A stretch of DNA of 64,000 nt from Haloferax sp. Q22. Its GTDB lineage: Archaea; Halobacteriota; Halobacteria; Halobacteriales; Haloferacaceae. Shown in pieces: positions 1-64,000 of this stretch; within the stretch, counting starts at the first letter, position 1; every line of letters starts with the position of its first letter. The notes under the pieces were generated by a model. It was given only the letters and a program-made list of their open reading frames with translations, was not told the DNA's origin and made no database searches. The stretch spans positions 62,001 through 126,000 of the forward strand of contig NZ_LOEP01000014.1 in the NCBI RefSeq assembly GCF_001482285.1. Direction: 5' to 3'. The translations under genes and the position numbers were made by a program.

Positions 1-1
1 C

Positions 2-1303
2 TCGGCGCTTCTGAGCCTGACGAACCTCGGTATCGACGCCGCGCTCATCCAGCGCGTCGACGACGACGTGGACGAGTACCTGAACACGACGTTCACGCTC
101 GAACTCCTCCGCGGCCTGCTGATGAGTTCGGTTCTCTACTTCGCGGCCCCGTCGCTCGCCTCGCTGTTCGGCGAGCCCGCCGCGCGGGACCTCATCCGCG
201 CCATCGCGCTGGTCCCGATTTTCCTCGCGCTGCGGAACCCCGCGATGGTCTACTTCAAGAAGGACCTCGCGTTCCACAAGGAGTTCGCCTACCGGGTCAG
301 CGGGACGACGGCCTACGTCGTCGTCGCGCTCGGCTACGCCGCGGTCAGCCCGACGGTCTGGGCGCTCATCTTCGGCTACCTCGCCGACGCAAGCGTCCGC
401 TCGGTCGTGACCTACTTCCTGCACCCGTACCGCCCGCGCCCCGCGCTGAACCGGGCGTATGCAGCCGAACTCATCGGATACGGGAAGTGGGTCACGGGGT
501 CGTCCATCGTCGAGTTCCTCTACGGACAGGGCGACGACGCGGTCGTTGGCTGGCTCCTGACGGCGACCTCGCTCGGTTACTACCAACTCGCCTACCGCAT
601 CTCCAACGCGCCGGCGACCGAAATCGCCGTCGTCGTCTCCAGCGTGATGTTCTCGACCTACTCGAAGCTCCAGGAGGACCAACGCGCCCTCCGCGAGGCG
701 TTCTTCAGCACCTTCCGGCTCACGGCGTTCGTCGCCTTGCCCATGTCGGTCGGCATCTACCTCGTCGCGCCCGCCTTCGTCGGCGCGTTCCTCGGCGAAG
801 ACTGGCTCCCGATGGTGCTCGCCATGCAGATTCTCGTCGCCTACGGGCTCTTTCGGACGCTCTTCGCGACGTTCAACCCCGTCTGGCGCGCCGTCGGCCG
901 CCCCGATGTCCAGACCAAACTCGGCTTCCTCAGGGTCGCCCTGCTCGCGATAGCCATCGTCCCCGCGACGAGCGCCTACGGCATCGAAGGGACCGCCCTC
1001 GCGGTCACGGGTATCCTCGCGTTCCCGATGGTCCCGCTCTACGCGCGCGAAATGAAACGAACGCTCGGCACGACTTACCGCCGGTTCCTCCGAGAGCTCT
1101 CGTACCCCGTCGCTGCCAGCGGCGCGATGGCGCTGGCGGTCCTCGCGGCGCAGAACCGCGTCGGGTCGCCGCTCGTCGAGTTCGCGGTCCTCGTCGCTAT
1201 CGGCGTCGTCGCCTACGCCGTCAGCGCCGCGTCGCTCATGACGCTCTTCGACTGGCGGGTCAAACAGAACCTCCGGGAACTCGTCTCCGTGATGTCCAAG
1301 TGA
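2..1303 (+). CDS. Polysaccharide flippase (Wzx/MATE-like), 5' end missing
   Basis: This is a multi-spanning membrane protein of the polysaccharide synthesis/flippase family, expected to flip lipid-linked sugars across the membrane for surface glycan or S-layer glycoprotein assembly. The frame is open to the left edge, so the N-terminus is missing. The first visible residues, SLTNLGIDAALIQR, match the 'GIGxALIQR' segment after the first helices of this family. A possible GTG at 68 lies inside the conserved domain and is not the true start. Repeated hydrophobic segments follow to the C-terminus, including AVVGWLLTATSLGYYQLAYR and VYFKKDLAFHKEFAYR. It opens a glycan locus (beta-helix proteins, DUF1616, GT2, deacetylase). 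The family call is firm; the exact substrate is unknown. Confidence 0.85.
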   Translation, partial: SALLSLTNLGIDAALIQRVDDDVDEYLNTTFTLELLRGLLMSSVLYFAAPSLASLFGEPAARDLIRAIALVPIFLALRNPAMVYFKKDLAFHKEFAYRVSGTTAYVVVALGYAAVSPTVWALIFGYLADASVRSVVTYFLHPYRPRPALNRAYAAELIGYGKWVTGSSIVEFLYGQGDDAVVGWLLTATSLGYYQLAYRISNAPATEIAVVVSSVMFSTYSKLQEDQRALREAFFSTFRLTAFVALPMSVGIYLVAPAFVGAFLGEDWLPMVLAMQILVAYGLFRTLFATFNPVWRAVGRPDVQTKLGFLRVALLAIAIVPATSAYGIEGTALAVTGILAFPMVPLYAREMKRTLGTTYRRFLRELSYPVAASGAMALAVLAAQNRVGSPLVEFAVLVAIGVVAYAVSAASLMTLFDWRVKQNLRELVSVMSK

Positions 1304-1758
1304 GGTCGGCGTTCGGCCGACTCGACGGGCCCGCTGAGTGGTCGATTCGACTGACTCTCATTGCTAGCTGAACCTTCGACGTGAATCAAACCTATCAAAA
1401 CACCGTCAGAAAATGTGGGTGTGGTGAAACGAACGCCCTCGCAAGGTTCGGTGGGAGCGTAATTACCAGTTCATAGATTGATTATCTGGCGAGCAGAGAC
1501 GTTTCACGGACTGATTTTGATTCGACACCGCATGTCGATTTGGCTCGTATAGTATCGATTAAGTGGTCGTTTTCGACCGCCAATATGGCGACATATACAT
1601 ATTTAGTTGATATTTTCTTGAGAGAATATAAGGTGTGTCTCTGGAATGCAACTGGTAACTAACTGGCCTCCATCCGAAGCAAACCCGCATGTAATCGTAG
1701 CTAACTAGATTATACCTCGCAATAATGATTATCACCTTAACGAGGGCTTTCCTCGGGT
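1304..1758. other. AT-rich intergenic region before the first beta-helix gene
   Basis: This 455-bp stretch is clearly more AT-rich than the flanking genes, with several TATA-like runs around 1590-1640 and 1705-1740. I see no coding sequence with convincing composition. The most promoter-distal-to-gene AT run, around 1725-1740 (tatcacctta), sits about 27 nt before the ATG at 1759 and probably serves that gene. The rest may hold regulatory sites; no repeat or RNA was recognised. Confidence 0.5.
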
Positions 1759-4479
1759 ATGGCACGACTAACCGATGGAGATGACGACGAATCTGCGGCG
1801 GATTCAGACTCCATCCTCGAATCGCAACTCAACAGGCGGAACTACCTCAAACTCGGTGCGATGGCCGCATCGACTGCCCTCTCTGCCGGCGTCGCGTCGG
1901 CTGCGTCTGGACCAGAGGAGCGCTTCGGTATCCAATGGGACCGCGTCGTCAACGCGGTGGACGACCTTGGAATGGACCCCAACGGAAACGAACCGATAGA
2001 CAACCAACTCGATTCCGCGTACGAAAGCGGGACGCTCATCGAATTCCCTCCGGGTGAGTATCTCGCCACCGAGACGCAGTACTGGAACGACGACGTCTCC
2101 CGCTTCGGGATGGTCGGCACCGGCAGCTCCCACAAGGACGTGCAGTTCGTCTTCCCGTCGGGCAACAACGGTGAGAAGTACCGGTTCCTCGAAATCACGA
2201 GCGGGGACCACCACGTCCTGAAGAACTTCTCCATCCAGCAGACCGACGACGACACTACCACGGCGGACATCTGGATGATAAACGACGACGGCGGCCTCAT
2301 CGAGGACGTCGAGTGGCTCGGCCGCACCCCCACCGACAACAACGCTCGCCGCCAGCTCCTCGCGTACGACTGTTCCTCCGTCGACGGCGTCAACGTCGCC
2401 CGCCGCGTCTACATGCGTGAGGGTGCCGAGCTTCCGGGCTACCCCGACGGCGTCGCGGGTATCCGTGTACAGGGCGGTTCAGTCGGCGAGATTCGCCTCG
2501 TCGACTGCCACATCGAACAGCGCGGGTCGTCGTCGTTCCGCGCGACCCACACCCGTGGCGTCCTCCGCGTCGAGGGCGGCCTGTTCAAGAACAACGACAA
2601 CACCAACATGCGCATCTCCGCGGGCGACCACCCCTCCAAGACCTCGTGGATCAAGGGCGCGACAGTCATCATGGACGCGGACAACCTCAACGAGCACGCC
2701 CGCGACGGCGACAGCCTCGACAGTCCCGAGGGCCTCCGCATCGACTCTACCGGCAACGGCTATGCCGGCGTCCTCATCGAGGACTGTGACTTCATCTTCA
2801 AGTCCTGTCCCACCTCGCGCGGCATCGTCTCGTCGCCGACGTGGGCCGGCCACGGCGGCTTCACCCTGCGCAACTGCCGCATCCAGAACGACACGTCGGT
2901 CCAGACGATTCACGCCGACTCCGTCGACACCGACACCGCGGACAAGCCGTGGGGCGTGAACCTCGAAAACGTCTCCATCACGGGCAGCACGCGGTCTCAG
3001 CCCGCCGGCGCGGCGGTCTGCATCGACAACGACCGCAACGGTTCGACCGTTCAGAACAGCTGTATCCACTTCCCGAACGGCGACGTGGACGGCGTCCTCG
3101 TCAACGATGCCACGAACTGTGAGATTCTGGACTCGAACATCAACGTCTCCGGGCAGGCGACGGTGTTCAGCGGGGCCGACGTGGACACGAGCAACATCAC
3201 GAGCAGCGACTCCTGTCCGCTCCCGAGCGCCGACGGGAGCACTAGTGACGACTCGTCGACCACGGACGACTCGACAGATTCGACGACCGACGATTCGACG
3301 ACGGATTCCACGACCGAACCCCTCCCGAACGAGATTCGCCTCGTCGGCACGGGCACGACGACCCAGTACGAGTTCACCGTGACGGACTCGCTGCAGGCGT
3401 CGGGCGACACCATCGAGGAATGGGACGACATCTCCGGCGGCACCGCGACCGGCTGGATTACGACCGAAGGCGTCGAGGACACCTACACGTTCTCCGGCGA
3501 CATCGACTCGTTCTCGTTCCTCGAAGGCGAGTGTGAGATTTACGTCAACGGCGAGCAGGTAACCGAGAGTACAGTCACTGACGCCACGACGGACACCTCG
3601 ACGGACGATTCCACGACGGACTCGACGGACGATTCCACGACGGATTCGACGAGCGACCTCTCGCACGAACTTCGCCTCGTCGGCACGGGTACCCAGACCC
3701 AGTACGAGTTCACCGTCAGCGACGCGCTCGAAGCCTCAGGCGACACTATCGAGTCGTGGGACACCATCGACGGCACCTCCGCCAGCGGCTGGATTACGAC
3801 CGAGGGCGTCGAGGACACGTTCAACTTCGCGGGAAGCGTCACCTCCTTCGGCTTCGTCGAAGGCGAGGCCGAGATTTACGTCGACGGCGAGCAGGTGACA
3901 GAGAGCACGGTCACGGACGCGACGACGGACGACTCGACCGATTCGAGCACGGACGACTCGACGACCGACGACTCCACCGACAGCCAGAACGAACTGCGCC
4001 TCGTCGGCACCGGCGTCGAGACGCAGTACGAAGTCAGCGTCAGCGGCACGCTCGAAGCCTCGGGCGACACCATCGAAGAGTGGGACGACGTGTCCGAAAG
4101 CTCCGCGACGGGTTGGGTCACCACCGAGGGGGCCGAAGACACGTACAGCTTCACGGGCACGATTACGTCGCTGTCGTTCCTCCAGGGCGAGGCCGAGGTC
4201 TACGTCAACGGCACGCGGGTCGACCCTGCCGTGTTCTCCCTGCCGAACACCCTCGTCGTCGAGGGCGACGGCACGGAGACGACGTACGACTTCATGGTCT
4301 CGGGCGAAATCCTGAACGATCCGCTCGTCGGGCCGACCGAGAGCGACGACAGCGTCACCAACGGCAAGGTGAAAGGCTCCGTTACGGACAACGTCGACGC
4401 CTTCCGGTTCTCGGGTGACATCACGAAGATGAACCTGACCGGCGACGCGGCGCTGACCTTCGAAGACAACGACGGCTGA
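1759..4479 (+). CDS. Tat-exported right-handed parallel beta-helix protein with four C-terminal repeats
   Basis: A 906-residue secreted or surface protein. A Tat motif (RRNYLK, residues 26-31), a hydrophobic stretch and an Ala-rich cleavage region (about 40-49) are visible. Residues about 55-490 look like a pectate-lyase-type right-handed parallel beta-helix, with asparagine-rich turns and 'VLIEDCDF' or 'FTLRNCRI' rungs. Four copies of a roughly 77-residue beta-rich unit follow at about 524, 635, 744 and 830, each opening with a hydrophobic strand and 'GTG' or 'GDG' turn; the first three are joined by Asp/Ser/Thr linkers that are probably glycosylated, and the fourth is diverged. Catalytic activity is not evident: it could be a glycan lyase, epimerase or binding protein. 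The helix domain is closely related to the protein at 8890-10320. No membrane anchor is seen at the C-terminus. Confidence 0.85.
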   Translation: MARLTDGDDDESAADSDSILESQLNRRNYLKLGAMAASTALSAGVASAASGPEERFGIQWDRVVNAVDDLGMDPNGNEPIDNQLDSAYESGTLIEFPPGEYLATETQYWNDDVSRFGMVGTGSSHKDVQFVFPSGNNGEKYRFLEITSGDHHVLKNFSIQQTDDDTTTADIWMINDDGGLIEDVEWLGRTPTDNNARRQLLAYDCSSVDGVNVARRVYMREGAELPGYPDGVAGIRVQGGSVGEIRLVDCHIEQRGSSSFRATHTRGVLRVEGGLFKNNDNTNMRISAGDHPSKTSWIKGATVIMDADNLNEHARDGDSLDSPEGLRIDSTGNGYAGVLIEDCDFIFKSCPTSRGIVSSPTWAGHGGFTLRNCRIQNDTSVQTIHADSVDTDTADKPWGVNLENVSITGSTRSQPAGAAVCIDNDRNGSTVQNSCIHFPNGDVDGVLVNDATNCEILDSNINVSGQATVFSGADVDTSNITSSDSCPLPSADGSTSDDSSTTDDSTDSTTDDSTTDSTTEPLPNEIRLVGTGTTTQYEFTVTDSLQASGDTIEEWDDISGGTATGWITTEGVEDTYTFSGDIDSFSFLEGECEIYVNGEQVTESTVTDATTDTSTDDSTTDSTDDSTTDSTSDLSHELRLVGTGTQTQYEFTVSDALEASGDTIESWDTIDGTSASGWITTEGVEDTFNFAGSVTSFGFVEGEAEIYVDGEQVTESTVTDATTDDSTDSSTDDSTTDDSTDSQNELRLVGTGVETQYEVSVSGTLEASGDTIEEWDDVSESSATGWVTTEGAEDTYSFTGTITSLSFLQGEAEVYVNGTRVDPAVFSLPNTLVVEGDGTETTYDFMVSGEILNDPLVGPTESDDSVTNGKVKGSVTDNVDAFRFSGDITKMNLTGDAALTFEDNDG

Positions 4480-4579
4480 GACCGGGACGACGGAACAGCA
4501 GAACAGTAGACGGCGCGCCGCGCGCCCGCCCGCCGCGGTGACGCCGCAGACGACAGAGGCACCCACGTTCGCATTTCGA

Positions 4580-4612
4580 CTCGGCTTTTTCGTTTTCCAC
4601 CCGACAGCCGAG
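4580..4612. terminator. Hairpin with T-run between convergent genes
   Basis: Inverted arms ctcggct (4580-4586) and agccgag (4606-4612) enclose a T-rich loop with ttttt and tttt runs. It lies between the convergent stop codons at 4479 (+) and 4657 (-). T-runs are the usual archaeal termination signal, so this probably ends the beta-helix transcript. Confidence 0.5.
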
Positions 4613-4656
4613 CGGCGGCCACGTTCAGGACGGATCGACGGCCGCGCGGGCGCGAG

Positions 4657-5703
4657 TTACGCCGCGTCGTCGCCGGCGTCAGCGCCGCCGGTCGGTTCAT
4701 CGGTCACGGTGAGCCAGACGTACGCCGAGCGGTACGCCGTGTCGGTGCTCGGCTCCGCCGGCGCGTCGCCCTCGTACAGGAAGTAGGTGAGCCGGAGGTC
4801 TTCGCCGGTCAGCGCCGGGGCGAACGTGTGGCGGGTCCGCCACGTCTCGCCGTCCGCGACGGTCTCCGTCCGCGACCCGAGCACCTGTCGCTCGACGACC
4901 GTCGTCTCGCCGTTCGTCCGCTCGACGCGCTGGAGTTCGGCCACGAGCGTGTATCTCGTCGCCTCCCCCTCGGCGTTCGCGACGGAGACGAACAGTTCGG
5001 TCTGCTCACCCACCGTCAGTTCCTCGGGGTAGTCGGCGGCGACGAACTCGCCGCCGGCGTCCTGCGTGAGAAGCGACAGGCTCGAATACGACTCGCCCGT
5101 CCCCGGTGCGACGAGCGCGTAGCTCAGGCTCGCGACGGCCAAGAGGATGGCGAACGCGAGCGCGACGTTCAGGAGCGAATCGACCCGCGAAGACTGGTCG
5201 AACGACCGGACCACGTCGGCGTACCAGCGCCGAATCGGGACGTGGAAGCGCTCTCCCTCGGGGAGCCGACGCCGCCGTGCCTCGCCGACGGCGAGGCCGA
5301 CGACGATGATCGCCGACAGCGCGAGGAGGACGGGCGCGGCGTTCAGTCCGACGCCAGCCCAGAGGAGCGCCAGTCCGACGACCGGCAAGAGCGCGACGCT
5401 CATCCCGAAAGCGAGCGCAAATCGCTCCGTGAGGCTGAGGTCCGGCTGCCACTCGAACCGGCCGAACGACGGTCCCTCGGCCGGGTTGCCCGACGACCCG
5501 GCGGGAAACAGTGCGAGCAGCAGCGCGTAACCGGGAAGAAACAGGAGAATCGGGAGTCCGACGAGGGCCTGTACGGTCGGAACGACATCGAGGACCGCGA
5601 CGAGGCTACTCGAAACGACGACGAGCAGCGCGAAGGGCACGTCTAGAGAGAGCTCACCGAGTGCCCGATTTAATCGTTCTTTGCTGTGTGATGTAGACCC
5701 CAT
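4657..5703 (-). CDS. DUF1616 family membrane protein
   Basis: A 348-residue integral membrane protein. Four or five hydrophobic segments fall in residues about 20-200 (for example LVGLPILLFLPGYALLLALF), followed by a soluble extracellular-type domain (about 205-335) with a beta-sandwich-like pattern (VSVANAEGEATRYTLVAELQ), typical of DUF1616 proteins. This family is common in haloarchaeal glycan and glycosyltransferase clusters, but its biochemical role is not established. It shares the strand with the upstream GT2 gene (start 6913), separated by about 70 bp, so the two may be co-transcribed. The ATG at 5703 gives a short charged N-terminus before the first helix. Confidence 0.85.
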   Translation of the reverse strand: MGSTSHSKERLNRALGELSLDVPFALLVVVSSSLVAVLDVVPTVQALVGLPILLFLPGYALLLALFPAGSSGNPAEGPSFGRFEWQPDLSLTERFALAFGMSVALLPVVGLALLWAGVGLNAAPVLLALSAIIVVGLAVGEARRRRLPEGERFHVPIRRWYADVVRSFDQSSRVDSLLNVALAFAILLAVASLSYALVAPGTGESYSSLSLLTQDAGGEFVAADYPEELTVGEQTELFVSVANAEGEATRYTLVAELQRVERTNGETTVVERQVLGSRTETVADGETWRTRHTFAPALTGEDLRLTYFLYEGDAPAEPSTDTAYRSAYVWLTVTDEPTGGADAGDDAA

Positions 5704-5776
5704 TACCGGCTAGATGACGCGACTAGGCTGTTGTTATTGAGCGCCTTACCCCACGGCTTTCGGCGGTACGAGGTGA

Positions 5777-6913
5777 CTAACTCCCTCCTCCTGCTATCTC
5801 GCGGCCGTCAGCGACTCTGTCGGGCTCTTTTTCGTTTCTCTCGTCGCTCTCGTCGGCACCGTCGACGCGGGACGACGGCTGTGCCCCGTTCGACGCGCCC
5901 CCCCGCTCGAACGACGTGGACGGCTCCGCCGCGACTCGCAACCGTTTGTTCTCGCGGCTGTCGAGGACCATCGCGCCGCCGAGTGACCCGAGGCCGACGA
6001 GGACTCCGGTGAGAGACTGCCGACCCGGTCGGTCCTTCGACGCGACCCCGCCGACCAGTCGGAGCACGCCGGCGAGGACGCTCACGACGCCGAGCGCGTA
6101 GAGGACCGCCACCGGGTGAACGCCGCCGTCGAGGTACCGAACGCGGAGCCGCCAGAGGAAGTCCCTGAGCAGGAGGAACGACAGCCCGGGGATGAACGTC
6201 GAGTACCTGATGCCGCTTTCTTCGTCGCCGTAACGCGCGCGCATCGGCACGGTCGCGACGCGCTTTTCCGCAACGTTCAGGTTCACGAGCAGGTCGTTCA
6301 GGAAGCCGTACTGGTCGTACAGCCGGTCGAAATCCAGCTCCGAGAGCGCCTCCGCCGAGATGGCCGTGTAGCCGTTCTGCGGGTCGCGGATGTGCCAGTA
6401 GCCGCTGGCGATGCGCGTTAGCCCGGACAACAGGAGATTGCCGAACAGCCGCCACGGCGGCATTCCCCGGCGGGTGTCGCGCGCGGCGAGTCGGTCGCCG
6501 ACGGCGTAGTCGGCGTCTCCGTCGACGACGGGGTCGATGATGGCGGGCATGATGTCCGGGTCCATCTGTCCGTCGCCGTCCATCACGACGACGATGTCCA
6601 TCCCGTCGGCGAGAGCGCGTTCGTAGCCGGTCTTGACGGCCGCGCCGCGCCCGCGGTTGACTGGGTGTCGAATCGGGACGACGCGTCCGTCGAGCGACGC
6701 GCCACCGTCGGCCGCGGCGACGACCGGTTCGGCCGCTCGCTCGTTCGCGCGCGCCGCGTGCCGCCGAATCTCCTCCCACGTCCCGTCGGTCGAGCGGTCG
6801 TCGACAACATACGCGCGGTCGACGAACGCGGGGAGGGTGTCGACGACGCCGCCGACGAACCGCGCCTCGTTGTACGCGGGTACGACGACGCCGACGGCGT
6901 TACCGCGGTACAT
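5777..6913 (-). CDS. GT2 family glycosyltransferase (DPM1/AglJ-like) with C-terminal membrane helices
   Basis: A 378-residue glycosyltransferase family 2 enzyme that probably transfers a sugar from a nucleotide donor to dolichyl phosphate on the inner face of the membrane. Visible motifs are VVVPAYNEARFVGGVV at the N-terminus, the nucleotide-binding 'VVDDRSTDGT', 'HPVNRGRGAAVKTGYERAL', and the metal-binding DxD in 'VVMDGDGQMDPD'. Two hydrophobic segments follow (VAVLYALGVVSVLAGVLRLV and LVGLGSLGGAMVL), as in membrane-anchored DPM-type enzymes. The reading frame continues upstream to 7078, but that part has the composition of non-coding DNA. The ATG at 6913 directly before the catalytic domain is the better start. 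It acts within the local glycan locus. Confidence 0.88.
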   Translation of the reverse strand: MYRGNAVGVVVPAYNEARFVGGVVDTLPAFVDRAYVVDDRSTDGTWEEIRRHAARANERAAEPVVAAADGGASLDGRVVPIRHPVNRGRGAAVKTGYERALADGMDIVVVMDGDGQMDPDIMPAIIDPVVDGDADYAVGDRLAARDTRRGMPPWRLFGNLLLSGLTRIASGYWHIRDPQNGYTAISAEALSELDFDRLYDQYGFLNDLLVNLNVAEKRVATVPMRARYGDEESGIRYSTFIPGLSFLLLRDFLWRLRVRYLDGGVHPVAVLYALGVVSVLAGVLRLVGGVASKDRPGRQSLTGVLVGLGSLGGAMVLDSRENKRLRVAAEPSTSFERGGASNGAQPSSRVDGADESDERNEKEPDRVADGREIAGGGS

Positions 6914-7235
6914 CGCCCCTCGCGTGCGACCCCTGTGTTGAACGCGGCGCGTCGACCGGTCCGCCGTCGTCGGGCGTGTCGCCCCGCGGCGGCGAATCGA
7001 ATTGGAGAGTGCGTAGGAACATCGATACTTCGACCCGGTGATTGGGCCGTTCGGGTCTTTGTTAGTCGTCAGCAACACGTATGCAAAGCCGAATTTCAGC
7101 CGTTTAGGACGGTTAGAACGGCTGTCTAACGTTCACGAAACCGCGACTAATCGAATCCGTATCACGTTCATCGAGACTGTCTTGAAAAACAGCATGTCGC
7201 CGTACTCGGTCCGGCGTGCCGGGCGAATCGCCGCG
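6914..7235. other. Intergenic region upstream of the GT2 gene
   Basis: A 322-bp gap between two leftward genes. The half nearest the GT2 start is GC-rich without an obvious TATA box. The half around 7050-7190 is more AT-rich and holds near-repeats of 'acggttagaacgg' character, which could be a distal promoter. No coding sequence or RNA gene is supported. Confidence 0.4.
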
Positions 7236-8534
7236 TCAGATGGAGTTTCGGATCGAGTCCCAGTAGCTCGACGCGGTGACCACGTCCAGCCCGAGTTCGT
7301 CGACGTAGTCCATCGTCTCGGCGAACGCCGCCGGGCTGACGGAGCGCCCCTTCCCCGTCACGTCGTGGTACATGAGCACCGCGAGCTGGTTGTACTGGGC
7401 GGCGAAGTCGAGCGCCTTCTTCGCCTTCTGCACGTCGTCGCCGTCGGTCCGGCCGACGATTTGCGGGTCTGATATCGCACCGGTCGGCCCCCCGACGGTC
7501 ACGAACCCGAGGTAGTGGTAGTCGCTCGCGGCATCGAGCGCCGACTCGTTGTACCGGCCGTACGGCCAGATGATGAAGTCGGCCCCGCGTTCGAACCCGT
7601 TTTCGACGAGCCACGCCTTCGACTCCCTGATGCTCGCGCGCTGGTCGGCCGGCGAGAGGACGCGGAACGAGTCCGACTGCTGGGGGTGGCTCACCATGTC
7701 CCAGCCGGATTCGACCATCTCGTCCATCCCCGACCGTGGGATGCGGTGGCTCGACCCGACGGTCCACGGGATGACGCCGACGACGCCGGGGAAGCCGTGA
7801 GACTCCAGTATCGGATACGCCGTGTCGTACTGGCTCCGGGTGTTGTCGTCGAACGTTATCATCACCGACCCCGCGCCGGCCCGCGGTTTGGCCCGGAGCG
7901 AGTCGACGTAGAAGCGCGCCGTCGTGCCGCCGCCGGTGTACAGCTGGATGCTTATCTCGGTGACGTTCGTCAGGTCCGGCGACCCCGTGACGCGCTGCGG
8001 TCCGAGGTCGAGGCGCTGCCAGCCGGCCTTCCAGATGTGCCGACCGAGAAGCAGCGTGTTGTCGTAGTCGGGCGCGGCGAGGCGAACCGTGATGCCCTCG
8101 GTGTCGGGCGTTTCGAGGTTGACTGCCAGCGAGAGGTCCGCCTCGGAGAGGTCGATACCGTCCTCGAACGTCCGGTAAATCCATACCCGCTCGTCGTCCG
8201 GCGCCGCTTCGAGGCGGAGCGACTGCGACCCGGAGTAGACGACCTCCTCCTCGACGGCGTACCGTCCCGCGAACGTCCCCCAGAGGCGCTCGTCCTCGAA
8301 GTCGTCGACGAGCCATCCGACGTCTCTGAACCGCTCTCGGCTGTTGAACGCGACCGCCAGCGGGTCGCCCCCCGCGTCGACGCTCGGGTCGTCGTACCTG
8401 AACCGCGGAGTCGGGACCGGTGGCTCGCTCGTCGCGGTCGCCTCGGGAGTTCCGGCCGATTCACCGCCCCTCGCGACGCAGCCGCTGAGCATGGCGGCGC
8501 TCAGTCCGAGATACGAACGCCGTGACAGATTCAT
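7236..8534 (-). CDS. Polysaccharide deacetylase-like Tat lipoprotein
   Basis: A 432-residue exported lipoprotein. The N-terminus has twin arginines (SRRSYLGL, residues 4-11) and a lipobox ending at Cys19 (MLSGC). Residues about 50-225 look like a jelly-roll carbohydrate-binding region (VYSGSQSLRLEAAPDDE...FYVDSLRA). A NodB-type barrel follows, with 'VMITFDDN' giving the Asp-Asp motif and 'LMYHDV' near the end. The usual metal-binding H-x3-H motif appears as 'SHPQQSD', with the second histidine missing, so activity is uncertain: it may be a deacetylase-fold glycoside hydrolase or a binding protein. The ATG at 8534 was chosen because it gives a perfect Tat lipoprotein signal. It is divergent from the second beta-helix gene. 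Confidence 0.82.
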   Translation of the reverse strand: MNLSRRSYLGLSAAMLSGCVARGGESAGTPEATATSEPPVPTPRFRYDDPSVDAGGDPLAVAFNSRERFRDVGWLVDDFEDERLWGTFAGRYAVEEEVVYSGSQSLRLEAAPDDERVWIYRTFEDGIDLSEADLSLAVNLETPDTEGITVRLAAPDYDNTLLLGRHIWKAGWQRLDLGPQRVTGSPDLTNVTEISIQLYTGGGTTARFYVDSLRAKPRAGAGSVMITFDDNTRSQYDTAYPILESHGFPGVVGVIPWTVGSSHRIPRSGMDEMVESGWDMVSHPQQSDSFRVLSPADQRASIRESKAWLVENGFERGADFIIWPYGRYNESALDAASDYHYLGFVTVGGPTGAISDPQIVGRTDGDDVQKAKKALDFAAQYNQLAVLMYHDVTGKGRSVSPAAFAETMDYVDELGLDVVTASSYWDSIRNSI

Positions 8535-8889
8535 GCAGACAACTGTCGCCACGAGTGGATAGTAATGCGACTCGTAATTTCCGTAGGCACGGACTGACGG
8601 CGTCGGGAACCACGAATGTCTCCGATTTTGACTCGTCGTTTCGAACAGTCTCTCACCCAATTTCGCCGCCGCCGACCCGCCTCGATTTCGCGGCTTTCGC
8701 CCCGCACCCCGCGGTTACACACCGTTTACCAATGACCTTCCCGGTCCAACTGACGGGAAACATGTGCAACCGACGTCGGTCCCTCTCTCTCCAACTCTCG
8801 TTTCGCCCTTCGAGACGATTCGATTCCGACGCTCGACGGACGCTGGACAGTCACCGGGGACGCCCCGAACGCACGGAGGTCCCCCGCCG
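8535..8889. other. Divergent promoter region between deacetylase-like and second beta-helix genes
   Basis: This 355-bp intergenic region separates two divergent Tat lipoprotein genes and should hold both promoters. An in-frame ATG at 8764 could extend the beta-helix gene by 42 codons, but that extension would bury the twin-arginine signal and has no protein-like composition. No other coding sequence or repeat was found. Confidence 0.45.
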
Positions 8890-10320
8890 GTGAAGCGTCG
8901 AACCTACCTGAAGACGCTCGGTGCGGTCGGCGTCGGTGCCGCGCTCGCCGGCTGTAACATGCCGGACGAGGAGACGCCGACCGAGACGCCGACGACCGAG
9001 GAGACGCCCACACCCGAACCGGACCTCACCGTCTTCCACGCGGTCGAGGACCTCGGGATGGACCCGACGGGCCAGGAGCCGGTCGACGACATCCTCGACG
9101 GGGCGTACGGCGACGACACGGCCGTCGAGTTCCCGCCGGGCGACTACCTCATCACCCGCGAGCACGACTGGGACCGCGGCGTCTCGAACTTCCAACTCGT
9201 CGGCCTCGGCGACTCCCACAAGGACGTGCAGTTCGTCTTCCCGCCGGCGGACCCCGGAGAGCGGTTCCGGATGCTCCGAATCACGAGCGGGGACCACCAC
9301 GTCCTGAAGAACTTCTCCATCCAGCAGACCGACGACGACACCACGAGCGCCGACATCTGGCTCGCCAACGACGACGGCGCACTCATCGAGGACGTCGAGT
9401 GGCTCGGCCGCACCCCCACGGACAGCCACGCGCGCGACCAACTGCTCCTCTTCGACTGCACTTCGGTAGAGGGCGTCAACGTCATCCGCCGCGTCTACAT
9501 GCGTGAGGGCGCGGCGCTCCCCGGCTACCCGAACGGCGTCGCCGGGATTCGCATCACCGAACGGTCGGTCGGCGAGATCAGGATGATAGACTGCCACATC
9601 GAACAGCGCGGGTCGTCGTCGTTCCGCGCGACCCACACCCGTGGCGTCCTCCGCGTCGAGGGCGGCCTGTTCAAGAACAACGACAACACCAACATGCGCA
9701 TCTCCGCGGGCGACCACCCGACCAAGACTTCGTGGATCAAGGGCGCGACCGTCATCGTCGATGCCGACAATCTCAACGAGCACGCCCGTGAGGGGGACAG
9801 ACTCGACAGCCCCGAGGGCCTCCGCATCGACTCGACGGGCCACGGCTACACGGGGGTTCTCATCGAGGACTGCGACTTCATCTTCCGGTCGAGTCCGTCC
9901 TCACCGGGCGTCATCACCGCTCCGACCTACGGAAGCCACGGCGGGTTCACGATGCGCAACTGTCGCATCGTCAACGACACGGGCGTCCAGACCATCTACG
10001 CGGGACCCGTTGACACCGACATCGCGCGGGAGCCGTGGGGGATGGTCCTCGACAACGTCACCATCTCGGGGGCGTGCGAGAGTCAGCCCTACGGCTCTGC
10101 GGTCGTCGTCGACGAGAACCGAAACGGCTCCCGCATCGTCGATAGCTGTATCTACCTGCCGAACGGCCGAGTCGGCGGCGTGCTCGTCAACCGCGCGTCG
10201 AACTGCGCCGTCGAGTCCACCAGCATCAACGTCAGCGGTCCGCCGACCCGGACCCGCGGCGTCGAACTCCTGCTCGATAACGTGACCTACACCGCGACCT
10301 GCGCGTTCCGCGACGAGTGA
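8890..10320 (+). CDS. Tat lipoprotein with parallel beta-helix fold, paralogue of 1759-4479
   Basis: A 476-residue exported lipoprotein that starts at GTG 8890. The signal is compact: VKRRTYLK followed by a hydrophobic stretch and lipobox LAGC (Cys22), then a Thr/Glu/Pro linker. The remainder is a right-handed parallel beta-helix closely matching the N-terminal half of the 906-residue protein at 1759-4479. One 131-bp stretch is identical in DNA (2503-2633 and 9589-9719). It lacks the C-terminal repeats and is lipid-anchored, whereas the paralogue has no lipobox. Its function is probably modification or binding of surface polysaccharide; no catalytic residues can be assigned from the sequence alone. 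Confidence 0.87.
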   Translation: MKRRTYLKTLGAVGVGAALAGCNMPDEETPTETPTTEETPTPEPDLTVFHAVEDLGMDPTGQEPVDDILDGAYGDDTAVEFPPGDYLITREHDWDRGVSNFQLVGLGDSHKDVQFVFPPADPGERFRMLRITSGDHHVLKNFSIQQTDDDTTSADIWLANDDGALIEDVEWLGRTPTDSHARDQLLLFDCTSVEGVNVIRRVYMREGAALPGYPNGVAGIRITERSVGEIRMIDCHIEQRGSSSFRATHTRGVLRVEGGLFKNNDNTNMRISAGDHPTKTSWIKGATVIVDADNLNEHAREGDRLDSPEGLRIDSTGHGYTGVLIEDCDFIFRSSPSSPGVITAPTYGSHGGFTMRNCRIVNDTGVQTIYAGPVDTDIAREPWGMVLDNVTISGACESQPYGSAVVVDENRNGSRIVDSCIYLPNGRVGGVLVNRASNCAVESTSINVSGPPTRTRGVELLLDNVTYTATCAFRDE

Positions 10321-10444
10321 GCGGTCGGTGAAGGCATTGCCGGAGTCCTCAGTCGCCGTCAGCTTGTCGTGACCGCGCTGGATATCGCATGCGGACCGGT
10401 CCGTATCGCGCCGGTCAAAACAGTAGCAACCCTTACCCAGTAGT

Positions 10445-10463
10445 ATGTTCTACCAGCGAACAT
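10445..10463. promoter_or_regulatory. Candidate VapB operator palindrome
   Basis: ATGTTC (10445-10450) and GAACAT (10458-10463) form a perfect inverted repeat with a 7-nt spacer, overlapping the vapB start codon at 10462. A TATA-like 'ccttaccca' lies about 27 nt upstream. VapB antitoxins usually bind such palindromes with VapC to repress their own operon. Confidence 0.55.
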
Positions 10464-10737
10464 GGCCACGTCGGTGAAGATGGACGACGACACGAAATCC
10501 CGTCTCGAACGGCTACAGGCCGAGATTCGGCTGAAGACCGGGAAGCGAGTGACGCAGCAGGAAGTCTTGGCGCGGCTCGTCGAGAACGCCGTCGAGTCCA
10601 AGGCTGATCTCATCGACTCGTTCCGCGAGAAGCGTGTTCCGCTTTCGGAGTCCGAGCGCGAGCAGTTCCACGACGGGATGGTCTCGTCCGGCGTCACGAC
10701 GACCGAAGAAGATATCGACGACGTGCTGTACGGATGA
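10462..10737 (+). CDS. vapB: VapB-type antitoxin
   Basis: A 91-residue antitoxin whose N-terminal part (MATSVKMDDDTKSRLERLQAEIRLKTGKRV) resembles a ribbon-helix-helix/VapB DNA-binding domain. The acidic C-terminal half (SESEREQFHDGMVSSGVTTTEEDIDDVLYG) would wrap and block the toxin. It overlaps the downstream PIN-domain gene by 4 bp (ATGA), giving the standard antitoxin-toxin order and translational coupling. A palindrome over the start codon suggests autoregulation. The exact antitoxin subfamily is inferred from the partner and layout. Confidence 0.85.
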   Translation: MATSVKMDDDTKSRLERLQAEIRLKTGKRVTQQEVLARLVENAVESKADLIDSFREKRVPLSESEREQFHDGMVSSGVTTTEEDIDDVLYG

Positions 10738-11165
10738 GCGTCTTCGTCGACACCGGCGTGTTCTTTGCGCACCACGATACGGATGCCGGCCGGCACGACC
10801 AAGCCGTCAGCGCGTTCGACGAACTGTTCGACGGGGAGTTCGGACAGCCGTACACGAACGACTACGTTCTCGACGAGACGGTAACGCTCACGCGCGCCCG
10901 AACGGGTTCGTTCGAGGCGGCGGACACCGTCGCCAGTCGCATTCTCGGCGAGGAACCGTTCCCGAACGTGTTTGAGTTGCTTCACGTCGAACCGGACGAC
11001 GTCCGGGCGTCGCTGGAGACGCTCCGTCGATACGAGGACCACGACCTCAGCTTCACCGACGCGACCATCGTCTCTCTGTGTGAGTCGCGTGGCATCGACG
11101 CCGTGTTGAGTTTTGACACGGATTTCGATGGACTCGTCGACCGCATCGAACCGGGGTACCGCTAG
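10734..11165 (+). CDS. vapC: VapC PIN-domain ribonuclease toxin
   Basis: A 143-residue PIN-domain nuclease that probably cleaves RNA (tRNA or rRNA in characterised VapCs) when freed from VapB. The acidic catalytic residues are visible: Asp in 'MSVFVDTGVFF', Glu in 'NDYVLDETVTLTRAR', Asp in 'HDLSFTDATIVSLCESRGID', and Asp in 'VLSFDTDFDGL'. The length and motif order are typical of archaeal VapC. Its start overlaps the stop of vapB, so both are made from one transcript. All key residues are present, so the toxin looks intact. Confidence 0.92.
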   Translation: MSVFVDTGVFFAHHDTDAGRHDQAVSAFDELFDGEFGQPYTNDYVLDETVTLTRARTGSFEAADTVASRILGEEPFPNVFELLHVEPDDVRASLETLRRYEDHDLSFTDATIVSLCESRGIDAVLSFDTDFDGLVDRIEPGYR

Positions 11166-11247
11166 GTTTCAACAGCGCCACGGCGAGCGCCGACAGAGAA
11201 ACTCCGGCTCGGTCCCACTGTAAACTTCCAAGTGTGTTCTCAATAAC

Positions 11248-11255
11248 ATTTATCG
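11248..11255 (+). promoter_or_regulatory. TATA box for the leaderless gene at 11279
   Basis: The sequence catttatc is centred about 27 nt before the ATG at 11279, the normal haloarchaeal TATA-to-start distance. The transcript should begin at or near the start codon, which decides between ATGs at 11234, 11258 and 11279 in favour of the last. Confidence 0.6.
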
Positions 11256-11278
11256 GGATGTGCGCCGCAGTTCGACCT

Positions 11279-11800
11279 ATGGTTCGGCTCTGTTATCGGT
11301 ACGGTCCCGGACGGCTCCCGTACGCCGGGCGAAACGACGTCGGCGGCGGGATAGCGATGGCTGCAACCGGGTTGTTGGCAATCACCCTCTGGTTCGGTGC
11401 TGCGGGGCTGCTGACTCTCGTCGGCGCGATGAACGGGACACTCGGGTTCGTCTTCGGTCTCGGACTGGTGGCCGTCCCGGTAGCGATACCGACCTCGTTT
11501 ATCGTGGGCACGCTGCTCTGGCGACGGCTGCGAGCCAACGAAGACCGTCAGTGGTACGGCGCTGTTTTCGGCGGGTTGACTGCGTTTGGGAGCCTCGTTA
11601 CCGGCGCGTTCGCCCCCGCTCTCCTCGTCGGCGTCTCGAACCTCGCCCGCGGTGAGATGGTCCTCCGAGAGGCAGCGGTCTTCATCGCCGTCACGCTGCC
11701 TGTGAGCGTGGTTTTCGCCGTTATCGTCGCCGGCTGGTTGGTCGTTCCACTCGGCGCGTTCGGCGGGTGGTATCACGAGCGTGCGAAGGCGTGCTCCTGA
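11279..11800 (+). CDS. Small haloarchaeal membrane protein, function unknown
   Basis: A 173-residue integral membrane protein with about four hydrophobic segments (MAATGLLAITLWFGAAGLLTL, LGFVFGLGLVAVPVAIPTSFIVG, FGGLTAFGSLVTGAFAPALL, VFIAVTLPVSVVFAVIVAGWLVV). I do not recognise the family. The start at 11279 is chosen because a TATA box lies 27 nt upstream, implying a leaderless mRNA. It is convergent with the ATP-grasp gene and has no obvious operon partner. A transport or stress role cannot be assigned. Confidence 0.7.
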   Translation: MVRLCYRYGPGRLPYAGRNDVGGGIAMAATGLLAITLWFGAAGLLTLVGAMNGTLGFVFGLGLVAVPVAIPTSFIVGTLLWRRLRANEDRQWYGAVFGGLTAFGSLVTGAFAPALLVGVSNLARGEMVLREAAVFIAVTLPVSVVFAVIVAGWLVVPLGAFGGWYHERAKACS

Positions 11801-11813
11801 CGAGCGCCGACCG

Positions 11814-11819
11814 AAAAAA
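11814..11819 (-). terminator. T-run terminator for the ATP-grasp gene
   Basis: Read on the minus strand, six consecutive Ts follow the stop codon of the gene ending at 11831, in the 30-bp gap between convergent genes. Oligo-T tracts are the simplest archaeal termination signal. Confidence 0.4.
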
Positions 11820-11830
11820 GAGCGGTCCGC

Positions 11831-13129
11831 TCAGCGACCCCTGAAGTTGAGTCCCGGCGTCAGCGTGATACCGGTCCTCGGCTCTTCCGATTCGTCACCG
11901 CCACCGTCGCGGTCGGCGGTCGATTCCTCCGCGCCTTCGTCGTCGCCGCGGTTGAACAGCGCGTGGTGCACGTAGCGGGCGAAGGGGACCGGGTCGTCGA
12001 GGCGCGCGAGGTCGAATCTCGGCTCGCGGTAGATGGACGACGCGACCTCCCAGACGGTCTTGACGAACGACGGGCGCTCGACGAGCGGCGAGTCGTCGCG
12101 GCGGACGCTCATCACGTAGCCGAGTTCGCCCCAGAGGTAGTGGGTGCCGACGCCGAGTTCGTACCCCGGTTCGATACGGTGTTTCTGCCCGGTCGCCTGC
12201 AGCCAGTAGTAGTACGGGAAGTCGGCCCCGGCGCGGACGGTCGAGGGGAGCGACTGCCACATCCGGGGGTTGATTTCGATGAGTTTGAACTCGCCAGTCT
12301 CGGCGTCTTTGAGGTACTCGATGCACGCGAGGCCGTGCCAGTTGATGTGTCCGAGGAGCGTTCGCGCGACGGATTCGAGTTCGGGGTCGTACACCGAGGT
12401 CCGGTAGACGCCGCCGCCGCCGGTGTAGGAGTTTCCGCGAATCTGGAGGTGTTGGAACGTCGCGAGTGGCTCGCCGTGGTCGTACAGCGCCGCGAACATG
12501 TACTTGTCCTCGGTCGGGACGTAGTCCTGCACGATGGGGTCGTGTTTCATCTCGGCGTATATCTCGTCGGGGTCCGGGCGGTCGCCGGGGCGGACGTGGC
12601 GGACGCTCTTGACGATGTCGTACTCGTGGGGGTCGTAGCTGTCGACGTACTCGCCGGCGACGACGTTGTACCGCGGCTTGATAATCGAGGGCTCATCGAA
12701 CGCCTCGACCTCGCTGAACAGGCGGGTCCGCGGCATGGGGACGCCGGCCTCGACGGCGGCCTCGTAGAGGAGCTTTCGGTCGTGGACCCGGCGGAGCGTC
12801 TCGAAGTCGGGGACGACGAGGTCGACGTACTGCTCGAACTCGTCGAGGTACTTCGAGAAGATGTAGCCGTCTTCCGGCCGCGTCGGGATGATGGTCTTCA
12901 CGTCCGGGCGGGCGGCGATGCCGACGAGGGCGTCCTTGTAGGCGACGAGGTCGTCTTTCGGGGCGGGAATGCGGACGAGTTCGTCGCAGAACCGGGACGA
13001 GGCAGCCGGCGTGTCGTCGTGTTCTGAGGCCATCACGGTGTGGATTCCTCGCTCGCCGAGTGACCGGACGCAGGTGTAGTTGCCCGATGGAACGAGTACC
13101 GATTCCCGGGCGTTCGCGCGTTTGGACAT
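11831..13129 (-). CDS. ATP-grasp carboxylate-amine ligase family protein
   Basis: A 432-residue ATP-grasp enzyme that would activate a carboxylate with ATP and join it to an amine or similar group. Residues about 10-110 form a pre-ATP-grasp Rossmann-like domain (VLVPSGNYTCVRSLGERGIHTVMAS). The central part carries the lysine strand 'PSIIKPRYN', a glycine-rich loop 'GNSYTGGGGVYRTS' and the metal-binding 'KLIEINPRMWQS' near residue 285. The C-terminal tail is acidic and probably disordered. The substrate cannot be named: related haloarchaeal genes are often near cell-surface glycan genes, which fits the locus to the left. It is transcribed alone on the minus strand. Confidence 0.85.
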   Translation of the reverse strand: MSKRANARESVLVPSGNYTCVRSLGERGIHTVMASEHDDTPAASSRFCDELVRIPAPKDDLVAYKDALVGIAARPDVKTIIPTRPEDGYIFSKYLDEFEQYVDLVVPDFETLRRVHDRKLLYEAAVEAGVPMPRTRLFSEVEAFDEPSIIKPRYNVVAGEYVDSYDPHEYDIVKSVRHVRPGDRPDPDEIYAEMKHDPIVQDYVPTEDKYMFAALYDHGEPLATFQHLQIRGNSYTGGGGVYRTSVYDPELESVARTLLGHINWHGLACIEYLKDAETGEFKLIEINPRMWQSLPSTVRAGADFPYYYWLQATGQKHRIEPGYELGVGTHYLWGELGYVMSVRRDDSPLVERPSFVKTVWEVASSIYREPRFDLARLDDPVPFARYVHHALFNRGDDEGAEESTADRDGGGDESEEPRTGITLTPGLNFRGR

Positions 13130-13405
13130 GCCTGAACCGTCGCGCGGTGACGGAATTAGTATGGGTCGGCTAACGGATTCAGGGTCGGTGACGGGAGTCA
13201 GTTCTGACCGCTCGACTCGGCGGTCGGAGCGCGGGCGGCCGTCCGCGACGGGGTCAGACTGCGCCGTCGGGGGTGCGTCGCGGCGGCGGCCGAACTGTGG
13301 ATTCGAACGCGCCCGACCGGATTCGATTCGTGAGAGTCGAGCAAACCGACGGTTCGGCGGTGGTTATCCACAGCATACCGGGGGCTCAGGCGGAGTGCCG
13401 CCGCC

Positions 13406-13645
13406 TCAGAGCACGTCGTCGTCGAGGCCACCGGGGTCGCCGGCGGTGTCGAAGAGGTTGTTCTGGGCGCTCTGGACGAAGTCGGACTGGACGCCGTCCT
13501 CGTCGTCGACGGGGGCACCGTAGGCGTCCATTCCCATCGAGAGGAGCTCCTCGACGGCCTGTTCTTCGCTGATGAATTCTTCGTCGACGAGCTGTTCGAA
13601 CTCGACGAGCAGTTCGTCCGGGAGATTGACTTCTACGACGGGCAT
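13406..13645 (-). CDS. CopG-like small protein (ribbon-helix-helix candidate)
   Basis: A 79-residue acidic protein starting MPVVEVNLPDELLVEFEQLV, the strand-helix pattern of ribbon-helix-helix regulators. 'SEEQAVEELLSMGMDAY' forms the second helix. The 25 codons upstream of the ATG at 13645 have non-coding character and were left out. The C-terminal tail (residues about 48-79) is acidic and probably disordered. A DNA-binding regulator or an antitoxin without a visible toxin partner are both possible. Confidence 0.7.
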   Translation of the reverse strand: MPVVEVNLPDELLVEFEQLVDEEFISEEQAVEELLSMGMDAYGAPVDDEDGVQSDFVQSAQNNLFDTAGDPGGLDDDVL

Positions 13646-13838
13646 AGAAGCGCGTTCGTGCTGGACATACTTGAGCGACCGGGTGTGAGTAATCGCGGTT
13701 TCCGGTCGGCAACTGGTCATCGATGGTGACAGTCAGCGTCGCCTGGCAGTCGCAACCGCGTGTCTTATCAGCGCCCGGTCAGACCCTCCACGCGACGAAC
13801 GGCGTCGATTTCCGACGCCCCTGACCCGAGGGACCGAC

Positions 13839-14450
13839 GTGACACGCGACACAGACCCGGCGACTGAGGACGCCGCCCCCGCCGAGAGCGACGAGCTCGG
13901 CTGGCTCCCCGAGCGCGTCGAACTGCCGAGCGACGAGTGGGTCATCTACCCGCCCGGCGAGCCGCGGCCGGCGAACTTCGCGCTCCGCTTCGAGAAGTCC
14001 ATCCCCGCGGTGCTCGTCGGTATCGACTCCGGCGACTCGCCGGGCGTGCACGTCCTCCCGCATCCGGGTGGACTCTCCGTCTCGGCCCGGTTTGGCGGCG
14101 TCGTCGACGACTCGCTCCGCGAGTTCGAGCCGCCGGCGTCGGACGACGAGCGCGAGGCGGTCGCCGCGTGGACGCGGACGTGGGTCGACCGCGTGGACGA
14201 CCGGGCCGAGCGGGCGCGCATCCGGACGGCCTGCGCGCCGGTCCCGAACGCCGGAGACCGCGTCTCGCGGGCGCTCTTCGAGCACTTCGGGAGCGCGGAC
14301 GCCGTCGCGGCCGCGGTGCTCGAACGGAACACCGCCGCGCTCAGGCGCGCGTCGGGGGTCGCCGAACAGACCGCGACCGACTTGGTCGTCCACTACGGCA
14401 CCGACGCAGAGTGGGAGTACTACCGTCGCCACCGCGACGCCGCCCCGTGA
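13839..14450 (+). CDS. Conserved haloarchaeal protein with helix-hairpin-helix-like C-terminus
   Basis: A 203-residue acidic protein starting at GTG 13839. Residues about 25-90 form an unrecognised beta-rich domain (WVIYPPGEPRPANFALRFEKS). The C-terminal segment 'VSRALFEHFGSADAVAAAVLERNTAALRRASGVAEQTATDLV' resembles tandem helix-hairpin-helix motifs that bind DNA non-specifically (ALFEHFGS..., LRRASGV...). No catalytic motif is evident. The gene is monocistronic. A role in nucleic-acid binding is inference. Confidence 0.72.
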   Translation: MTRDTDPATEDAAPAESDELGWLPERVELPSDEWVIYPPGEPRPANFALRFEKSIPAVLVGIDSGDSPGVHVLPHPGGLSVSARFGGVVDDSLREFEPPASDDEREAVAAWTRTWVDRVDDRAERARIRTACAPVPNAGDRVSRALFEHFGSADAVAAAVLERNTAALRRASGVAEQTATDLVVHYGTDAEWEYYRRHRDAAP

Positions 14451-14480
14451 CTCAAATTGCGATTTGACTCTCGCGTAGGG

Positions 14481-14485
14481 TTATT
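14481..14485 (+). promoter_or_regulatory. TATA-like element for the lipoprotein at 14509
   Basis: A short AT element (ttatt) in a GC-rich context is centred about 26 nt before the ATG at 14509. This is consistent with leaderless transcription. Confidence 0.45.
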
Positions 14486-14508
14486 CCCGTGCGCGACGAC
14501 TACTGGGT

Positions 14509-15213
14509 ATGTCCCTGACACGACGCACGTTCCTCGGTTCGACCGCCCTCCTCTCGTTCGGTCTCCTCGCCGGCTGTGTCGGCGACGGCGGGTCGGACGA
14601 CGGCGCGACGACTGACGACGAACCGACTGATACGACGACTGATGAGCCGACGGACACGACAGACGACCTCCCGGACGGAAACGGCACCGACGACGGAACC
14701 GGCGGCACTCGCCCGTCCGGCGGCCCCGGCATCTCGCTCGTCGGCGTCGACGACGCCCCCGACGTACCCGTCGAACACGAAGTCGAGATAACGGAGGACC
14801 TCGCGAACGACGACCACCCGCCGCAGGTCCGCATCACGCTGACGAACACCAGCGACGAGGTCGTCGAGGTCGGCGAGGGGAGAACCGTCTTCTTCCAGTA
14901 CGTTTCGGATACGACGAACGACCTCATCTTCCTCCCGGCGGACGGCGAATACCCCGCCGAGGCGGGCTGTTGGCGGCTCGAAGACCACATCGCCGTGACC
15001 GAGGAGTACCGGATTCTCTCGCTCGAACCCGGCGAGTCGCGGTCGGAACTGGTGAACCTCTACGGTGTCGCGCAGTCTGAGGACGAAGAGGCGAGCTGTC
15101 TCCCGGTCGGCGAGTTCCGCTTCGAGGCGGACTTCGCCACCGGCGGGCTCTCGGGGTCTTCTGACGACGAGCGGCAGGAGGCGACGTGGGGCTTCTCGCT
15201 CACGCTGGAGTGA
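14509..15213 (+). CDS. Tat lipoprotein with Asp/Thr-rich linker, function unknown
   Basis: A 234-residue exported lipoprotein. The signal has twin arginines (TRRTFLGS, residues 4-11) and lipobox LLAGC with Cys23. Residues about 24-75 are an Asp/Thr/Gly-rich linker, typical of haloarchaeal surface proteins. The rest is a beta-sandwich-like domain (VEHEVEITEDLANDDHPPQVRITLTNTSDEVVEVGEG), resembling immunoglobulin-like folds. One pair of cysteines (in 'AGCWRLED' and 'EASCLPVGEF') could form a disulphide outside the cell. No enzyme motif is seen. Confidence 0.85.
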   Translation: MSLTRRTFLGSTALLSFGLLAGCVGDGGSDDGATTDDEPTDTTTDEPTDTTDDLPDGNGTDDGTGGTRPSGGPGISLVGVDDAPDVPVEHEVEITEDLANDDHPPQVRITLTNTSDEVVEVGEGRTVFFQYVSDTTNDLIFLPADGEYPAEAGCWRLEDHIAVTEEYRILSLEPGESRSELVNLYGVAQSEDEEASCLPVGEFRFEADFATGGLSGSSDDERQEATWGFSLTLE

Positions 15214-15268
15214 GGGCCGTGGGTACCGAACACGACCGTCGACGCCGCCAACGCCGTCGACTCGGGGG

Positions 15269-17053
15269 CTACTCGGCTTCCTTTGTGGCGGTCGAGTCCG
15301 AGACGACCGACCACCCCGAAGGGTCGATGTCGTGTCCTTCGACCGCGCTGTGCTCCGGATACGCCGTCATGACCAGATACGTCGGCGTCCCCGAGAGGTA
15401 GTCGGTCAGCCGCCCGAGGTTCTCGTCGGCGATGCCGCCGAGGCGGTCCACGAGCATGACCGGAACGCGATCTGCCACGTCGAACGCCTCGTAGCCCGCG
15501 AGCGCCGTCGCCAATCCGAGGAGTTCGACCTCTCCCTCGCTGAGCGCGTCGAGGGACGCCTCGCGGCCGTCGCGGGCGACGACCAGTTCGAACTCGCTCG
15601 TCAGTCGCGCGCTTTCGAACCCCGTCTCGAACAGCGGAACTATCTCGCGAATCGCGTCGTCGAACGCGTCACGTGTCTCTTTCTTTACCTCTCGTTTCCG
15701 CCGCCGGAGACTGGTTATCTTCTCGGTGAGGGATTCGCGCTGTGAACGGAGTCTATCTCGATTCTCGGCCTTCGATTCGACCGATTCGAGCTCGCCCTTC
15801 GCATCATCGAGCCGCGCTTTCGCGTACTTCAGATTGCTCTCGATATCGGATACGTGTTCACTATCTGATTCGACTCGTTCGCGGAGTTTCTCGACTCGCT
15901 CGGCGAGCTCATCGTCCCGCTCGCGCGCGTCGCCGAGGCGGCGTTCGAGGTCCGACCGGCGCTCGCGTAGCTCCCGAACTTCGGTTCGAAGCTCCCGCTC
16001 GCGTTGGCGCCGCTTCTCGTGCGTCTCGACGCGCTCGGTCAGCCCCTCGACGCGTTCACGACTCGCTTCGGCCGCCGCGGTGCGCCGTTCGATTTTTTCG
16101 GCGAGCTCGTCGAGGCGCTCCGTCACCGACGAGGCGTCCGTCTCGGCGCCGCAGACCCAGCACGCGAGTTCGTCGTCGACGAGGCCGTGGGTCACGTCGG
16201 TCAGCAACTCGGTCCGTCCTTCGGCCACGACGCGGCGGTTCGCGTCGTAGACGCCCCGCAGGAGTTCGATATCGCGCTTCTGCTGGCGGAGCTCCCGCTT
16301 CGCCTCGTCGAGTTCGCGCTCCAGTTCCTCGTCGTCTCCCACGTCGAGTCCGTCGAGCTCTTCGCGGTTCGCTTCGAGTTGCTCGCGGACCCGCTCGGCG
16401 GTCGATTCAAGCCGCTCGATGCGACTCTGGACGCGGGAGCGCTCCGCGCGCGCGTCGCTGAGCGCCTCGCGCGTTTCGTCGTCACCGGCCGCGTCCGCGG
16501 ACGCCTCGAGTTCCGCCTCTAACTCGTCGACTTCGGCTTCGAGTCCCGACACCCGTGAGACGAGCGTCGGCAGGCGCTCGGCCGCGTCCTTGGCCTCGGA
16601 GTGCGCCTCGTCGACGCGGTCGAGCTCGCGGCGGGCCTCGGCGATTTTCGCGTCGATGTCCTCGAAGTCGAGCGGGCGCGTCAGGAGCGGTTCGAGGTCG
16701 TCGCCCTCGCGGACGGCCCGGCGGACCTCGTTCTCCTCGCCGAGGAACGCGAACAGGTCGGCACAGACGCGGTCGACCTCGTCGGACAGATACGGCTCGC
16801 CGGACGTCCGGACGCGCCGCCCGTCGCGGGCCAATTCGACTGTGTACTCCCCGTCGCCCGTCGAAAGCGAGACGCGCCCCTCGGCCGTGCTCTCGGTCAG
16901 CGGCGACGCCGTCCCGAAAGCGGTCGCTATCGCGGCGAGGAAACTCGACTTCCCCTGCCAGTTGCTCGCGCGGACGGTGTTCAACCCCGGTTCGAGCGTC
17001 GCACTCCCGCGTCGAATCCCGGCGACGTTCTCCACGTCGAGCCGCCAGCTCAT
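15269..17053 (-). CDS. Archaea-specific SMC-related coiled-coil ATPase (Sph3/Rad50-like)
   Basis: A 594-residue SMC/Rad50-type protein. The N-terminal head has the Walker A variant 'ASNWQGKSS' (Lys35), characteristic of the archaea-specific SMC-related family. A coiled coil (about 150-290) leads to a CxxC zinc hook 'CWVCG' (about 298-302), then a returning coil (about 310-460). The C-terminal head has the ABC signature 'LSEGEVELLG'; the Walker B region reads 'VPVMLVDRLGGI', without an adjacent glutamate. Two such proteins could dimerise through the hook and ATP heads. It overlaps the RdfA-family gene upstream by 4 bp (ATGA). In Haloferax volcanii relatives of this pair affect cell shape; that link is from memory of the family, not from this sequence. 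Confidence 0.9.
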   Translation of the reverse strand: MSWRLDVENVAGIRRGSATLEPGLNTVRASNWQGKSSFLAAIATAFGTASPLTESTAEGRVSLSTGDGEYTVELARDGRRVRTSGEPYLSDEVDRVCADLFAFLGEENEVRRAVREGDDLEPLLTRPLDFEDIDAKIAEARRELDRVDEAHSEAKDAAERLPTLVSRVSGLEAEVDELEAELEASADAAGDDETREALSDARAERSRVQSRIERLESTAERVREQLEANREELDGLDVGDDEELERELDEAKRELRQQKRDIELLRGVYDANRRVVAEGRTELLTDVTHGLVDDELACWVCGAETDASSVTERLDELAEKIERRTAAAEASRERVEGLTERVETHEKRRQRERELRTEVRELRERRSDLERRLGDARERDDELAERVEKLRERVESDSEHVSDIESNLKYAKARLDDAKGELESVESKAENRDRLRSQRESLTEKITSLRRRKREVKKETRDAFDDAIREIVPLFETGFESARLTSEFELVVARDGREASLDALSEGEVELLGLATALAGYEAFDVADRVPVMLVDRLGGIADENLGRLTDYLSGTPTYLVMTAYPEHSAVEGHDIDPSGWSVVSDSTATKEAE

Positions 17054-17838
17054 GCCATCCCGACGGTCGCGACGAATTCGAGCGTCGCGCCGGAGAACTC
17101 GCCGAACGCGAGGGTCACACTAGAGAGCGCGCCGATGGGGAGTACCGACCGGAGCCGGCCGGCAGAGTCGGCCCCGCCATCGGGCGCGACGCCGGTTTCG
17201 CGGACGGTCCTCTCCGCGGCCTCGTCGGTGTCGACGTGGTGTTCCTGACAGACGAACCCGCGGTCCAGCGCGTCTTCGAGCGGGACCCGCGTCGGACACT
17301 CCGAGCAGGACACCTTGACCTGCACGTCGACGCCGGCGTCCTCGGCCCCGGCGAGCCGCCCTTTCTTCCCCAGCGACGAGAGCGCCGACTCGGCCTTCTG
17401 TCTGGCCGTCTCGCGCGCGATGTCGACACTGTTTCGCTCCCAGTCGGAGGACGCCTCGACGGTCGGCTTCTCGCCGTCGAGACACTCGTTGAGGTGTCGA
17501 CGCATCGTGCTCCACGAGGCCATCGCGCCCGTCACCTCGTCGGCGTCGATGTCGTCGGTGGCGAGGTCGGCGGCCACGTCCCCGTAGTCGAGGTCGTCAT
17601 CGCCGACGAGCGCCTCGTACTCCGCTTCGAGGCGCACCTCGGTCACGTCCCGGTCGTTCCGCTCGTAGACGCGCGCGAGCAGTCGCTTGTTGAACCAGGT
17701 CGTGAGCGACTTGTACCCCTCGCTCTCGCCGCCGTCGGCCCCGGTCCACCGCGCCAGCAGGTAGTCGTCGACGGAGTCGTACCTGCCGGTCGGCGCGGCG
17801 AGCCCGTACCGTTCGATTGCCACGTCGACCTTGCACAT
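17050..17838 (-). CDS. rdfA: Rod-determining factor RdfA family protein
   Basis: A 262-residue protein matching the haloarchaeal RdfA family: it opens 'MCKVDVAIERYGL', followed by 'DDYLLARWTG' and 'SLTTWFNKRLL', the conserved N-terminal winged-helix-like region. A putative zinc ribbon near the end has 'CSECPTRVPLEDALDRGFVCQEHH' character (CxxC then CxxHH). The C-terminal 60 residues are hydrophobic in part. Named members control rod formation in Haloferax volcanii; whether this copy is the shape gene or one of several paralogues cannot be told here. Its stop overlaps the SMC-related start (ATGA), so the two proteins are almost certainly made together. Confidence 0.85.
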   Translation of the reverse strand: MCKVDVAIERYGLAAPTGRYDSVDDYLLARWTGADGGESEGYKSLTTWFNKRLLARVYERNDRDVTEVRLEAEYEALVGDDDLDYGDVAADLATDDIDADEVTGAMASWSTMRRHLNECLDGEKPTVEASSDWERNSVDIARETARQKAESALSSLGKKGRLAGAEDAGVDVQVKVSCSECPTRVPLEDALDRGFVCQEHHVDTDEAAERTVRETGVAPDGGADSAGRLRSVLPIGALSSVTLAFGEFSGATLEFVATVGMA

Positions 17839-17870
17839 TGTCTCGTTGCACGAGACTGGTAGCGCGACGG

Positions 17871-17880
17871 TAATAAGACT
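17871..17880 (-). promoter_or_regulatory. TATA-like element before the RdfA gene
   Basis: On the minus strand the sequence tcttattacc lies about 37 nt before the ATG at 17838 and inside the 68-bp gap after the subunit D-like gene. It suggests that the RdfA/SMC pair has its own promoter with a leader of about 9 nt, in addition to any read-through. Confidence 0.45.
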
Positions 17881-17906
17881 ACGCTTGGCGGACGGACCGA
17901 CTCGGT

Positions 17907-18629
17907 TCAGTCGCGGTCGCGGTCGTCCGCTCGCCGGTCGTTCTCTCGCTGTTCGGCCTCCTCTCGGTCGCTCTCCCGTTGTTCGGCCGCCCGCCGTTCG
18001 TTGCGCCGCTTGGTCCGGAACTGACGGTAGCGCTCTTCCTGCTCGCGCTCGTCGAGGTACCGCCGGATGTACCGTCTTTCCACCTCCAACTCCGGAATGA
18101 GTCGCCGGGTGAGGTAGTTGACGCGGACTCGAAGCCGCCGAACCTCAGCGAGGAGGCGCAGGAGGACAGCCCGCATCTCCGCCAGCCTGACGACGTCCTC
18201 CACGACCGACTCGTACGACCCGACGAGCTCGTCGTCCAGCGCGCTCGTGCCGAGGACGCCGTACCCCCGTCCGTCGAGCGACCGCCGCGCCGACGTGCTC
18301 AGGAAAAACGGGACGGTCAGGCCGACGAGCTTCGTCTCGGAGACGATGAGCCCCGTGTGGGAGTCCCGCGCCTCAGAGAGCGCGCGAAGCGCGATTTCGC
18401 CCTCTCGCTCGGCTCCCCAGACGTGGAGCTCCGCCGCGTCGCGGAACGCCTCGTCGGTCTCGCGCCGGAGGTCGGTCCACCGGTCCAAGAGGTCGAGGAG
18501 GACGAAGACGAGGCTGTCACGCCGCCGTTCGAGGATGTGTTCTCCCTTCCGCGCGAGCGTCAACTCGTCGGTCACCGAGAGGAGCTCGCGGTGCGTCGGG
18601 GTCGTCCGTCGGTGTCGCCGGTTCGTCAT
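17907..18629 (-). CDS. Orphan paralogue of A/V-type ATP synthase subunit D
   Basis: A 240-residue protein aligning along its length with archaeal ATP synthase subunit D, the central-stalk coiled coil. The pattern 'PTHRELLSVTDELTLARKGEHILERRRDSLVF', 'KLVGLTVPFFLSTSARRSLDGRGYGVLGTSA' and 'RRLRVRVNYLTRRLIPELEVERRYIRRYLDEREQEERYRQFR' matches that family, but the sequence is far more arginine-rich than a housekeeping copy. No other ATPase subunit is nearby. The C-terminal tail repeats charged heptads (residues about 205-240). It lies just upstream of the RdfA/SMC pair on the same strand with a 68-bp gap, so a repurposed rod-like subunit is plausible. Confidence 0.82.
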   Translation of the reverse strand: MTNRRHRRTTPTHRELLSVTDELTLARKGEHILERRRDSLVFVLLDLLDRWTDLRRETDEAFRDAAELHVWGAEREGEIALRALSEARDSHTGLIVSETKLVGLTVPFFLSTSARRSLDGRGYGVLGTSALDDELVGSYESVVEDVVRLAEMRAVLLRLLAEVRRLRVRVNYLTRRLIPELEVERRYIRRYLDEREQEERYRQFRTKRRNERRAAEQRESDREEAEQRENDRRADDRDRD

Positions 18630-18656
18630 CGTCTACGCCCCCGTCACACCGACGAC

Positions 18657-18665
18657 AGATATAGT
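18657..18665 (-). promoter_or_regulatory. TATA box for the subunit D-like gene
   Basis: Minus-strand actatatct is centred about 32 nt before the ATG at 18629, giving a leader of only a few nucleotides. It stands out in the GC-rich surroundings. Confidence 0.55.
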
Positions 18666-18691
18666 TGCATGACCGACACGTGCCAGCTCAA

Positions 18692-18718
18692 TTTGACAAG
18701 GACTAAGCCGTTGTCAAA
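18692..18718. promoter_or_regulatory. Inverted repeat upstream of the subunit D-like gene
   Basis: Perfect 8-bp arms tttgacaa (18692-18699) and ttgtcaaa (18711-18718) flank an 11-nt spacer. It lies about 70 nt before the subunit D-like start and about 60 nt after the APC permease stop. It could be an upstream activator or repressor site, or a terminator hairpin for the permease transcript. Confidence 0.45.
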
Positions 18719-18775
18719 ATCGACTCGAAGTTCGCGCTCTCGGCGCGACTGCTCCCGTGGCGCGAGTGAGGTCGC

Positions 18776-21205
18776 TCACTCGTCGTTCCGGACGTGGTAG
18801 TCGCCGCGGCGGCGCTTGAACCACCGCGTCGCCCACGAGATGACGCCGAGGTCGCGCTTCGTCATGATGACCGCGCTCGCGGCGTCGCGGCCGACCGTCT
18901 CCGGAATCGCCCCGAAGACGAGCTGCTGGAGCAGTCCCTCTCTCGTCGCTCCGATGACCGTCAGGTCGAACTCCTCGGCCGCGGCGACGATGGCCGCCGC
19001 CACGTCCTCGCCCTCGCGGACCGAGGTCGTCACCCGAACGTCGTCGCCGACCGCCGCGGCCGTCGAATTAACCCGTCGACGGGCGTCCTCGCGGTCGCTC
19101 TCGTCGGCGTCGGGCGCGACGACGTTCAGCACGTGAACCGTTGCGTCGTTGGTCCGCGCGATGGCTCGGCACACCTCCGCGGCGAGCTCGGCGTGTGGGC
19201 CGCCCGCGGTCGGCAGGAGAATCGATTCCACCTCGCCGTCGGTCGGGCCGATGCGCTCGACGAGCACGTCGCAGGTCGCCTTGGTCACGACCTCGTCGAC
19301 GTTGCTCCCGAGGATGTAGTCGCGGCGGCGTCCCCGGCCGCGCCAACCCATCAACACCGCGTCGCTGTCGTGTTCCTCGATGGTGTTGAGGATGGCCGTT
19401 CCGGCGTCGTGGCCCAGCCTGACGGTCCCGCTGACGGGCACGTCGGCGTCGGTCGCCAGCTCCATCACCGCCGAGATGGTCTCGCGCTTCTCCCCGACGA
19501 ACCGCTCCCCCTCCGAAATCGGCGTCTGCGACGGCACTTCGACGGCGCTCATCACGAGAATCTCGGCGTCGCGGTCGCGCGCCACGTCGATGGCGGTGCG
19601 CATCAACTGCGCCGCGTTCTCCGGGTTAGCAATCGGGACGAGCACCTGCGACTCGCGCCGCTCGGGGGCACGTTCGGTCACGACGGTCGGGGTCTCCGCT
19701 TCGAGCTTTTCGGCCTCCTTGCCCTCGGAGTAGCCGTAGTACACCATCAGCCCGAGCGCCATCCAGACGGCCGTGGTCACGAGCGCGACGAAGCCCTCGG
19801 AACCCGCGCCGAGTCCCGGCGTCAGACCGAGTTCGAGGAGTAAAAACGGCGTCAGGATGAACTGGAGGACGATGCCGACGAGCGGGGGCCACGGCATGTA
19901 CGGTACCTTGAACGTCCGCGGGAGGTCGGGGTGGGTCGCCCGCATCTTGACGACGGTCCAGTTCACCTGGATAAACAGGAAGATGAACATGATGTCGGCG
20001 GCGGCCGCGACGCTCTCGATGGGGAGTGATACGGCCATGAGACCGATGAGGACCGCCGAGAGGCCGATTGCCCAGTGGGGCGTCCGCTTGTCGTCGTGGA
20101 TGCGCCCGAAGAAGCCCGGGAGGACGCGGTCGCGCCCCATGGCGAACGACACCCGCGACGAGGAGTAGATGGTCGCGTTGAGCGCGCTCATCGTCGCCGC
20201 CAGTCCGGCGAACAGGAGCAGCGGGACGCCGTAGGGGACGAACTGCCCGGCGGCCTCGATGATGCCCAGTTCGCCGAGGTTGCCGAGGACCTGCCACGTC
20301 GGCGCGGCGGTCGATAGCCCCGCTCGACCCGCGAGTTCGGCGGTCACGTCGATGCCGCCGATGGCGGCGAAGGCGACCAGGACGTAGATGGGGACCACGA
20401 TGGCCATCGAGTAGAACACCGCCTTCGGGACGTTGGTGCCGGGGTCGACGACCTCCTCGCCCGACTGGACGATTATCTCGTACCCCTCGAAGGCGATGTA
20501 GGTAAAGCCCATCGCGCCGATGACGCCGACGAGGCCGTTGGGCGCGAACGACGGGCTGTCGAAGAACGTCGCCGTCCAGTTCGGCTCGCGCACCGTCGCG
20601 AGGATGCCGAAGACCACGAAGACGCCGAGGATGAGAATCTTGATGGTCGTGACGACGACGCCCGCTTTCCCCGTCTCCTCGGCCCCGCGGTAGTTGATGT
20701 ACGCGAACGCCAGCACCATCACGACCGCGAGCAGTTTCTCGACGAGCAGGCGGTCGAACAGCCCGAACAGGACGAACCCGTCTGGCAGGCCGGCGAACAC
20801 CACGAAGAACTCGGTGAGGAAGACGCCGAAGGTCACCGCGTAGAGCGCGCACGCGACGGCGTGGGCGAACCAGCTCATCCACCCGGCGTAGAAGCCGTTG
20901 GGGTCGGCGAGCGCCTCTTTCACCCAGAGGTAGCCGCCGCCCGCCTCGGGGAACGCCGCTCCGAGTTCGGCGTACGATACCGCGGTGAACATTGCCACCA
21001 TCCCGTTGAGTACGAACGCCATCGTGAGCGCCGGGCCGGCGAGTCCGGCCGCGAATCCCGTCAGCGCGAAGACGCCCGCACCGATCATCGCGCCGACGCC
21101 GATGAACGTGATATCGGCGAGGCTCATGTCGCGCGAGAGCTGCGTTTCCACCGACTCATCTGGGGGAGCGTCGCCGCTCCCCGTGGTCGATTGCGTGTCG
21201 GCCAT
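18776..21205 (-). CDS. APC superfamily amino-acid permease fused to two UspA domains
   Basis: An 809-residue fusion. Residues about 25-480 form a 12-helix APC permease with the conserved first helix 'FIGVGAMIGAGVFALTGFAAGLAGPA', expected to import amino acids or polyamines. Two universal-stress (UspA) domains follow in the cytoplasm, at about 505-650 ('SQVLVPIANPENAAQLMRTA', with a C-terminal 'VLMGWRGRGRRRDYILGS' ATP-binding type loop) and about 655-785 ('ESILLPTAGG', 'LTVIGATREGLLQQLVFG'). The second loop departs from the G-2x-G-9x-G consensus. Such fusions are common in haloarchaea, where the UspA part may regulate transport. It is transcribed alone, leftward. Confidence 0.93.
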   Translation of the reverse strand: MADTQSTTGSGDAPPDESVETQLSRDMSLADITFIGVGAMIGAGVFALTGFAAGLAGPALTMAFVLNGMVAMFTAVSYAELGAAFPEAGGGYLWVKEALADPNGFYAGWMSWFAHAVACALYAVTFGVFLTEFFVVFAGLPDGFVLFGLFDRLLVEKLLAVVMVLAFAYINYRGAEETGKAGVVVTTIKILILGVFVVFGILATVREPNWTATFFDSPSFAPNGLVGVIGAMGFTYIAFEGYEIIVQSGEEVVDPGTNVPKAVFYSMAIVVPIYVLVAFAAIGGIDVTAELAGRAGLSTAAPTWQVLGNLGELGIIEAAGQFVPYGVPLLLFAGLAATMSALNATIYSSSRVSFAMGRDRVLPGFFGRIHDDKRTPHWAIGLSAVLIGLMAVSLPIESVAAAADIMFIFLFIQVNWTVVKMRATHPDLPRTFKVPYMPWPPLVGIVLQFILTPFLLLELGLTPGLGAGSEGFVALVTTAVWMALGLMVYYGYSEGKEAEKLEAETPTVVTERAPERRESQVLVPIANPENAAQLMRTAIDVARDRDAEILVMSAVEVPSQTPISEGERFVGEKRETISAVMELATDADVPVSGTVRLGHDAGTAILNTIEEHDSDAVLMGWRGRGRRRDYILGSNVDEVVTKATCDVLVERIGPTDGEVESILLPTAGGPHAELAAEVCRAIARTNDATVHVLNVVAPDADESDREDARRRVNSTAAAVGDDVRVTTSVREGEDVAAAIVAAAEEFDLTVIGATREGLLQQLVFGAIPETVGRDAASAVIMTKRDLGVISWATRWFKRRRGDYHVRNDE

Positions 21206-21328
21206 CAGTTGAACCCTCGAAGGGTGGACACAAAAACCCCGATGGGCGAGGGGGCGCGTTCGAGCCGCCGTCGCCGTGTTCTAACCCGCGAAATACGGGT
21301 GTTTTTCGACCGGGCGCGTCCCGGCGCA

Positions 21329-22795
21329 CTACCCGCCGAACATCGTCCGCATCATGGGGTGCATCTCCATGAGCTGTTCCTCCGCGATTTCCTCGTACAG
21401 TTTGTACGTGATGGAGACCGTGAGGAGTAGCGAGGTTCCCGAGACGCCCCCGATGGTGCCGAGCATGTTCGCCATGACGGCGAGCAGGCCGACGAGGACG
21501 CCCCCGACAACCGTCACCTGCGGGATGTACCGCTCCATGACCCGCTCTATGACCTGCGGGTTGCGGCGGAACCCGGGTATCTGCATCCCGGAGTTCTGAA
21601 TCTGCCGCGCGGTCGCCTCCGGGCCCATGTCGGCGGTCTCGACCCAGAAGATGGAGAAGATGGCCCCACCGACGAGCATCAGCGTCAGGTCGATGGCGAC
21701 GCGGACAAGAAGCTGCCACGGCTCTTGGGACGCCGATCCGAGCCACCACATCCACTGGCTGGGCGCGTGAATCGGGTTCAGGTAGTAGAACAGACCGCCG
21801 GTGACCTGTCCGCTCGTGTACTGGCCGAGCCACGCGGGCATGCCGGCCCACTGACTGTTGAGAATCCGGCCGAGGAACTGGATGTTCGCCTGCACGGCGC
21901 GGACGAAAATCATCGGCAGGACGCTCGCGTAGATGAGCTTCACGGGGAAGCGACCGCGAGCGCCCTTCACGCGGGCGTGCGAGAGCGGGATTTCGACGCG
22001 AACGCTCTCGGCGTAGACGACGATGCCGAAGATGAGCACCGTCGTGATGAGCGGGACGACCCCGCCCACGCCGAACAGGAGCGCCTGTATCCCGCTCGCC
22101 GTCGCGAGCGACGGGACGGTCTCGGTCCCGGCGAGCACGTGGACCCACTCGGAGACGATGCCGGTCGTCGACGCGCCGAAGGCGGGGTCGGCGAAGAGGC
22201 CGCCGACGAGGCGCTGGCTGACGCCGGCGATGATGAACAGGCCGACCCCGGAGCCGACGCCCCACTTGCTGACGACCTCGTCCATGAACAACACGAGCGC
22301 GCCGCCGACGAATATCTGGGCGAAGATGAGCCACTTCACGCCGACCGTCCCGACGCCGAGGGCGCTCGCGACCGCTGGGTCGGCCGGGAGGTAGCCCCCG
22401 GCGAAGACGACCGGCAGGCCCTGCAGGGCGATCATCCCGAAGACGAGTAGTTTCTGGAGCCCCTGATAGAGGATTTGGTCGCGCGGGTCGTCCGTGTCGA
22501 GACCGAGCATGTCCCCGCCCTGCAGCAGTTGCAGGACGATGCTCGCGGTGACGATGGGACCGATACCCAACTGGAGGATGGTCCCCTGTCCCCCGCCGAG
22601 GATGGAGCGGAACTGCCCGAAGATGTCCTGGCTCCCCGTCCCGACGCCGAAGAGCGTGACGTTCGTCAGGAAGAAGTACAGGACGAGAATCCCGGCGGTC
22701 CAGCCGAGCTTTCGGCGGAACGGAACGTGTCCCTCCGGGCGGGAGACGGCGGGCATCCGGCTCAGGATCGGCGATACGGTGTCTTTCCAACTCAT
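21329..22795 (-). CDS. secY: Preprotein translocase subunit SecY
   Basis: A 488-residue SecY/Sec61-alpha protein, the pore of the Sec translocon. The start at 22795 gives the family N-terminus (MSWKDTVSPILSRMPAVSRPEGHVPFRRKLGW), with the amphipathic helix before helix 1. The plug and helix 2 region reads 'ILGGGQGTILQLGIGPIVTASIVLQLL'. The cytosolic loop with 'VRVEIPLSHARVKGARGRFPVKLIYASVLPMIF' that contacts ribosomes and SRP receptor is intact, as is the C-terminal 'MEMHPMMRTMFGG'. It sits between an APC permease and an unknown membrane protein rather than in the ribosomal L15-secY-adk context, so a second copy elsewhere is possible. The longer frame to 22855 is not needed. Confidence 0.95.
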   Translation of the reverse strand: MSWKDTVSPILSRMPAVSRPEGHVPFRRKLGWTAGILVLYFFLTNVTLFGVGTGSQDIFGQFRSILGGGQGTILQLGIGPIVTASIVLQLLQGGDMLGLDTDDPRDQILYQGLQKLLVFGMIALQGLPVVFAGGYLPADPAVASALGVGTVGVKWLIFAQIFVGGALVLFMDEVVSKWGVGSGVGLFIIAGVSQRLVGGLFADPAFGASTTGIVSEWVHVLAGTETVPSLATASGIQALLFGVGGVVPLITTVLIFGIVVYAESVRVEIPLSHARVKGARGRFPVKLIYASVLPMIFVRAVQANIQFLGRILNSQWAGMPAWLGQYTSGQVTGGLFYYLNPIHAPSQWMWWLGSASQEPWQLLVRVAIDLTLMLVGGAIFSIFWVETADMGPEATARQIQNSGMQIPGFRRNPQVIERVMERYIPQVTVVGGVLVGLLAVMANMLGTIGGVSGTSLLLTVSITYKLYEEIAEEQLMEMHPMMRTMFGG

Positions 22796-22956
22796 GGTCG
22801 ATTGCGAGTGGCTGTTGGCGATTGCATGGTCTGTCGCGCCGACCGGCGTCGTCACTACGCGAGCGACGTCCGCACGGGACGCCGTCGCTGTGCTCGCGAA
22901 TCGGCGGTTCAGTCAGTCGTGGCCAGTCGTCGCCAATAACTGTATCGATGCGGTGA

Positions 22957-23676
22957 CTATCCGTCAGCCGGCGTCGTCGCCGGCGCCGAGGCCATGGGCT
23001 CGGCCACCGCCGCCACGTCGAGCGAATCGTGCGGTTCCGCGTCGACGACGCGGAGCGGGAGCCGCCGCCCCGCCCGGTCGAACGCGGCCACGCAGTCGTC
23101 GTCCCACGGCGGGACCGAGACGAGGACGACCTCGCGGAGCGTGTCGCGCTTCGTCGGCGCCAGCGGCCCCCACGGGTGCGAGACGAACTGCCCCGGCGTC
23201 CGGCCCGGCGCGGTCGAGAGGTCGACGCCGAAGATGCCCCGAACCGCCGCGCCGGCGCTCGGGTGGACGAAGTGGCTGAACACCGGCCGGGCCGCATCGA
23301 GGGCGTTCGCCCCGTCCAACTCGGCCGCGGCGGTCGTTCCGAGCGACAGCGACTCCCGACTCGGTTCGGCGCGAGCCGCCCGGTCCACCAGCGCGTCGAG
23401 CAGTCCGCGGGTGACGAAGACCGCGTCGCGTTCGGGGTCGCGTTCTGGGCCGACGCGTCGCCGAGCGCGCCGCGGTCCGACGAGCCGAGTTGCGACGGCG
23501 ACCCACCAGAGACCGACGCCCAGCACCTCGGCGTCGCTCGCGGCTTGGAGCTCCCACGGGAGGTGCGGCAGTCCGAGTCTGAGCGTCGTGACCTGCACGG
23601 CGAGTCCGGCGAGGACGAGGACGGCTCCGAGCGCGGTGGCGAGACGAGTGAGACGGGAAACGGAATCGCGGTTCAT
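22957..23676 (-). CDS. Haloarchaeal membrane-anchored protein, function unknown
   Basis: A 239-residue protein with two N-terminal hydrophobic segments (LATALGAVLVLAGLAVQVTTL and LGVGLWWVAVATRLVG), then a soluble cytoplasmic-side or external domain with acidic character. I do not recognise a catalytic motif. It is encoded upstream of secY on the same strand with a gap of about 160 bp. The gap is too long to assert an operon. The start at ATG 23676 precedes the first helix by about nine residues. Confidence 0.68.
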   Translation of the reverse strand: MNRDSVSRLTRLATALGAVLVLAGLAVQVTTLRLGLPHLPWELQAASDAEVLGVGLWWVAVATRLVGPRRARRRVGPERDPERDAVFVTRGLLDALVDRAARAEPSRESLSLGTTAAAELDGANALDAARPVFSHFVHPSAGAAVRGIFGVDLSTAPGRTPGQFVSHPWGPLAPTKRDTLREVVLVSVPPWDDDCVAAFDRAGRRLPLRVVDAEPHDSLDVAAVAEPMASAPATTPADG

Positions 23677-23978
23677 CGGTGTGCTGTGTTCGGTCAGTCG
23701 CGGTGTCGTTTTCGGTTTGGCAATCGCTTAGTGGTTGTCGGTTGTTTCGAGAAGTTAGTACTTGAAAAAGACTATAAGCGTCCACGCGAAAGCCCTGATT
23801 GCCGTGTTCCACGGCGCACGAAGCGGCCAACCGCTACCCGTCGTCTTCGATTCGATAGCACCCTTCGGTGGCTTAGCCTGCCCGGTGTCGTCACCGTTGA
23901 CCGCTTCGACAAGCGACACCCCATCCGACGCACCCCCCTTGTTTCGGCATCGCGTCGGCGGGTGCGCGCTCGACAACC
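23677..23978. other. Divergent intergenic region
   Basis: About 300 bp between a leftward and a rightward small membrane-protein gene. An AT island at 23755-23780 (ttgaaaaagactataagc) contains TATA-like runs on both strands and probably marks a promoter. No coding sequence with good composition is seen, although an open frame from 23762 crosses it. Confidence 0.4.
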
Positions 23979-24344
23979 ATGACGAGTACACAGTCACGAT
24001 TGCCGGTCGAACGCTCGCTTGCGCGAACGACGCTCGGCGTCGACCTCGCGTCGCCGGCGGCGCTCGCCGTCGCGGCCGTCGTGTTCCGCGGCCCCTCGGC
24101 GGAGGTCGGCGACGACGCCGTCGCCAGCGTCCTCCTACTGGGCGTCGCCTGTACCGGCCTGTTGCAGCTCGCGGCGCGTGGCGGCCTCTCCTACCCCACC
24201 AAGTCCGCGGGCGTCCTCGTCGGGCTGTGGCTTGTCGGCGTGTCATTCGACCTCGGCGCGGGTCATCTCCTGATGTTGGTCGGCGTCTTCGCGGGCGGCT
24301 GCGTCGTCGCGACGCACGCCGCGCTCGTGTGCGCCGCCCCCTGA
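23979..24344 (+). CDS. Small membrane protein, function unknown
   Basis: A 121-residue protein composed almost entirely of hydrophobic segments (SPAALAVAAVVFRG, VASVLLLGVACTGLLQLAA, SAGVLVGLWLVGVSFDLG, LLMLVGVFAGGCVVATHAALVC), predicting three or four membrane helices. No family was recognised. It precedes the ClC channel gene by 76 bp on the same strand and could share its transcript. Confidence 0.62.
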   Translation: MTSTQSRLPVERSLARTTLGVDLASPAALAVAAVVFRGPSAEVGDDAVASVLLLGVACTGLLQLAARGGLSYPTKSAGVLVGLWLVGVSFDLGAGHLLMLVGVFAGGCVVATHAALVCAAP

Positions 24345-24420
24345 CCCGCTTCGCGGCCGCTCGCCGCCCGGGTGTTCGAAGCGAAACTGACTAACACCCT
24401 ATCGCGCAAGATTGACTCGG

Positions 24421-26382
24421 ATGCCCCACGACGTGAGTGACGAGTCTACCCTGCGAGCGCGGGCCCGCAGGGCGATACGGACGGCGGAGGTCAAACCGCG
24501 GTACGAAGACATCGCGATGAACGTGCTGCCGGTCGCCATCGGCGTCGTCGCCGGGCTGGGTGCCGTCGTCTTCCGGGTCGGTATCTGGGTCGTCCAGGAA
24601 CTGCTCTACGGCACCTCGCTCAACCCGGGGAACGTCTCGTTCGCGCTCGTGCCCGTGACCAACGCCTTCGACCTCCTGTCCCCGCTCGGGTCGCTCCGAT
24701 ACGCGGCCATCCCCGCGCTGGGCGGCCTCCTCGTCGGCGTCGTCGTCCTGCTCACGACCGACGCGGTCAAGGGCCACGGCGTGCCGAGCGTCCTCGACGC
24801 GATGCTGAACCGCGGCGGCCGCATCAGCCCGAAAATCGCCCTGTACAAGACGCTCGCGTCGAGCGTCGCCATCGGAAGCGGGGCGTCGCTCGGCCGCGAG
24901 GGGCCCATCATCCAAATCGGGAGTGCCGCCGGGTCCTTCTTCGGCCGGTTCGTCCGGTCGCGGCACACCCGGACGCTCGTCGCGGCGGGGGCGGCCGCCG
25001 GCATCGCGGGCACGTTCAACACGCCCATCGGGGGCATCATGTTCGCGCTCGAAATCCTCCTCGCGGAGTACTACCTCGGCCACGTCATCACGGTCGTTCT
25101 CGCTGCGCTGACGGCGACGGCGGTCGCTCGCCCGATTCTGGAGTTCTCGCCGACGCCCGGCATCCGCGAGTTCCTCGTGCCGGCGTCCTACCAGTTGGTG
25201 ACACCGGCGGTCGAACTCCCCATCTATCTGCTTTTGGGCGTCGTCGTCGGCCTTGTCGGCGCGGGCCTCGTGAAACTGCTTTACGGCGTCGAGCACGTCT
25301 TCGAGCGCCTCGATGCGCCGGGCTATCTCAAGCCCGCGCTGGGCGGGCTCCTGCTGGGCGTGAGCGTCCTCGTCGGCACCGTCGTCCTCGGCGTCGCCCC
25401 CGGGACGGCCGCCGGACTCCTGCTCGGCGTCGGCTACGGCGTCGTCCACCGGAGCATCGACGGCGGCTTCCTCTTCGGTGCGCTCGTCGCGCTGGCGGTC
25501 CTCAAGGCGGTCGGCTTCTCGCTGTCGGTCGGCAGTGGGAGTTCCGGCGGCGTGTTTTCGCCGTCGCTGTTCGTGGGTGCCACCGTCGGCGGCGCGTTCG
25601 GCCTCGCGGTCCACGCGCTCGTCCCCGGGACGGCTCCCTCGGGCGCGTACGCGTTGGTCGGGATGGGCGGCATCTTCGCCGCGACCGCCGGCGCGCCGCT
25701 CACCGCCATCATCATGATTTTCGAACTCACCGGCCAGTACACCATCATCCTCCCGCTCCTCATGGTCAGCGTCGTCGGGAGCGAAATCGCGAGCTACCTC
25801 CTCAACGGCAGTACCATCTACACGCAGAAGCTCCGCGACCTCGGCTACACGGTCCAAGAGCGCCGCATCGGGAGCATCGAAGACGTCCACGTCGCCGACG
25901 TGATGACGAGCGCCGTCGACACCGTCCGAGCGGGAACGCCGCTTTCGGAGGCCGTCAAACGGCTCTGCGACACCGACCACGGCGGGCTCCCCATCGTCGA
26001 GGCTGACGAGTCGCTCGCCGGTATCGTCGTCCAGAGCGACGCCCAGGAGTACCTGACCGAGAACATAGAGAGCGCCGACGGCGACGACGGCCCGGCGGCG
26101 GACCCGCCGGTTGAGGAGGTCGGCACGCGGCCCGTCGTCACGACGACGCCGAACAGCAACCTCCTCCACGTCGTGGACGCGATGGAGGCCGCCGACGTGG
26201 GTCGGGTCCCGGTCGTCGACGGCGCGGAGGTCGTCGGCATAATCACGCGGAGCGACGTGCTCGACGCCTACGACGATATCCCCATCGAGTCGGCGGTCGA
26301 ACCGACTCGCTGTCGCCGGGGGGACGAGCGAGCGCAGTCAGACTCGCGGGCGACTCCCCCTGCCGCGGCGGGCGACCGCTGA
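24421..26382 (+). CDS. ClC-type chloride channel/antiporter with CBS domains
   Basis: A 653-residue ClC family protein that moves chloride, either as a channel or in exchange for protons; chloride balance is central in haloarchaea. The selectivity motifs are visible: 'GSGASLGREGPIIQIG' (gating glutamate in GREGP), 'AGTFNTPIGGIMFALE', and 'GSGSSGGVFSPSLFVG'. Two CBS domains occupy about residues 485-630 ('VADVMTSAVDTVRAGTPLSEAVKRL' and 'TRPVVTTTPNSNLLHVVDAMEAADVGRVPVVDGAEVVGIITRSDVLD'), which often sense adenine nucleotides. The ATG at 24421 is preferred over a TTG nine bases upstream. The gene stands alone or with the small upstream gene. Confidence 0.93.
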   Translation: MPHDVSDESTLRARARRAIRTAEVKPRYEDIAMNVLPVAIGVVAGLGAVVFRVGIWVVQELLYGTSLNPGNVSFALVPVTNAFDLLSPLGSLRYAAIPALGGLLVGVVVLLTTDAVKGHGVPSVLDAMLNRGGRISPKIALYKTLASSVAIGSGASLGREGPIIQIGSAAGSFFGRFVRSRHTRTLVAAGAAAGIAGTFNTPIGGIMFALEILLAEYYLGHVITVVLAALTATAVARPILEFSPTPGIREFLVPASYQLVTPAVELPIYLLLGVVVGLVGAGLVKLLYGVEHVFERLDAPGYLKPALGGLLLGVSVLVGTVVLGVAPGTAAGLLLGVGYGVVHRSIDGGFLFGALVALAVLKAVGFSLSVGSGSSGGVFSPSLFVGATVGGAFGLAVHALVPGTAPSGAYALVGMGGIFAATAGAPLTAIIMIFELTGQYTIILPLLMVSVVGSEIASYLLNGSTIYTQKLRDLGYTVQERRIGSIEDVHVADVMTSAVDTVRAGTPLSEAVKRLCDTDHGGLPIVEADESLAGIVVQSDAQEYLTENIESADGDDGPAADPPVEEVGTRPVVTTTPNSNLLHVVDAMEAADVGRVPVVDGAEVVGIITRSDVLDAYDDIPIESAVEPTRCRRGDERAQSDSRATPPAAAGDR

Positions 26383-26396
26383 CCAGCGGCGGAAAA

Positions 26397-26825
26397 TCAG
26401 TTCGCGCCGACCTCGGGACCGATGAGAATCCAATGGAGCCGGTTCTCTCCGCCGGGGTGGCGCTCCCACCGGACGTGGTAGACGGCAGGTCCGTGCGGGC
26501 ACGACGCACAGCCCTCGGCGCACGGTGTCCGCTTGTGGACTTCGAGGTAGCCCGCGTGCGGCACGACTCTCGTGAGCACCTCGTCCGGGCCGCGGAAGCG
26601 CTCTATCGCCGCCTCACGGCCGGATACGCCGTCGGTGCGGTCGCCACCGCCGCCGATGTCATCGGCGTCGCGGGTCTCGCCCCTGCGGCGGTGTCCGCTG
26701 GGCGCCCCGCGGTCGCGCTCGTTTTCGACGTACTCGACGAGCGCTTCGATTTCCGCCTCGTCGAGTTCGGGTGTCGTCGCGGGCGAGTCGCTCGGCTCTC
26801 GCCGCTCGAATTCGTCGCGGTCCAT
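26397..26825 (-). CDS. Hypothetical protein with Cys-rich metal-binding motif
   Basis: A 142-residue acidic protein. Its N-terminal half is disordered and charged. The C-terminal half contains 'LEVHKRTPCAEGCASCPHGPAVYHVRWERHPGGENRLHWILIGP', where three closely spaced cysteines and a following histidine (C-x3-C-x2-C-x-H) suggest a zinc site; this arrangement recalls small DUF6788-type proteins that carry a Cys cluster followed by 'HGPYxxxxW'. It is convergent with the ClC gene. No function can be assigned. Confidence 0.62.
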   Translation of the reverse strand: MDRDEFERREPSDSPATTPELDEAEIEALVEYVENERDRGAPSGHRRRGETRDADDIGGGGDRTDGVSGREAAIERFRGPDEVLTRVVPHAGYLEVHKRTPCAEGCASCPHGPAVYHVRWERHPGGENRLHWILIGPEVGAN

Positions 26826-26930
26826 GCCGGAGTCTCGTCGCGGCGTCGGTATATACGAACCGGTTTGAAATTCCCTAAGGGGTTGTCAAAGGTGGCGCGA
26901 GCTGAGGTTCGAGTGGGCAGTTCGCGTCGC

Positions 26931-27848
26931 TCAGGAAGAGCTCGTGGACTCCGGGTCCGAGCGGGCGGTCCCGGAGGGGTCGATACCGAGATACTTCTGA
27001 CAGAGCTGTCTGGCGGCGAACGAGCAGAGGAAGTACCAGATGATCCACGCCGGCATGGGCCCGAAGACGGCGTCCTGCCAGCCGACCCGTCCGACGAGGG
27101 GAAGAATCACGTGTGCGGAGCCGGCGGCGATGTGGCCGCCGCGGACCTTCCAGCGCATCCAGAGGAACGCCGGGATGGTGACGAGCATTATCCAGACCAT
27201 CGGCCTGAACTGCGCTTTCATGACGCTCCACTGGTCGCCCATCGCCTCCATCTGTTCTTTTTCGAGGCGTTCGAGGGCGTCGTCGTCGCCGCGCTCTTTC
27301 GCCGCCTCCCGGCGCGACTTCAAGTCGTCCATCCGGGCTTGGTGGCGTTCGAGGAGCGCCGTGTCCTTCAGTCGGTCCTGCATCACGGTTGAGTAGAGGC
27401 CGGTGGCCGCGGCGAGGACGATGACGACGGCGTAGAACGGTATCGAGTGCGCCAGCGGCCCGAGCACGACGTTGTCGATGCCGGCGACTGCGTTTCGGAT
27501 GCCGGCGTTCGAGTAGCCGGCGAACAGGACGACGACGCCGAGCGCGCCGAGCTTGTCCCACCGAGACCACGATGACTCGGCGTCGTCGCTCTCGTCTTCA
27601 GTGCCGGAGTCGTGCGACTGCAGTTTCGAGGCGATTCGGTCGGAGTCGGACAGGACGAAGCCGCCGGCCGCGGCGTCGGTCAGGACGCCCCGCTCGATGA
27701 GGCGACCCCACTGACCGCTCGACAGCGCGTCGTTCACGTCACGCCAGCGGAGCTCTTCGGTCCCCTGTTTCGACCGTTCGACGACGACCGAGAGCGCCTC
27801 CCGCATCGCCGGATTGTCCAGTAACGTCTCTAGGGAGTCTGCGGGCAT
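26931..27848 (-). CDS. DUF106/EMC3-TMCO1 family membrane protein (Oxa1 superfamily)
   Basis: A 305-residue protein. Residues about 1-70 resemble the winged-helix-like extension of haloarchaeal DUF106 proteins (LRWRDVNDALSSGQWGRLIERGVLTDA). Three membrane segments follow, at about 95-115 and 130-150 and later (FRPMVWIMLVTIPAFLWMRWKV, VGWQDAVFGPMPAWIIWYFLCSFAARQL), with a long cytosolic coiled coil between (RLKDTALLERHQARMDDLKSRREAAKERGDDDALERLEKEQ). Members are Oxa1-superfamily insertases working with ribosome and SecYEG, so its presence about 4 kb from secY is notable. The start at 27848 gives the canonical N-terminus. Confidence 0.85.
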   Translation of the reverse strand: MPADSLETLLDNPAMREALSVVVERSKQGTEELRWRDVNDALSSGQWGRLIERGVLTDAAAGGFVLSDSDRIASKLQSHDSGTEDESDDAESSWSRWDKLGALGVVVLFAGYSNAGIRNAVAGIDNVVLGPLAHSIPFYAVVIVLAAATGLYSTVMQDRLKDTALLERHQARMDDLKSRREAAKERGDDDALERLEKEQMEAMGDQWSVMKAQFRPMVWIMLVTIPAFLWMRWKVRGGHIAAGSAHVILPLVGRVGWQDAVFGPMPAWIIWYFLCSFAARQLCQKYLGIDPSGTARSDPESTSSS

Positions 27849-28055
27849 TCACTCGCCCCTATTCGAGCGGTCGTTATCAACGCTTCCCTCTGGCGGAACG
27901 CAGACTCGGCGACAGCCGTCGACTCGACGTCTTCCGAATCGATGGCCGCGGTCGCACCGACCGGTCTGTTCTCGATTTTGATACGCGGCCTCGGCTCGGA
28001 ATCGTCGGTGAACACGAGCGGTCGCGCTCGACATATCGGCCTCCCATGGTCGGTT

Positions 28056-28065
28056 GAATATATAC
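28056..28065 (+). promoter_or_regulatory. TATA box for the HTH-10 regulator
   Basis: The sequence gaatatatac is centred 27-29 nt upstream of the ATG at 28090, a textbook leaderless arrangement. It decides against the upstream in-frame start at 28054. Confidence 0.7.
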
Positions 28066-28089
28066 TTCGCGGGGCGTAATCGTCGTCAT

Positions 28090-28830
28090 ATGTCGAACGC
28101 TAGCGCACCGAATTCCGAACTCACGGGTCCGACCAGACTCACGCTCAAGGTCTGGCACCCGGACTGCTGGACGCTGGAAGTGACGGAAAACGTCGACGCC
28201 GGGGTCACCGCCCACACCGTGTACAACACGCCCGAAGAAACGGTCAAGGGACACTTCACGGTCTACGCCGACCGGGTCGAAGACATCGATAACTTCGTCC
28301 GCGCGACCGAGCGGTCGCGGTTGACTGACTCCGTCTCCGAGTTGAGTCCCCGCCACGAGTTCGACAACGGCGCGTCGAACGTCGGCAACACGACACGGGA
28401 GTTGATGGTCGAGTACGACCCCGAAAACAGCATGACCGACTCGCTTCTATCACACGGCTTCGTCCACGACGCGCCCGTCCGCGTCGACGACGGCTGGGAG
28501 TACTGGCCGGTCATCGACACCGCCGACCGGGCCGACCTCCGCGAACGCCTCGACTCGCTGGAGGCGGCGAATCAGGCCGAAATCATCGTCACCAAGGTCA
28601 CTTCCGTCGCCGGCGCGAAAAACCACGTCTCGCACCAACTGGACAAACTCTCGAACCGCCAGCGCGAGGTGTTCGAACTGGCCTGTCGGCGCGACTACTA
28701 CACGTGGCCGCGAGCGACGACGACGCGGGAACTGGCCGACGAACTCGACATCTCGAAAACCACGCTGCTCGAACATCTCCGGAAGGCCGAGGCGAAACTC
28801 CTCAACCAGTACGCGGAGTCAACTCCGTAA
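28090..28830 (+). CDS. HTH-10 (bacterio-opsin activator type) transcription factor
   Basis: A 246-residue regulator. The N-terminal part (about residues 10-180) is a haloarchaeal sensory-like alpha/beta domain found in Bat-related proteins (KVWHPDCWTLEVTENVDAGVTAHTVYNTPEETVKGHFTVYAD). The C-terminal HTH-10 domain reads 'LSNRQREVFELACRRDYYTWPRATTTRELADELDISKTTLLEHLRKAEAKLLNQ', the typical second helix pattern. It would bind promoters and respond to an unknown signal. The ATG at 28090 fits a TATA box 29 nt upstream. Downstream is a minus-strand mini-operon, so it is monocistronic; its targets are unknown. Confidence 0.88.
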   Translation: MSNASAPNSELTGPTRLTLKVWHPDCWTLEVTENVDAGVTAHTVYNTPEETVKGHFTVYADRVEDIDNFVRATERSRLTDSVSELSPRHEFDNGASNVGNTTRELMVEYDPENSMTDSLLSHGFVHDAPVRVDDGWEYWPVIDTADRADLRERLDSLEAANQAEIIVTKVTSVAGAKNHVSHQLDKLSNRQREVFELACRRDYYTWPRATTTRELADELDISKTTLLEHLRKAEAKLLNQYAESTP

Positions 28831-28939
28831 CGCCGCCGCCGCTCGTTATTCAATTCGATAACTTTCTCTCTAGTTTACTCCGGACACGGTGGTGTCGGTT
28901 CGACGGGTCGCGTCTGCGGTACCGACAGCGTCTTTCCGT

Positions 28940-29068
28940 TCAGTCGGCCCCCTGTGGCGCCCGCCACGTACAGTCAGTACAGCGTTCGATTCCGTGTCTC
29001 GTCTGCGTCTCCGAACCGCACTCCGGGCACCGTTGGGCCGACAGTCGTCCCGTGACTGAGTTCGTCAT
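28940..29068 (-). CDS. 42-residue zinc-ribbon protein
   Basis: A small protein that begins MTNSVTGRLSAQRCPECGSE and ends CTDCTWRAPQGAD. The two CxxC pairs (CPEC at about 14-17 and CTDC at about 31-34), separated by about 13 residues, form a complete zinc ribbon. Haloarchaea encode many such micro-proteins. It lies 30 bp after the winged-helix gene on the same strand and is probably co-transcribed. It may bind nucleic acid or protein; no target is known. Confidence 0.72.
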   Translation of the reverse strand: MTNSVTGRLSAQRCPECGSETQTRHGIERCTDCTWRAPQGAD

Positions 29069-29098
29069 GGCTGAGTCCTCGGTGGAGGGTGAGTTATA

Positions 29099-29326
29099 CT
29101 AGTGTCTGTCCATGGGAGGGTTGTCCTCGTGAGAGGTCGCGCGAGCGTACACGCCGCAACTCCGGCTTCGGAGTTCGCCCGCCTGCTGGAGTCGGCTACA
29201 GGCGTGTTCTATCTCGATAGGATGTCCGTCCACTCCGGAGAGTATCTCGTCTATCGGCGTCGCCCCTCGGCGGTCGAGAAGCGCGAGTACCGCCCGTTCG
29301 AGTTCGTCCGTCTGCTCGTCTCTCAC
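29099..29326 (-). CDS. Small winged-helix-like protein
   Basis: A 75-residue protein starting at GTG 29326. Its sequence (DELERAVLALLDRRGATPIDEILSGVDGHPIEIEHACSRLQQAGELRSRSCGVYARA) has the helix-helix-helix-wing pattern of a winged helix. The start overlaps the stop of a 31-codon frame (GTGA), and another GTG lies two codons upstream. It is followed by a zinc-ribbon gene, so the minus-strand unit reads leader frame, winged helix, zinc ribbon. It may be a DNA-binding regulator; the family was not recognised. Confidence 0.6.
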   Translation of the reverse strand: MRDEQTDELERAVLALLDRRGATPIDEILSGVDGHPIEIEHACSRLQQAGELRSRSCGVYARATSHEDNPPMDRH

Positions 29327-29418
29327 GCGCACCGACGTGTTTCCGACTCGTGGTTCGTCCCGCGCTCGTCTCCCGGCGTCCGGTTGCCTTCGGCCCGCTC
29401 GTCGCTGGTCGTGACCAT
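29323..29418 (-). CDS. 31-codon leader frame at a leaderless promoter
   Basis: An ATG at 29418 starts a 31-residue charged peptide (MVTTSDERAEGNRTPGDERG...), terminating at 29323 where it overlaps the GTG of the winged-helix gene by four bases. The TATA box at 29441-29449 puts transcription start at this ATG. It may be a real small protein or leader, or the N-terminus of the downstream protein separated by a frameshift. Confidence 0.5.
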   Translation of the reverse strand: MVTTSDERAEGNRTPGDERGTNHESETRRCA

Positions 29419-29440
29419 GCCGGTGGTGTCCGCTTCGTGG

Positions 29441-29449
29441 TTATATATT
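29441..29449 (-). promoter_or_regulatory. TATA box for the winged-helix/zinc-ribbon unit
   Basis: Minus-strand aatatataa is centred 27 nt upstream of the ATG at 29418, exactly the haloarchaeal TATA-to-start distance for a leaderless transcript. Confidence 0.68.
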
Positions 29450-29686
29450 CATCCCCGACTATGATACGGCCCGACCGATGATTCGGACCGAAATTTCCCA
29501 GACGTTGATGTTTGATACTGGATTCTCAATCTCATAATAGAGGTCCTGAAATGGCTTGCTATCCGGATATAGTTGAAATGCCAAATCCATTATAACAGCG
29601 TTCATATGAATTTTTCATTGACGACCCCGACCATAGTAGCACATCCGTATAACTACCTTCTGTTCAAGGGTCTGGGTAGGATTATC

Positions 29687-31153
29687 ATGTCAGACTCAGA
29701 GGCGAGAACGGCGAGAGAGGAGTGGGGAAGCCGGTTCGGCTTCCTCATGGCGATGCTCGGCGCGATGGTGGGCGCGGGCAACATCTGGCGCATGCCGTTT
29801 ACGACGGGCGAAAACGGCGGCGGCGCCTTCCTCGTGGCCTACATCCTCCTGTTGTACCTCATCGCGGTTCCCGGACTGATGGCCGAGACGATGATCGGCC
29901 GCTACACGAACAATGGGGTCATCGGGGCGTTCAAGCAGGTTCTCGGGAGCAAGCGGGCGCAGGGCCTCGGCCTCGTGGTCCTCATCGTCAACGTGGCGCT
30001 GATGTCGTACTACGCGCCCATCATCGGCTGGGCGCTCTACTACGCCGGTCACTCGGTGCTCATGACGTTCACCCAGCCGGGGTTCCAGCCGCAGGCGTTC
30101 TGGGACGGATTCATCAACAACCCGGCGCTCGTCGTGGGGATGCACACGGTAACGATGGCCGGTCTGGCCGGCGTTCTCGTGTTTGGCATCCGCCGCGGCA
30201 TCGAGCGCGTCGTGAAGTGGATGATTCCGTTGCTCGTCGTCGCGCTCGTGGCCGTCTCGATTCGCGGCGTCACGCTCCCCGGCGGCATGGAGGGAGTCGC
30301 GTTCGTCTTTACGCCCGATTGGGGCTACCTCACCCGCGGCAGTACGTGGGTCGCGGCGCTCAGTCAGGCGCTGTTCTCGACGGGTCTCGGGTGGGGTATC
30401 GCGCTGACCTACGGGAGCTATCTCAGCCGGTACGACGACGTGCCGCTCGGCGGCGGCCTGTTCACCGCGATCGGGAACACGAGCATCGGTCTGCTCGCGG
30501 TGTTCGCCACGTTCCCCGTCGTCTTCGCGTTCGGACTCGAACCGAGCGCCGGGTCGAACCTGCTTTTCATCTCGATGGCGCAAGTGTTCCCCGAACTCCC
30601 CGGCGGGAGTCTGTGGGCCATCGTGTTCTTCGTCTCCTTCTTTTTCGCGACGTTCACCTCCGGCCTCGGCATCACCGAAGTCGCCGTCACCACGGTTTCC
30701 GAGGAGACGCGCCTCTCGCGGACGGGTGCCGTGCTCGCGTCCTGTGGCGCCATTTGGGTGCTCGGCCTCCCGAGTGCCTACTCCTCGGCGTTCCTCGGGC
30801 GGATGGACTTCATGTTCGGAAGCTTCGGCCTCCCGCTGGCGACGCTGTCTATCATCGCGCTCGTCGCGTGGAAGTTCGGCCCCGAGCGCGCCCGCGTGCT
30901 CGACCTCAACCGCAACGCCGGCATCTACGTCGGCTCGTGGTGGAACCCGGTCGTGAAGTACGTCATCCCCGTCGTGATGATGTTCATCCTCGGCTACGGC
31001 GTCTACTCCAGCATCGGAACCGCGAACCAGCGGTTGATGTTGCTCGGCGTCGCGTTCATGGGCGCACTCGTCGTCGTGAGCACGGTCGTGATGAGCGTCG
31101 TCGGCGACGAGCCACCGTCCGGTTCCGCGGCGGTCCCGGGAGGTGACGACTGA
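29687..31153 (+). CDS. SNF family sodium-dependent amino-acid transporter
   Basis: A 488-residue neurotransmitter:sodium symporter family member (LeuT fold) with 11 or 12 membrane segments. Helix 1 carries 'FGFLMAMLGAMVGAGNIWRMPF', the broken helix with the sodium and substrate site, followed by 'NGGGAFLVAYILLLYLIAVPGLMAETMIG'. It should import an amino acid with sodium. The start at 29687 gives the usual short N-terminus (MSDSEARTAREEWGSRFGF), whereas upstream in-frame residues look non-coding. A small membrane protein and a proline racemase follow without a gap, so proline or hydroxyproline is the likely substrate (inference from context). Confidence 0.93.
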   Translation: MSDSEARTAREEWGSRFGFLMAMLGAMVGAGNIWRMPFTTGENGGGAFLVAYILLLYLIAVPGLMAETMIGRYTNNGVIGAFKQVLGSKRAQGLGLVVLIVNVALMSYYAPIIGWALYYAGHSVLMTFTQPGFQPQAFWDGFINNPALVVGMHTVTMAGLAGVLVFGIRRGIERVVKWMIPLLVVALVAVSIRGVTLPGGMEGVAFVFTPDWGYLTRGSTWVAALSQALFSTGLGWGIALTYGSYLSRYDDVPLGGGLFTAIGNTSIGLLAVFATFPVVFAFGLEPSAGSNLLFISMAQVFPELPGGSLWAIVFFVSFFFATFTSGLGITEVAVTTVSEETRLSRTGAVLASCGAIWVLGLPSAYSSAFLGRMDFMFGSFGLPLATLSIIALVAWKFGPERARVLDLNRNAGIYVGSWWNPVVKYVIPVVMMFILGYGVYSSIGTANQRLMLLGVAFMGALVVVSTVVMSVVGDEPPSGSAAVPGGDD

Positions 31154-31154
31154 C

Positions 31155-31478
31155 ATGGCGCTGTCGACGCTCACGTGGGTCTCGATGCTCGTCTCGCTTC
31201 TCCTGTTGCCCGGCGTTGCGGCCGCGGTCCTCGTCAGGTCACTCCGCACCGAGGAGCGCAAACTCGCGCTCTTACGGGAACAGGGCGACGTCGATAGCTA
31301 CTCCCCGCGGGCGCTTTCCGACCTCCGCGAGTGGATTCGCGCGAACCCCGACGACCCCTACGCGCCGATTGCCCGTCGCCGCTACAACGAATGTGTGCGG
31401 TCGCTTCGGGGGATAGATAAACCCCATTACGACTGGTCCGACGAACAAATCGCCCGGCTCGAACTGGTGGACGAATGA
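31155..31478 (+). CDS. Small membrane protein between SNF transporter and proline racemase
   Basis: A 107-residue protein starting at ATG 31155, preceded by a Shine-Dalgarno-like ggaggtg at 31139-31145 inside the end of the transporter gene. One N-terminal membrane helix (LTWVSMLVSLLLLPGVAAAVLV) is followed by a charged cytosolic region (RALSDLREWIRANPDDPYAPIARRRYNECVRSLRG). It lies 1 bp after the SNF stop and overlaps the racemase start by four bases, so it is firmly in the operon. It may be an accessory subunit of the transporter; the family is not recognised. Confidence 0.75.
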   Translation: MALSTLTWVSMLVSLLLLPGVAAAVLVRSLRTEERKLALLREQGDVDSYSPRALSDLREWIRANPDDPYAPIARRRYNECVRSLRGIDKPHYDWSDEQIARLELVDE

Positions 31479-32545
31479 GCGGGCGCGACGCCGACACTGA
31501 CACCGAGTCCGTCCGCGAGCGCGACGACCTCGCGTTCGACGACCTCACCACGGACGCGTCGTTTACGACCATCGACACGCACACCGAAGGCGAGCCGACT
31601 CGCATCGTCGTCGACGGCATCGACCGCTCGGCGCTCGTGGGTGACTCAGTTCGGGAGCGCCGGGACTCGTTCGCCGAGACCCACGACTGGGTGCGCGACC
31701 TGCTGATGCGAGAGCCCCGCGGCCACGACGACATGTTCGGGGCCGTCGTCGTCGATGCCAACCACCCCGACGCGGACGTGGGCGTCTTCTTCATGGACAG
31801 TCGAGGCTACCTCGACATGTGCGGCCACGGGACCATCGGCGTCGTCTCTGCGCTCCTCGAACTGGGCCGACTCGACCGACGCGAGACCGTCTGCGTCGAG
31901 ACGCCGGCCGGACTCGTCGAGGCGACGCCCGAATACGCGTCCGACGGCGGCGTCGAGTGCGTCACGATAGAGAACGTCCGGTCGTTCGTTTACGACCGGG
32001 CGACCGTCCCGGTCTCGTTTCTCGACTCGCCGCTCTCCGTCGACGTCGTCTACGCGGGCAACTTCTTCGCGCTGGTCGACAGCGACCACCTCGACCTGCC
32101 CGTCGAACCACAGCACGCAGCGACGTTCGTCGATTGGGGCCTCGAAATCCGCGACGCCGTCAACGAGCGCCTCGATATCATCCATCCGCTCACCGGCGAG
32201 GAGGGCTCGGTCTCGATTACCGAGATATACGGCACGCCCGAGGACGTAGACCGGAGCATCGTCGTCTTCGGCGAGGGACAGGTCGACCGCTCTCCGTGCG
32301 GGACCGGGACGTGCGCGAAGATGGCGCTCCTCCACGACGCCGGCGCGCTCGACATCGGCGAGTCGTACCTCCACGAGAGCATCGTCGGCACGCGTTTCGA
32401 AGGCAGACTCGTCGCGGCCGACGAACGCGACGGCGTGACGCTGACGACGCCGCTCATCACCGGGTCGGCCCGCATCACGGGGAAACACACGTTCGTCAAG
32501 GACGCGAAAGACTCGCTTTCCGGGTTCAGTATCTCGGCGGAGTAG
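31475..32545 (+). CDS. Proline racemase / hydroxyproline epimerase family enzyme
   Basis: A 356-residue cofactor-independent racemase-fold enzyme. Both catalytic cysteines are present: Cys116 in 'DMCGHGTIGV' and Cys275 in 'DRSPCGTGTCAKMALL', so it should be a racemase or epimerase rather than a hydroxyproline dehydratase, in which one cysteine is replaced. 'FTTIDTHTEGEPTRIVVDG' near residue 30 is the family signature. It acts on proline or 4-hydroxyproline in the cytoplasm. The N-terminal extension of about 28 acidic residues is typical of haloarchaeal copies. It is the third gene of the SNF operon (ATGA overlap). Confidence 0.9.
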   Translation: MSGRDADTDTESVRERDDLAFDDLTTDASFTTIDTHTEGEPTRIVVDGIDRSALVGDSVRERRDSFAETHDWVRDLLMREPRGHDDMFGAVVVDANHPDADVGVFFMDSRGYLDMCGHGTIGVVSALLELGRLDRRETVCVETPAGLVEATPEYASDGGVECVTIENVRSFVYDRATVPVSFLDSPLSVDVVYAGNFFALVDSDHLDLPVEPQHAATFVDWGLEIRDAVNERLDIIHPLTGEEGSVSITEIYGTPEDVDRSIVVFGEGQVDRSPCGTGTCAKMALLHDAGALDIGESYLHESIVGTRFEGRLVAADERDGVTLTTPLITGSARITGKHTFVKDAKDSLSGFSISAE

Positions 32546-32561
32546 CGGGCTCCGACCGCTC

Positions 32562-32566
32562 TTTTT
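32562..32566 (+). terminator. T-run between convergent racemase and MATE genes
   Basis: Five consecutive Ts occur 17 bp after the racemase stop codon in the 26-bp gap to the convergent MATE gene. A short T-run like this is enough for archaeal termination. Confidence 0.35.
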
Positions 32567-32571
32567 CCGGC

Positions 32572-34038
32572 TTAGTCCATCCCGCTCGATAGCTCCACGT
32601 CGTCGTTCTCTAACTCGCCGCCGGCCGGCGTCCCGCGGACGTCGCCCTCACGCCACGTTCCCCGGCGGAACCAGAGCCACGCGATGAGCGCGCCCACGAC
32701 GTTCGAGACGAAGAACGCAATCCAGATGCCTCGCACGTCGGTGCTTCCGAGGAACCAGAAGTCGGTCGGCAGGAGCCCCTGCGACGCGACGAAGGCGACC
32801 GGAAGCCGGATACCGGCGAGCGCGACGACCGATATCACCGCGGCGATGAGCGTCTTGCCTGCGCCCCGGAAGCCGCCGGTGAACGCCCGCATGATGCCGA
32901 TGAAGCCGAACGACAGCGAGACGTACCGCAGGAACTGCGCGCCCACGTCGAGGACCGCAGCATCGGTGGTGAACACCGAGACGATGGGCTCAGGAACGAG
33001 GAAGATGGCGAGTCCGAGCAGGCCGAGGACGAAGAACAATCCCTTGGCTGCGACGTAGTTCGCCTGCTCGGCGCGGTCGTACTTCCCCGCGCCGATGTTC
33101 TGGCCGGACATCGTCTCGACGCCGCGCGCGACGGCGATGGCCGGGAGAAAGATAACCGAGAACACCCGGGTGCCGATGCCGAACGCCGCGACGACGGAGG
33201 TCGAAAACAGGCCGACGACGATGAGAAGTGCGTTGATAGAGAGCGCGCGACCCGTCCCCTCGATGCTGGCCGGGATGCCGATGCGGAGAATCTTCCGCAG
33301 GTACCGGAAGTCCGGGCGCATGTCCGTGAGGTGAATCTGGATGCCTCTGGTGCCCGACACCATGATGGCGATGCCGACGACCATCGCGAGGACCCGCGAG
33401 ATGACGGTGGCGATGGCCGCGCCCTGAATCCCAAGTTCGGGGAACTGGATCGGCCCCAGCGCCCAGCCGTTGATGAAAAACGGGTCGAGGACGACGTTGA
33501 GGACGACGGTCCCGAACATCACGAGCATCGGGGTGATGGTGTCGCCCGCCCCGCGCATCAGCGAGATGAACACGAAGAAGCCGAACATGAACGGCAGGCC
33601 GAGCGCGATGACCTGCATGTAGGCCGTCGCGCCCGGGAGTACGTCCGGCGAGGCCCCGAGGAAATCGAGGAACGGACGGACGAGGGGGTAGCCGACCGCG
33701 CCGAGCACCACGGACCCGAGAAACGCGAACGTGACGGTCTGGGAGGCCGCGTACTCGGCTTTGTCCGTCTCGTCGGCCCCAGTGTGTTGGGCGACGAGGA
33801 CGCTCCCGGCGACGGACAGTCCCATCCCGAGCGAGATGAGGAGGAACACCATCGGGAAGGCGAACGAGATGGCCGCGAGAGCCTCCGTGGAGTACTGGCC
33901 GAGCCAGAACGTGTCCGCGAGGTTGTACGCCGTCTGGAGGAGGTTCGTGACGACGATGGGGAGCGACAGGTAGAGAAGCGGCCTGACGATGCCGCCCTCG
34001 GTGAGATTGAGTTCCTCTTGTCCCTTGAACAGGCTCAT
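32572..34038 (-). CDS. MATE family multidrug/metabolite efflux transporter
   Basis: A 488-residue MATE exporter with about 12 membrane helices in two homologous halves. It starts 'MSLFKGQEELNLTEGGIVRPLLYLSLPIVVTNLLQTAYNLADTFWLG', with the family's first helix and the N-terminal cavity; 'LMRGAGDTITPMLVMFGTVVLNVVLDPFFI' and 'AFTGGFRGAGKTLIAAVISVVALAGIRLPVAF' mark the matching helices. It should exchange sodium or protons for a toxic cation or metabolite. The start overlaps the stop of the TetR gene by four bases, so the pair form one regulated operon. Confidence 0.93.
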   Translation of the reverse strand: MSLFKGQEELNLTEGGIVRPLLYLSLPIVVTNLLQTAYNLADTFWLGQYSTEALAAISFAFPMVFLLISLGMGLSVAGSVLVAQHTGADETDKAEYAASQTVTFAFLGSVVLGAVGYPLVRPFLDFLGASPDVLPGATAYMQVIALGLPFMFGFFVFISLMRGAGDTITPMLVMFGTVVLNVVLDPFFINGWALGPIQFPELGIQGAAIATVISRVLAMVVGIAIMVSGTRGIQIHLTDMRPDFRYLRKILRIGIPASIEGTGRALSINALLIVVGLFSTSVVAAFGIGTRVFSVIFLPAIAVARGVETMSGQNIGAGKYDRAEQANYVAAKGLFFVLGLLGLAIFLVPEPIVSVFTTDAAVLDVGAQFLRYVSLSFGFIGIMRAFTGGFRGAGKTLIAAVISVVALAGIRLPVAFVASQGLLPTDFWFLGSTDVRGIWIAFFVSNVVGALIAWLWFRRGTWREGDVRGTPAGGELENDDVELSSGMD

Positions 34039-34625
34039 CGCTCCACCTCCGCGCCCGGCGTCCAGCCGAGGTGGAGTTCGAGGGCGTCCTCGACGACCCG
34101 CCGGGTCTCAGCGGGGTGTTCGCCGAGCGCGACGGCGCGGGCGTGTGCGCCGTTGCTCATGGTCGTGACGAGCCGCGCAATCTCCGCCGGGTCGGCCTCG
34201 TCGAACGCCCCGGATTCGACGCCGTCGCGGACGATGTCGGCGACGGTTCCGCGCATCACGTCGTCGAGGTCGAGGAAGCGCTCGCGGAACAGCTCGTGGT
34301 AGGGCGCTTGCGCCTTCAACTCCATGAGCGCCACGGGGAAGCCGTCGACGTCGGGCACCTCGGGGTTGAACACCGCGTCGAGAACCGCGTCGAGCCGCTT
34401 TCGCGGGTCGGACGCGCCGCACGACAACTTCGACTCGAATCGCTCGATTCGGTCGTCGAGGAAGGCGTTGAGGAGCTCCTCTTTCGTGTCGAAGTGGTAG
34501 TGAATCGCGGCGCTCGTCACCGACGACTCGTCCGCGATTCGCTGCATCGTCAGGCCGGCGTACCCGTGTTCGCAGAGCGCCCGGTTGGTCGCTTCGAGTA
34601 TCTCGGCCCTGGTCTCTGCGTCCAT
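34035..34625 (-). CDS. TetR/AcrR family repressor of the MATE pump
   Basis: A 196-residue TetR-type regulator. The N-terminal helix-turn-helix reads 'ILEATNRALCEHGYAGLTMQRIADESSVTSAAIHYHFDTKEELL', and the C-terminal half is the ligand pocket and dimer interface. It precedes the MATE gene with an ATGA overlap, so it is translated with it. A perfect 14-bp palindrome about 16 bp before the start codon, over the core promoter, is a likely operator: the protein would repress both genes until a pump substrate binds. Confidence 0.92.
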   Translation of the reverse strand: MDAETRAEILEATNRALCEHGYAGLTMQRIADESSVTSAAIHYHFDTKEELLNAFLDDRIERFESKLSCGASDPRKRLDAVLDAVFNPEVPDVDGFPVALMELKAQAPYHELFRERFLDLDDVMRGTVADIVRDGVESGAFDEADPAEIARLVTTMSNGAHARAVALGEHPAETRRVVEDALELHLGWTPGAEVER

Positions 34626-34640
34626 CTTCTGTCCCGGCTT

Positions 34641-34654
34641 ACTGACCGGTCAGT
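34641..34654. promoter_or_regulatory. Palindromic TetR operator over the operon promoter
   Basis: ACTGACCGGTCAGT is a perfect 14-bp palindrome. It lies 16-29 bp before the TetR start codon, directly beside the TATA-like ttaa on the minus strand (34655-34658), so protein bound there would block transcription. The half-site and size match TetR-family operators. Confidence 0.68.
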
Positions 34655-34717
34655 TAAGAGACTTTGGACCGCCAAACCCTTCGTTAGGGCGACTCACGGC
34701 CGGCCGTCTGCCAGAGT

Positions 34718-34725
34718 TTCTAAGT
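34718..34725 (+). promoter_or_regulatory. TATA-like element for the histidine kinase gene
   Basis: The sequence tttctaag is centred about 29 nt before the GTG at 34750, supporting leaderless transcription and that GTG as start. Confidence 0.5.
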
Positions 34726-34749
34726 GGCTGACCCGGGTACTCGAGTGTA

Positions 34750-36792
34750 GTGCCTCTCTCACTGTCACCGTACGTGGGTGCGCTTCTGCTCGCGACCGTG
34801 ATTTCCGCCTGGGTCGCGAGCTACGGCTGGCAGTACCACGACGAACCGACCGGGCGGTGGTTCGTCGCCCTCGCTCTGAGCGCCGGCGGTTGGTCGCTGT
34901 TCGAGGCGTTTTACCTCCTCGCCGACTCGGTGTCCGTCCGCCTCCTGTGGTTCGTTCTCGTCTTGATACCCGCGGAGGCGACGATCTTTTTCACCCTGCT
35001 TTTCGCCCTCGAAATCGCGGGCTACGAGCGGTTGGTCTCTCGCCGCACCGCCACGCTGTTCGCCGTGTGGCCCACGTTGACCGTCGTGGGGGCGGTAACG
35101 AACGCGCTCGGACTCCACGCGCTGCTGTGGGAGTCGCTGTCGTTTTCGACCACCGGTGGAATTACGACGGCCGATGTCGTCTATGGACCGCTGTTCTGGG
35201 TGGATATTGTCTACAGCTACGTCGCGGTCGGGGCCGCGCTCGTCGCCCTCGGAATTCACTGCCTGCGGAGCCGACAGATATACCGAAAGCAAGCGCTCCT
35301 CCTGTTCGTCGCGGTTCTCGTTCCCCCCATCGTCGGCGCGGTGTATCTCGTGGTACCGTTCTCGCCCGCGAACCCCATCGCCATCTCGTTCGCCGCCACG
35401 TCGTCGCTGCTCGCCGTCGGACTCTCGCGGTACCGAATCCTCGATATCAGCCCCATCGCGCGGGACCTCGTCATCGAGCGGATGGCCGACCCCGTCATCG
35501 TCGTCGACCGGAAGGGCCGGTTGGCCGACACTAACCCGTCGGCGAGGGCACTTTTCGACGTGGAGTCCTCGTCGCTGGGGGCCCCCGTGGCCGACGTGTT
35601 CGACGTGGAGGCCGCCGAGGCCCTCGAAATCGGAGGGGAGCTCCGGGTCGTCGACGACAACGGCGAGGCGCGCTACTTCGAGGTCGACAGGTCGGCCGTG
35701 ACCGACGGCCGGGACGCGGTTCGCGGCCACCTGCACATCCTCCACGACATCACCGAGCGCCGCGTCCGCGAGCGGTGGTTCCGCGCGCTCACGGAGAACG
35801 CCTCCGACCTCATCTTCGTCCTCGACGCCGACGGCTCGGTCAGCTACCTGAGCGACTCGGCCGCCCAGACGCTCGGCACCGACGAGGACCCGAGCGAGGT
35901 GCAGACGCTCGCGCGGTTCCTCCACCCCGACGACGAGGACGCCGCCGTCGAGACGTTCCGGGAGGCGGTGGCGCGCCCCGACGAGGACGCCACCGCCGAA
36001 CTCCGGTTCCGCAGTTCGACCCGCGGGTGGCGCGTCTTCAGCGTCCGGTGTCGGAACCTCCTCGACGACCCCGTTGTCGGCGGCGTCGTCGTCAACGCCC
36101 ACGACGTGACCGACCGGCGAAAACACGAACAACAGCTCGAAACGTTCGCAAACGTTGTCTCGCACGACCTGCGCAACCCGCTGAACGTGGCGGAGGGCTA
36201 CCTCGACTTGGTGAAGGAGGCAGAGCGCCCCGACCCGGACCACGTCGAGCGAATCGAGGCAGCCCACGAGCGCATGGGCGAGATTATCACCGACGTGCTC
36301 GCACTCGCTCGCGGCGGCACGGTCGACGAGCGCGAGACGGTCTCGCTCGACGCCGTCGCGACCGAGGCGTGGGCGAACGTCGACACCAAATCGGCCGCGC
36401 TCGAGGTGGCCGAAAGCGCGTCGTTCGCGGCGGACCGGACTCGGCTCCTCCAGCTTTTCGAGAACCTGTTTCGAAATTCCATCGAACACGTCGGCGACGG
36501 CGTGACCGTCACCGTCGGCCGACTCGACGACGACGCGGGCTTCTACGTCGAGGACGACGGCCCCGGCGTCCCGCCGGCGGACCGCCCGAAGCTCTTTGAA
36601 TCCGGCTTCACGACCGCGGCCGACGGCACCGGCTTCGGTCTCGCAATCGTCCGCACCATCGCCGACGCTCACGACTGGTCGGTCGGATACGAGGACGCCG
36701 CGGACGCCGGCGCGCGGTTCGTGATTCGGGGCGTCGAACCCGCCGAGAACTCGGCGGCGGAGGCGGACGCGGCGTCGGCTGACGACGCCTGA
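34750..36792 (+). CDS. Membrane histidine kinase with 7TM sensor and two PAS domains
   Basis: A 680-residue sensor kinase starting at GTG 34750. Residues about 1-220 contain seven hydrophobic segments of the archaeal N-terminal 7TM type. A first PAS domain (about 240-340, 'ERMADPVIVVDRKGRLADTNPSARALFDV') and a second (about 350-460, 'TENASDLIFVLDADGSVSYLSDSAAQTLG') follow. The HisKA domain has the phosphoacceptor His472 in 'VVSHDLRNPLNVAEGYLDL', and the HATPase has 'LLQLFENLFRNSIEH', 'FYVEDDGPGVPPADR' and 'GTGFGLAIVRTIADAHDWSVG'. All catalytic boxes are intact. No response regulator is adjacent. The signal is unknown. Confidence 0.93.
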   Translation: MPLSLSPYVGALLLATVISAWVASYGWQYHDEPTGRWFVALALSAGGWSLFEAFYLLADSVSVRLLWFVLVLIPAEATIFFTLLFALEIAGYERLVSRRTATLFAVWPTLTVVGAVTNALGLHALLWESLSFSTTGGITTADVVYGPLFWVDIVYSYVAVGAALVALGIHCLRSRQIYRKQALLLFVAVLVPPIVGAVYLVVPFSPANPIAISFAATSSLLAVGLSRYRILDISPIARDLVIERMADPVIVVDRKGRLADTNPSARALFDVESSSLGAPVADVFDVEAAEALEIGGELRVVDDNGEARYFEVDRSAVTDGRDAVRGHLHILHDITERRVRERWFRALTENASDLIFVLDADGSVSYLSDSAAQTLGTDEDPSEVQTLARFLHPDDEDAAVETFREAVARPDEDATAELRFRSSTRGWRVFSVRCRNLLDDPVVGGVVVNAHDVTDRRKHEQQLETFANVVSHDLRNPLNVAEGYLDLVKEAERPDPDHVERIEAAHERMGEIITDVLALARGGTVDERETVSLDAVATEAWANVDTKSAALEVAESASFAADRTRLLQLFENLFRNSIEHVGDGVTVTVGRLDDDAGFYVEDDGPGVPPADRPKLFESGFTTAADGTGFGLAIVRTIADAHDWSVGYEDAADAGARFVIRGVEPAENSAAEADAASADDA

Positions 36793-36839
36793 CTACAGTC
36801 CCGACCGGGTCGCCGCCGGGATACTACCAGGTCACCGGA

Positions 36840-38003
36840 CTACCAGAAGCGGTTCTCGTCGAGCCGTCGCAGCGCCTCCTCGATGGTCGCCTCGTTGCGG
36901 GAGAAGGTAAACCGGACCCAGTCCGCGGACCCCTCGGTGTAGAAACTGCTCCCGGGGACAACCGCGACGCCGGCCTCGCGGACGAGTCGGTGCGCGAATT
37001 CGGTGTCGTCGCCGTCGCCCGGATAGCGCGTCAGCATGTAGTACGCGCCGTCCGGTTTCACGGGATCGAGGCCGACCTCTCGGAGCCCGTCGTACAGCAG
37101 TTCGCCGCGGCGCTCGTAGGAGTCCGAGAGGTCGTCGTAGTAGTCCGCCGGGAGCGACAGCGCTTCCACCCCGGCCCGCTGGAACGGCGTCGGCGCGCAG
37201 ATGCTCGTGTAGTCGTGGACCTTCCGGAGTTCGGCCGACAGTGGCTCAGGTGCGAGCGCGAACCCGACGCGCCAGCCCGTCACGGAGTACGTCTTCGACA
37301 TCCCCGTGCAGACGACGGTCCGGCCCGCGAGCCCGTCGATTTCGACGGGGCTGACGTAGTCGTCGTCGTAGACGATGTGCTCGTATATCTCGTCGGTGAC
37401 GACGACGAGGTCTTCCTCGGCGGCGACCTCCGCGACGAGTTCGAGTTCGTCGGGCGAAAAGACGTTGCCCGTCGGGTTGTGCGGGTGGTTGAGAATCAGC
37501 ATCGACGCGTCTTCGGCGGCGTCCCACAGCGCGTCGGCGTCGAGTTCGAGGCCGTCGGTGATGTCGAGCGGCATCGGCTCTCCCCCGGCGAACTGGACGG
37601 CCGGGATGTAGCTCTCGTAGGTCGGCTCGAAGTAGATGACGCCGTCGCCGGGGTCGCAGAGCGCGAGGAGCGTCGAGACCACCGCCTCGCTCGTCCCGGT
37701 GGTGATTGTGACCTCCGTTTCGGGGTCGTAACGGACGCCCTTCCACTCGGCGTAGCGTTCCGAGACCGCCTCGCGGAGTTCCGGCAGCCCCCACGTAATG
37801 GTGTACTGGCTCGACGTGTCGATTGCGCCTTTGGCCGCCTCCTTCACGCTTGCCGGCGTCTCGTCCTCGTCGGGGATGCCCTGCGAGAGGTTGATGGCAT
37901 CGTGTTCGTGCGCCTCGCGGGTCATCTCTCGGATGACGGACTCGCGGGTTCCCGCGACGCGCTCGCTCCCGATGGGCCGGGAGAACGCGGTCGGATGTGG
38001 CAT
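36840..38003 (-). CDS. PLP-dependent aminotransferase class I/II
   Basis: A 387-residue fold-type I aminotransferase. Features include 'INLSQGIPDEDETPASVKEAAKGAI' near the N-terminus, 'NHPHNPTGNVFSPDELELVAEVA', 'VVTDEIYEHIVYDDDY' and the PLP-binding lysine in 'VVCTGMSKTYSVTGWRVGFALA'. It transfers amino groups between an amino acid and 2-oxoglutarate or a similar keto acid; the closest functional class (aspartate, aromatic or kynurenine type) cannot be fixed by eye. The frame continues 15 codons upstream to 38048, but the ATG at 38003 (MPHPTAFSRPIGSERVAGTRESVIREMT) is the family start. It is divergent from acs and monocistronic. Confidence 0.9.
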   Translation of the reverse strand: MPHPTAFSRPIGSERVAGTRESVIREMTREAHEHDAINLSQGIPDEDETPASVKEAAKGAIDTSSQYTITWGLPELREAVSERYAEWKGVRYDPETEVTITTGTSEAVVSTLLALCDPGDGVIYFEPTYESYIPAVQFAGGEPMPLDITDGLELDADALWDAAEDASMLILNHPHNPTGNVFSPDELELVAEVAAEEDLVVVTDEIYEHIVYDDDYVSPVEIDGLAGRTVVCTGMSKTYSVTGWRVGFALAPEPLSAELRKVHDYTSICAPTPFQRAGVEALSLPADYYDDLSDSYERRGELLYDGLREVGLDPVKPDGAYYMLTRYPGDGDDTEFAHRLVREAGVAVVPGSSFYTEGSADWVRFTFSRNEATIEEALRRLDENRFW

Positions 38004-38111
38004 ACGTGGGCTGGGACTGGCTGACACAAGAAGCTTGGCGGACGCCATCGGTAGCCCGAGTCACGCACACCGACGAACGTTTTAATGCGATGAGGCCGAC
38101 GTAACTCCTGT

Positions 38112-40064
38112 ATGTCGAACCGTCGTGGGCCGGACTTCGAAACGAGGATGGCCGAAGACGAGGAGATACCGCCTCCGGCGTCGTTCGTCGAACAGGCCAC
38201 CGTCACCGACGGCACCGTCTACGACGAGTTCGAGGAGAACTGGCCCGGCTGCTGGGAGCGAGCGGCGGCGACGCTTGACTGGTTCGACTCCTACGAGTCG
38301 GTCCTTCCCGACGACGAACCCCCGTTCGAGTGGTTCGACGGGGGGACGCTGAACGCCTGCTACAACTGTCTCGACCGCCACGTCCAAACCGGGGCGAAGA
38401 ACCGCGTCGCCATCAAGTGGGAGAGCCACCTCGGCGAGACGCGGACGTACACGTATCAGGACCTCTACCGCGAGGTCAACGAGTTCGCCGCCGCGCTCCG
38501 CGCGCAGGGCGTCGAGGAGGACGACGTGGTCACGCTCTACATGCCGATGATTCCGGAACTCCCCATCGCCATGCTGGCGTGCGCCCGCATCGGCGCGCCG
38601 CACAACGTCGTCTTCGCGGGACTGTCGGCGGACGCGTTGGCGACCCGACTGGAGAGCGCGGACTCGGCGTTCCTCGTCACCTGTGACGGCTACTACCGGA
38701 GAGGGAGCGCCATCTACCTGAAGAGCAAGGCCGACGACGCCCGTCTCAAGGCCGCCCACGACCTCGAGGAGATGGTCGTCGTCGAGCACCTCGGCGAGAC
38801 CGAACATCTCGGAACGGGACAGCACACCTACGACGAACTGGTCGACGCCCACGCCGGTGCGGAGGTCGACCCGGTCGAACGGGCGGCCGACGACGTGCTG
38901 TTTCTCATCCACACGTCGGGGACCACCGGCGAACCGAAACGAGTCGAACACGTCACCGGCGGCTACCTCGCCCACGTCACGTGGACGTCGCAGACGGTGT
39001 TGGACCTCAAGCCCGAGGACACGTATCTCTCTACGGCGAACATCGGCTGGATTAGCGGCCACTCGTACGTCGTCTACGGGCCGCTGGCGCTCGGCACGAC
39101 GACGGTGATGTACGAGGGTACGCCGAACTACCCGGAGAAAGACCGCATCTGGGACCTCATCGAAGAGAACGCCGTCGACGTGTTCTACACGGCTCCGACC
39201 GCGATTCGGTCGTTCATGAAGTGGGACACGTCGCTCCCGGCGTCGCGCGACCTGTCGAGTCTGCGCCTGCTCGGCACCGTTGGCGAACCCATCAACCCGC
39301 GCGCGTGGAAGTGGTACTACGAACACATCGGCGACGGGAACTGTCCCGTCGTGGACACGTGGTGGCAGACCGAGACCGGCGGTATGATGATAACCACTCT
39401 TCCGGGCGTCAAGAACATGAAACCCGGCACCGCCGGGCCGCCGCTGCCGGGCGTTGGCGCTCGGGTCGTGGACGGCCGCGGCGAGGAGGTTCCTGCGAAC
39501 GAGGCCGGCTATCTCGTCCTTACGCGCCCGTGGCCCGGCATGCCGCTCGCGCTCCGACACGGCCACCGATGGGGTGAAGAGGCGGCGAAGCTCGACGTGG
39601 ACGGCTGGCACTACTTCACCGGCGACGGCGCGAAAGTGGACGACGACGGCTATATCACCGTACTCGGGCGCGTTGACGACGTTATCAACGTCTCGGGTCA
39701 CCGCCTCGGAACGATGGAAATCGAGTCGGCCATCGTCGGCGTCGAGGGTGTCGTCGAGGCCGCCGTCGTCAGCGTCGATGACGCCGACACGGGTGGTATC
39801 CACGCGTACGTCACGCTGGAGACGAGCGTTGCCGGGGACGACGACCTCCGCGAGCGAATCGGCTCGCACGTCCGCGAGCGCATCGGTCCGATTGCCACGC
39901 CGGACGCCGTCATCTTCACACCCGACCTCCCGAAGACGCGGTCCGGGAAGATCATGCGCCGGTTTCTCGAGAACATCACCAACGGCGAGGAGTTCGGCGA
40001 CACGTCCGCGCTTCAGAACCCGGAAATCGTCGGCGAACTCGAATCCATCGTCCGAGACAGCTGA
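38112..40064 (+). CDS. acs: Acetyl-CoA synthetase (first copy)
   Basis: A 650-residue AMP-forming acetate-CoA ligase that makes acetyl-CoA from acetate, CoA and ATP through acetyl-AMP. The phosphate-binding motif is 'HTSGTTGEPKR', a variant with Arg instead of the usual Gly after PK. 'DTWWQTETGGMMITTLPGVKNMKPGTAGPPLPG' and the catalytic-domain hinge 'GRVDDVINVSGHRLGTMEIESA' are intact. Lys613 in 'TRSGKIMRRF' is the catalytic, often acetylated lysine. It is more divergent and has a shorter linker before the C-terminal domain than the second copy at 42173, with which it shares an 80-bp identical DNA tract. It may prefer another short acid such as propionate. Confidence 0.93.
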   Translation: MSNRRGPDFETRMAEDEEIPPPASFVEQATVTDGTVYDEFEENWPGCWERAAATLDWFDSYESVLPDDEPPFEWFDGGTLNACYNCLDRHVQTGAKNRVAIKWESHLGETRTYTYQDLYREVNEFAAALRAQGVEEDDVVTLYMPMIPELPIAMLACARIGAPHNVVFAGLSADALATRLESADSAFLVTCDGYYRRGSAIYLKSKADDARLKAAHDLEEMVVVEHLGETEHLGTGQHTYDELVDAHAGAEVDPVERAADDVLFLIHTSGTTGEPKRVEHVTGGYLAHVTWTSQTVLDLKPEDTYLSTANIGWISGHSYVVYGPLALGTTTVMYEGTPNYPEKDRIWDLIEENAVDVFYTAPTAIRSFMKWDTSLPASRDLSSLRLLGTVGEPINPRAWKWYYEHIGDGNCPVVDTWWQTETGGMMITTLPGVKNMKPGTAGPPLPGVGARVVDGRGEEVPANEAGYLVLTRPWPGMPLALRHGHRWGEEAAKLDVDGWHYFTGDGAKVDDDGYITVLGRVDDVINVSGHRLGTMEIESAIVGVEGVVEAAVVSVDDADTGGIHAYVTLETSVAGDDDLRERIGSHVRERIGPIATPDAVIFTPDLPKTRSGKIMRRFLENITNGEEFGDTSALQNPEIVGELESIVRDS

Positions 40065-40207
40065 CGACGTTTCGGATACTGCTACATACGCGAAATTTTG
40101 TTTCTGCCTCGGTGAGCGGTGCTCTTTCCTCTCCACTGGCTTCTCTGTGTGTCTACTTTCCTTTCACCGGAAGATTTAGTTCGCTCTTCGATATTATTCC
40201 GAAATGG

Positions 40208-41974
40208 ATGCCGGGCGGAGACTCCGAACCGACGCCGTTGTCCGCGGGTGGGTACGAGCAACTGCGACGGTCGACCGAGACGTACCGCGAGGACCTCGTG
40301 CTTCGACTCGGCGCGGAAGTCGGACTCACGCCGGCCGAGATGAGTCAGTTCGAACCCTCCCACGTGACCCAGCGGCGACACCGGGGAACGGAACTCTACT
40401 TTCTCGCCGTTCCGACCGACGGCCGGGAGGCGTACCTGCCGACCGAGGTCGAACACGACGTTCGCAAGTACGTCACGACGACCGACATCGACGAGACTGA
40501 ACGAGTGCTTCCGGTCACGCCGCGGCGTCTGCAGATGCTCGTGGCATCGGTCGGAACGCGGGCCGCCGAACGAACCGGTCGCGAGGGGTTGGCGGACGTT
40601 TCGACTCGCGACCTGCGTCGGCACTTCGCCCGAACGATGCTCGGTGATGGCGTCCCGCCGAGCGTCGTCATGCGAATCGGTGGATGGGACCGAATCGAGA
40701 GTCTCGCACCGCTCCTCGACGAACCGAGCGAAGACGAGGTGCTCGATGCGCTGTCGCCGGATGCCGTCGACAGTGGCGAGCGTCCCGCAGGCGGTGAATC
40801 CGACCGAGTGCGTCAGGTCGTCGAGACCGCCCGAAGCGTCGGGTCGGCACTCTCGGGGGTGAACACGCGAGGCGAGGTCGAACAGGCCGTCTGTGACGGA
40901 CTCGCCGATTCGAGCCACTACCGTTTCGCTTGGATAGCGTCGGACGAAACCGATGCGCGAGCGTCGCTCACCGTCGCCGGACTCGACGAGGAATCGCTCG
41001 AAGCGGTCCGCCGGTCGCTCGCCAGTCGAGACACGGACTTCGCTCGACGCGCGTGCGATACCGGTGCCGTGCAGACCGTGCGTATCGACCTGCCGCCGAA
41101 CTCCGAGAGCGGCCGCCTCGCTGTCGTCCCGCTGGTACACGGCGAAACCGCCTACGGCGCGCTCTACGTCGCGCTCGATGGCGAAGCGGTCCCCGACGCC
41201 GAGGCGGACGTGCTGGTGACGCTGGGTCGCCACGTCGGACAGGCAATCGCCGCCGCGGAGCGTCGGAAGCTACTCCTCGCCGACACCGTCGTTCAACTGG
41301 AGTTCGAATCATCGGACCAACAGGACGTGCTCGTCGGACTCTCCGCGGACCTCGGTTGTTCGGTTCGACTCCGCGGCGTCGTTCCTATCGAGGAGCGGTC
41401 GTTGCTGTGCTTTCTCACCGTTCGGGGGGCGACGACGGACGCGGTGTTTGACAAGTTACAAACGACACCAGCAGTCGAACACATCCGCCTCATCCGCGAC
41501 CGGGGAACGGAGTCACTCCTCGAAGTCGCGCTCTCCACGGGGTCGACGATTACGACGCTCACGTCCTACGACGGAACCGTCTCGCGGTTCGTCGCGGAGG
41601 ACGGCGTGGCCCGTCTCGTCGGCGAATTTTCGAACGAAGCGCCGCTCCGAGACGTGATGTCCGACCTGACCGACGCGTATCCCGCCACCGAACTCGTCTC
41701 GAAACAGGAGGTCGAACAGCCCACGCGAAACACCGCCGACTTTCGGGAGTCGCTCGTGGCGCGACTCACAGACAAGCAGCAGTCCGTCCTGCGAGCGGCC
41801 TATCTCGCCGGGTACTTCGAGTGGCCCCGCGGTAGTACCGCCGAAGACCTCGCGGATTCGATAGACATCTCGTCGCCGACGCTCCACCAGCATCTCCGAA
41901 CCGCACAGCAGAAACTCATGACTGCGTTCTTCGACGACGACAGCGACGAACACACTTCGACCCTAAACCCTTAG
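40208..41974 (+). CDS. Regulator combining a degenerate tyrosine-recombinase domain, GAF-like domain and HTH-10
   Basis: A 588-residue transcription regulator. Residues about 10-180 have the layout of a tyrosine recombinase catalytic domain ('EDLVLRLGAEVGLTPAEMSQFEPSHV', 'VSTRDLRRHFARTMLGDGVPPSVVMRIGGWDRIESLAPLL'), but the first Arg, the HxxR histidine, the 'GH' histidine and the nucleophilic Tyr are all missing or replaced. A GAF-like sensor domain follows (about 190-380), then a Bat-associated region and the C-terminal HTH-10 'LTDKQQSVLRAAYLAGYFEWPRGSTAEDLADSIDISSPTLHQHLRTAQQKLM'. It sits between two acetyl-CoA synthetases on the same strand, so it probably regulates acetate genes. The ATG at 40208 is preferred over the upstream frame, which looks non-coding. 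Confidence 0.82.
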   Translation: MPGGDSEPTPLSAGGYEQLRRSTETYREDLVLRLGAEVGLTPAEMSQFEPSHVTQRRHRGTELYFLAVPTDGREAYLPTEVEHDVRKYVTTTDIDETERVLPVTPRRLQMLVASVGTRAAERTGREGLADVSTRDLRRHFARTMLGDGVPPSVVMRIGGWDRIESLAPLLDEPSEDEVLDALSPDAVDSGERPAGGESDRVRQVVETARSVGSALSGVNTRGEVEQAVCDGLADSSHYRFAWIASDETDARASLTVAGLDEESLEAVRRSLASRDTDFARRACDTGAVQTVRIDLPPNSESGRLAVVPLVHGETAYGALYVALDGEAVPDAEADVLVTLGRHVGQAIAAAERRKLLLADTVVQLEFESSDQQDVLVGLSADLGCSVRLRGVVPIEERSLLCFLTVRGATTDAVFDKLQTTPAVEHIRLIRDRGTESLLEVALSTGSTITTLTSYDGTVSRFVAEDGVARLVGEFSNEAPLRDVMSDLTDAYPATELVSKQEVEQPTRNTADFRESLVARLTDKQQSVLRAAYLAGYFEWPRGSTAEDLADSIDISSPTLHQHLRTAQQKLMTAFFDDDSDEHTSTLNP

Positions 41975-42172
41975 GCGTGCGAGCGGTTGGCACACGAACG
42001 TTCATTATTGACTGAAATATTATCAATACATTCCGACAGTAGTTCATTTCGTCTGTATTCCTTTCTTGGGCCTATCGCACCGAGTTTCGACTGCTATTCA
42101 TAATCATGATGTTAGCTTTCGATAATTAGTTATCCTACTTATGCCCCTTGTGGAGACTCGTTAACACGACAT
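41975..42172. promoter_or_regulatory. AT-rich promoter region of the second acs gene
   Basis: This 198-bp gap is strikingly AT-rich for the window. A TATA-like 'tacttatgc' at 42133-42141 lies about 35 nt before the ATG at 42173. Additional AT runs upstream (ttattgactgaaatattatc, 42004-42023) may bind the regulator encoded just upstream. Confidence 0.45.
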
Positions 42173-44167
<1,995 letters not shown>

Positions 44168-44221
44168 GCGGCCGCCTTCGGCCGCCCGTATCGAGTGTAA
44201 CTACGAGACGACCAACAATCT

Positions 44222-44659
44222 ATGTCACGTGAATCAACCGAGTCAGAAATTGACTCACACGCCGCGAACACCGACCGGAGCACAGCTCCCGAACACGACG
44301 AGGTAGACTACCTGTCGAGGGAGGTGAACCTGCTGAAACCGAGTACCCCGTTCATGCGAGACCACCTGAAAATAATCTGGGCCGGATTCATCGCGTGGGC
44401 GCTCCTCACGTTCGGACCGCCGGTGCTCACCTACTTCGCACCGGCGACGATGACCGCGGAGCTTCCGGTCATCGGCTTCCCGGCGCACTACTTCCTCGTC
44501 GCCGTGTTGTCGCCGACCAGTTCGCTCGTCCTCGCGTTCGTCTACTCCCGCAAGCGCGACCAACTCGACAGGCGGTACGGCATCGACCACGCGGCCTCGA
44601 AGTCGCGCTCGAAGAGTGAGAGCGAGGCCGCCGTCACCGACGGAGGGAGCGTCGAATGA
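44222..44659 (+). CDS. DUF4212 small subunit of a sodium/solute symporter
   Basis: A 145-residue protein. After a hydrophilic acidic N-terminus, 'HLKIIWAGFIAWALLTFGPPVLTYFAP' and 'VIGFPAHYFLVAVLSPTSSLVLAFVYSRKRDQLDRRYGID' give two membrane helices and the DUF4212 signature. Such proteins are the small partner of VC_2705-type sodium:solute symporters. Its stop overlaps the start of the large subunit by four bases (ATGA), so both are made together. It acts in the membrane as part of acetate or short-chain carboxylate uptake, inferred from adjacent acs. Confidence 0.88.
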   Translation: MSRESTESEIDSHAANTDRSTAPEHDEVDYLSREVNLLKPSTPFMRDHLKIIWAGFIAWALLTFGPPVLTYFAPATMTAELPVIGFPAHYFLVAVLSPTSSLVLAFVYSRKRDQLDRRYGIDHAASKSRSKSESEAAVTDGGSVE

Positions 44660-46305
44660 CGCCGAGCGTGTTCCTCCAGTCGAGTGATCTGCTCCCCGAG
44701 GCGCTCAACATCTCGTTCAAACTCGTGCCGGCCATCATGGTCGTCGGGATGTTGGCCCTCTTTCTCGCCATCGGCTACGTGTTCAAAGTCGCCGACACGG
44801 AGGGGATGTGGGTCGCCGGCCGGTCCATCGGAAACGTCGAAAACGGGATGGCAATCGGCGCGAACTGGATGTCGGCGGCGTCGTACCTCGGATTGGCGGG
44901 ACTGGTCGCCCTCGCGGGCTTCTACGGGCTCGCGTTCATCATCGGCTGGACGGCCGGCTACTTCGTCCTCCTCATCTTCCTGGCCGCGCAGATGCGTCGG
45001 TTCGGGAAGTACACGGCACCCGACTTCGTCGGCGACCGATTCAACTCCGATACGGCGCGGGCGATCGGCGCGCTGACGACCATCCTCATCGGGTTCGTCT
45101 ACTCAGTCGGACAGGCCCGCGGGATGGGCCTCGTCGGACTGTACGTGTTCGGGACCGACTACGTCACGATGGTCGTCGTCATGATGGCGATTACGGTCGG
45201 CTACCTGACCATCTCCGGCATGATGGGCGCGACCAAGAACATGGCCGTCCAGTACGTCATCCTCATCGTCGCGTTCCTGACGGCCGTCTACGTCGTCGGG
45301 TTCACCGGCGGCTACTCGACCGTCCTCCCGCAAATCGAATACGGCCAGCTCATCGGCGAGCTGTCGGCCGAGTTCTCCGAACCGTTCGCCAACGCGGGGT
45401 TCTACCTCTGGATCGCCACGGCGTTCTCGCTCATCTTCGGGACCTGCGGCCTTCCACACGTGCTGGTGCGGTTCTACACCGTCGAAAACGAAAAGACGGC
45501 GCGGCAGTCGACCGTCTGGGGGCTGTTTTTCATCCTGCTCCTGTACTGGAGCGCCCCGGCGCTGGCGGCCTTCGGTGTCGACCTCTACGACGCCTCCCAG
45601 TACGGCCCGACGTTCGCGGCCAACGGCGGCATGAGCGGCGGTGAGGGCGACCTCATCGTGGTGCTCGCAGCGCAACTGTCGAACCTGCCGACGTGGTTCG
45701 TCGGCCTCGTCGCGGCCGGCGGTATCGCCGCCGCCATCGCGACGACGGCGGGGCTGTTCATCACCGCCTCGTCCGCCGTCTCCCACGACATCTACACGAA
45801 CATCATCAACCCCGACGCGACCCAGCGCCAGCAGGTGTTCGTCGGTCGGGCGACGATCGTCGCGCTCGGTATCATCGTGACGATAACCGCGTTCGACCCG
45901 CCCGCGCTCGTCGGCGAACTGGTCGCGCTCGCGTTCTCGCTCGCGGCTATCGTGCTGTTCCCGATGTTCTTCCTCGGTCTCTGGTGGGAGAACACCAACC
46001 GTCAGGGCGCGCTCGCGGGTATGAGCGTCGGCCTCGTGCTCTGGATTGCCGCGGTGGTCAACGACCTCATCTTCCACTTCAGCGACCTCTTCGCCGAGTT
46101 CGTGCCGGCCATCGGCGCGGCACTCGTCGGCACGCCGCTGGTGTTCGTCATCACCATCGCCGTCTCGATGGCGACGGACGAACCGCCCGAGCGAATCAAG
46201 AAGATGGTTCGGCAGTGTCACAGCCCCGAACCGATGGGTCAGCAACAGTCCGCAGAAGACGTCGTCATGAATGCCGACGGGGGCCAGTCCCCCGCGGACG
46301 ACTAA
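44656..46305 (+). CDS. Sodium:solute symporter, VC_2705/ActP-like (large subunit)
   Basis: A 549-residue SSS-family transporter with 13 or so membrane helices. 'WVAGRSIGNVENGMAIGANWMSAASYLGLAGLVALAGFYGLAFIIG' is the SSS signature region, and 'GTCGLPHVLVRFYTVENEKTARQSTVWGLFFILLLYWSAPALAA' matches the ActP-like branch. Acetate with sodium is the likely cargo given the preceding acs gene and the DUF4212 partner. The C-terminal tail (after about residue 515) is cytosolic and acidic. A UspA gene follows three bases after the stop, an arrangement also seen in other haloarchaea. Confidence 0.92.
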   Translation: MTPSVFLQSSDLLPEALNISFKLVPAIMVVGMLALFLAIGYVFKVADTEGMWVAGRSIGNVENGMAIGANWMSAASYLGLAGLVALAGFYGLAFIIGWTAGYFVLLIFLAAQMRRFGKYTAPDFVGDRFNSDTARAIGALTTILIGFVYSVGQARGMGLVGLYVFGTDYVTMVVVMMAITVGYLTISGMMGATKNMAVQYVILIVAFLTAVYVVGFTGGYSTVLPQIEYGQLIGELSAEFSEPFANAGFYLWIATAFSLIFGTCGLPHVLVRFYTVENEKTARQSTVWGLFFILLLYWSAPALAAFGVDLYDASQYGPTFAANGGMSGGEGDLIVVLAAQLSNLPTWFVGLVAAGGIAAAIATTAGLFITASSAVSHDIYTNIINPDATQRQQVFVGRATIVALGIIVTITAFDPPALVGELVALAFSLAAIVLFPMFFLGLWWENTNRQGALAGMSVGLVLWIAAVVNDLIFHFSDLFAEFVPAIGAALVGTPLVFVITIAVSMATDEPPERIKKMVRQCHSPEPMGQQQSAEDVVMNADGGQSPADD

Positions 46306-46308
46306 CCA

Positions 46309-46797
46309 ATGTACGAACATATCCTCATTCCGACTGACGGAAGCGACGCGGCGGAGTACGCCGTCGAACAGGCGGTCGACATCGCGTCGAAGTACGGGGC
46401 GACGGTTCACGCGCTGTACGTCGTCGACGTGGACGCCACCAGCTACTCGCTGGGAACGGAACAGGTCGACCGCATCCGACAGGGCCGCCTCGACGACATG
46501 CCCGAAGTGAAGGAGGCGGCCGACAAGGCGACGGGCTACGTCGCCGACGTCGCCGCCGAACACGGACTGGCCGTCCGCGAACACGTCGTCCCGGGCGAAC
46601 CGGCGCGAGCCATCAGGAAGTTCGTCGAGGACAACGACATCGACCTCGTCGTGATGGGCTCGCACGGCCGTTCCGGGCTCTCCCGGGTCGTCCTCGGGAG
46701 CGTGACCGAACGCGTCCTGCGGCGGACCCGACTTCCGGTGCTCGTCGTCGACGTCCACGAAAAGGAAGCGGAAACGGAAGCGGAAGCGGAAGCGTAA
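46309..46797 (+). CDS. Universal stress protein, UspA family
   Basis: A 162-residue UspA domain protein. It opens 'MYEHILIPTDGSDAAEYAVEQAVDIASKYGATVHALYVVD', and the ATP-binding loop 'VVMGSHGRSGLSRVVLGSVTERVLRRTRLPVLVV' fits the G-2x-G-9x-G-S/T consensus, so it should bind ATP. It starts 3 bp after the symporter stop and probably regulates or reports on that transporter. The C-terminus ends in an EKEAETEAEAEAEA-type run encoded by nearly perfect GAAGCG hexanucleotide repeats (46764-46794). Confidence 0.93.
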   Translation: MYEHILIPTDGSDAAEYAVEQAVDIASKYGATVHALYVVDVDATSYSLGTEQVDRIRQGRLDDMPEVKEAADKATGYVADVAAEHGLAVREHVVPGEPARAIRKFVEDNDIDLVVMGSHGRSGLSRVVLGSVTERVLRRTRLPVLVVDVHEKEAETEAEAEA

Positions 46798-46800
46798 CGC

Positions 46801-46869
46801 ATGTACGATACGACCCACGCGAGGATGACCACACCACCCGCGGCTCCCGACGGGGTGACCCGCCGATGA
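46801..46869 (+). CDS. 22-codon micro-gene between UspA and small membrane protein
   Basis: An ATG at 46801, three bases after the UspA stop, starts a 22-residue frame (MYDTTHARMTTPPAAPDGVT...) that ends with TGA overlapping the next gene's ATG (ATGA at 46866-46869). The spacing at both ends is what translationally coupled haloarchaeal genes show. It could be a true micro-protein or only a coupling device. Confidence 0.45.
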   Translation: MYDTTHARMTTPPAAPDGVTRR

Positions 46870-47081
46870 GCCTCGCGGAGATGATTCGAACCCACGTGCG
46901 CGAACACCGCTCGGGAATGCTGACCGACCTGCTGTTCGCCCTCGCGTGGGTAACTGTCGTTTCGGTCCTGTTCGACGTGGTCGACGGGCCGCAGTGGGCG
47001 TTCTACCTCTGTCTGGGTGCGGGCGTCGTCGCGTACTTCGGCTTCTTCGCGTCGGTCGAAGCCGCGCGCGAGCAGCGCTGA
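46866..47081 (+). CDS. Small two-helix membrane protein
   Basis: A 71-residue protein with an amphipathic N-terminus (MSLAEMIRTHVREHRSG) and two membrane helices (LTDLLFALAWVTVVSVLFDVV and AFYLCLGAGVVAYFGFFASV). It ends the symporter/UspA operon. The family was not recognised; it may be an accessory to the transporter. Confidence 0.72.
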   Translation: MSLAEMIRTHVREHRSGMLTDLLFALAWVTVVSVLFDVVDGPQWAFYLCLGAGVVAYFGFFASVEAAREQR

Positions 47082-47153
47082 CGCCGGATTCACTCCCGGA
47101 CTATTTTCTCGTACGGACTCGGAGCGGTTGCGGGTTCGTGCTCGCCGGTGCGG

Positions 47154-47597
47154 TCACTCGTTGGTCGCCGTCGGTGACGGCGGGTCAGACGTCGTCAGCG
47201 CCGCACCGACTCTCGCGCCCGCTTCGCCAAGGAGCGCGGACAGACCGAACCCGAGCAGGCCGACCGTGGCGACTCCGCCGAGCACCATCAGCCAGCCCGC
47301 GACGACGAACCACGTCGGACCGGACAGTCCGGTCGCGAACGCGAGCACGTCGAACAGTACCCAGAGGATGGGAAGCCCGCCGACGAGGCCCGTCCGGACG
47401 CCGACACCGGTCGCCGTTCCGTGCCGTCGCTTCGCCACCGCGCCGACGACGAGTCCGGCGAAGAACACCGCGGTCAGCGACATCGCCGACCGCCCGTCGA
47501 GATAGCTCCACGAGACGAACACCGCCGCGACGAGGCCACCGACGAGGCTGTACCGCCGTCGCCACGAGAGTCCGCCTGGAGGGCTGTGGTCGTTCAT
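47154..47597 (-). CDS. DUF5518 family membrane protein
   Basis: A 147-residue haloarchaeal membrane protein with four hydrophobic segments (YSLVGGLVAAVFVSWSYL, AMSLTAVFFAGLVVGAVA, GLVGGLPILWVLFDVLAFATGL, FVVAGWLMVLGGVATVGLLGFGLSALLG), matching the DUF5518 pattern with glycine-rich helices. The ATG at 47597 lies about 28 nt after a TATA-like ctatta on the minus strand (about 47624-47629) and is preferred to one three codons upstream. Its function is unknown. Confidence 0.78.
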   Translation of the reverse strand: MNDHSPPGGLSWRRRYSLVGGLVAAVFVSWSYLDGRSAMSLTAVFFAGLVVGAVAKRRHGTATGVGVRTGLVGGLPILWVLFDVLAFATGLSGPTWFVVAGWLMVLGGVATVGLLGFGLSALLGEAGARVGAALTTSDPPSPTATNE

Positions 47598-47667
47598 ACT
47601 CTCCATTCGTGTCTATCGTCTAATAGCTCTGTTCACGGACCGCCGAAAAATCGGGCCGATTCGGGGG

Positions 47668-50600
47668 CTACTCGTCGCGCTCTCGCCGCCGGTAGGCGAT
47701 TCCCAGTCCGGCGGCGAGGAGACCACCGACGACGACGGCGAGCGCCCATCCGTTGTTGCCGCCAACGTCGTCAGTTCCGTCGGCGACGGAGTCCGCGCCG
47801 TCGGCGGACGCCGCCGTCTGGGTCCCCTGCGGTTCCTCGACGGTGACGCTGCCGACGACCTGCTCGCCGACCGCGAGTTCGTACGTCCCGGCCTCGTCGA
47901 ACGCGTGGCTGAGCGTGGCCGTCCCGTTCTGGAACGCGCCGAGCTCCACGGTCCCACCGGCGACGCGCTCGCCGTCGACCAGCAAGTCGAGCGCGTGGGT
48001 TCCCCCCGCGCCGCCGAGGTTCGACACGTCGACCTCGACCGCGACTTTCTGTCCGACCGACACGCTCGTCTCGGTGACCTCGGCGGCGGTCGTCTCGAAG
48101 ACGGGGACGGTCGAGCCGATGGTGAACAGCGACAGGCCGGGCGAGGTCGCCTCGAAGACGTAGTGCGTCTCGGACTCCTCGACGAGACTGGCGTCGAGCC
48201 TGCGCCACTGGGTGTGTTCGTCGCGGTAAAGCGCCACCGACTCCGGGCTGATGCCCGTCGCCTCGAAGTAGCGCTTTCGCACGCTGAAGGTGAACGTCAC
48301 GTCCTCGATGTCGTCGTCGTGTATCGAGTGGTTGACCACGACGTAGCCCGCCGAGGTCGCGCCCGTCTCGCGTTGGAAGCGCTCGCCCGTGGCTTCGTCC
48401 TCGGCCGCCTCGTACGTCGTGACGTTCAGCGTGAAGTTGTCCCCGTTGCTCACGTTCATCGAGAGCCGTGCGACCGAGACGTTCTCGGCGACGGACGACG
48501 CCGACTCGTCGTCGGTTTCGGCGTCTCCGGCGGCTTCGTTGGTCTCGGTCGCGTCGGTTTCGGTGTCGTTCCCGGGCGATTCGAGCGAGATGACGACGGG
48601 GCGGCTCGTATCGATATTCCTGACCGACACGTTCGAGCGCTTGCTCGTGCCTTCGCTTTTCGTGTCGACGACGACGTCCGAGTCATCGCCCGTCTCCTCG
48701 CTCGATTCCGTCGTGGACGATGACGAAGAGGAGGACGACGAGGACGACGAGGAAGAGGACGATGACGACGATTCGGCGTTCACCGTCACCGTCGTCGTGT
48801 CCGAACCGACGTTGCCGGCGGCGTCGGTCACGTTCAGCGTGACGGTGTAGGTCCCGGCCAAGTCGTAGCTGTGCGTCTCGGAGGCGTTCGTCGAGTTCGC
48901 GCCGTCGCCGAAGTCCCACTCGTAGGAGTCGATGGCACCGTTGTCGGTCGAGGCGGAGGCGTTGAACTCGATCGCGTCGCCCCGCGTGACCGACGCGTTG
49001 TCGCCGGCGTCGGCGGTCGGCGCGGTCGTGTCGTTGACGGTCACGACTAGTGAATCCGAATCGGCGTTGTCGCCGCCGTCGGTCACGGTCAGAACCACGT
49101 CGTACGTTCCGGGGTCGGCGAAGGTGTGGCTCGGGGTCGCACCCGTCGCGTTCGCGGTGCCGTCGTCGAAGTCCCATTCGTAGGAGTCGATGGCACCATT
49201 GTCGGACGAGGTGGAGCCGTCGAAACTGACGGCGGTGTCCTCGTCGACGGTCTGATTACTCCCGGCGTCGGCGGTCGGTGCGGTCGTATCGTTGACGCTC
49301 GCGGTGAGCGTGTCGAACCCGCTGTTCCCGACGGTGTCGGTCACGTTCAGCGTGACGGTGTAGGTGCCGGGTTCGGCGTACGTGTGGGTCGCGTTCTCGC
49401 CGGTCGCGTTCGCGGAGCCGTCGCCGAAGTCCCATTCGTAGGAGGCGATTCCGGAGGCGTCGGTCGAGCCACTAGCGTTGAACTCGGCGGCGGCGTCCTC
49501 GTCAACGCTCTGGTCGGCACCCGCGTCGGCGGCCGGCGCGGTCGTGTCGTTCACCGTGACGACGAGCGTGTCGGCGTCGGCGTTCCCGGCGGTGTCGGTC
49601 ACGCTCAGCGTGACGGTGTAGGTACCGGGGTCGGCGAACGCGTGATCTGCGGTCTCTCCGGTCGCGTTCGCGCCGTCGCCGAAGTCCCACTCGTAGGAGT
49701 CGATGGCTCCGTTGTCGGTCGAGGCGGAGGCGTCGAAGTCAACGGCGGTGTCCTCGCCGACGGTCTGATTACTCCCGGCGTCGGCCGCGGGCGCGGTCGT
49801 GTCGTTGACCGTCACGACCAGCGAGTCGGTGTCCTCGTTCCCCGCGGCATCGGCGGCGGTGAACGTCGCCGTGTAGGTGCCGGGGTCGGCGAAGGTGTGA
49901 GTGACGTCTTTGCCGGTCGCGTTCGCGGAGCCGTCGCCGAAGTCCCACGACGTGCTCGTGACGCCGACGGCGTCGGTCGCCGTCGCGTTGAAGTCGAGCG
50001 CGATGTTCTCGTCGACGGTCGCGTCCTCACCCGCGTCGACGGCGGGCGCGAGCGTGTCGATAGTGACGCTGTCGGACTCGTCTCCGGCCCCGTCCTGCCC
50101 GTCGGCGTTCTCGGCGGTCCCGACCGTGACGGTGTAGGTGCCGTCGCTTCCGGTCTCGTACGGCGACGCGAGCGTGTACGTGTACGGTCCGCTTCCCGTC
50201 TCGGTGAAGTCACCCTCGGTGAACGTCGTCGAACTCGGTCCGGCGACCGAGACGGAGATGTTCGTCAGGCGCTGCGACGAGTCGAACGACACCGAGAGGT
50301 TCTGTCCCGAGGGAGTCGTCGCGTTGACCGCGGAGACGGTCGGCGACGGTTCCGCGACCGCGTGGAACTGACTACCGCTGCCGTAGTAGAGGTAGCCGTT
50401 CCACGCGAGCGGCGTCGGGTAGAGAGTGCTCGTCGGCGAGCTGTACGACCACAGCTCTGTGCCGTCGGTCGCGTTGAACGCGTTGACGGTCGAGTCACCG
50501 TAATCGGAGACGTAGAGCACGTCGCCCGCGACGACCGGCGCGCCTCGGAAGTCGCTCCCGGACGCGTTCCAGCGTTCGCTCCCGTCGCTCTCGTTGAGCG

Positions 50601-51801
50601 CGACGAGCTCGCCGCCGCGGCTCGCGGCGTAGACGACGCCGTCGGCGTACACCTGACTCGAATCCACGTCGCCAGCCATCGAGTAGTTCCAGCGTTCGGT
50701 GCCGTCGGTCGCGTTTACGGCGTACACGCTTCCGTTCTCGCCTGTTGGCGTGGTGTCGCTTCCGACGAACACCGTGTCGTTTGCGACCGTCGGGCCCGAC
50801 TGGCTTCCGTCGGCGAGCGCGAAGTTCCAGAGTCGCGCCCCGCTGGTGGCGTTCAGCGCGGTCAGGTTCTCGTCGTCGGCCGAGACGTAGACGACGCCGT
50901 CGACGACCGCGGGGTTCGACTCAACCAGCACCGGCTGGTGCATCGTGTAGTACCAGCGCTCTTCACCGGTGGCGGCGTCAACCGCGGTCAGGTTTCCGTC
51001 GTTGCTTCCGAAGTAGACGACGCTGTCGACGACCGCGGGGGCCGACCGGACGTTCGTCTGCGTCGTGTAGTTCCAGATTTCGGTGCCGTCGGTCGCGTTT
51101 ATTGCGTGTAGCTTGTAGTCGTTGCTTCCGAGGTAGAGCACGCCGTTGGCGTACGCGGGCGTGGTCCACGTCGAACCCGAAGTGCCGCCGGGCGTCGCGT
51201 TCCACTTCTCCTCGCCCGTCTCGGGGTCTAACGCGTAGAGACTGCCACCGTCGTGGAAGGCGGTGTAAAGCGTGTCGCCCACGATGGTCGGCTGCATCAC
51301 CTGCGGGGTTCCGTCGGTGATGTTCCATACCTCGACGGGTTCCGTGAGCGGACCCTCCTGATTCGGGTAGTATCCGTGGTTCTCCGGTCCGCCGTGGAAC
51401 TTCGCGTTGGCCTCCTCGACGGTCACGGTCTGTGCAGCGAGCCCCCCGGCGGCAACGTCGTAAGTTCCCGCCCCCCAGAGCGTTTCCGTGAACGTGACCT
51501 GTTTGGTCGCGCCCGCGTTCAGCGTCCCGGTTCGGTACGCCACGACGTCGCCGTCGACGGTGAGCGTCGTGTTGTACGGCTGCTGTGTCCCGCCGGCGTT
51601 TTCGACGGTGACGTTGACGGTGACGGCGCTTCCCTCGTAGAGCGTCGTCGGCGTCACCGAGAGGCCCGTGTGCGAGATGTCCGCGCCGTTCGTGACCGCC
51701 GACGCACCGATCGGCACCCACGCGACGAGCGAAATCACCGTCACGAGCGTCAAAACGAGCGTGCTAACCTGCTGCCGCGTTATCCCGTGTCTGCGCGTCA
51801 T
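47668..51801 (-). CDS. Giant surface protein: PQQ-like beta-propeller, five PKD domains, PGF-pre-PGF domain
   Basis: A 1377-residue exported protein. Residues about 1-36 form a Sec signal; about 40-130 is a CARDB-like adhesive module. Residues about 135-505 are a PQQ-like beta-propeller (repeats such as 'LYALDPETGEEKWNATPG'). Residues about 588-1008 hold five PKD domains, each with 'YEWDFGDG' or similar. A poly-Ser linker (about 1009-1032) precedes a PGF-pre-PGF domain (about 1050-1230), another CARDB-like module and a C-terminal helix with RRRERDE tail. Many N-x-S/T sites suggest heavy N-glycosylation. It should be an anchored cell-surface binding or adhesion protein. The PGF motif of archaeosortase substrates is absent. 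Confidence 0.9.
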   Translation of the reverse strand: MTRRHGITRQQVSTLVLTLVTVISLVAWVPIGASAVTNGADISHTGLSVTPTTLYEGSAVTVNVTVENAGGTQQPYNTTLTVDGDVVAYRTGTLNAGATKQVTFTETLWGAGTYDVAAGGLAAQTVTVEEANAKFHGGPENHGYYPNQEGPLTEPVEVWNITDGTPQVMQPTIVGDTLYTAFHDGGSLYALDPETGEEKWNATPGGTSGSTWTTPAYANGVLYLGSNDYKLHAINATDGTEIWNYTTQTNVRSAPAVVDSVVYFGSNDGNLTAVDAATGEERWYYTMHQPVLVESNPAVVDGVVYVSADDENLTALNATSGARLWNFALADGSQSGPTVANDTVFVGSDTTPTGENGSVYAVNATDGTERWNYSMAGDVDSSQVYADGVVYAASRGGELVALNESDGSERWNASGSDFRGAPVVAGDVLYVSDYGDSTVNAFNATDGTELWSYSSPTSTLYPTPLAWNGYLYYGSGSQFHAVAEPSPTVSAVNATTPSGQNLSVSFDSSQRLTNISVSVAGPSSTTFTEGDFTETGSGPYTYTLASPYETGSDGTYTVTVGTAENADGQDGAGDESDSVTIDTLAPAVDAGEDATVDENIALDFNATATDAVGVTSTSWDFGDGSANATGKDVTHTFADPGTYTATFTAADAAGNEDTDSLVVTVNDTTAPAADAGSNQTVGEDTAVDFDASASTDNGAIDSYEWDFGDGANATGETADHAFADPGTYTVTLSVTDTAGNADADTLVVTVNDTTAPAADAGADQSVDEDAAAEFNASGSTDASGIASYEWDFGDGSANATGENATHTYAEPGTYTVTLNVTDTVGNSGFDTLTASVNDTTAPTADAGSNQTVDEDTAVSFDGSTSSDNGAIDSYEWDFDDGTANATGATPSHTFADPGTYDVVLTVTDGGDNADSDSLVVTVNDTTAPTADAGDNASVTRGDAIEFNASASTDNGAIDSYEWDFGDGANSTNASETHSYDLAGTYTVTLNVTDAAGNVGSDTTTVTVNAESSSSSSSSSSSSSSSSSSSTTESSEETGDDSDVVVDTKSEGTSKRSNVSVRNIDTSRPVVISLESPGNDTETDATETNEAAGDAETDDESASSVAENVSVARLSMNVSNGDNFTLNVTTYEAAEDEATGERFQRETGATSAGYVVVNHSIHDDDIEDVTFTFSVRKRYFEATGISPESVALYRDEHTQWRRLDASLVEESETHYVFEATSPGLSLFTIGSTVPVFETTAAEVTETSVSVGQKVAVEVDVSNLGGAGGTHALDLLVDGERVAGGTVELGAFQNGTATLSHAFDEAGTYELAVGEQVVGSVTVEEPQGTQTAASADGADSVADGTDDVGGNNGWALAVVVGGLLAAGLGIAYRRRERDE

Positions 51802-52279
51802 CTGCCGTTCGCCTCCCTGTCCGCCGCAACCTTCTCCGTGTTTCCCTTCGATTTCATTTCCCTGCCGAATTCGGTTTCACCACCGATAATTAGGCGATTC
51901 AGACTGTCCGGATAGAAAAATAAAAACTCCGAATATAATCGAGGCCATTTATGAAAATATTATAACTCGGATCGAAGACTAAAATACCATTTTGATTAGA
52001 ACTAGCAATACTAACTCGGGTTCTAAACCTCTGAATCACTCAAAAATCTCTGAACACCATGTCTTGGGGGTTTAAACAACTATTGACTATGAACTGACTT
52101 CTCAATCGAGTATTTTCTTTGCACTACTGGGATCTATAGATGTTATCAAACTGGATATCTTAGTGGACGTGGTATCTCGGATACACATCACATAACTTAC
52201 CTGACTCGGACGGAGATGACTTCCGCGTCCTCGGGGCATCAACAGTACAGTTTTATCATGCACGTGAGTTGACCCGTCC
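51802..52279. other. AT-rich intergenic region, divergent promoters
   Basis: This 478-bp region lies between the leftward giant surface protein and the rightward nuclease operon. From about 51910 to 52190 it is very AT-rich for the window. It holds the nuclease promoter at its right end. I found no open frame with coding character, no tRNA, and no repeated ORB-like motif of a replication origin. Confidence 0.5.
52251..52257 (+). promoter_or_regulatory. TATA box for the AddAB-like operon
   Basis: The sequence ttttatc is centred 26-27 nt before the ATG at 52280, indicating a leaderless transcript starting with the first gene. Confidence 0.65.
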
Positions 52280-54865
52280 ATGTCTCTCTCGCGGGCGAAA
52301 TCGATCGGCGCTCTCTACGAGGAGTGCAGGGATTTCGACCTCGTTCTCGTGCCCGACGCGCCCATGGCGAGCGCGCTGAACCGGCGTCTCGACCAACCGC
52401 ACTTCGGGCCCTTTGCGATTACGCCCCGCCGACTCGCCGCCCGGCGTCGGGAACAGGCCGAGGACCGACTCGCGTTCCTCGAAGTCGTTCGGACGACCGA
52501 CCTCGACTGGAAAGAGGCGTCCTACGCCGTCGGGAACATCCTCCAGTGTTGGGAGCACCGGGGGACGGCCGACGCCGTTCTCGACTACGACCAGTTCGCG
52601 ACGACGGCGACGCGCGCCGCCGTCGACTGTATCGCCGAACTGGACACGACCTCCAAGCGCCTCACCGAGTTCACCATCGACGCGGACACGTCGGTCGCCG
52701 TCGTCGGCTTCGAACAGTTCACCGAACTCGAACGCTCGATTCTCCCGGCGGACTACGAGACGGTCGACCCGTTCACCGAGGCGTCGTTCGACCACCCGCC
52801 GTTCCGAATCCTCGACTCGCCGGCCGCAATCGTCGACGCCGTCCTCGACACGGTCACGCCGGCAAACGCCGACGACGTGGCGGTCGTTCTCGACGCCGCC
52901 AGTCAGTATTCCCCGCTCGTCGAGTCGGCGTTGGAAGCCGCGGACATCCCGTACTACGGCGGTCCGGGGTTCACCGACGACGCCCGTCACCGCGCGTTTC
53001 TGCAGTTCCTCCGAAGCGCACACGCCGGTCGGGATACGCGAGTCGGCGACGTTCGACCGCTCTTCACCCAACTCGGTATCTCTCTCGGCGTCGAGCACGA
53101 CAAAAAACGCCTCTCGGACATCGAACGCTCGGAGATAGACCGGTTCCTCCGCTTCCGCGACGAAGTCCGCTCCGGCACGTTCGACGCGGCCGTCGACGCG
53201 TACGAGTCGCTCACCGACACGACTATCGACGCCTTCAGAGCGGAGCTCGCGACGCTCGGCCTCCTCGACGACGCCGTCACCGAGTCCGCGGTCGACCGCC
53301 TCGAATTCTATCTGCAGTCGTACGAGGTGCCCGTCGACCGGGAAAACGAGGGCGTCCTGCTGGCCGACGCGAAATCGGCCGCGCACGTCGACCGCGCGGT
53401 GGTGTTCTACCTCGGTCTCGACGAGGGCTGGACGCGCTCGTCCCCTCGGCGGCCGTGGGTCGACAGCGACCGCGAGTTCGAGCGGAACATCCGCCAGTTC
53501 CAACTCCTCCTGCAGAACGGCGTCGACCAGTACTACCTCGTCCAGGACACCGCCGGCGGGACACCGGTCACGCCGTGTCTGTACTTCGAAGACCTGTTCG
53601 ACGAGGCGTTCGACCGATTCAGCGATGCGGCGTCGATACCGCATTCCCGGGCATTCCGAACGACCGAGGACGGCTTCGAAAGAGAGCCACTCGACGTTCC
53701 CGCCGAGGAGGTCACCGCACTCAGCCAGTCCAGCCTGAACACCTACGTCAACTCGCCCCGCGATTACTTCTTCAGCAGACTCGTCGACAACCCGGACGAG
53801 GACCACTTCAGGGAGGGGAACCTGTTTCACGACTTCGCCGAGTTCTACGTCTCTCACCCGGACGCCGTCCGCGACTCGCTCGACGAGGTCGCCGCGGTCA
53901 TCCTCGACGAAGTCGAACCGTTCCTCCGGGGTGTCGACGAGGAGACCCGACTCACCAAGTACCGCATCGGCCTCCGGACCATCGCCGAATTCCTGGACGC
54001 GAACCCGCCACAGGGGGACGGCTTGGCGACGCCGGACAGCGGTCGGAGTGAGAACTTCTTCGCCGAGTACTACGACCGACCCGTCGATGCGGCGCACACC
54101 GAACGCTGGTTCGAGAACGCCGACCTCGGACTGAAGGGGAAAATCGACCTCGTTCACGGGCCCGCGCGACTGCTCGACTACAAGAGCGGCGCGAAGAAGT
54201 CCGCGTACTCCGTCGTCAAGCACTCGGCGCTCGACCCGCCGAGCGACAAACCGAACTTTCAGGCGTTGCTGTATCTCGCCCATCGGCGCACTGAACGACC
54301 GAACGAGGAACTGCGGTTCACGTTCTTCCACTTCCTCGAAACCCTCGACGACGTCGTGACCGGCGAGGGAGCGCTGGACGACTGTCTCACGACGGTGACG
54401 TACTACCCCGCGACCTACGAGGAACACACTTCGAGCCGAGCCGTCTTCACCGAACTTCGGGAAGACGCCGCGAACGACTGCACCAAGACGTTCTCGAAGT
54501 CGACGTACGAGGTCTATCGGGGCGTGCTGGACACACACGAGATTCCGGACACCCGCGACAGCGACGAACTCATCGAATCCGAGTTCGGGGAGGCGCTCAC
54601 CGAGCGCCTGGTCGCCGACGTCGGGAACTACAAGTACGTGAAAAACGGCTGTAAGCAGGCGTTACGACACCTGCTCCGAATCCGAAAGCGGAACTACTTC
54701 GCCGACGACGTGGACGCGTTCGAGGCGTTCGTCCGCGAACGACGCTCGGAGTTGAACGCTCGCCGACGCGGCGACGAGCGCTTTCCCGTTCGGGGGCTCG
54801 GCGGCGACCCGAACTACCGGTACGTGGACAACCGAGACTGCATCCTGGAGGGTGAATCCCGATGA
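52280..54865 (+). CDS. AddB-like nuclease subunit (inactive helicase fold plus PD-(D/E)XK domain)
   Basis: An 861-residue protein. The N-terminal half has a UvrD-like layout without Walker A (VLVPDAPMASALNRRL instead of a P-loop) and a motif near residue 370 ('LLADAKSAAHVDRAVVFYLGLDEGWTRS') matching AddB-type inactive helicases. The C-terminal nuclease begins near 'SQSSLNTYVNSPRDYFF' and has 'GNLFHDFAEFY', 'GLKGKIDLVHG' and 'LLDYKSGAKK', supplying the acidic and lysine residues of PD-(D/E)XK. The cysteines that hold the iron-sulphur cluster in bacterial AddB are not in place. It overlaps the helicase gene by four bases, so the two form a complex for DNA end processing or defence. Confidence 0.85.
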   Translation: MSLSRAKSIGALYEECRDFDLVLVPDAPMASALNRRLDQPHFGPFAITPRRLAARRREQAEDRLAFLEVVRTTDLDWKEASYAVGNILQCWEHRGTADAVLDYDQFATTATRAAVDCIAELDTTSKRLTEFTIDADTSVAVVGFEQFTELERSILPADYETVDPFTEASFDHPPFRILDSPAAIVDAVLDTVTPANADDVAVVLDAASQYSPLVESALEAADIPYYGGPGFTDDARHRAFLQFLRSAHAGRDTRVGDVRPLFTQLGISLGVEHDKKRLSDIERSEIDRFLRFRDEVRSGTFDAAVDAYESLTDTTIDAFRAELATLGLLDDAVTESAVDRLEFYLQSYEVPVDRENEGVLLADAKSAAHVDRAVVFYLGLDEGWTRSSPRRPWVDSDREFERNIRQFQLLLQNGVDQYYLVQDTAGGTPVTPCLYFEDLFDEAFDRFSDAASIPHSRAFRTTEDGFEREPLDVPAEEVTALSQSSLNTYVNSPRDYFFSRLVDNPDEDHFREGNLFHDFAEFYVSHPDAVRDSLDEVAAVILDEVEPFLRGVDEETRLTKYRIGLRTIAEFLDANPPQGDGLATPDSGRSENFFAEYYDRPVDAAHTERWFENADLGLKGKIDLVHGPARLLDYKSGAKKSAYSVVKHSALDPPSDKPNFQALLYLAHRRTERPNEELRFTFFHFLETLDDVVTGEGALDDCLTTVTYYPATYEEHTSSRAVFTELREDAANDCTKTFSKSTYEVYRGVLDTHEIPDTRDSDELIESEFGEALTERLVADVGNYKYVKNGCKQALRHLLRIRKRNYFADDVDAFEAFVRERRSELNARRRGDERFPVRGLGGDPNYRYVDNRDCILEGESR

Positions 54866-57705
54866 CGTCGCCGAACGACCAACAGCAGGACCTCATCGAC
54901 AGCAAACGGGGTATCCACGTCGTCGACGCCGGCGCGGGGACCGGAAAGACGTTCACCGTCACTCGTCGCTACGCCGAAATCGTCGATCAGGAGGGCGTGG
55001 AACCGGAAGACGTCCTCCTCGTGACGTTCACCAACAACGCGGCGACGGAGATGAGAGACCGAATCGTCGCCAACTGCGACTACGGGATGCGCGAACTCTC
55101 CGACGCGCCCATCCAGACGTTCCACAGCCTCTGTCACGACATCCTCATGGAACACGGCTTCGAGGCACCGACGCTCCTCGGCATCGACGACCGGATTTCG
55201 GAGTCCACGCGGGTCCTCGAAGACGAGAACGTCGAGAAGGCGCAGTTCCGCGAGTTCGTCCGCCGGTTCAGCGACGACCACCCCGAGTACGACGACTTCT
55301 TCCGCGCCGTCGCGGAACCGGTCGAACTCCTCGGGTTGGTTACTCAACTCGCCGCGAAGGGCGTCTTCCCGACGGCGGACGGCTGGTACCGAAACGGCGA
55401 GCGGTATCTGGACGGCGACTTCGAGGCGTTCCGCGAGACGTTCGAGGAACTGAACCGCCCCCGAAACGACGGGAACAAGCAGTCCAAACTCCGCTCGAAA
55501 CTCGGGGGCTACGGGGACGACAAGTGCTATCTCCCCGACGCTCCCGAGAAGGACGACATCCGCGGCGGGTGGGGTGCAAAGCGGGTTCCGGACGAGGTCG
55601 CGCGACTGGCGTTCGACGAACCGCGAGAGGGCCTCAAGAACTTCGTCCACGACCTCTATCACGAGTACCTTGGATTCGCGCTCAGTCGCAACTACCTGAA
55701 CTTCGGCTTTCTTCAGCTCTTTGCGTTCGTCCTGCTCTGCGACGACCACCGACTCCGCGACGAGGTCGCCTTCGAGTACGTGATGGTCGACGAGTTCCAG
55801 GACTCCAGCGAGATACAGTTCAAGCTCGCGCTCCTGATCGCGGACACGAACAACGTCTGCGTCGTCGGCGACTGGAAGCAGAGCATCTACTCGTTTCAGT
55901 ACGCCGCCGTCGAGAACATCACCGACTTCGAGTCCCGACTGGACCGCTTCGTCGACGAACTCAACGAGGACCGCGAGCGCGTGTCGTGGTCGACGCGGCC
56001 GATCACCGAACTGGAACTCGTCGAGAACTACCGGTCGACGCAGGCGATTCTCGACTTCTCCGAGCACAGTCTGGTGACGCCCGCCGCGAGGTCGGACGAC
56101 ATCGACGAGGCGGCCGTCCGGGACCGAATCGTGTCGCTGTCGTCCAACGCCGCCCACGAGAACTCCCGCATCGAGGCGATTCGGCACGAGGACGAACACG
56201 AGGCGGTGCTGACCAAGATTCAGGAAATCGTCGGGAACGACGCGTATCGGGTCGAGGAGGACGGCGAACTCCGCGCCCCGGAGTACGGCGACATCGCCGT
56301 CCTCACGCGGACCCGCGACTTCGGTCGGGAACTCCTCTCTGTCGCCGAGGAGTTCGGGTTGCCGATGGCCTACGAGGGGGGTATCGAGCTGTTCCGCTCC
56401 GACCCGGCGAAACTCCTCCTGGCGTGGTTGCGGATTCTCGAATCCGACTCGGAGCGGGGGTGGGCGGTCGTCCTCGAAGCGGCCGGTTACACGCTCGACG
56501 AGGTCGAACACGTCCTCGACGGCGGGGCGTACCCGTCTGACATGCAGGCGTTCGCGTCGGCGCTCGACTCGCTGGAGACGGTCGGCGGCGTCGCCCAGCG
56601 CGTGTTCTCTCGGTACGGCTACGACGGGGCCTACGCCGACGTGCTCCTGACGACGATTCAGTCGGTCCACGGCGCGACGACGCTGACCCGAGGGGGTCTC
56701 GTTCGGTTCATCGAACGCGGCATCGAAGACGGGAGCACCCACGACGTGCACGCGAGCGCCGGCACGAACTCGGTGACCGTGCAGACCATCCACGCGGCTA
56801 AGGGACTCGAACATCCCATCGTCGTGCTTGCGAACATGAACAACCACCGCTTCCCACCGTCGGGCGGGAATAGCGACGCCATCACCTTCGACGATTCGGT
56901 TGGCCTGCGTCAGCGGAAAGTTTACGCCGACGACCACGGCTATCCCCACGTTCACGACAACTGGCGGACCGACGTCCTCCGAGCGTGCCTGCCGCGCGGC
57001 TACGACGAGGAGCGGCGCTTGCTCTACGTCGCCATGACGCGGGCCGAGAGCCACCTCGTGTTCGCCGCGGGCGAGTCGCCGAACGCGTTCCTCGAAGCCC
57101 TCCCCGTCGAAAGCACGGAACTGATCCCCGACGTTCGGGAAGGCGACGCCGGCGGGCCGTCGCAGGCGCACTTACAGATTACCGTCCCGACGCCGGAGGG
57201 GCCGGTCGGCCACTCGCCGCACACGCTCATGCGCGACGACGTGTTCGAAGACGTCGCCGACGGGAGAGGGTCGGCGTTCGGAACGCGGACCCACGAGTTC
57301 GCCGAGCGGTACGTGCTGGAAGGTGATGTCGAACCGTCGAACGACGACGAGCGCCGTATCAAGTCGTTCATCGACTCCCTCGACGGGGACCTGCGAGTCG
57401 AGGAGGACGCGTATCTGCCGCTCACCGTCGGCGGCGAGCGGGTCACTATCTCCGGAATCATCGACCTCGTTCACGTCCGCCCCGATTCCGTCGAGGTCAT
57501 CGACTTCAAGACCGACCTCGGGCGGCACGCCGAGTCCGAGTACCGAAAGCAACTCAGCGTCTACTACCACGTGTTGAACGAGTGGTTCTCTGAGCGCGAC
57601 GTGTCCGCGGGGATATTCTACACCGCCACCGGCGAGTGGGTCGACGTCGAACCCCTGTCGCGGTCCGCGCTCGTCGCGCTCGTGGAGGACGTTCGAAACG
57701 GCTGA
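54862..57705 (+). CDS. AddA-like UvrD-family helicase-nuclease
   Basis: A 947-residue superfamily 1A helicase with a C-terminal nuclease. Walker A is 'DAGAGTGKT' (Lys29); other motifs are 'LLVTFTNNAATEMRDRI' (Ia), 'VMVDEFQDSS' (II), 'VVGDWKQSIYSFQYA' (III), 'ELVENYRST' (IV), 'VQTIHAAKGLEHPIVVLANM' (V) and 'RLLYVAMTRAESHLVFA' (VI). The C-terminal nuclease shows 'GTRTHEFAERYV' and 'GIIDLVHVRPDSVEVIDFKTD', with an intact D-x-K. With the upstream partner it forms an AddAB-type machine that unwinds and cuts double-strand ends. This is unusual because archaea generally use HerA-NurA with Mre11-Rad50. Confidence 0.92.
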   Translation: MTSPNDQQQDLIDSKRGIHVVDAGAGTGKTFTVTRRYAEIVDQEGVEPEDVLLVTFTNNAATEMRDRIVANCDYGMRELSDAPIQTFHSLCHDILMEHGFEAPTLLGIDDRISESTRVLEDENVEKAQFREFVRRFSDDHPEYDDFFRAVAEPVELLGLVTQLAAKGVFPTADGWYRNGERYLDGDFEAFRETFEELNRPRNDGNKQSKLRSKLGGYGDDKCYLPDAPEKDDIRGGWGAKRVPDEVARLAFDEPREGLKNFVHDLYHEYLGFALSRNYLNFGFLQLFAFVLLCDDHRLRDEVAFEYVMVDEFQDSSEIQFKLALLIADTNNVCVVGDWKQSIYSFQYAAVENITDFESRLDRFVDELNEDRERVSWSTRPITELELVENYRSTQAILDFSEHSLVTPAARSDDIDEAAVRDRIVSLSSNAAHENSRIEAIRHEDEHEAVLTKIQEIVGNDAYRVEEDGELRAPEYGDIAVLTRTRDFGRELLSVAEEFGLPMAYEGGIELFRSDPAKLLLAWLRILESDSERGWAVVLEAAGYTLDEVEHVLDGGAYPSDMQAFASALDSLETVGGVAQRVFSRYGYDGAYADVLLTTIQSVHGATTLTRGGLVRFIERGIEDGSTHDVHASAGTNSVTVQTIHAAKGLEHPIVVLANMNNHRFPPSGGNSDAITFDDSVGLRQRKVYADDHGYPHVHDNWRTDVLRACLPRGYDEERRLLYVAMTRAESHLVFAAGESPNAFLEALPVESTELIPDVREGDAGGPSQAHLQITVPTPEGPVGHSPHTLMRDDVFEDVADGRGSAFGTRTHEFAERYVLEGDVEPSNDDERRIKSFIDSLDGDLRVEEDAYLPLTVGGERVTISGIIDLVHVRPDSVEVIDFKTDLGRHAESEYRKQLSVYYHVLNEWFSERDVSAGIFYTATGEWVDVEPLSRSALVALVEDVRNG

Positions 57706-57728
57706 GCGGGGGCTGGAGGCCGGTACGC

Positions 57729-59402
57729 TCACGCGTCGCCGCCGCGCCCGCCGTTCGGGAGGAGCGTCGAAACGAGGAGCACGAGCAACACGAGAAGCGC
57801 GAGGAGCAACAGCGTCTCCCGTTGTGCCTGCACTATCGCGGCGTCGAACGCGCCGGCCAGCAGTTCCCGCTGTGCCGGCGTGAGGCCGTCGAGGACCGCC
57901 TGTTGGGTCTCTTTGGTCGCGGTCTCCGCGGCGCGTTCCAGCGCGGCGGCGAGCGCCTCCCGGTCGCTCACCGACGCTCCCTCGCCCGCGCCAGCGACGG
58001 CCAGCACGCCCTCCACGACGCCGCCGTAGAACCGCCGGAGCAGGTACGTGCCCACGATAGCGGTCCCGAACGAGTAGCCGAGCATCATCGTCGCGTTCAG
58101 CAGGCCGGACGCCGCCGCCGAGTCCCGTGGTTCGACCGACGAGAGCGTCATGTCGATGAGCTGTGCCATCACGAGGCCGAGGCCGAGGCCGACGAGCGCC
58201 ATCGGCACGGCGAGTTGCGTGACCGTCGCGTCCAGCGCCGTCTGCGACACGAGCGCGAGCACGCCGAGCCCCATGAGGACGACGCCGCCCTGAATCAGTA
58301 GTTTCGGCGCGACGAACCGCCGCCAGCCGGTCGTGAAGATGGACGCGACGAACGTCGCGACGGAGAACGGAAGCATCGCGACCCCGGTCTCGAACGCGGT
58401 GTAGCCGGCCCCGGACTGGAGGAAGACCGGAACGACGAAGATGAACCCCGCGAGGACCAGCGACCGCGCGGCGTTCGTGACGATACCGGCCGTGAACGGC
58501 GCGTTCGACAGGAGACGGACCGGGACGAGCGGCGACCCGCCCTCGCGCTCGACGCGACGCTCGTACTGGACGAAGGCCGCGAAGACGACGATTCCGAAGC
58601 CGACGAGCCAGACGGTCGGCGACGCGCCGAACAGATCCAGTCGAACGCCACCGACGGCGAACGGCCGGCGGGCCGATATCCAGCCGTACCGCCCGGCCAA
58701 GAGGACGCCGGCGACGAGGGCGGTCGTCCCCGCTATCGAGAGGACCGTCCCGCCGACGTCCAGTTTCGTCCGCGTCTCGCTCAGGGACTCCTCAGGGAGA
58801 TACCGGACGAACGCGAGCGCGACGAGAACGATGAGTACCTCGACGCCGAACCCCCACCGCCAGCTGGCGAACGTCGTGACTGCGCCGCCCAAAAGCGGCC
58901 CGAACGCGGCCCCGGCCGCGTTCACCCCGGCGAGGATACCGAGGGCTTTCGCCCGGTCTGCGCCCTCGTAGCTGACGAGGAGGACCGTGAACGTCAGCGG
59001 GAGCAACACGGCTGCGGCGGCCCCCTCGATGACCGACCAACCGACGTAGAGCACGGCGACGTTCCAACTCAGCGCCGCCAGCGTCGTCCCGACGCCGTAC
59101 ACGAGTAGGGTCGCGGTCATCAGCCGGCAAATCCCGTACATCGACGACAACTTGCCGCCCGGAAGAATCAGCGCCGCCATGACCATCGCGTAGAACGAAA
59201 TCGCGCCCTGTACGACCGTGACGGTGGTATCGAGGTCGGTGACGATGGACGGAATCGCGACGTTCATCAGCGTCGAATCGATGACGCCGATGAACATCGC
59301 GAGACTCACCGCCACCGCGGGGCCCCAGTACGCCAACCCTCCCGCCGAACCGGTCGTCGCCGCTCTTCTTTCGGGAACGTGAGCGTTCGCGTCTGCGTCC
59401 AT
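57729..59402 (-). CDS. MFS drug exporter, DHA2 (EmrB/QacA) family
   Basis: A 557-residue major facilitator with about 14 membrane helices. 'FIGVIDSTLMNVAIPSIVTDLDTTVTVVQGAISFYAMVMAALILPGGKLSSMYG' is the DHA2 first-helix region with the family's D-x3-NVA-type motif, and 'GGTVLSIAGTTALVAGVLLAGRYGW' is the 14-TMS linker. It should export drugs or lipophilic ions using the proton gradient. The ATG at 59402 is 30 nt after a TATA box (59428-59437 on the minus strand), so the longer frame to 59531 was rejected. Confidence 0.92.
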   Translation of the reverse strand: MDADANAHVPERRAATTGSAGGLAYWGPAVAVSLAMFIGVIDSTLMNVAIPSIVTDLDTTVTVVQGAISFYAMVMAALILPGGKLSSMYGICRLMTATLLVYGVGTTLAALSWNVAVLYVGWSVIEGAAAAVLLPLTFTVLLVSYEGADRAKALGILAGVNAAGAAFGPLLGGAVTTFASWRWGFGVEVLIVLVALAFVRYLPEESLSETRTKLDVGGTVLSIAGTTALVAGVLLAGRYGWISARRPFAVGGVRLDLFGASPTVWLVGFGIVVFAAFVQYERRVEREGGSPLVPVRLLSNAPFTAGIVTNAARSLVLAGFIFVVPVFLQSGAGYTAFETGVAMLPFSVATFVASIFTTGWRRFVAPKLLIQGGVVLMGLGVLALVSQTALDATVTQLAVPMALVGLGLGLVMAQLIDMTLSSVEPRDSAAASGLLNATMMLGYSFGTAIVGTYLLRRFYGGVVEGVLAVAGAGEGASVSDREALAAALERAAETATKETQQAVLDGLTPAQRELLAGAFDAAIVQAQRETLLLLALLVLLVLLVSTLLPNGGRGGDA

Positions 59403-59427
59403 TGGCCTTCGATAGCACGCCTCACTC

Positions 59428-59437
59428 AATAAATCTC
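59428..59437 (-). promoter_or_regulatory. TATA box for the MFS exporter
   Basis: Minus-strand agatttattg is centred about 30 nt before the ATG at 59402, giving a leaderless or nearly leaderless transcript. Confidence 0.6.
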
Positions 59438-59479
59438 TCTGACAGAGCGGAGCGGCGTTGGTCTCTCGGTCGGCTCGGT

Positions 59480-59701
59480 TCAGCCGTGAGACGCCTCCGA
59501 GCCAAGCGACTCGCCACAGTACGGGCACCACTCGAACCTCGGTCTCTCTCTTGGTTGTGTCTGTTCGCCCGGCTGCGCCCGCTCTTCCGTTCGCTCTGGG
59601 AAAAAGCCCGCGGCCAAGATACTCGACGGGAGCGCAAAGAAGGCGACACCGCCCGGCCGCTTTCGCGCCCGACGAATTACGGGATGTGAGTCAATCAGCA
59701 C
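59480..59701 (-). CDS. Small protein with hydrophobic segment and single CxxC, possible gene
   Basis: A 73-residue frame starting at GTG 59701, with a hydrophobic stretch (GVAFFALPSSILAAGFF) and a C-terminal half-ribbon 'FEWCPYCGESLGSEASHG'. Only one CxxC pair is present, so it is either a half zinc ribbon or a truncated gene. It lies at the edge of a decayed region. No promoter at the expected distance is clear. Low confidence. Confidence 0.4.
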   Translation of the reverse strand: MLIDSHPVIRRARKRPGGVAFFALPSSILAAGFFPERTEERAQPGEQTQPRERPRFEWCPYCGESLGSEASHG

Positions 59702-60528
59702 CTCGATAAATGCAGTTTATTATGGTTTCCTGCATACGTGTAGTCGGGTTGAAAAGATGAGTTCACTGGCACTGTCTAGTTAGGCCAGTTTGAGAAGCGA
59801 GCAGTTCGTAGATCTAGTGCTTTGCTCAACCTAGAACTGCTCACAGAGTCGTTGGAAACGGCGAATTATGAATGTTGGCAGCATGGAGCCGAACAGCGAA
59901 CGCCCTGACGGGCGTTGCCGTCCGCTCGCGCTGCCAACATTCAAGCGTAGCTGTGTCCAAACTCTCGCCGAGCAGGTCTTTGAGCAGCATAGGAAACTAG
60001 CTCTTCGACCTGTTCATCCCTTAACTAGACGGTGCCCCTCAGACGGACGTTTCGGCGCTCGCAAGTATCTTACTCCCCAGAACGAGATTCACTATACTTT
60101 ACAAAGGTAGTTGTGTAACAAAAACGTCGGTGAGACATCATTATCGGGGGTTGACGGGTGCTTGATGGCGGCGTAGTCTGCCACCGATTCGGTGGAGAGG
60201 GCCATCCTCTGGTCTGAAATAGGCGTTCTCAGTGAACAGTCGGTGCGTTCCGAACGCTGGTTGGCTTTTCAGTACAGAAACGCGTCTCCACGACCTCGGA
60301 GGATAATTTTGATGCGTGCCTTTGTTTCACCAAAGTCAGATCTATATCACTGATCATCGCACAGGAACCGGCTAGCGAGGCTGACCGGCGCAGTGCTCTC
60401 GACTCGATCGTCCTGCTGACCATTCCAGTCGGCATCGAACCGTATCATAGTCACTTTCCGGAACGCTATCTGTCTCCGCGGAAACGCTCCGACAGTACGT
60501 CTATGGTATTCTTAACTCATTGTCTGAT
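59702..60528. other. Non-coding segment with decayed sequence and hairpins
   Basis: About 830 bp with lower GC than the core genome and no convincing intact gene. It holds a nested palindrome at 59870-59942 and a strong small hairpin at 60181-60195 (ccaccg / cggtgg). Open frames across it (for example from 59868) have no recognisable protein features. Degraded transposase DNA is possible, but no transposase motif survives to show it. Confidence 0.45.
59870..59942. repeat. Nested palindromic element
   Basis: Perfect 13-bp outer arms GAATGTTGGCAGC (59870-59882) and GCTGCCAACATTC (59930-59942) enclose an inner hairpin of aacgccc / gggcgtt (59899-59905 and 59910-59916) with a 4-nt loop. The whole could fold into a cruciform or structured RNA. 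It resembles a small mobile palindrome or an insertion-sequence end rather than a protein-coding element. Confidence 0.6.
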
Positions 60529-60696
60529 TCAAGCGTAGAGACGGCCGTGTTCGTCAAAATCACGGAGTTGATACACCAATTCACGAATCTGCGATACTTC
60601 ACCGTGACAGAATATGGTCTCTAAGCACCATTCGCATTGGTGCATATGGCCAGTAGTTTCGATTATCTCCTGAAAATCGTGTTGAATGCTATGGAG
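60529..60696 (-). pseudogene. Fragment of a NikR-like regulator (C-terminal domain)
   Basis: A 55-residue stretch (SIQHDFQEIIETTGHMHQC...) resembles the C-terminal metal-binding ACT-like domain of nickel-responsive NikR/CopG regulators, in which histidines and a cysteine bind nickel. The N-terminal ribbon-helix-helix part is missing: immediately upstream the frame runs into DNA whose coding sense is on the other strand. It ends just before an iron-type ABC binding-protein gene, so it may once have regulated metal uptake. Confidence 0.5.
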
Positions 60697-60829
60697 GTCA
60701 CCAATACTCGGCTCGGTCGATGAACTGAGCGAGCAAGAGCGTGAAGAACTAGTCGAAGAACACAGTGTGGAAGAGCTCCGCACTGAGCACACCGAGGACG
60801 AACTCACGAAGCTCGGCGTCACTGCCTGA
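60686..60829 (+). pseudogene. C-terminal gene remnant on the plus strand
   Basis: A 47-codon frame from ATG 60686 whose second half is strongly acidic and haloarchaeal in character (DELSEQEREELVEEHSVEEL, then TEHTEDELTKLGVTA). It overlaps the start of the opposite-strand NikR-like fragment, which suggests that two broken genes were joined here. The parent protein is not recognised. It could also be a small intact gene. Confidence 0.4.
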
Positions 60830-60872
60830 AACAGAAGTTGTCCCTCGGCGAGTGATTTATTTATAAACCGTC

Positions 60873-62066
60873 TCAGATATTCCCTTTGACAATTTCTGCG
60901 ATGCGTTCACGGTCGAACAGCGTCACGTCCTCAAACGAATCTGGGTAGATGTCTTTCGCCGCCCGGTCGGTATGGTAGAAGTTGATAATTGGGCCTTGGT
61001 CAAGATAGCCAGCGCTGTAGATGGCACCGTCTTGAACTGCTTGTACACTGTTCGATCCACCTTCTTCTTGCAGTGGCTCGACAACTTCTGTTTGGAACTC
61101 AGATTCGGACGCTCCTCCGTAATTCCGCACTAGTAGTACCTCGGGGTCGATTTCGATCAAGGCTTCTAGATCAAGCGTTCCCCTGTCAGAGAAACTGTAG
61201 TGTCCCACATCTGTCGCGGCAAGTGCATCGGTCAGACCGAGTTCGCGCCACTGCTTGGTGCTGACTCCTCCATCATCAAACCGAAACGGATAGAATTGGA
61301 ACCCTGATCCGTCAGCCGGATACACCAGTAAGGCAGTTGGTCGCTGGTCGGCCGGTGGCAAGTGCTCATCAATGGACTCGAGCATCTCCTCGTGGAGTTC
61401 GACGTACGCTTGGTAGCGCTCCTGTGCCTGAAAAACCTCAGCCATCAATTCGAAGGCCTCATAGAGGCTGTAGTAGCGGTAATCGTGCCAGTCGTCACTA
61501 TGACGACGGATAAAATTGCCAAAGAACGGGCCGAGGTTCTCCGAAACCTCATCGACGTCAGCCTGGTCCCAGTCGTACCAGAGTCGCAGGATATGTTGGT
61601 CAACGAAATGGACGTCGGCATTCATTTCATAGAACAGTTCCTTACTCACGCCGCCTGCAACGAGTTCCACGATGTCATCTGCGTTAAATTCTATTCCGGG
61701 GAGTTCCTCGAAGGCCTCGTTCGCAAACCGGTTGTGGTTCTGAATGCCGAGTGTCTGCCCACCGCCGAGTGCAAACGCCATATCGGCGAACGTCGGTAGC
61801 AATGCTGTCCACCGCTCGGGCGGGCTATCGAACTCAACCGCACCCATCGGCTCGATTTCGACAGTGTACGAATTATTCGTTTCCGTCCCAGCATCCGTTT
61901 CAGAGACGGCTTCCTGTGTCGATGATGTGCTTGATTCTGTCGACGAACTCGTTGACTGGGAGTTGCTCGAGCAGCCCGCAAACAGACCGCCACCGATGAT
62001 TGCCCCGCCGTACCTCAGGTAGTCACGCCGCGTCGGCGCCTCGTGGTCGCTGGAATCGCTTGACAT
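60873..62066 (-). CDS. Iron(III)/siderophore-type ABC substrate-binding Tat lipoprotein
   Basis: A 397-residue exported binding protein. It has twin arginines at 13-14 (TRRDYLRYGG), lipobox LFAGC with Cys32, a Ser/Thr linker, then a class III periplasmic-binding-type fold with 'AVEFDSPPERWTALLPTFADMAFALGG' and 'VLLVRNYGG'. It should bind an iron chelate outside the cell. No permease or ATPase gene is adjacent, so it is an orphan. Two DtxR/Idr-like inverted repeats lie directly upstream, indicating iron repression. Its base usage is less GC-rich than that of the neighbouring core genes, consistent with acquisition. Confidence 0.87.
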   Translation of the reverse strand: MSSDSSDHEAPTRRDYLRYGGAIIGGGLFAGCSSNSQSTSSSTESSTSSTQEAVSETDAGTETNNSYTVEIEPMGAVEFDSPPERWTALLPTFADMAFALGGGQTLGIQNHNRFANEAFEELPGIEFNADDIVELVAGGVSKELFYEMNADVHFVDQHILRLWYDWDQADVDEVSENLGPFFGNFIRRHSDDWHDYRYYSLYEAFELMAEVFQAQERYQAYVELHEEMLESIDEHLPPADQRPTALLVYPADGSGFQFYPFRFDDGGVSTKQWRELGLTDALAATDVGHYSFSDRGTLDLEALIEIDPEVLLVRNYGGASESEFQTEVVEPLQEEGGSNSVQAVQDGAIYSAGYLDQGPIINFYHTDRAAKDIYPDSFEDVTLFDRERIAEIVKGNI

Positions 62067-62068
62067 AT

Positions 62069-62087
62069 ATTTTAGGCCTACCTAAAT
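62069..62087. promoter_or_regulatory. Iron box 1 (DtxR/Idr-like) upstream of the binding-protein gene
   Basis: ATTTTAGGCCTACCTAAAT carries perfect half-sites TTAGG and CCTAA separated by 4 nt, the consensus of the DtxR/IdeR/Idr family. It lies 3 bp before the start codon at 62066 and overlaps the expected transcription start, so a bound regulator would block initiation. Confidence 0.7.
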
Positions 62088-62104
62088 ACTCAAAAACGTT
62101 CCGA

Positions 62105-62123
62105 ATTTTAGGCCTGCCAAAAT
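62105..62123. promoter_or_regulatory. Iron box 2 upstream of the binding-protein gene
   Basis: A second copy, ATTTTAGGCCTGCCAAAAT, begins 36 bp upstream of the first; its right half-site is degenerate (CCAAA instead of CCTAA). The near-identity and spacing of over three helical turns suggest cooperative binding of an iron-dependent repressor. Confidence 0.6.
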
Positions 62124-62124
62124 A

Positions 62125-62401
62125 TCAGCGAGGCGCACCGCAGCGCGGACACATCGGCGGGCCGCTCTCGGGCAGCGAGCCCGCAGTGTGGACACGCGCT
62201 GCCGTCAAGTGTGGTGATCTCTTCGACCACCTCATCCGTGGCTTCCCGACTCGACTCGCTCGTCCCGACTCCGTCTGGTGCTTCGCCGGTCAGTGGGATG
62301 CAGGGCGAAGAAGAGCGGGCGTTCAAGTTCGCGATCCGAAACTGTGGCGTCTCGCCACGGCTAGTTGCATATCGCGATATACAATTTATGGCGGCCACCA
62401 C
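62125..62401 (-). pseudogene. Frameshifted zinc-ribbon protein gene
   Basis: The minus strand encodes an acidic segment ending 'EEITTLDGSACPHCG', and a shift of one base then gives 'SLPESGPPMCPRCGAPR' and a stop at 62125. Together these would form a C-terminal zinc ribbon (CPHC and CPRC), so a one-base indel near 62180 appears to have broken the gene. The start is not clear. It precedes the iron binding-protein gene on the same strand. Confidence 0.5.
62369..62380. promoter_or_regulatory. Perfect AT-rich palindrome, possible operator
   Basis: ATATCGCGATAT is a perfect 12-bp palindrome followed by TATA-like sequence (acaatttat). It lies near the presumed start of the broken zinc-ribbon gene and could be its promoter or operator. 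Confidence 0.4.
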
Positions 62402-62444
62402 TCCACCTCGTGCCTTACGCAGAGACCCGTGACAAGCCCAACAG

Positions 62445-63695
62445 CTACTGCAGCACGTGCTCTTCGACGGTCACGGACTCGTCGGTAGATTCGAACACGT
62501 CGGCCAGCGTCTCGCGCATCGCCTGCCGGCGGAAGGACCGCCGGCGCTCCTCAGAGAGGTAGTTCGACATGACGATGTCGGCGCTCTTCGACCCCTGGTC
62601 GGCGGCGACCCCCTCCAGTTGGGCGAGCATCTCGTCGACCGCCGCCTGATAGGCTGTGTACCAGAAGCGCCGACAGAGCTTCGCGGTCGGGACCTCACCG
62701 TCGACGGTCACGCCCGCCTCGTCGGCGAGGCGTTTGAACCGCCGGTTGACCGTCTCGCGGGCGATGTGCCCCGAGGCGGCCCGCGAGGAGGGAAACAGCG
62801 CGCCGTTCCAGTCGTCGTCCTCGGCGAGCGCGTCGATTCGGGCGGCGACGGCGTCGACGCCGTAGAGGAGCGCGACGGTCCCCGGGCCGTTCTTCCGCGC
62901 TTCGAACTCGATGTGCGGGTCGTCGCCGGAGAGAACGAGTTGCGACGCGCGGAGCGACGCGAGTTCGTTCGGGCGGAGCCCCCACCCGGCGAGACCGAGG
63001 ACGAGAAGCCGGTCTTCGAGGTCGTCGGCGACGGCGTACACGTCGCTCACTTGGTCCGCGGTCATCGTGCGGTTGTCGGGTTGCCCCTGCTCCCAGCGGA
63101 ACTGCTTCGCCGCGTTCTCGACGGGATTGTACCGCGCGCGCCGGAAGTCCACGAGGTACTCGTAGAACGACCGGACCGTCTGGAGGTATTTGAGCTTCGT
63201 CCCGTCGGTGGCGAGTTCGGCGTCGAACTCGTCGAGGACCGCGAGACAGCGGTCTATCTCGTCGGGTTCGGCGTCGCGGTCGTCAAGTCGTGAGAGCAGG
63301 TCGGCCGACTCGTGGCGGTCCCGGTAGACTCGGGCGAACCGCGCGAGGTGCGTCCGGCGGGTCGGCAGCGTCGAGTCCGCGAGGCCGCGCCGCGATTCGA
63401 GCATGTCGAGGTAGGACTCGAACGCCTCGACGGTCCGGTCGTCGTCGATGCCCCAGTCGTAGCCCTCGTCGGCGTCCTCGTCGCCGAGGCCGACGACGCC
63501 GACGAAGAACTCCCGCGGCGTGAGGTCGTGTTTCTCGCGGAGCGCGTAGGCGATGCCCGACCAGCCGCGTTCGGTCAGCCACGCGTAGGTCGGCACGTCC
63601 CGCGTCGGGTCCATCCCGTCGCGGTCCATCGCGGGCGCTATCGTCTCCCAGTAGAACGCTTCGAGTTCGTCGAGTGACTTTCGCGACCAGTTCAC
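62445..63695 (-). CDS. Tyrosine recombinase/integrase family protein
   Basis: A 416-residue protein starting at GTG 63695. Residues about 70-190 form a SAM-like N-terminal DNA-binding domain. The catalytic domain has Arg in 'GWGLRPNELASL', a variant second box 'TAKLCRRFWYTAYQ' (the usual HxxR histidine is replaced), and a tyrosine in 'KSADIVMSNYLSEERRR'. Haloarchaeal integrases of this type often have such substitutions, so activity is uncertain. It may drive integration or excision of the accessory segment at 59.4-64 kb. The GTG overlaps the stop of an upstream 17-codon frame (GTGA). Confidence 0.83.
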   Translation of the reverse strand: MNWSRKSLDELEAFYWETIAPAMDRDGMDPTRDVPTYAWLTERGWSGIAYALREKHDLTPREFFVGVVGLGDEDADEGYDWGIDDDRTVEAFESYLDMLESRRGLADSTLPTRRTHLARFARVYRDRHESADLLSRLDDRDAEPDEIDRCLAVLDEFDAELATDGTKLKYLQTVRSFYEYLVDFRRARYNPVENAAKQFRWEQGQPDNRTMTADQVSDVYAVADDLEDRLLVLGLAGWGLRPNELASLRASQLVLSGDDPHIEFEARKNGPGTVALLYGVDAVAARIDALAEDDDWNGALFPSSRAASGHIARETVNRRFKRLADEAGVTVDGEVPTAKLCRRFWYTAYQAAVDEMLAQLEGVAADQGSKSADIVMSNYLSEERRRSFRRQAMRETLADVFESTDESVTVEEHVLQ

Positions 63696-63867
63696 CGCGG
63701 CTCACCCCGCTCGAACCGGCCGCCGCGTCGCGTTCCGTGCGCCATCGTTCTGCATGCAGGGCGTGCCGCGGACGGATTAACACTTTCTCTCGTCGCGGGC
63801 GACGACGCGTCGGCGGTGGCGTTGCACCCACCGGCCGACCCGACCACCCTATATATGACGGGTATTA

Positions 63868-63876
63868 GATATATTG
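63868..63876 (+). promoter_or_regulatory. TATA box for the gene at the right edge
   Basis: The sequence gatatattg is centred about 31 nt before the ATG at 63903, in an AT-rich patch (63848-63876) that also has TATA-like sequence on the other strand. Confidence 0.5.
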
Positions 63877-63902
63877 GGGAGCCGTGATAACAGGAACCCA
63901 CA

Positions 63903-64000
63903 ATGTCCGATGGAAACGACGGCGGTTCGGTACTTGGGGCGGACCCGCCCGACGACGGGCCGGGGGTCGGTGACGCGGACCCAGCGGTCGACGTCGGGGC
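63903..64000 (+). CDS. Unknown protein, N-terminus only (cut by the window edge)
   Basis: The frame starts at ATG 63903 and is open to the end of the window. The visible 32 residues (MSDGNDGGSVLGADPPDDGP...) are rich in Asp, Gly and Pro, which is a disordered acidic extension typical of haloarchaeal proteins. The domain that follows is outside the window, so no function can be given. Confidence 0.55.
   Translation, partial: MSDGNDGGSVLGADPPDDGPGVGDADPAVDVG

Follow-up and report, generated by a model that had tools for sequence, protein, structure and literature searches.

A plasmid-borne accessory island in Haloferax carries an RdfA–ASRP pair, a second SecY and an orphan subunit D paralogue

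Among the described systems closest to the locus analysed here is the RdfA–Sph3 pair (HVO_2174–HVO_2175) of Haloferax volcanii, whose rods need both RdfA and the SMC-like Sph3; the two families are usually adjacent, and the rod-shape requirement for RdfA has been shown only for HVO_2174 (PMC10869688). The SMC superfamily includes the archaea-specific SMC-related ATPases (ASRPs), in which zinc hooks are a family trait (PMC9389158). DUF106 has been proposed to be the archaeal branch of the DUF106/EMC3/Oxa1 superfamily (PMC8887752).

We analysed a window of 64,000 nucleotides from Haloferax sp. Q22. Its RdfA and ASRP genes, together with a neighbouring paralogue of ATP synthase subunit D (subD), are part of an accessory island of approximately 12.5 kb on a Haloferax plasmid, and are not a three-gene machine.

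The RdfA–ASRP pair and its neighbour

The three genes, and the gap that separates two of them, are as follows.

15269–17053, minus strand: ASRP, 594 aa, with a CxxC (CWVC) zinc-hook-like motif; NF045487
17050–17838, minus strand: RdfA-family protein, long form with a hydrophobic C-terminal tail, 262 aa; PF21811
17839–17906, minus strand: subD–RdfA gap, whose TATA-like stretch GTCTTATTACC is near-identical in five Haloferax
17907–18629, minus strand: subD, orphan A/V-type ATP synthase subunit D paralogue, 240 aa; PF01813, TIGR00309

The preliminary description gave these coordinates, the 4-bp overlap of RdfA with ASRP and the 68-bp gap to subD on the same strand correctly, and the family profile scores lie above their cut-offs: 466.8 bits for ASRP against NF045487 (cut-off 300), 126.9 bits for RdfA against PF21811 (gathering cut-off 27), and 127 bits for subD against PF01813 (cut-off 25.7), with 94 bits against TIGR00309. 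ASRP has a CxxC zinc hook between its coiled coils, as read off the translation. We also agree that RdfA and ASRP are a previously known pair: besides the overlapping SMC-like partner in the window, an ASRP homologue lies within 10 kb of RdfA at 58 of the 60 loci of relatives. The pair is like RdfA–Sph3 in its two families and their adjacency, but has diverged, is a paralogue carried on a plasmid and has other genes around it; its RdfA is longer, with the hydrophobic tail, and scores 127 bits against PF21811, whereas the two other RdfA copies of the genome score 237–251. The gap between subD and RdfA is likely to be the RdfA promoter. The window copy contains the inverted repeat GTCTCGT-GCA-ACGAGAC, and a GTAATCACGTTTATTA-like stretch is similarly placed upstream of RdfA in other genera without subD.

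It had been suggested that a physical assembly of subD, RdfA and ASRP connects DNA and cell shape to a rotor-like rod, an idea that was to be given up if the paralogue adjoined the pair in no other genome. Four of 15 Haloferax species have subD next to RdfA–ASRP, as do two complete Haloferax plasmids, so the idea does not fall on that count. Co-occurrence of the trio within 1 kb thus recurs in Haloferax but not elsewhere, where subD is missing within 10 kb of window-type RdfA at all 60 other haloarchaeal loci and the only trace, a decayed one, is in genome G063. None of six other genera has an intact RdfA–ASRP pair beside its orphan D, which adjoins unrelated genes. The adjacency in Haloferax, the joint need for RdfA and Sph3 in H. 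volcanii rods with their usually adjacent families (PMC10869688) and the zinc hooks of ASRPs (PMC9389158) would fit an assembly. Set against them are the 60 loci, the six genera, the promoter-like stretch that RdfA has of its own, and a sequence that gives no sign of interaction, and we regard the assembly as extremely improbable.

Outside Haloferax the intact adjacency is replaced by decayed traces in two genera: G063 has an ASRP remnant and two copies of the palindrome described below at roughly 0.6–1.2 kb from its orphan D, and in Halorarius some 8 kb separate the orphan D from the island-type ABC pair. Of the seven orphan D loci outside Haloferax, five are without any trace of the island, and at none of the seven is the palindrome within the subD promoter itself. 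The G063 remnant is not specially close kin of the window ASRP, as its C-terminal identity of 67% is no higher than that at many loci. Window-type RdfA is also not enriched in the non-Haloferax genomes with orphan D: only one of five in the class draw (G020) has it, 364 kb away, and there is therefore no genome-level co-occurrence of the two.

A diverged subunit D encoded apart from the synthase

subD belongs to the A/V-type ATP synthase subunit D superfamily: in addition to its profile matches it has the D fold, and the Foldseek matches of its AlphaFold model are V/A-ATPase D subunits. It shares its fold, and homology along its full length, with the central-shaft subunit D of A-type ATP synthases, but departs from the canonical protein in several respects. 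Its best score (142 bits) is below the NCBIfam equivalog cut-off for canonical subunit D (261 bits); it is encoded apart from the other synthase subunits; and it keeps 34 of 59 near-invariant rotor residues, the other 25 positions being changed. The core of subD is near neutral whereas haloarchaeal D is acidic, and the Haloferax orphan D has a variable R/E-rich repeat tail. Together with 11 other orphan D genes, subD forms a single, separate clade (support 100/100).

The canonical subunit D, which is 31–32% identical to subD, is on another contig (G000:C8). Within the window subD is the sole credible relative of any ATP synthase gene, which rules out a synthase adjoining the trio; the earlier statement that subD was taken from an ATP synthase next to the pair was mistaken. 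subD is also not one of many stray D genes on plasmids or viruses, the tblastn matches being to two Haloferax plasmids only, with no phage. The dN/dS of the orphan D subfamily is 0.15–0.17, below the values for RdfA and ASRP, and on this estimate subD is under strong purifying selection. The literature searched contained no description of a Haloferax subunit D paralogue. It is conceivable that plasmids of haloarchaea bear a membrane-remodelling kit under operator control, made up of a spare SecY, a spare DUF106 insertase, exporters and an RdfA–ASRP pair, and that the Haloferax orphan D would be a swap-in shaft replacing normal D and altering the coupling or regulation of the A-type ATPase whenever the kit is on; we consider this quite unlikely.

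Gene content, loss and gain of the island

Upstream of subD the window continues with a set of mainly membrane genes, and one segment covers most of the island.

18776–21205, minus strand: APC permease with C-terminal universal-stress domains; PF00324, PF00582
21329–22855, minus strand: SecY2, a second SecY; PF00344 and plug domain PF10559
22957–23676, minus strand: TM22957, with an N-terminal membrane segment, recurring adjoining SecY2; homologues at 8 of 60 loci
24412–26382, plus strand: ClC-type chloride channel with CBS domains; PF00654, PF00571
26397–26825, minus strand: o26397, a small Cys-containing protein recurring in the island; homologues at 6 of 60 loci
26931–27848, minus strand: second DUF106/EMC3-type insertase paralogue; PF01956
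15346–27768, unstranded: segment that H. gibbonsii plasmid pHG2 lacks, its ASRP 3′ end being joined directly to the 5′ end of DUF106

The functions of the membrane genes are predictions from homology alone. SecY2 has both the PF00344 domain and the plug domain of a SecY translocon, and is 76–77% identical to the chromosomal SecY. The DUF106 paralogue scores 139 bits against PF01956 (cut-off 27), which places it with the DUF106/EMC3/Oxa1-superfamily insertases, from which it differs in being an additional, plasmid-borne copy, 53% identical to the canonical chromosomal one. Gram-positive bacteria have accessory Sec systems (SecA2–SecY2) that include a second SecY. SecA is not known from archaea. 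The island resembles SecA2–SecY2 in having a second SecY beside special partners, but these are a DUF106 insertase paralogue, transporters and RdfA–ASRP; it may at most work like such a system, and is no member of it. No paper on a haloarchaeal SecY2–DUF106 set stood out in the literature search.

The neighbours of the 60 window-type RdfA genes include DUF106 (13 loci), APC permease (11), SecY (8), TM22957 (8) and o26397 (6), and never subD. The recurrent partners of the pair are thus other island genes, which disposes of the trio as a stand-alone unit. DUF106, APC, SecY, TM22957 and o26397 occur together on a Haloarcula plasmid, and an ABC-2 exporter recurs in DUF106-bearing loci (ATPase 49–56%, permease 44–51% identity).

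Plasmid pHG2 has lost the 12.4-kb block in one deletion, between short shared sequences, and the co-occurrence of the trio is therefore not independent. The trio shares its pattern of presence with the APC permease and SecY2; with the pHG2 scar, this indicates that the whole block was gained or lost at once, and independent co-gain of the trio in Haloferax is rejected. In an atp-region tree its Haloferax carriers do not group as a single clade.

These observations bear on a rival explanation, that a stray subD landed by RdfA–ASRP on one Haloferax plasmid lineage and that the adjacency is functionally meaningless. Such passive linkage is consistent with the presence of subD beside the intact pair in one genus only, with the unrelated neighbours of orphan D in other genera, and with block loss in pHG2, as co-presence in 4 of 15 Haloferax would then reflect the block. 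The strong purifying selection on subD and the island traces that two further genera have close to their orphan D argue against it, as does the palindrome in the subD promoter described below, and we consider it rather unlikely.

A 25-bp palindrome in the island

A palindrome of 25 bp, with the approximate consensus GTAACAACCACTAAGTGGTTGTTAC, is found mostly 30–160 bp 5′ of island gene starts. There are three copies in the window.

18693–18717, unstranded: TTGACAAGGACTAAGCCGTTGTCAA, putative operator 63 bp upstream of subD
23717–23741, unstranded: TTGGCAATCGCTTAGTGGTTGTCGG, 40 bp upstream of TM22957–SecY2
26865–26889, unstranded: TTGAAATTCCCTAAGGGGTTGTCAA, 39 bp upstream of o26397

The scan covered the window, the RdfA and orphan D loci, one full plasmid and viral contigs. 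With a scoring matrix trained on non-Haloferax sites only, the three copies score 19–32, the best being that of subD (32.4), and the remainder of the window scores no more than 4.3. The complete 285-kb Haloferax plasmid pSVX82-2 has exactly three palindromes, all in the island, and everything else scores at most 7.0; its strongest copy is 64 bp upstream of subD. In 1.19 Mb of RdfA loci, 38 sites with up to four mismatches were observed against 1 expected, and the palindrome is present in 13 of 13 DUF106-bearing loci compared to 5 of 47 others (Fisher p 1.7e-9), where it should be borne in mind that related loci are not independent and that the seed motif was first spotted within these very data, at the promoters of subD and RdfA.

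The distance to the start is 63–64 bp for subD, 48–82 bp for RdfA (three loci) and, at most loci, 40–100 bp for TM22957, 29–50 bp for o26397 and 94–163 bp for DUF106. This placement leads us to interpret the palindrome as a putative transcription operator. At some loci it lies far from any start or between convergent genes, and another role is therefore possible, such as a DNA–protein landing site. More generally, it could be a parS-like landing or loading site for the island RdfA–ASRP, which subD carries by chance. The several copies per island, their confinement to islands encoding long-form RdfA–ASRP, their position at some gene ends and the place of ASRPs in the SMC superfamily (PMC9389158) accord with a landing site; however, most copies are at promoter distance from the starts of the same few genes, and the motif is absent from 42 of 47 RdfA-bearing loci without DUF106. 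We consider a general landing site very unlikely.

Because the strongest palindrome of the plasmid precedes subD and all three copies are in the island, a shared putative operator links subD to the island, beyond adjacency. This copy is conserved in five Haloferax even though its flanks differ, which would not be expected from passive linkage.

We therefore return to the operator, and propose as reasonably probable that the trio sits in a plasmid island whose genes are jointly controlled, and thus co-expressed, through it. The conserved core of the island would provide extra membrane-protein biogenesis and transport (SecY2, the DUF106/EMC3-type insertase, the ABC-2 exporter and the APC-Usp permease), accompanied by an RdfA–ASRP pair of the subtype with a hydrophobic-tailed RdfA. 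The orphan subD would be a diverged rotor-shaft paralogue recruited into the island, now intact only in Haloferax, where an operator-bearing promoter of its own would drive its transcription. Once the island is turned on, the subD product would probably act on the A-type ATPase or at the membrane.

An operator role for the palindrome would place a second Sec translocon and an insertase in one regulon with RdfA–ASRP, and would offer a concrete route to roles of RdfA–ASRP beyond cell shape. The orphan D genes represent natural, selectively constrained variants of the rotor shaft, informative about the D residues on which the motor depends and useful for the question of rotor-part swapping in archaea.

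The RdfA-ASRP pair and the orphan subunit D gene

Profile searches bore out the coordinates in the preliminary description for three minus-strand genes:

15269-17053, minus strand: ASRP, archaea-specific SMC-related family (467 bits against a cut-off of 300)
17050-17838, minus strand: RdfA (PF21811, 127 bits)
17907-18629, minus strand: orphan subunit D, 240 aa (subunit D profile matched over its whole length, 127 bits)

Rods in H. volcanii require RdfA and its SMC-like neighbour Sph3, and 42 of 54 surveyed RdfA-family genes adjoin an SMC-like gene (PMC10869688); zinc hooks are a feature of ASRPs (PMC9389158). The orphan D product does not reach the cut-offs of the equivalog models for canonical subunit D. 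The canonical subunit D of this Haloferax genome is encoded on another contig, and orphan D is the sole credible ATP-synthase gene in the window; the suggestion that the orphan was taken from an ATP synthase next to the pair is therefore wrong.

Within Haloferax, orphan D, the window type of RdfA and the neighbouring APC permease occur in the same four of 15 species and are missing from the other 11. We surveyed approximately 20 kb around each of 60 window-type RdfA genes outside Haloferax, and none of these loci contains a subunit D gene. Among the genomes surveyed, orphan D adjoins an intact pair in Haloferax only. Of 391 genomes across the class, 9 (in 5 genera) carry orphan D and 108 (in 41 genera) carry the window RdfA type. 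An intact RdfA-ASRP pair is absent beside orphan D in genomes G044, G047, G048, G063, G076 and G020, and in Halorarius. G063 has a decayed ASRP and two copies of the palindrome described below some 0.6-1.2 kb from orphan D, and in Halorarius litoreus an ABC-2 pair of the island type lies about 8 kb from it; these traces weakly suggest a tie between orphan D and the island outside Haloferax. Orphan D is also paired divergently with a GH15-type glycosidase gene in two genera (loci L009 10698-12914 and L011 7332-9383; glycosidases 80% identical), and in a pair of congeneric genomes it adjoins one and the same methyltransferase (L008 9155-9796, L010 10313-10975; 76% identical).

A recurrent gene set lost as one block

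The neighbours that do recur at the 60 non-Haloferax loci are a second DUF106/EMC3-type insertase (13/60), an APC permease (11/60), a second SecY (8/60), the unnamed protein TM22957 (8/60) and the small protein o26397 (6/60); a plasmid of Haloarcula pelagica carries the same gene set together. An ABC-2 ATPase and permease pair is recurrent among the DUF106-bearing loci; H. sulfurifontis and H. lucentense also have it next to orphan D, and the window strain lacks it. SecY2 and DUF106-2 are extra copies, 76-77% and 53% identical to their respective chromosomal counterparts. DUF106 is considered to be the Oxa1 superfamily's archaeal branch (PMC8887752). The 13 loci that bear the insertase all encode the long form of RdfA (248-252 aa), with a hydrophobic C-terminal tail in those examined. 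A third DUF106-type gene lies left of the window on the same contig (G000:C6:56478-57332; 36% identical to the island copy). Neither the SecY2-DUF106-RdfA-ASRP island and its palindrome nor the subfamily of orphan D is treated in any paper that our literature search found, a search which covered few subscription papers.

Window positions 1-25000 are 98% covered by an H. lucentense plasmid at 91% identity, and its annotation gives the same gene order. The Haloferax carriers of orphan D do not group as a single clade in an atp-region tree, at least in part because of deletion of the type seen in the H. gibbonsii plasmid pHG2. There, the final codons of ASRP run straight into the opening codons of DUF106, and about 12.4 kb, bounded by short shared sequences, is missing. 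The island was therefore lost as a unit, and so co-occurrence within Haloferax is not independent support for a three-gene module. Just left of the island, a small gene and, after it, a PIN-domain gene with overlapping ends (10462-11165, plus strand) are likely a toxin-antitoxin pair; the pair also occurs on the plasmids of H. gibbonsii and H. lucentense, annotated there as PIN-domain protein.

A palindrome shared by island genes

The orphan D promoter contains the palindrome TTGACAANNNCTNAGNNNTTGTCAA. A search tolerating 4 mismatches or fewer gave 38 occurrences in the 1.19 Mb of RdfA loci, against 1 in shuffles. It gave three in the window, each inside the island, and none in 105 kb of Haloferax chromosome. 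A matrix trained on non-Haloferax sites only (consensus GTAACAACCACTAAGTGGTTGTTAC) scored the orphan D site highest in the window (32.4), followed by 23717 (22.8) and 26865 (19.2), the next best being 4.3; on the complete 285-kb Haloferax plasmid pSVX82-2, no site other than the island's three scores above 7.0. The palindrome is present in 13/13 insertase-bearing loci versus 5/47 others (Fisher p 1.7e-9, uncorrected for relatedness).

It lies 63-64 bp upstream of orphan D; in most loci 40-100 bp upstream of TM22957-SecY2 (about 320 bp in two), 29-50 bp upstream of o26397 and 94-163 bp upstream of DUF106; and, at three loci, 48-82 bp upstream of RdfA. It is also present between the ABC-2 ATPase gene and DUF106 or orphan D where these diverge. 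It looks like an operator, presumably of transcription, through which SecY2, DUF106, o26397 and orphan D would be co-expressed; another DNA-binding role is possible, because a number of sites follow a gene or fall between two that converge. Palindromes at L125 8883 and L140 6938 lie near potassium-uptake-like genes (an annotated TrkH at a distance of about 0.6 kb and a TrkA-like N-terminus at 215 bp), a hint that the putative regulon may include ion transport. One strong site (30.3) occurs in each of two metagenomic contigs listed as viral (L212 5961, L213 10155), whose examined stretches contain no recognised island genes.

RdfA has a promoter-like stretch of its own in the 68-bp gap between it and orphan D; five Haloferax share this stretch almost unchanged, and genera lacking orphan D have counterparts of it. 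Immediately 5' of the RdfA start, 17840-17856 form a perfect inverted repeat, GTCTCGT-GCA-ACGAGAC, imperfect in other Haloferax.

Orphan D as a probable diverged shaft protein

Built from a four-row alignment, the AlphaFold model of orphan D shows subunit D's long helical hairpin, at a mean pLDDT of 79.6 and with a weak middle domain; its top Foldseek matches are V/A-ATPase D subunits. Twelve orphan sequences group in a single long-stemmed clade (100/100), in a tree where the row can_L123 is the Halorarius orphan entered a second time. In Haloferax the dN/dS of orphan D is 0.15-0.17, below RdfA (0.24-0.30) and ASRP (0.23-0.25), and it is therefore a working gene. Canonical archaeal D has 59 positions with conservation of 90% or more; orphan D keeps 34 of these and replaces 25, and the orphans have a conserved set of their own (for example LRVRVNYL versus canonical TKRRVNAL); shaft length is the same. 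The Haloferax orphans end in an R/E-rich repeat with units like REAERQEAE, variable in length across species.

Haloferax orphan D with R/E-rich tail (proteins of 240-285 aa)
L006 9180-10034
L014 10001-10855
L015 10001-10771

Nothing found supports the earlier idea of a physical assembly of subunit D, RdfA and ASRP. Orphan D may act in the ATPase or elsewhere. Most likely, the island would under some condition add capacity for membrane insertion and transport, a response into which orphan D would have been drawn as a diverged shaft protein.
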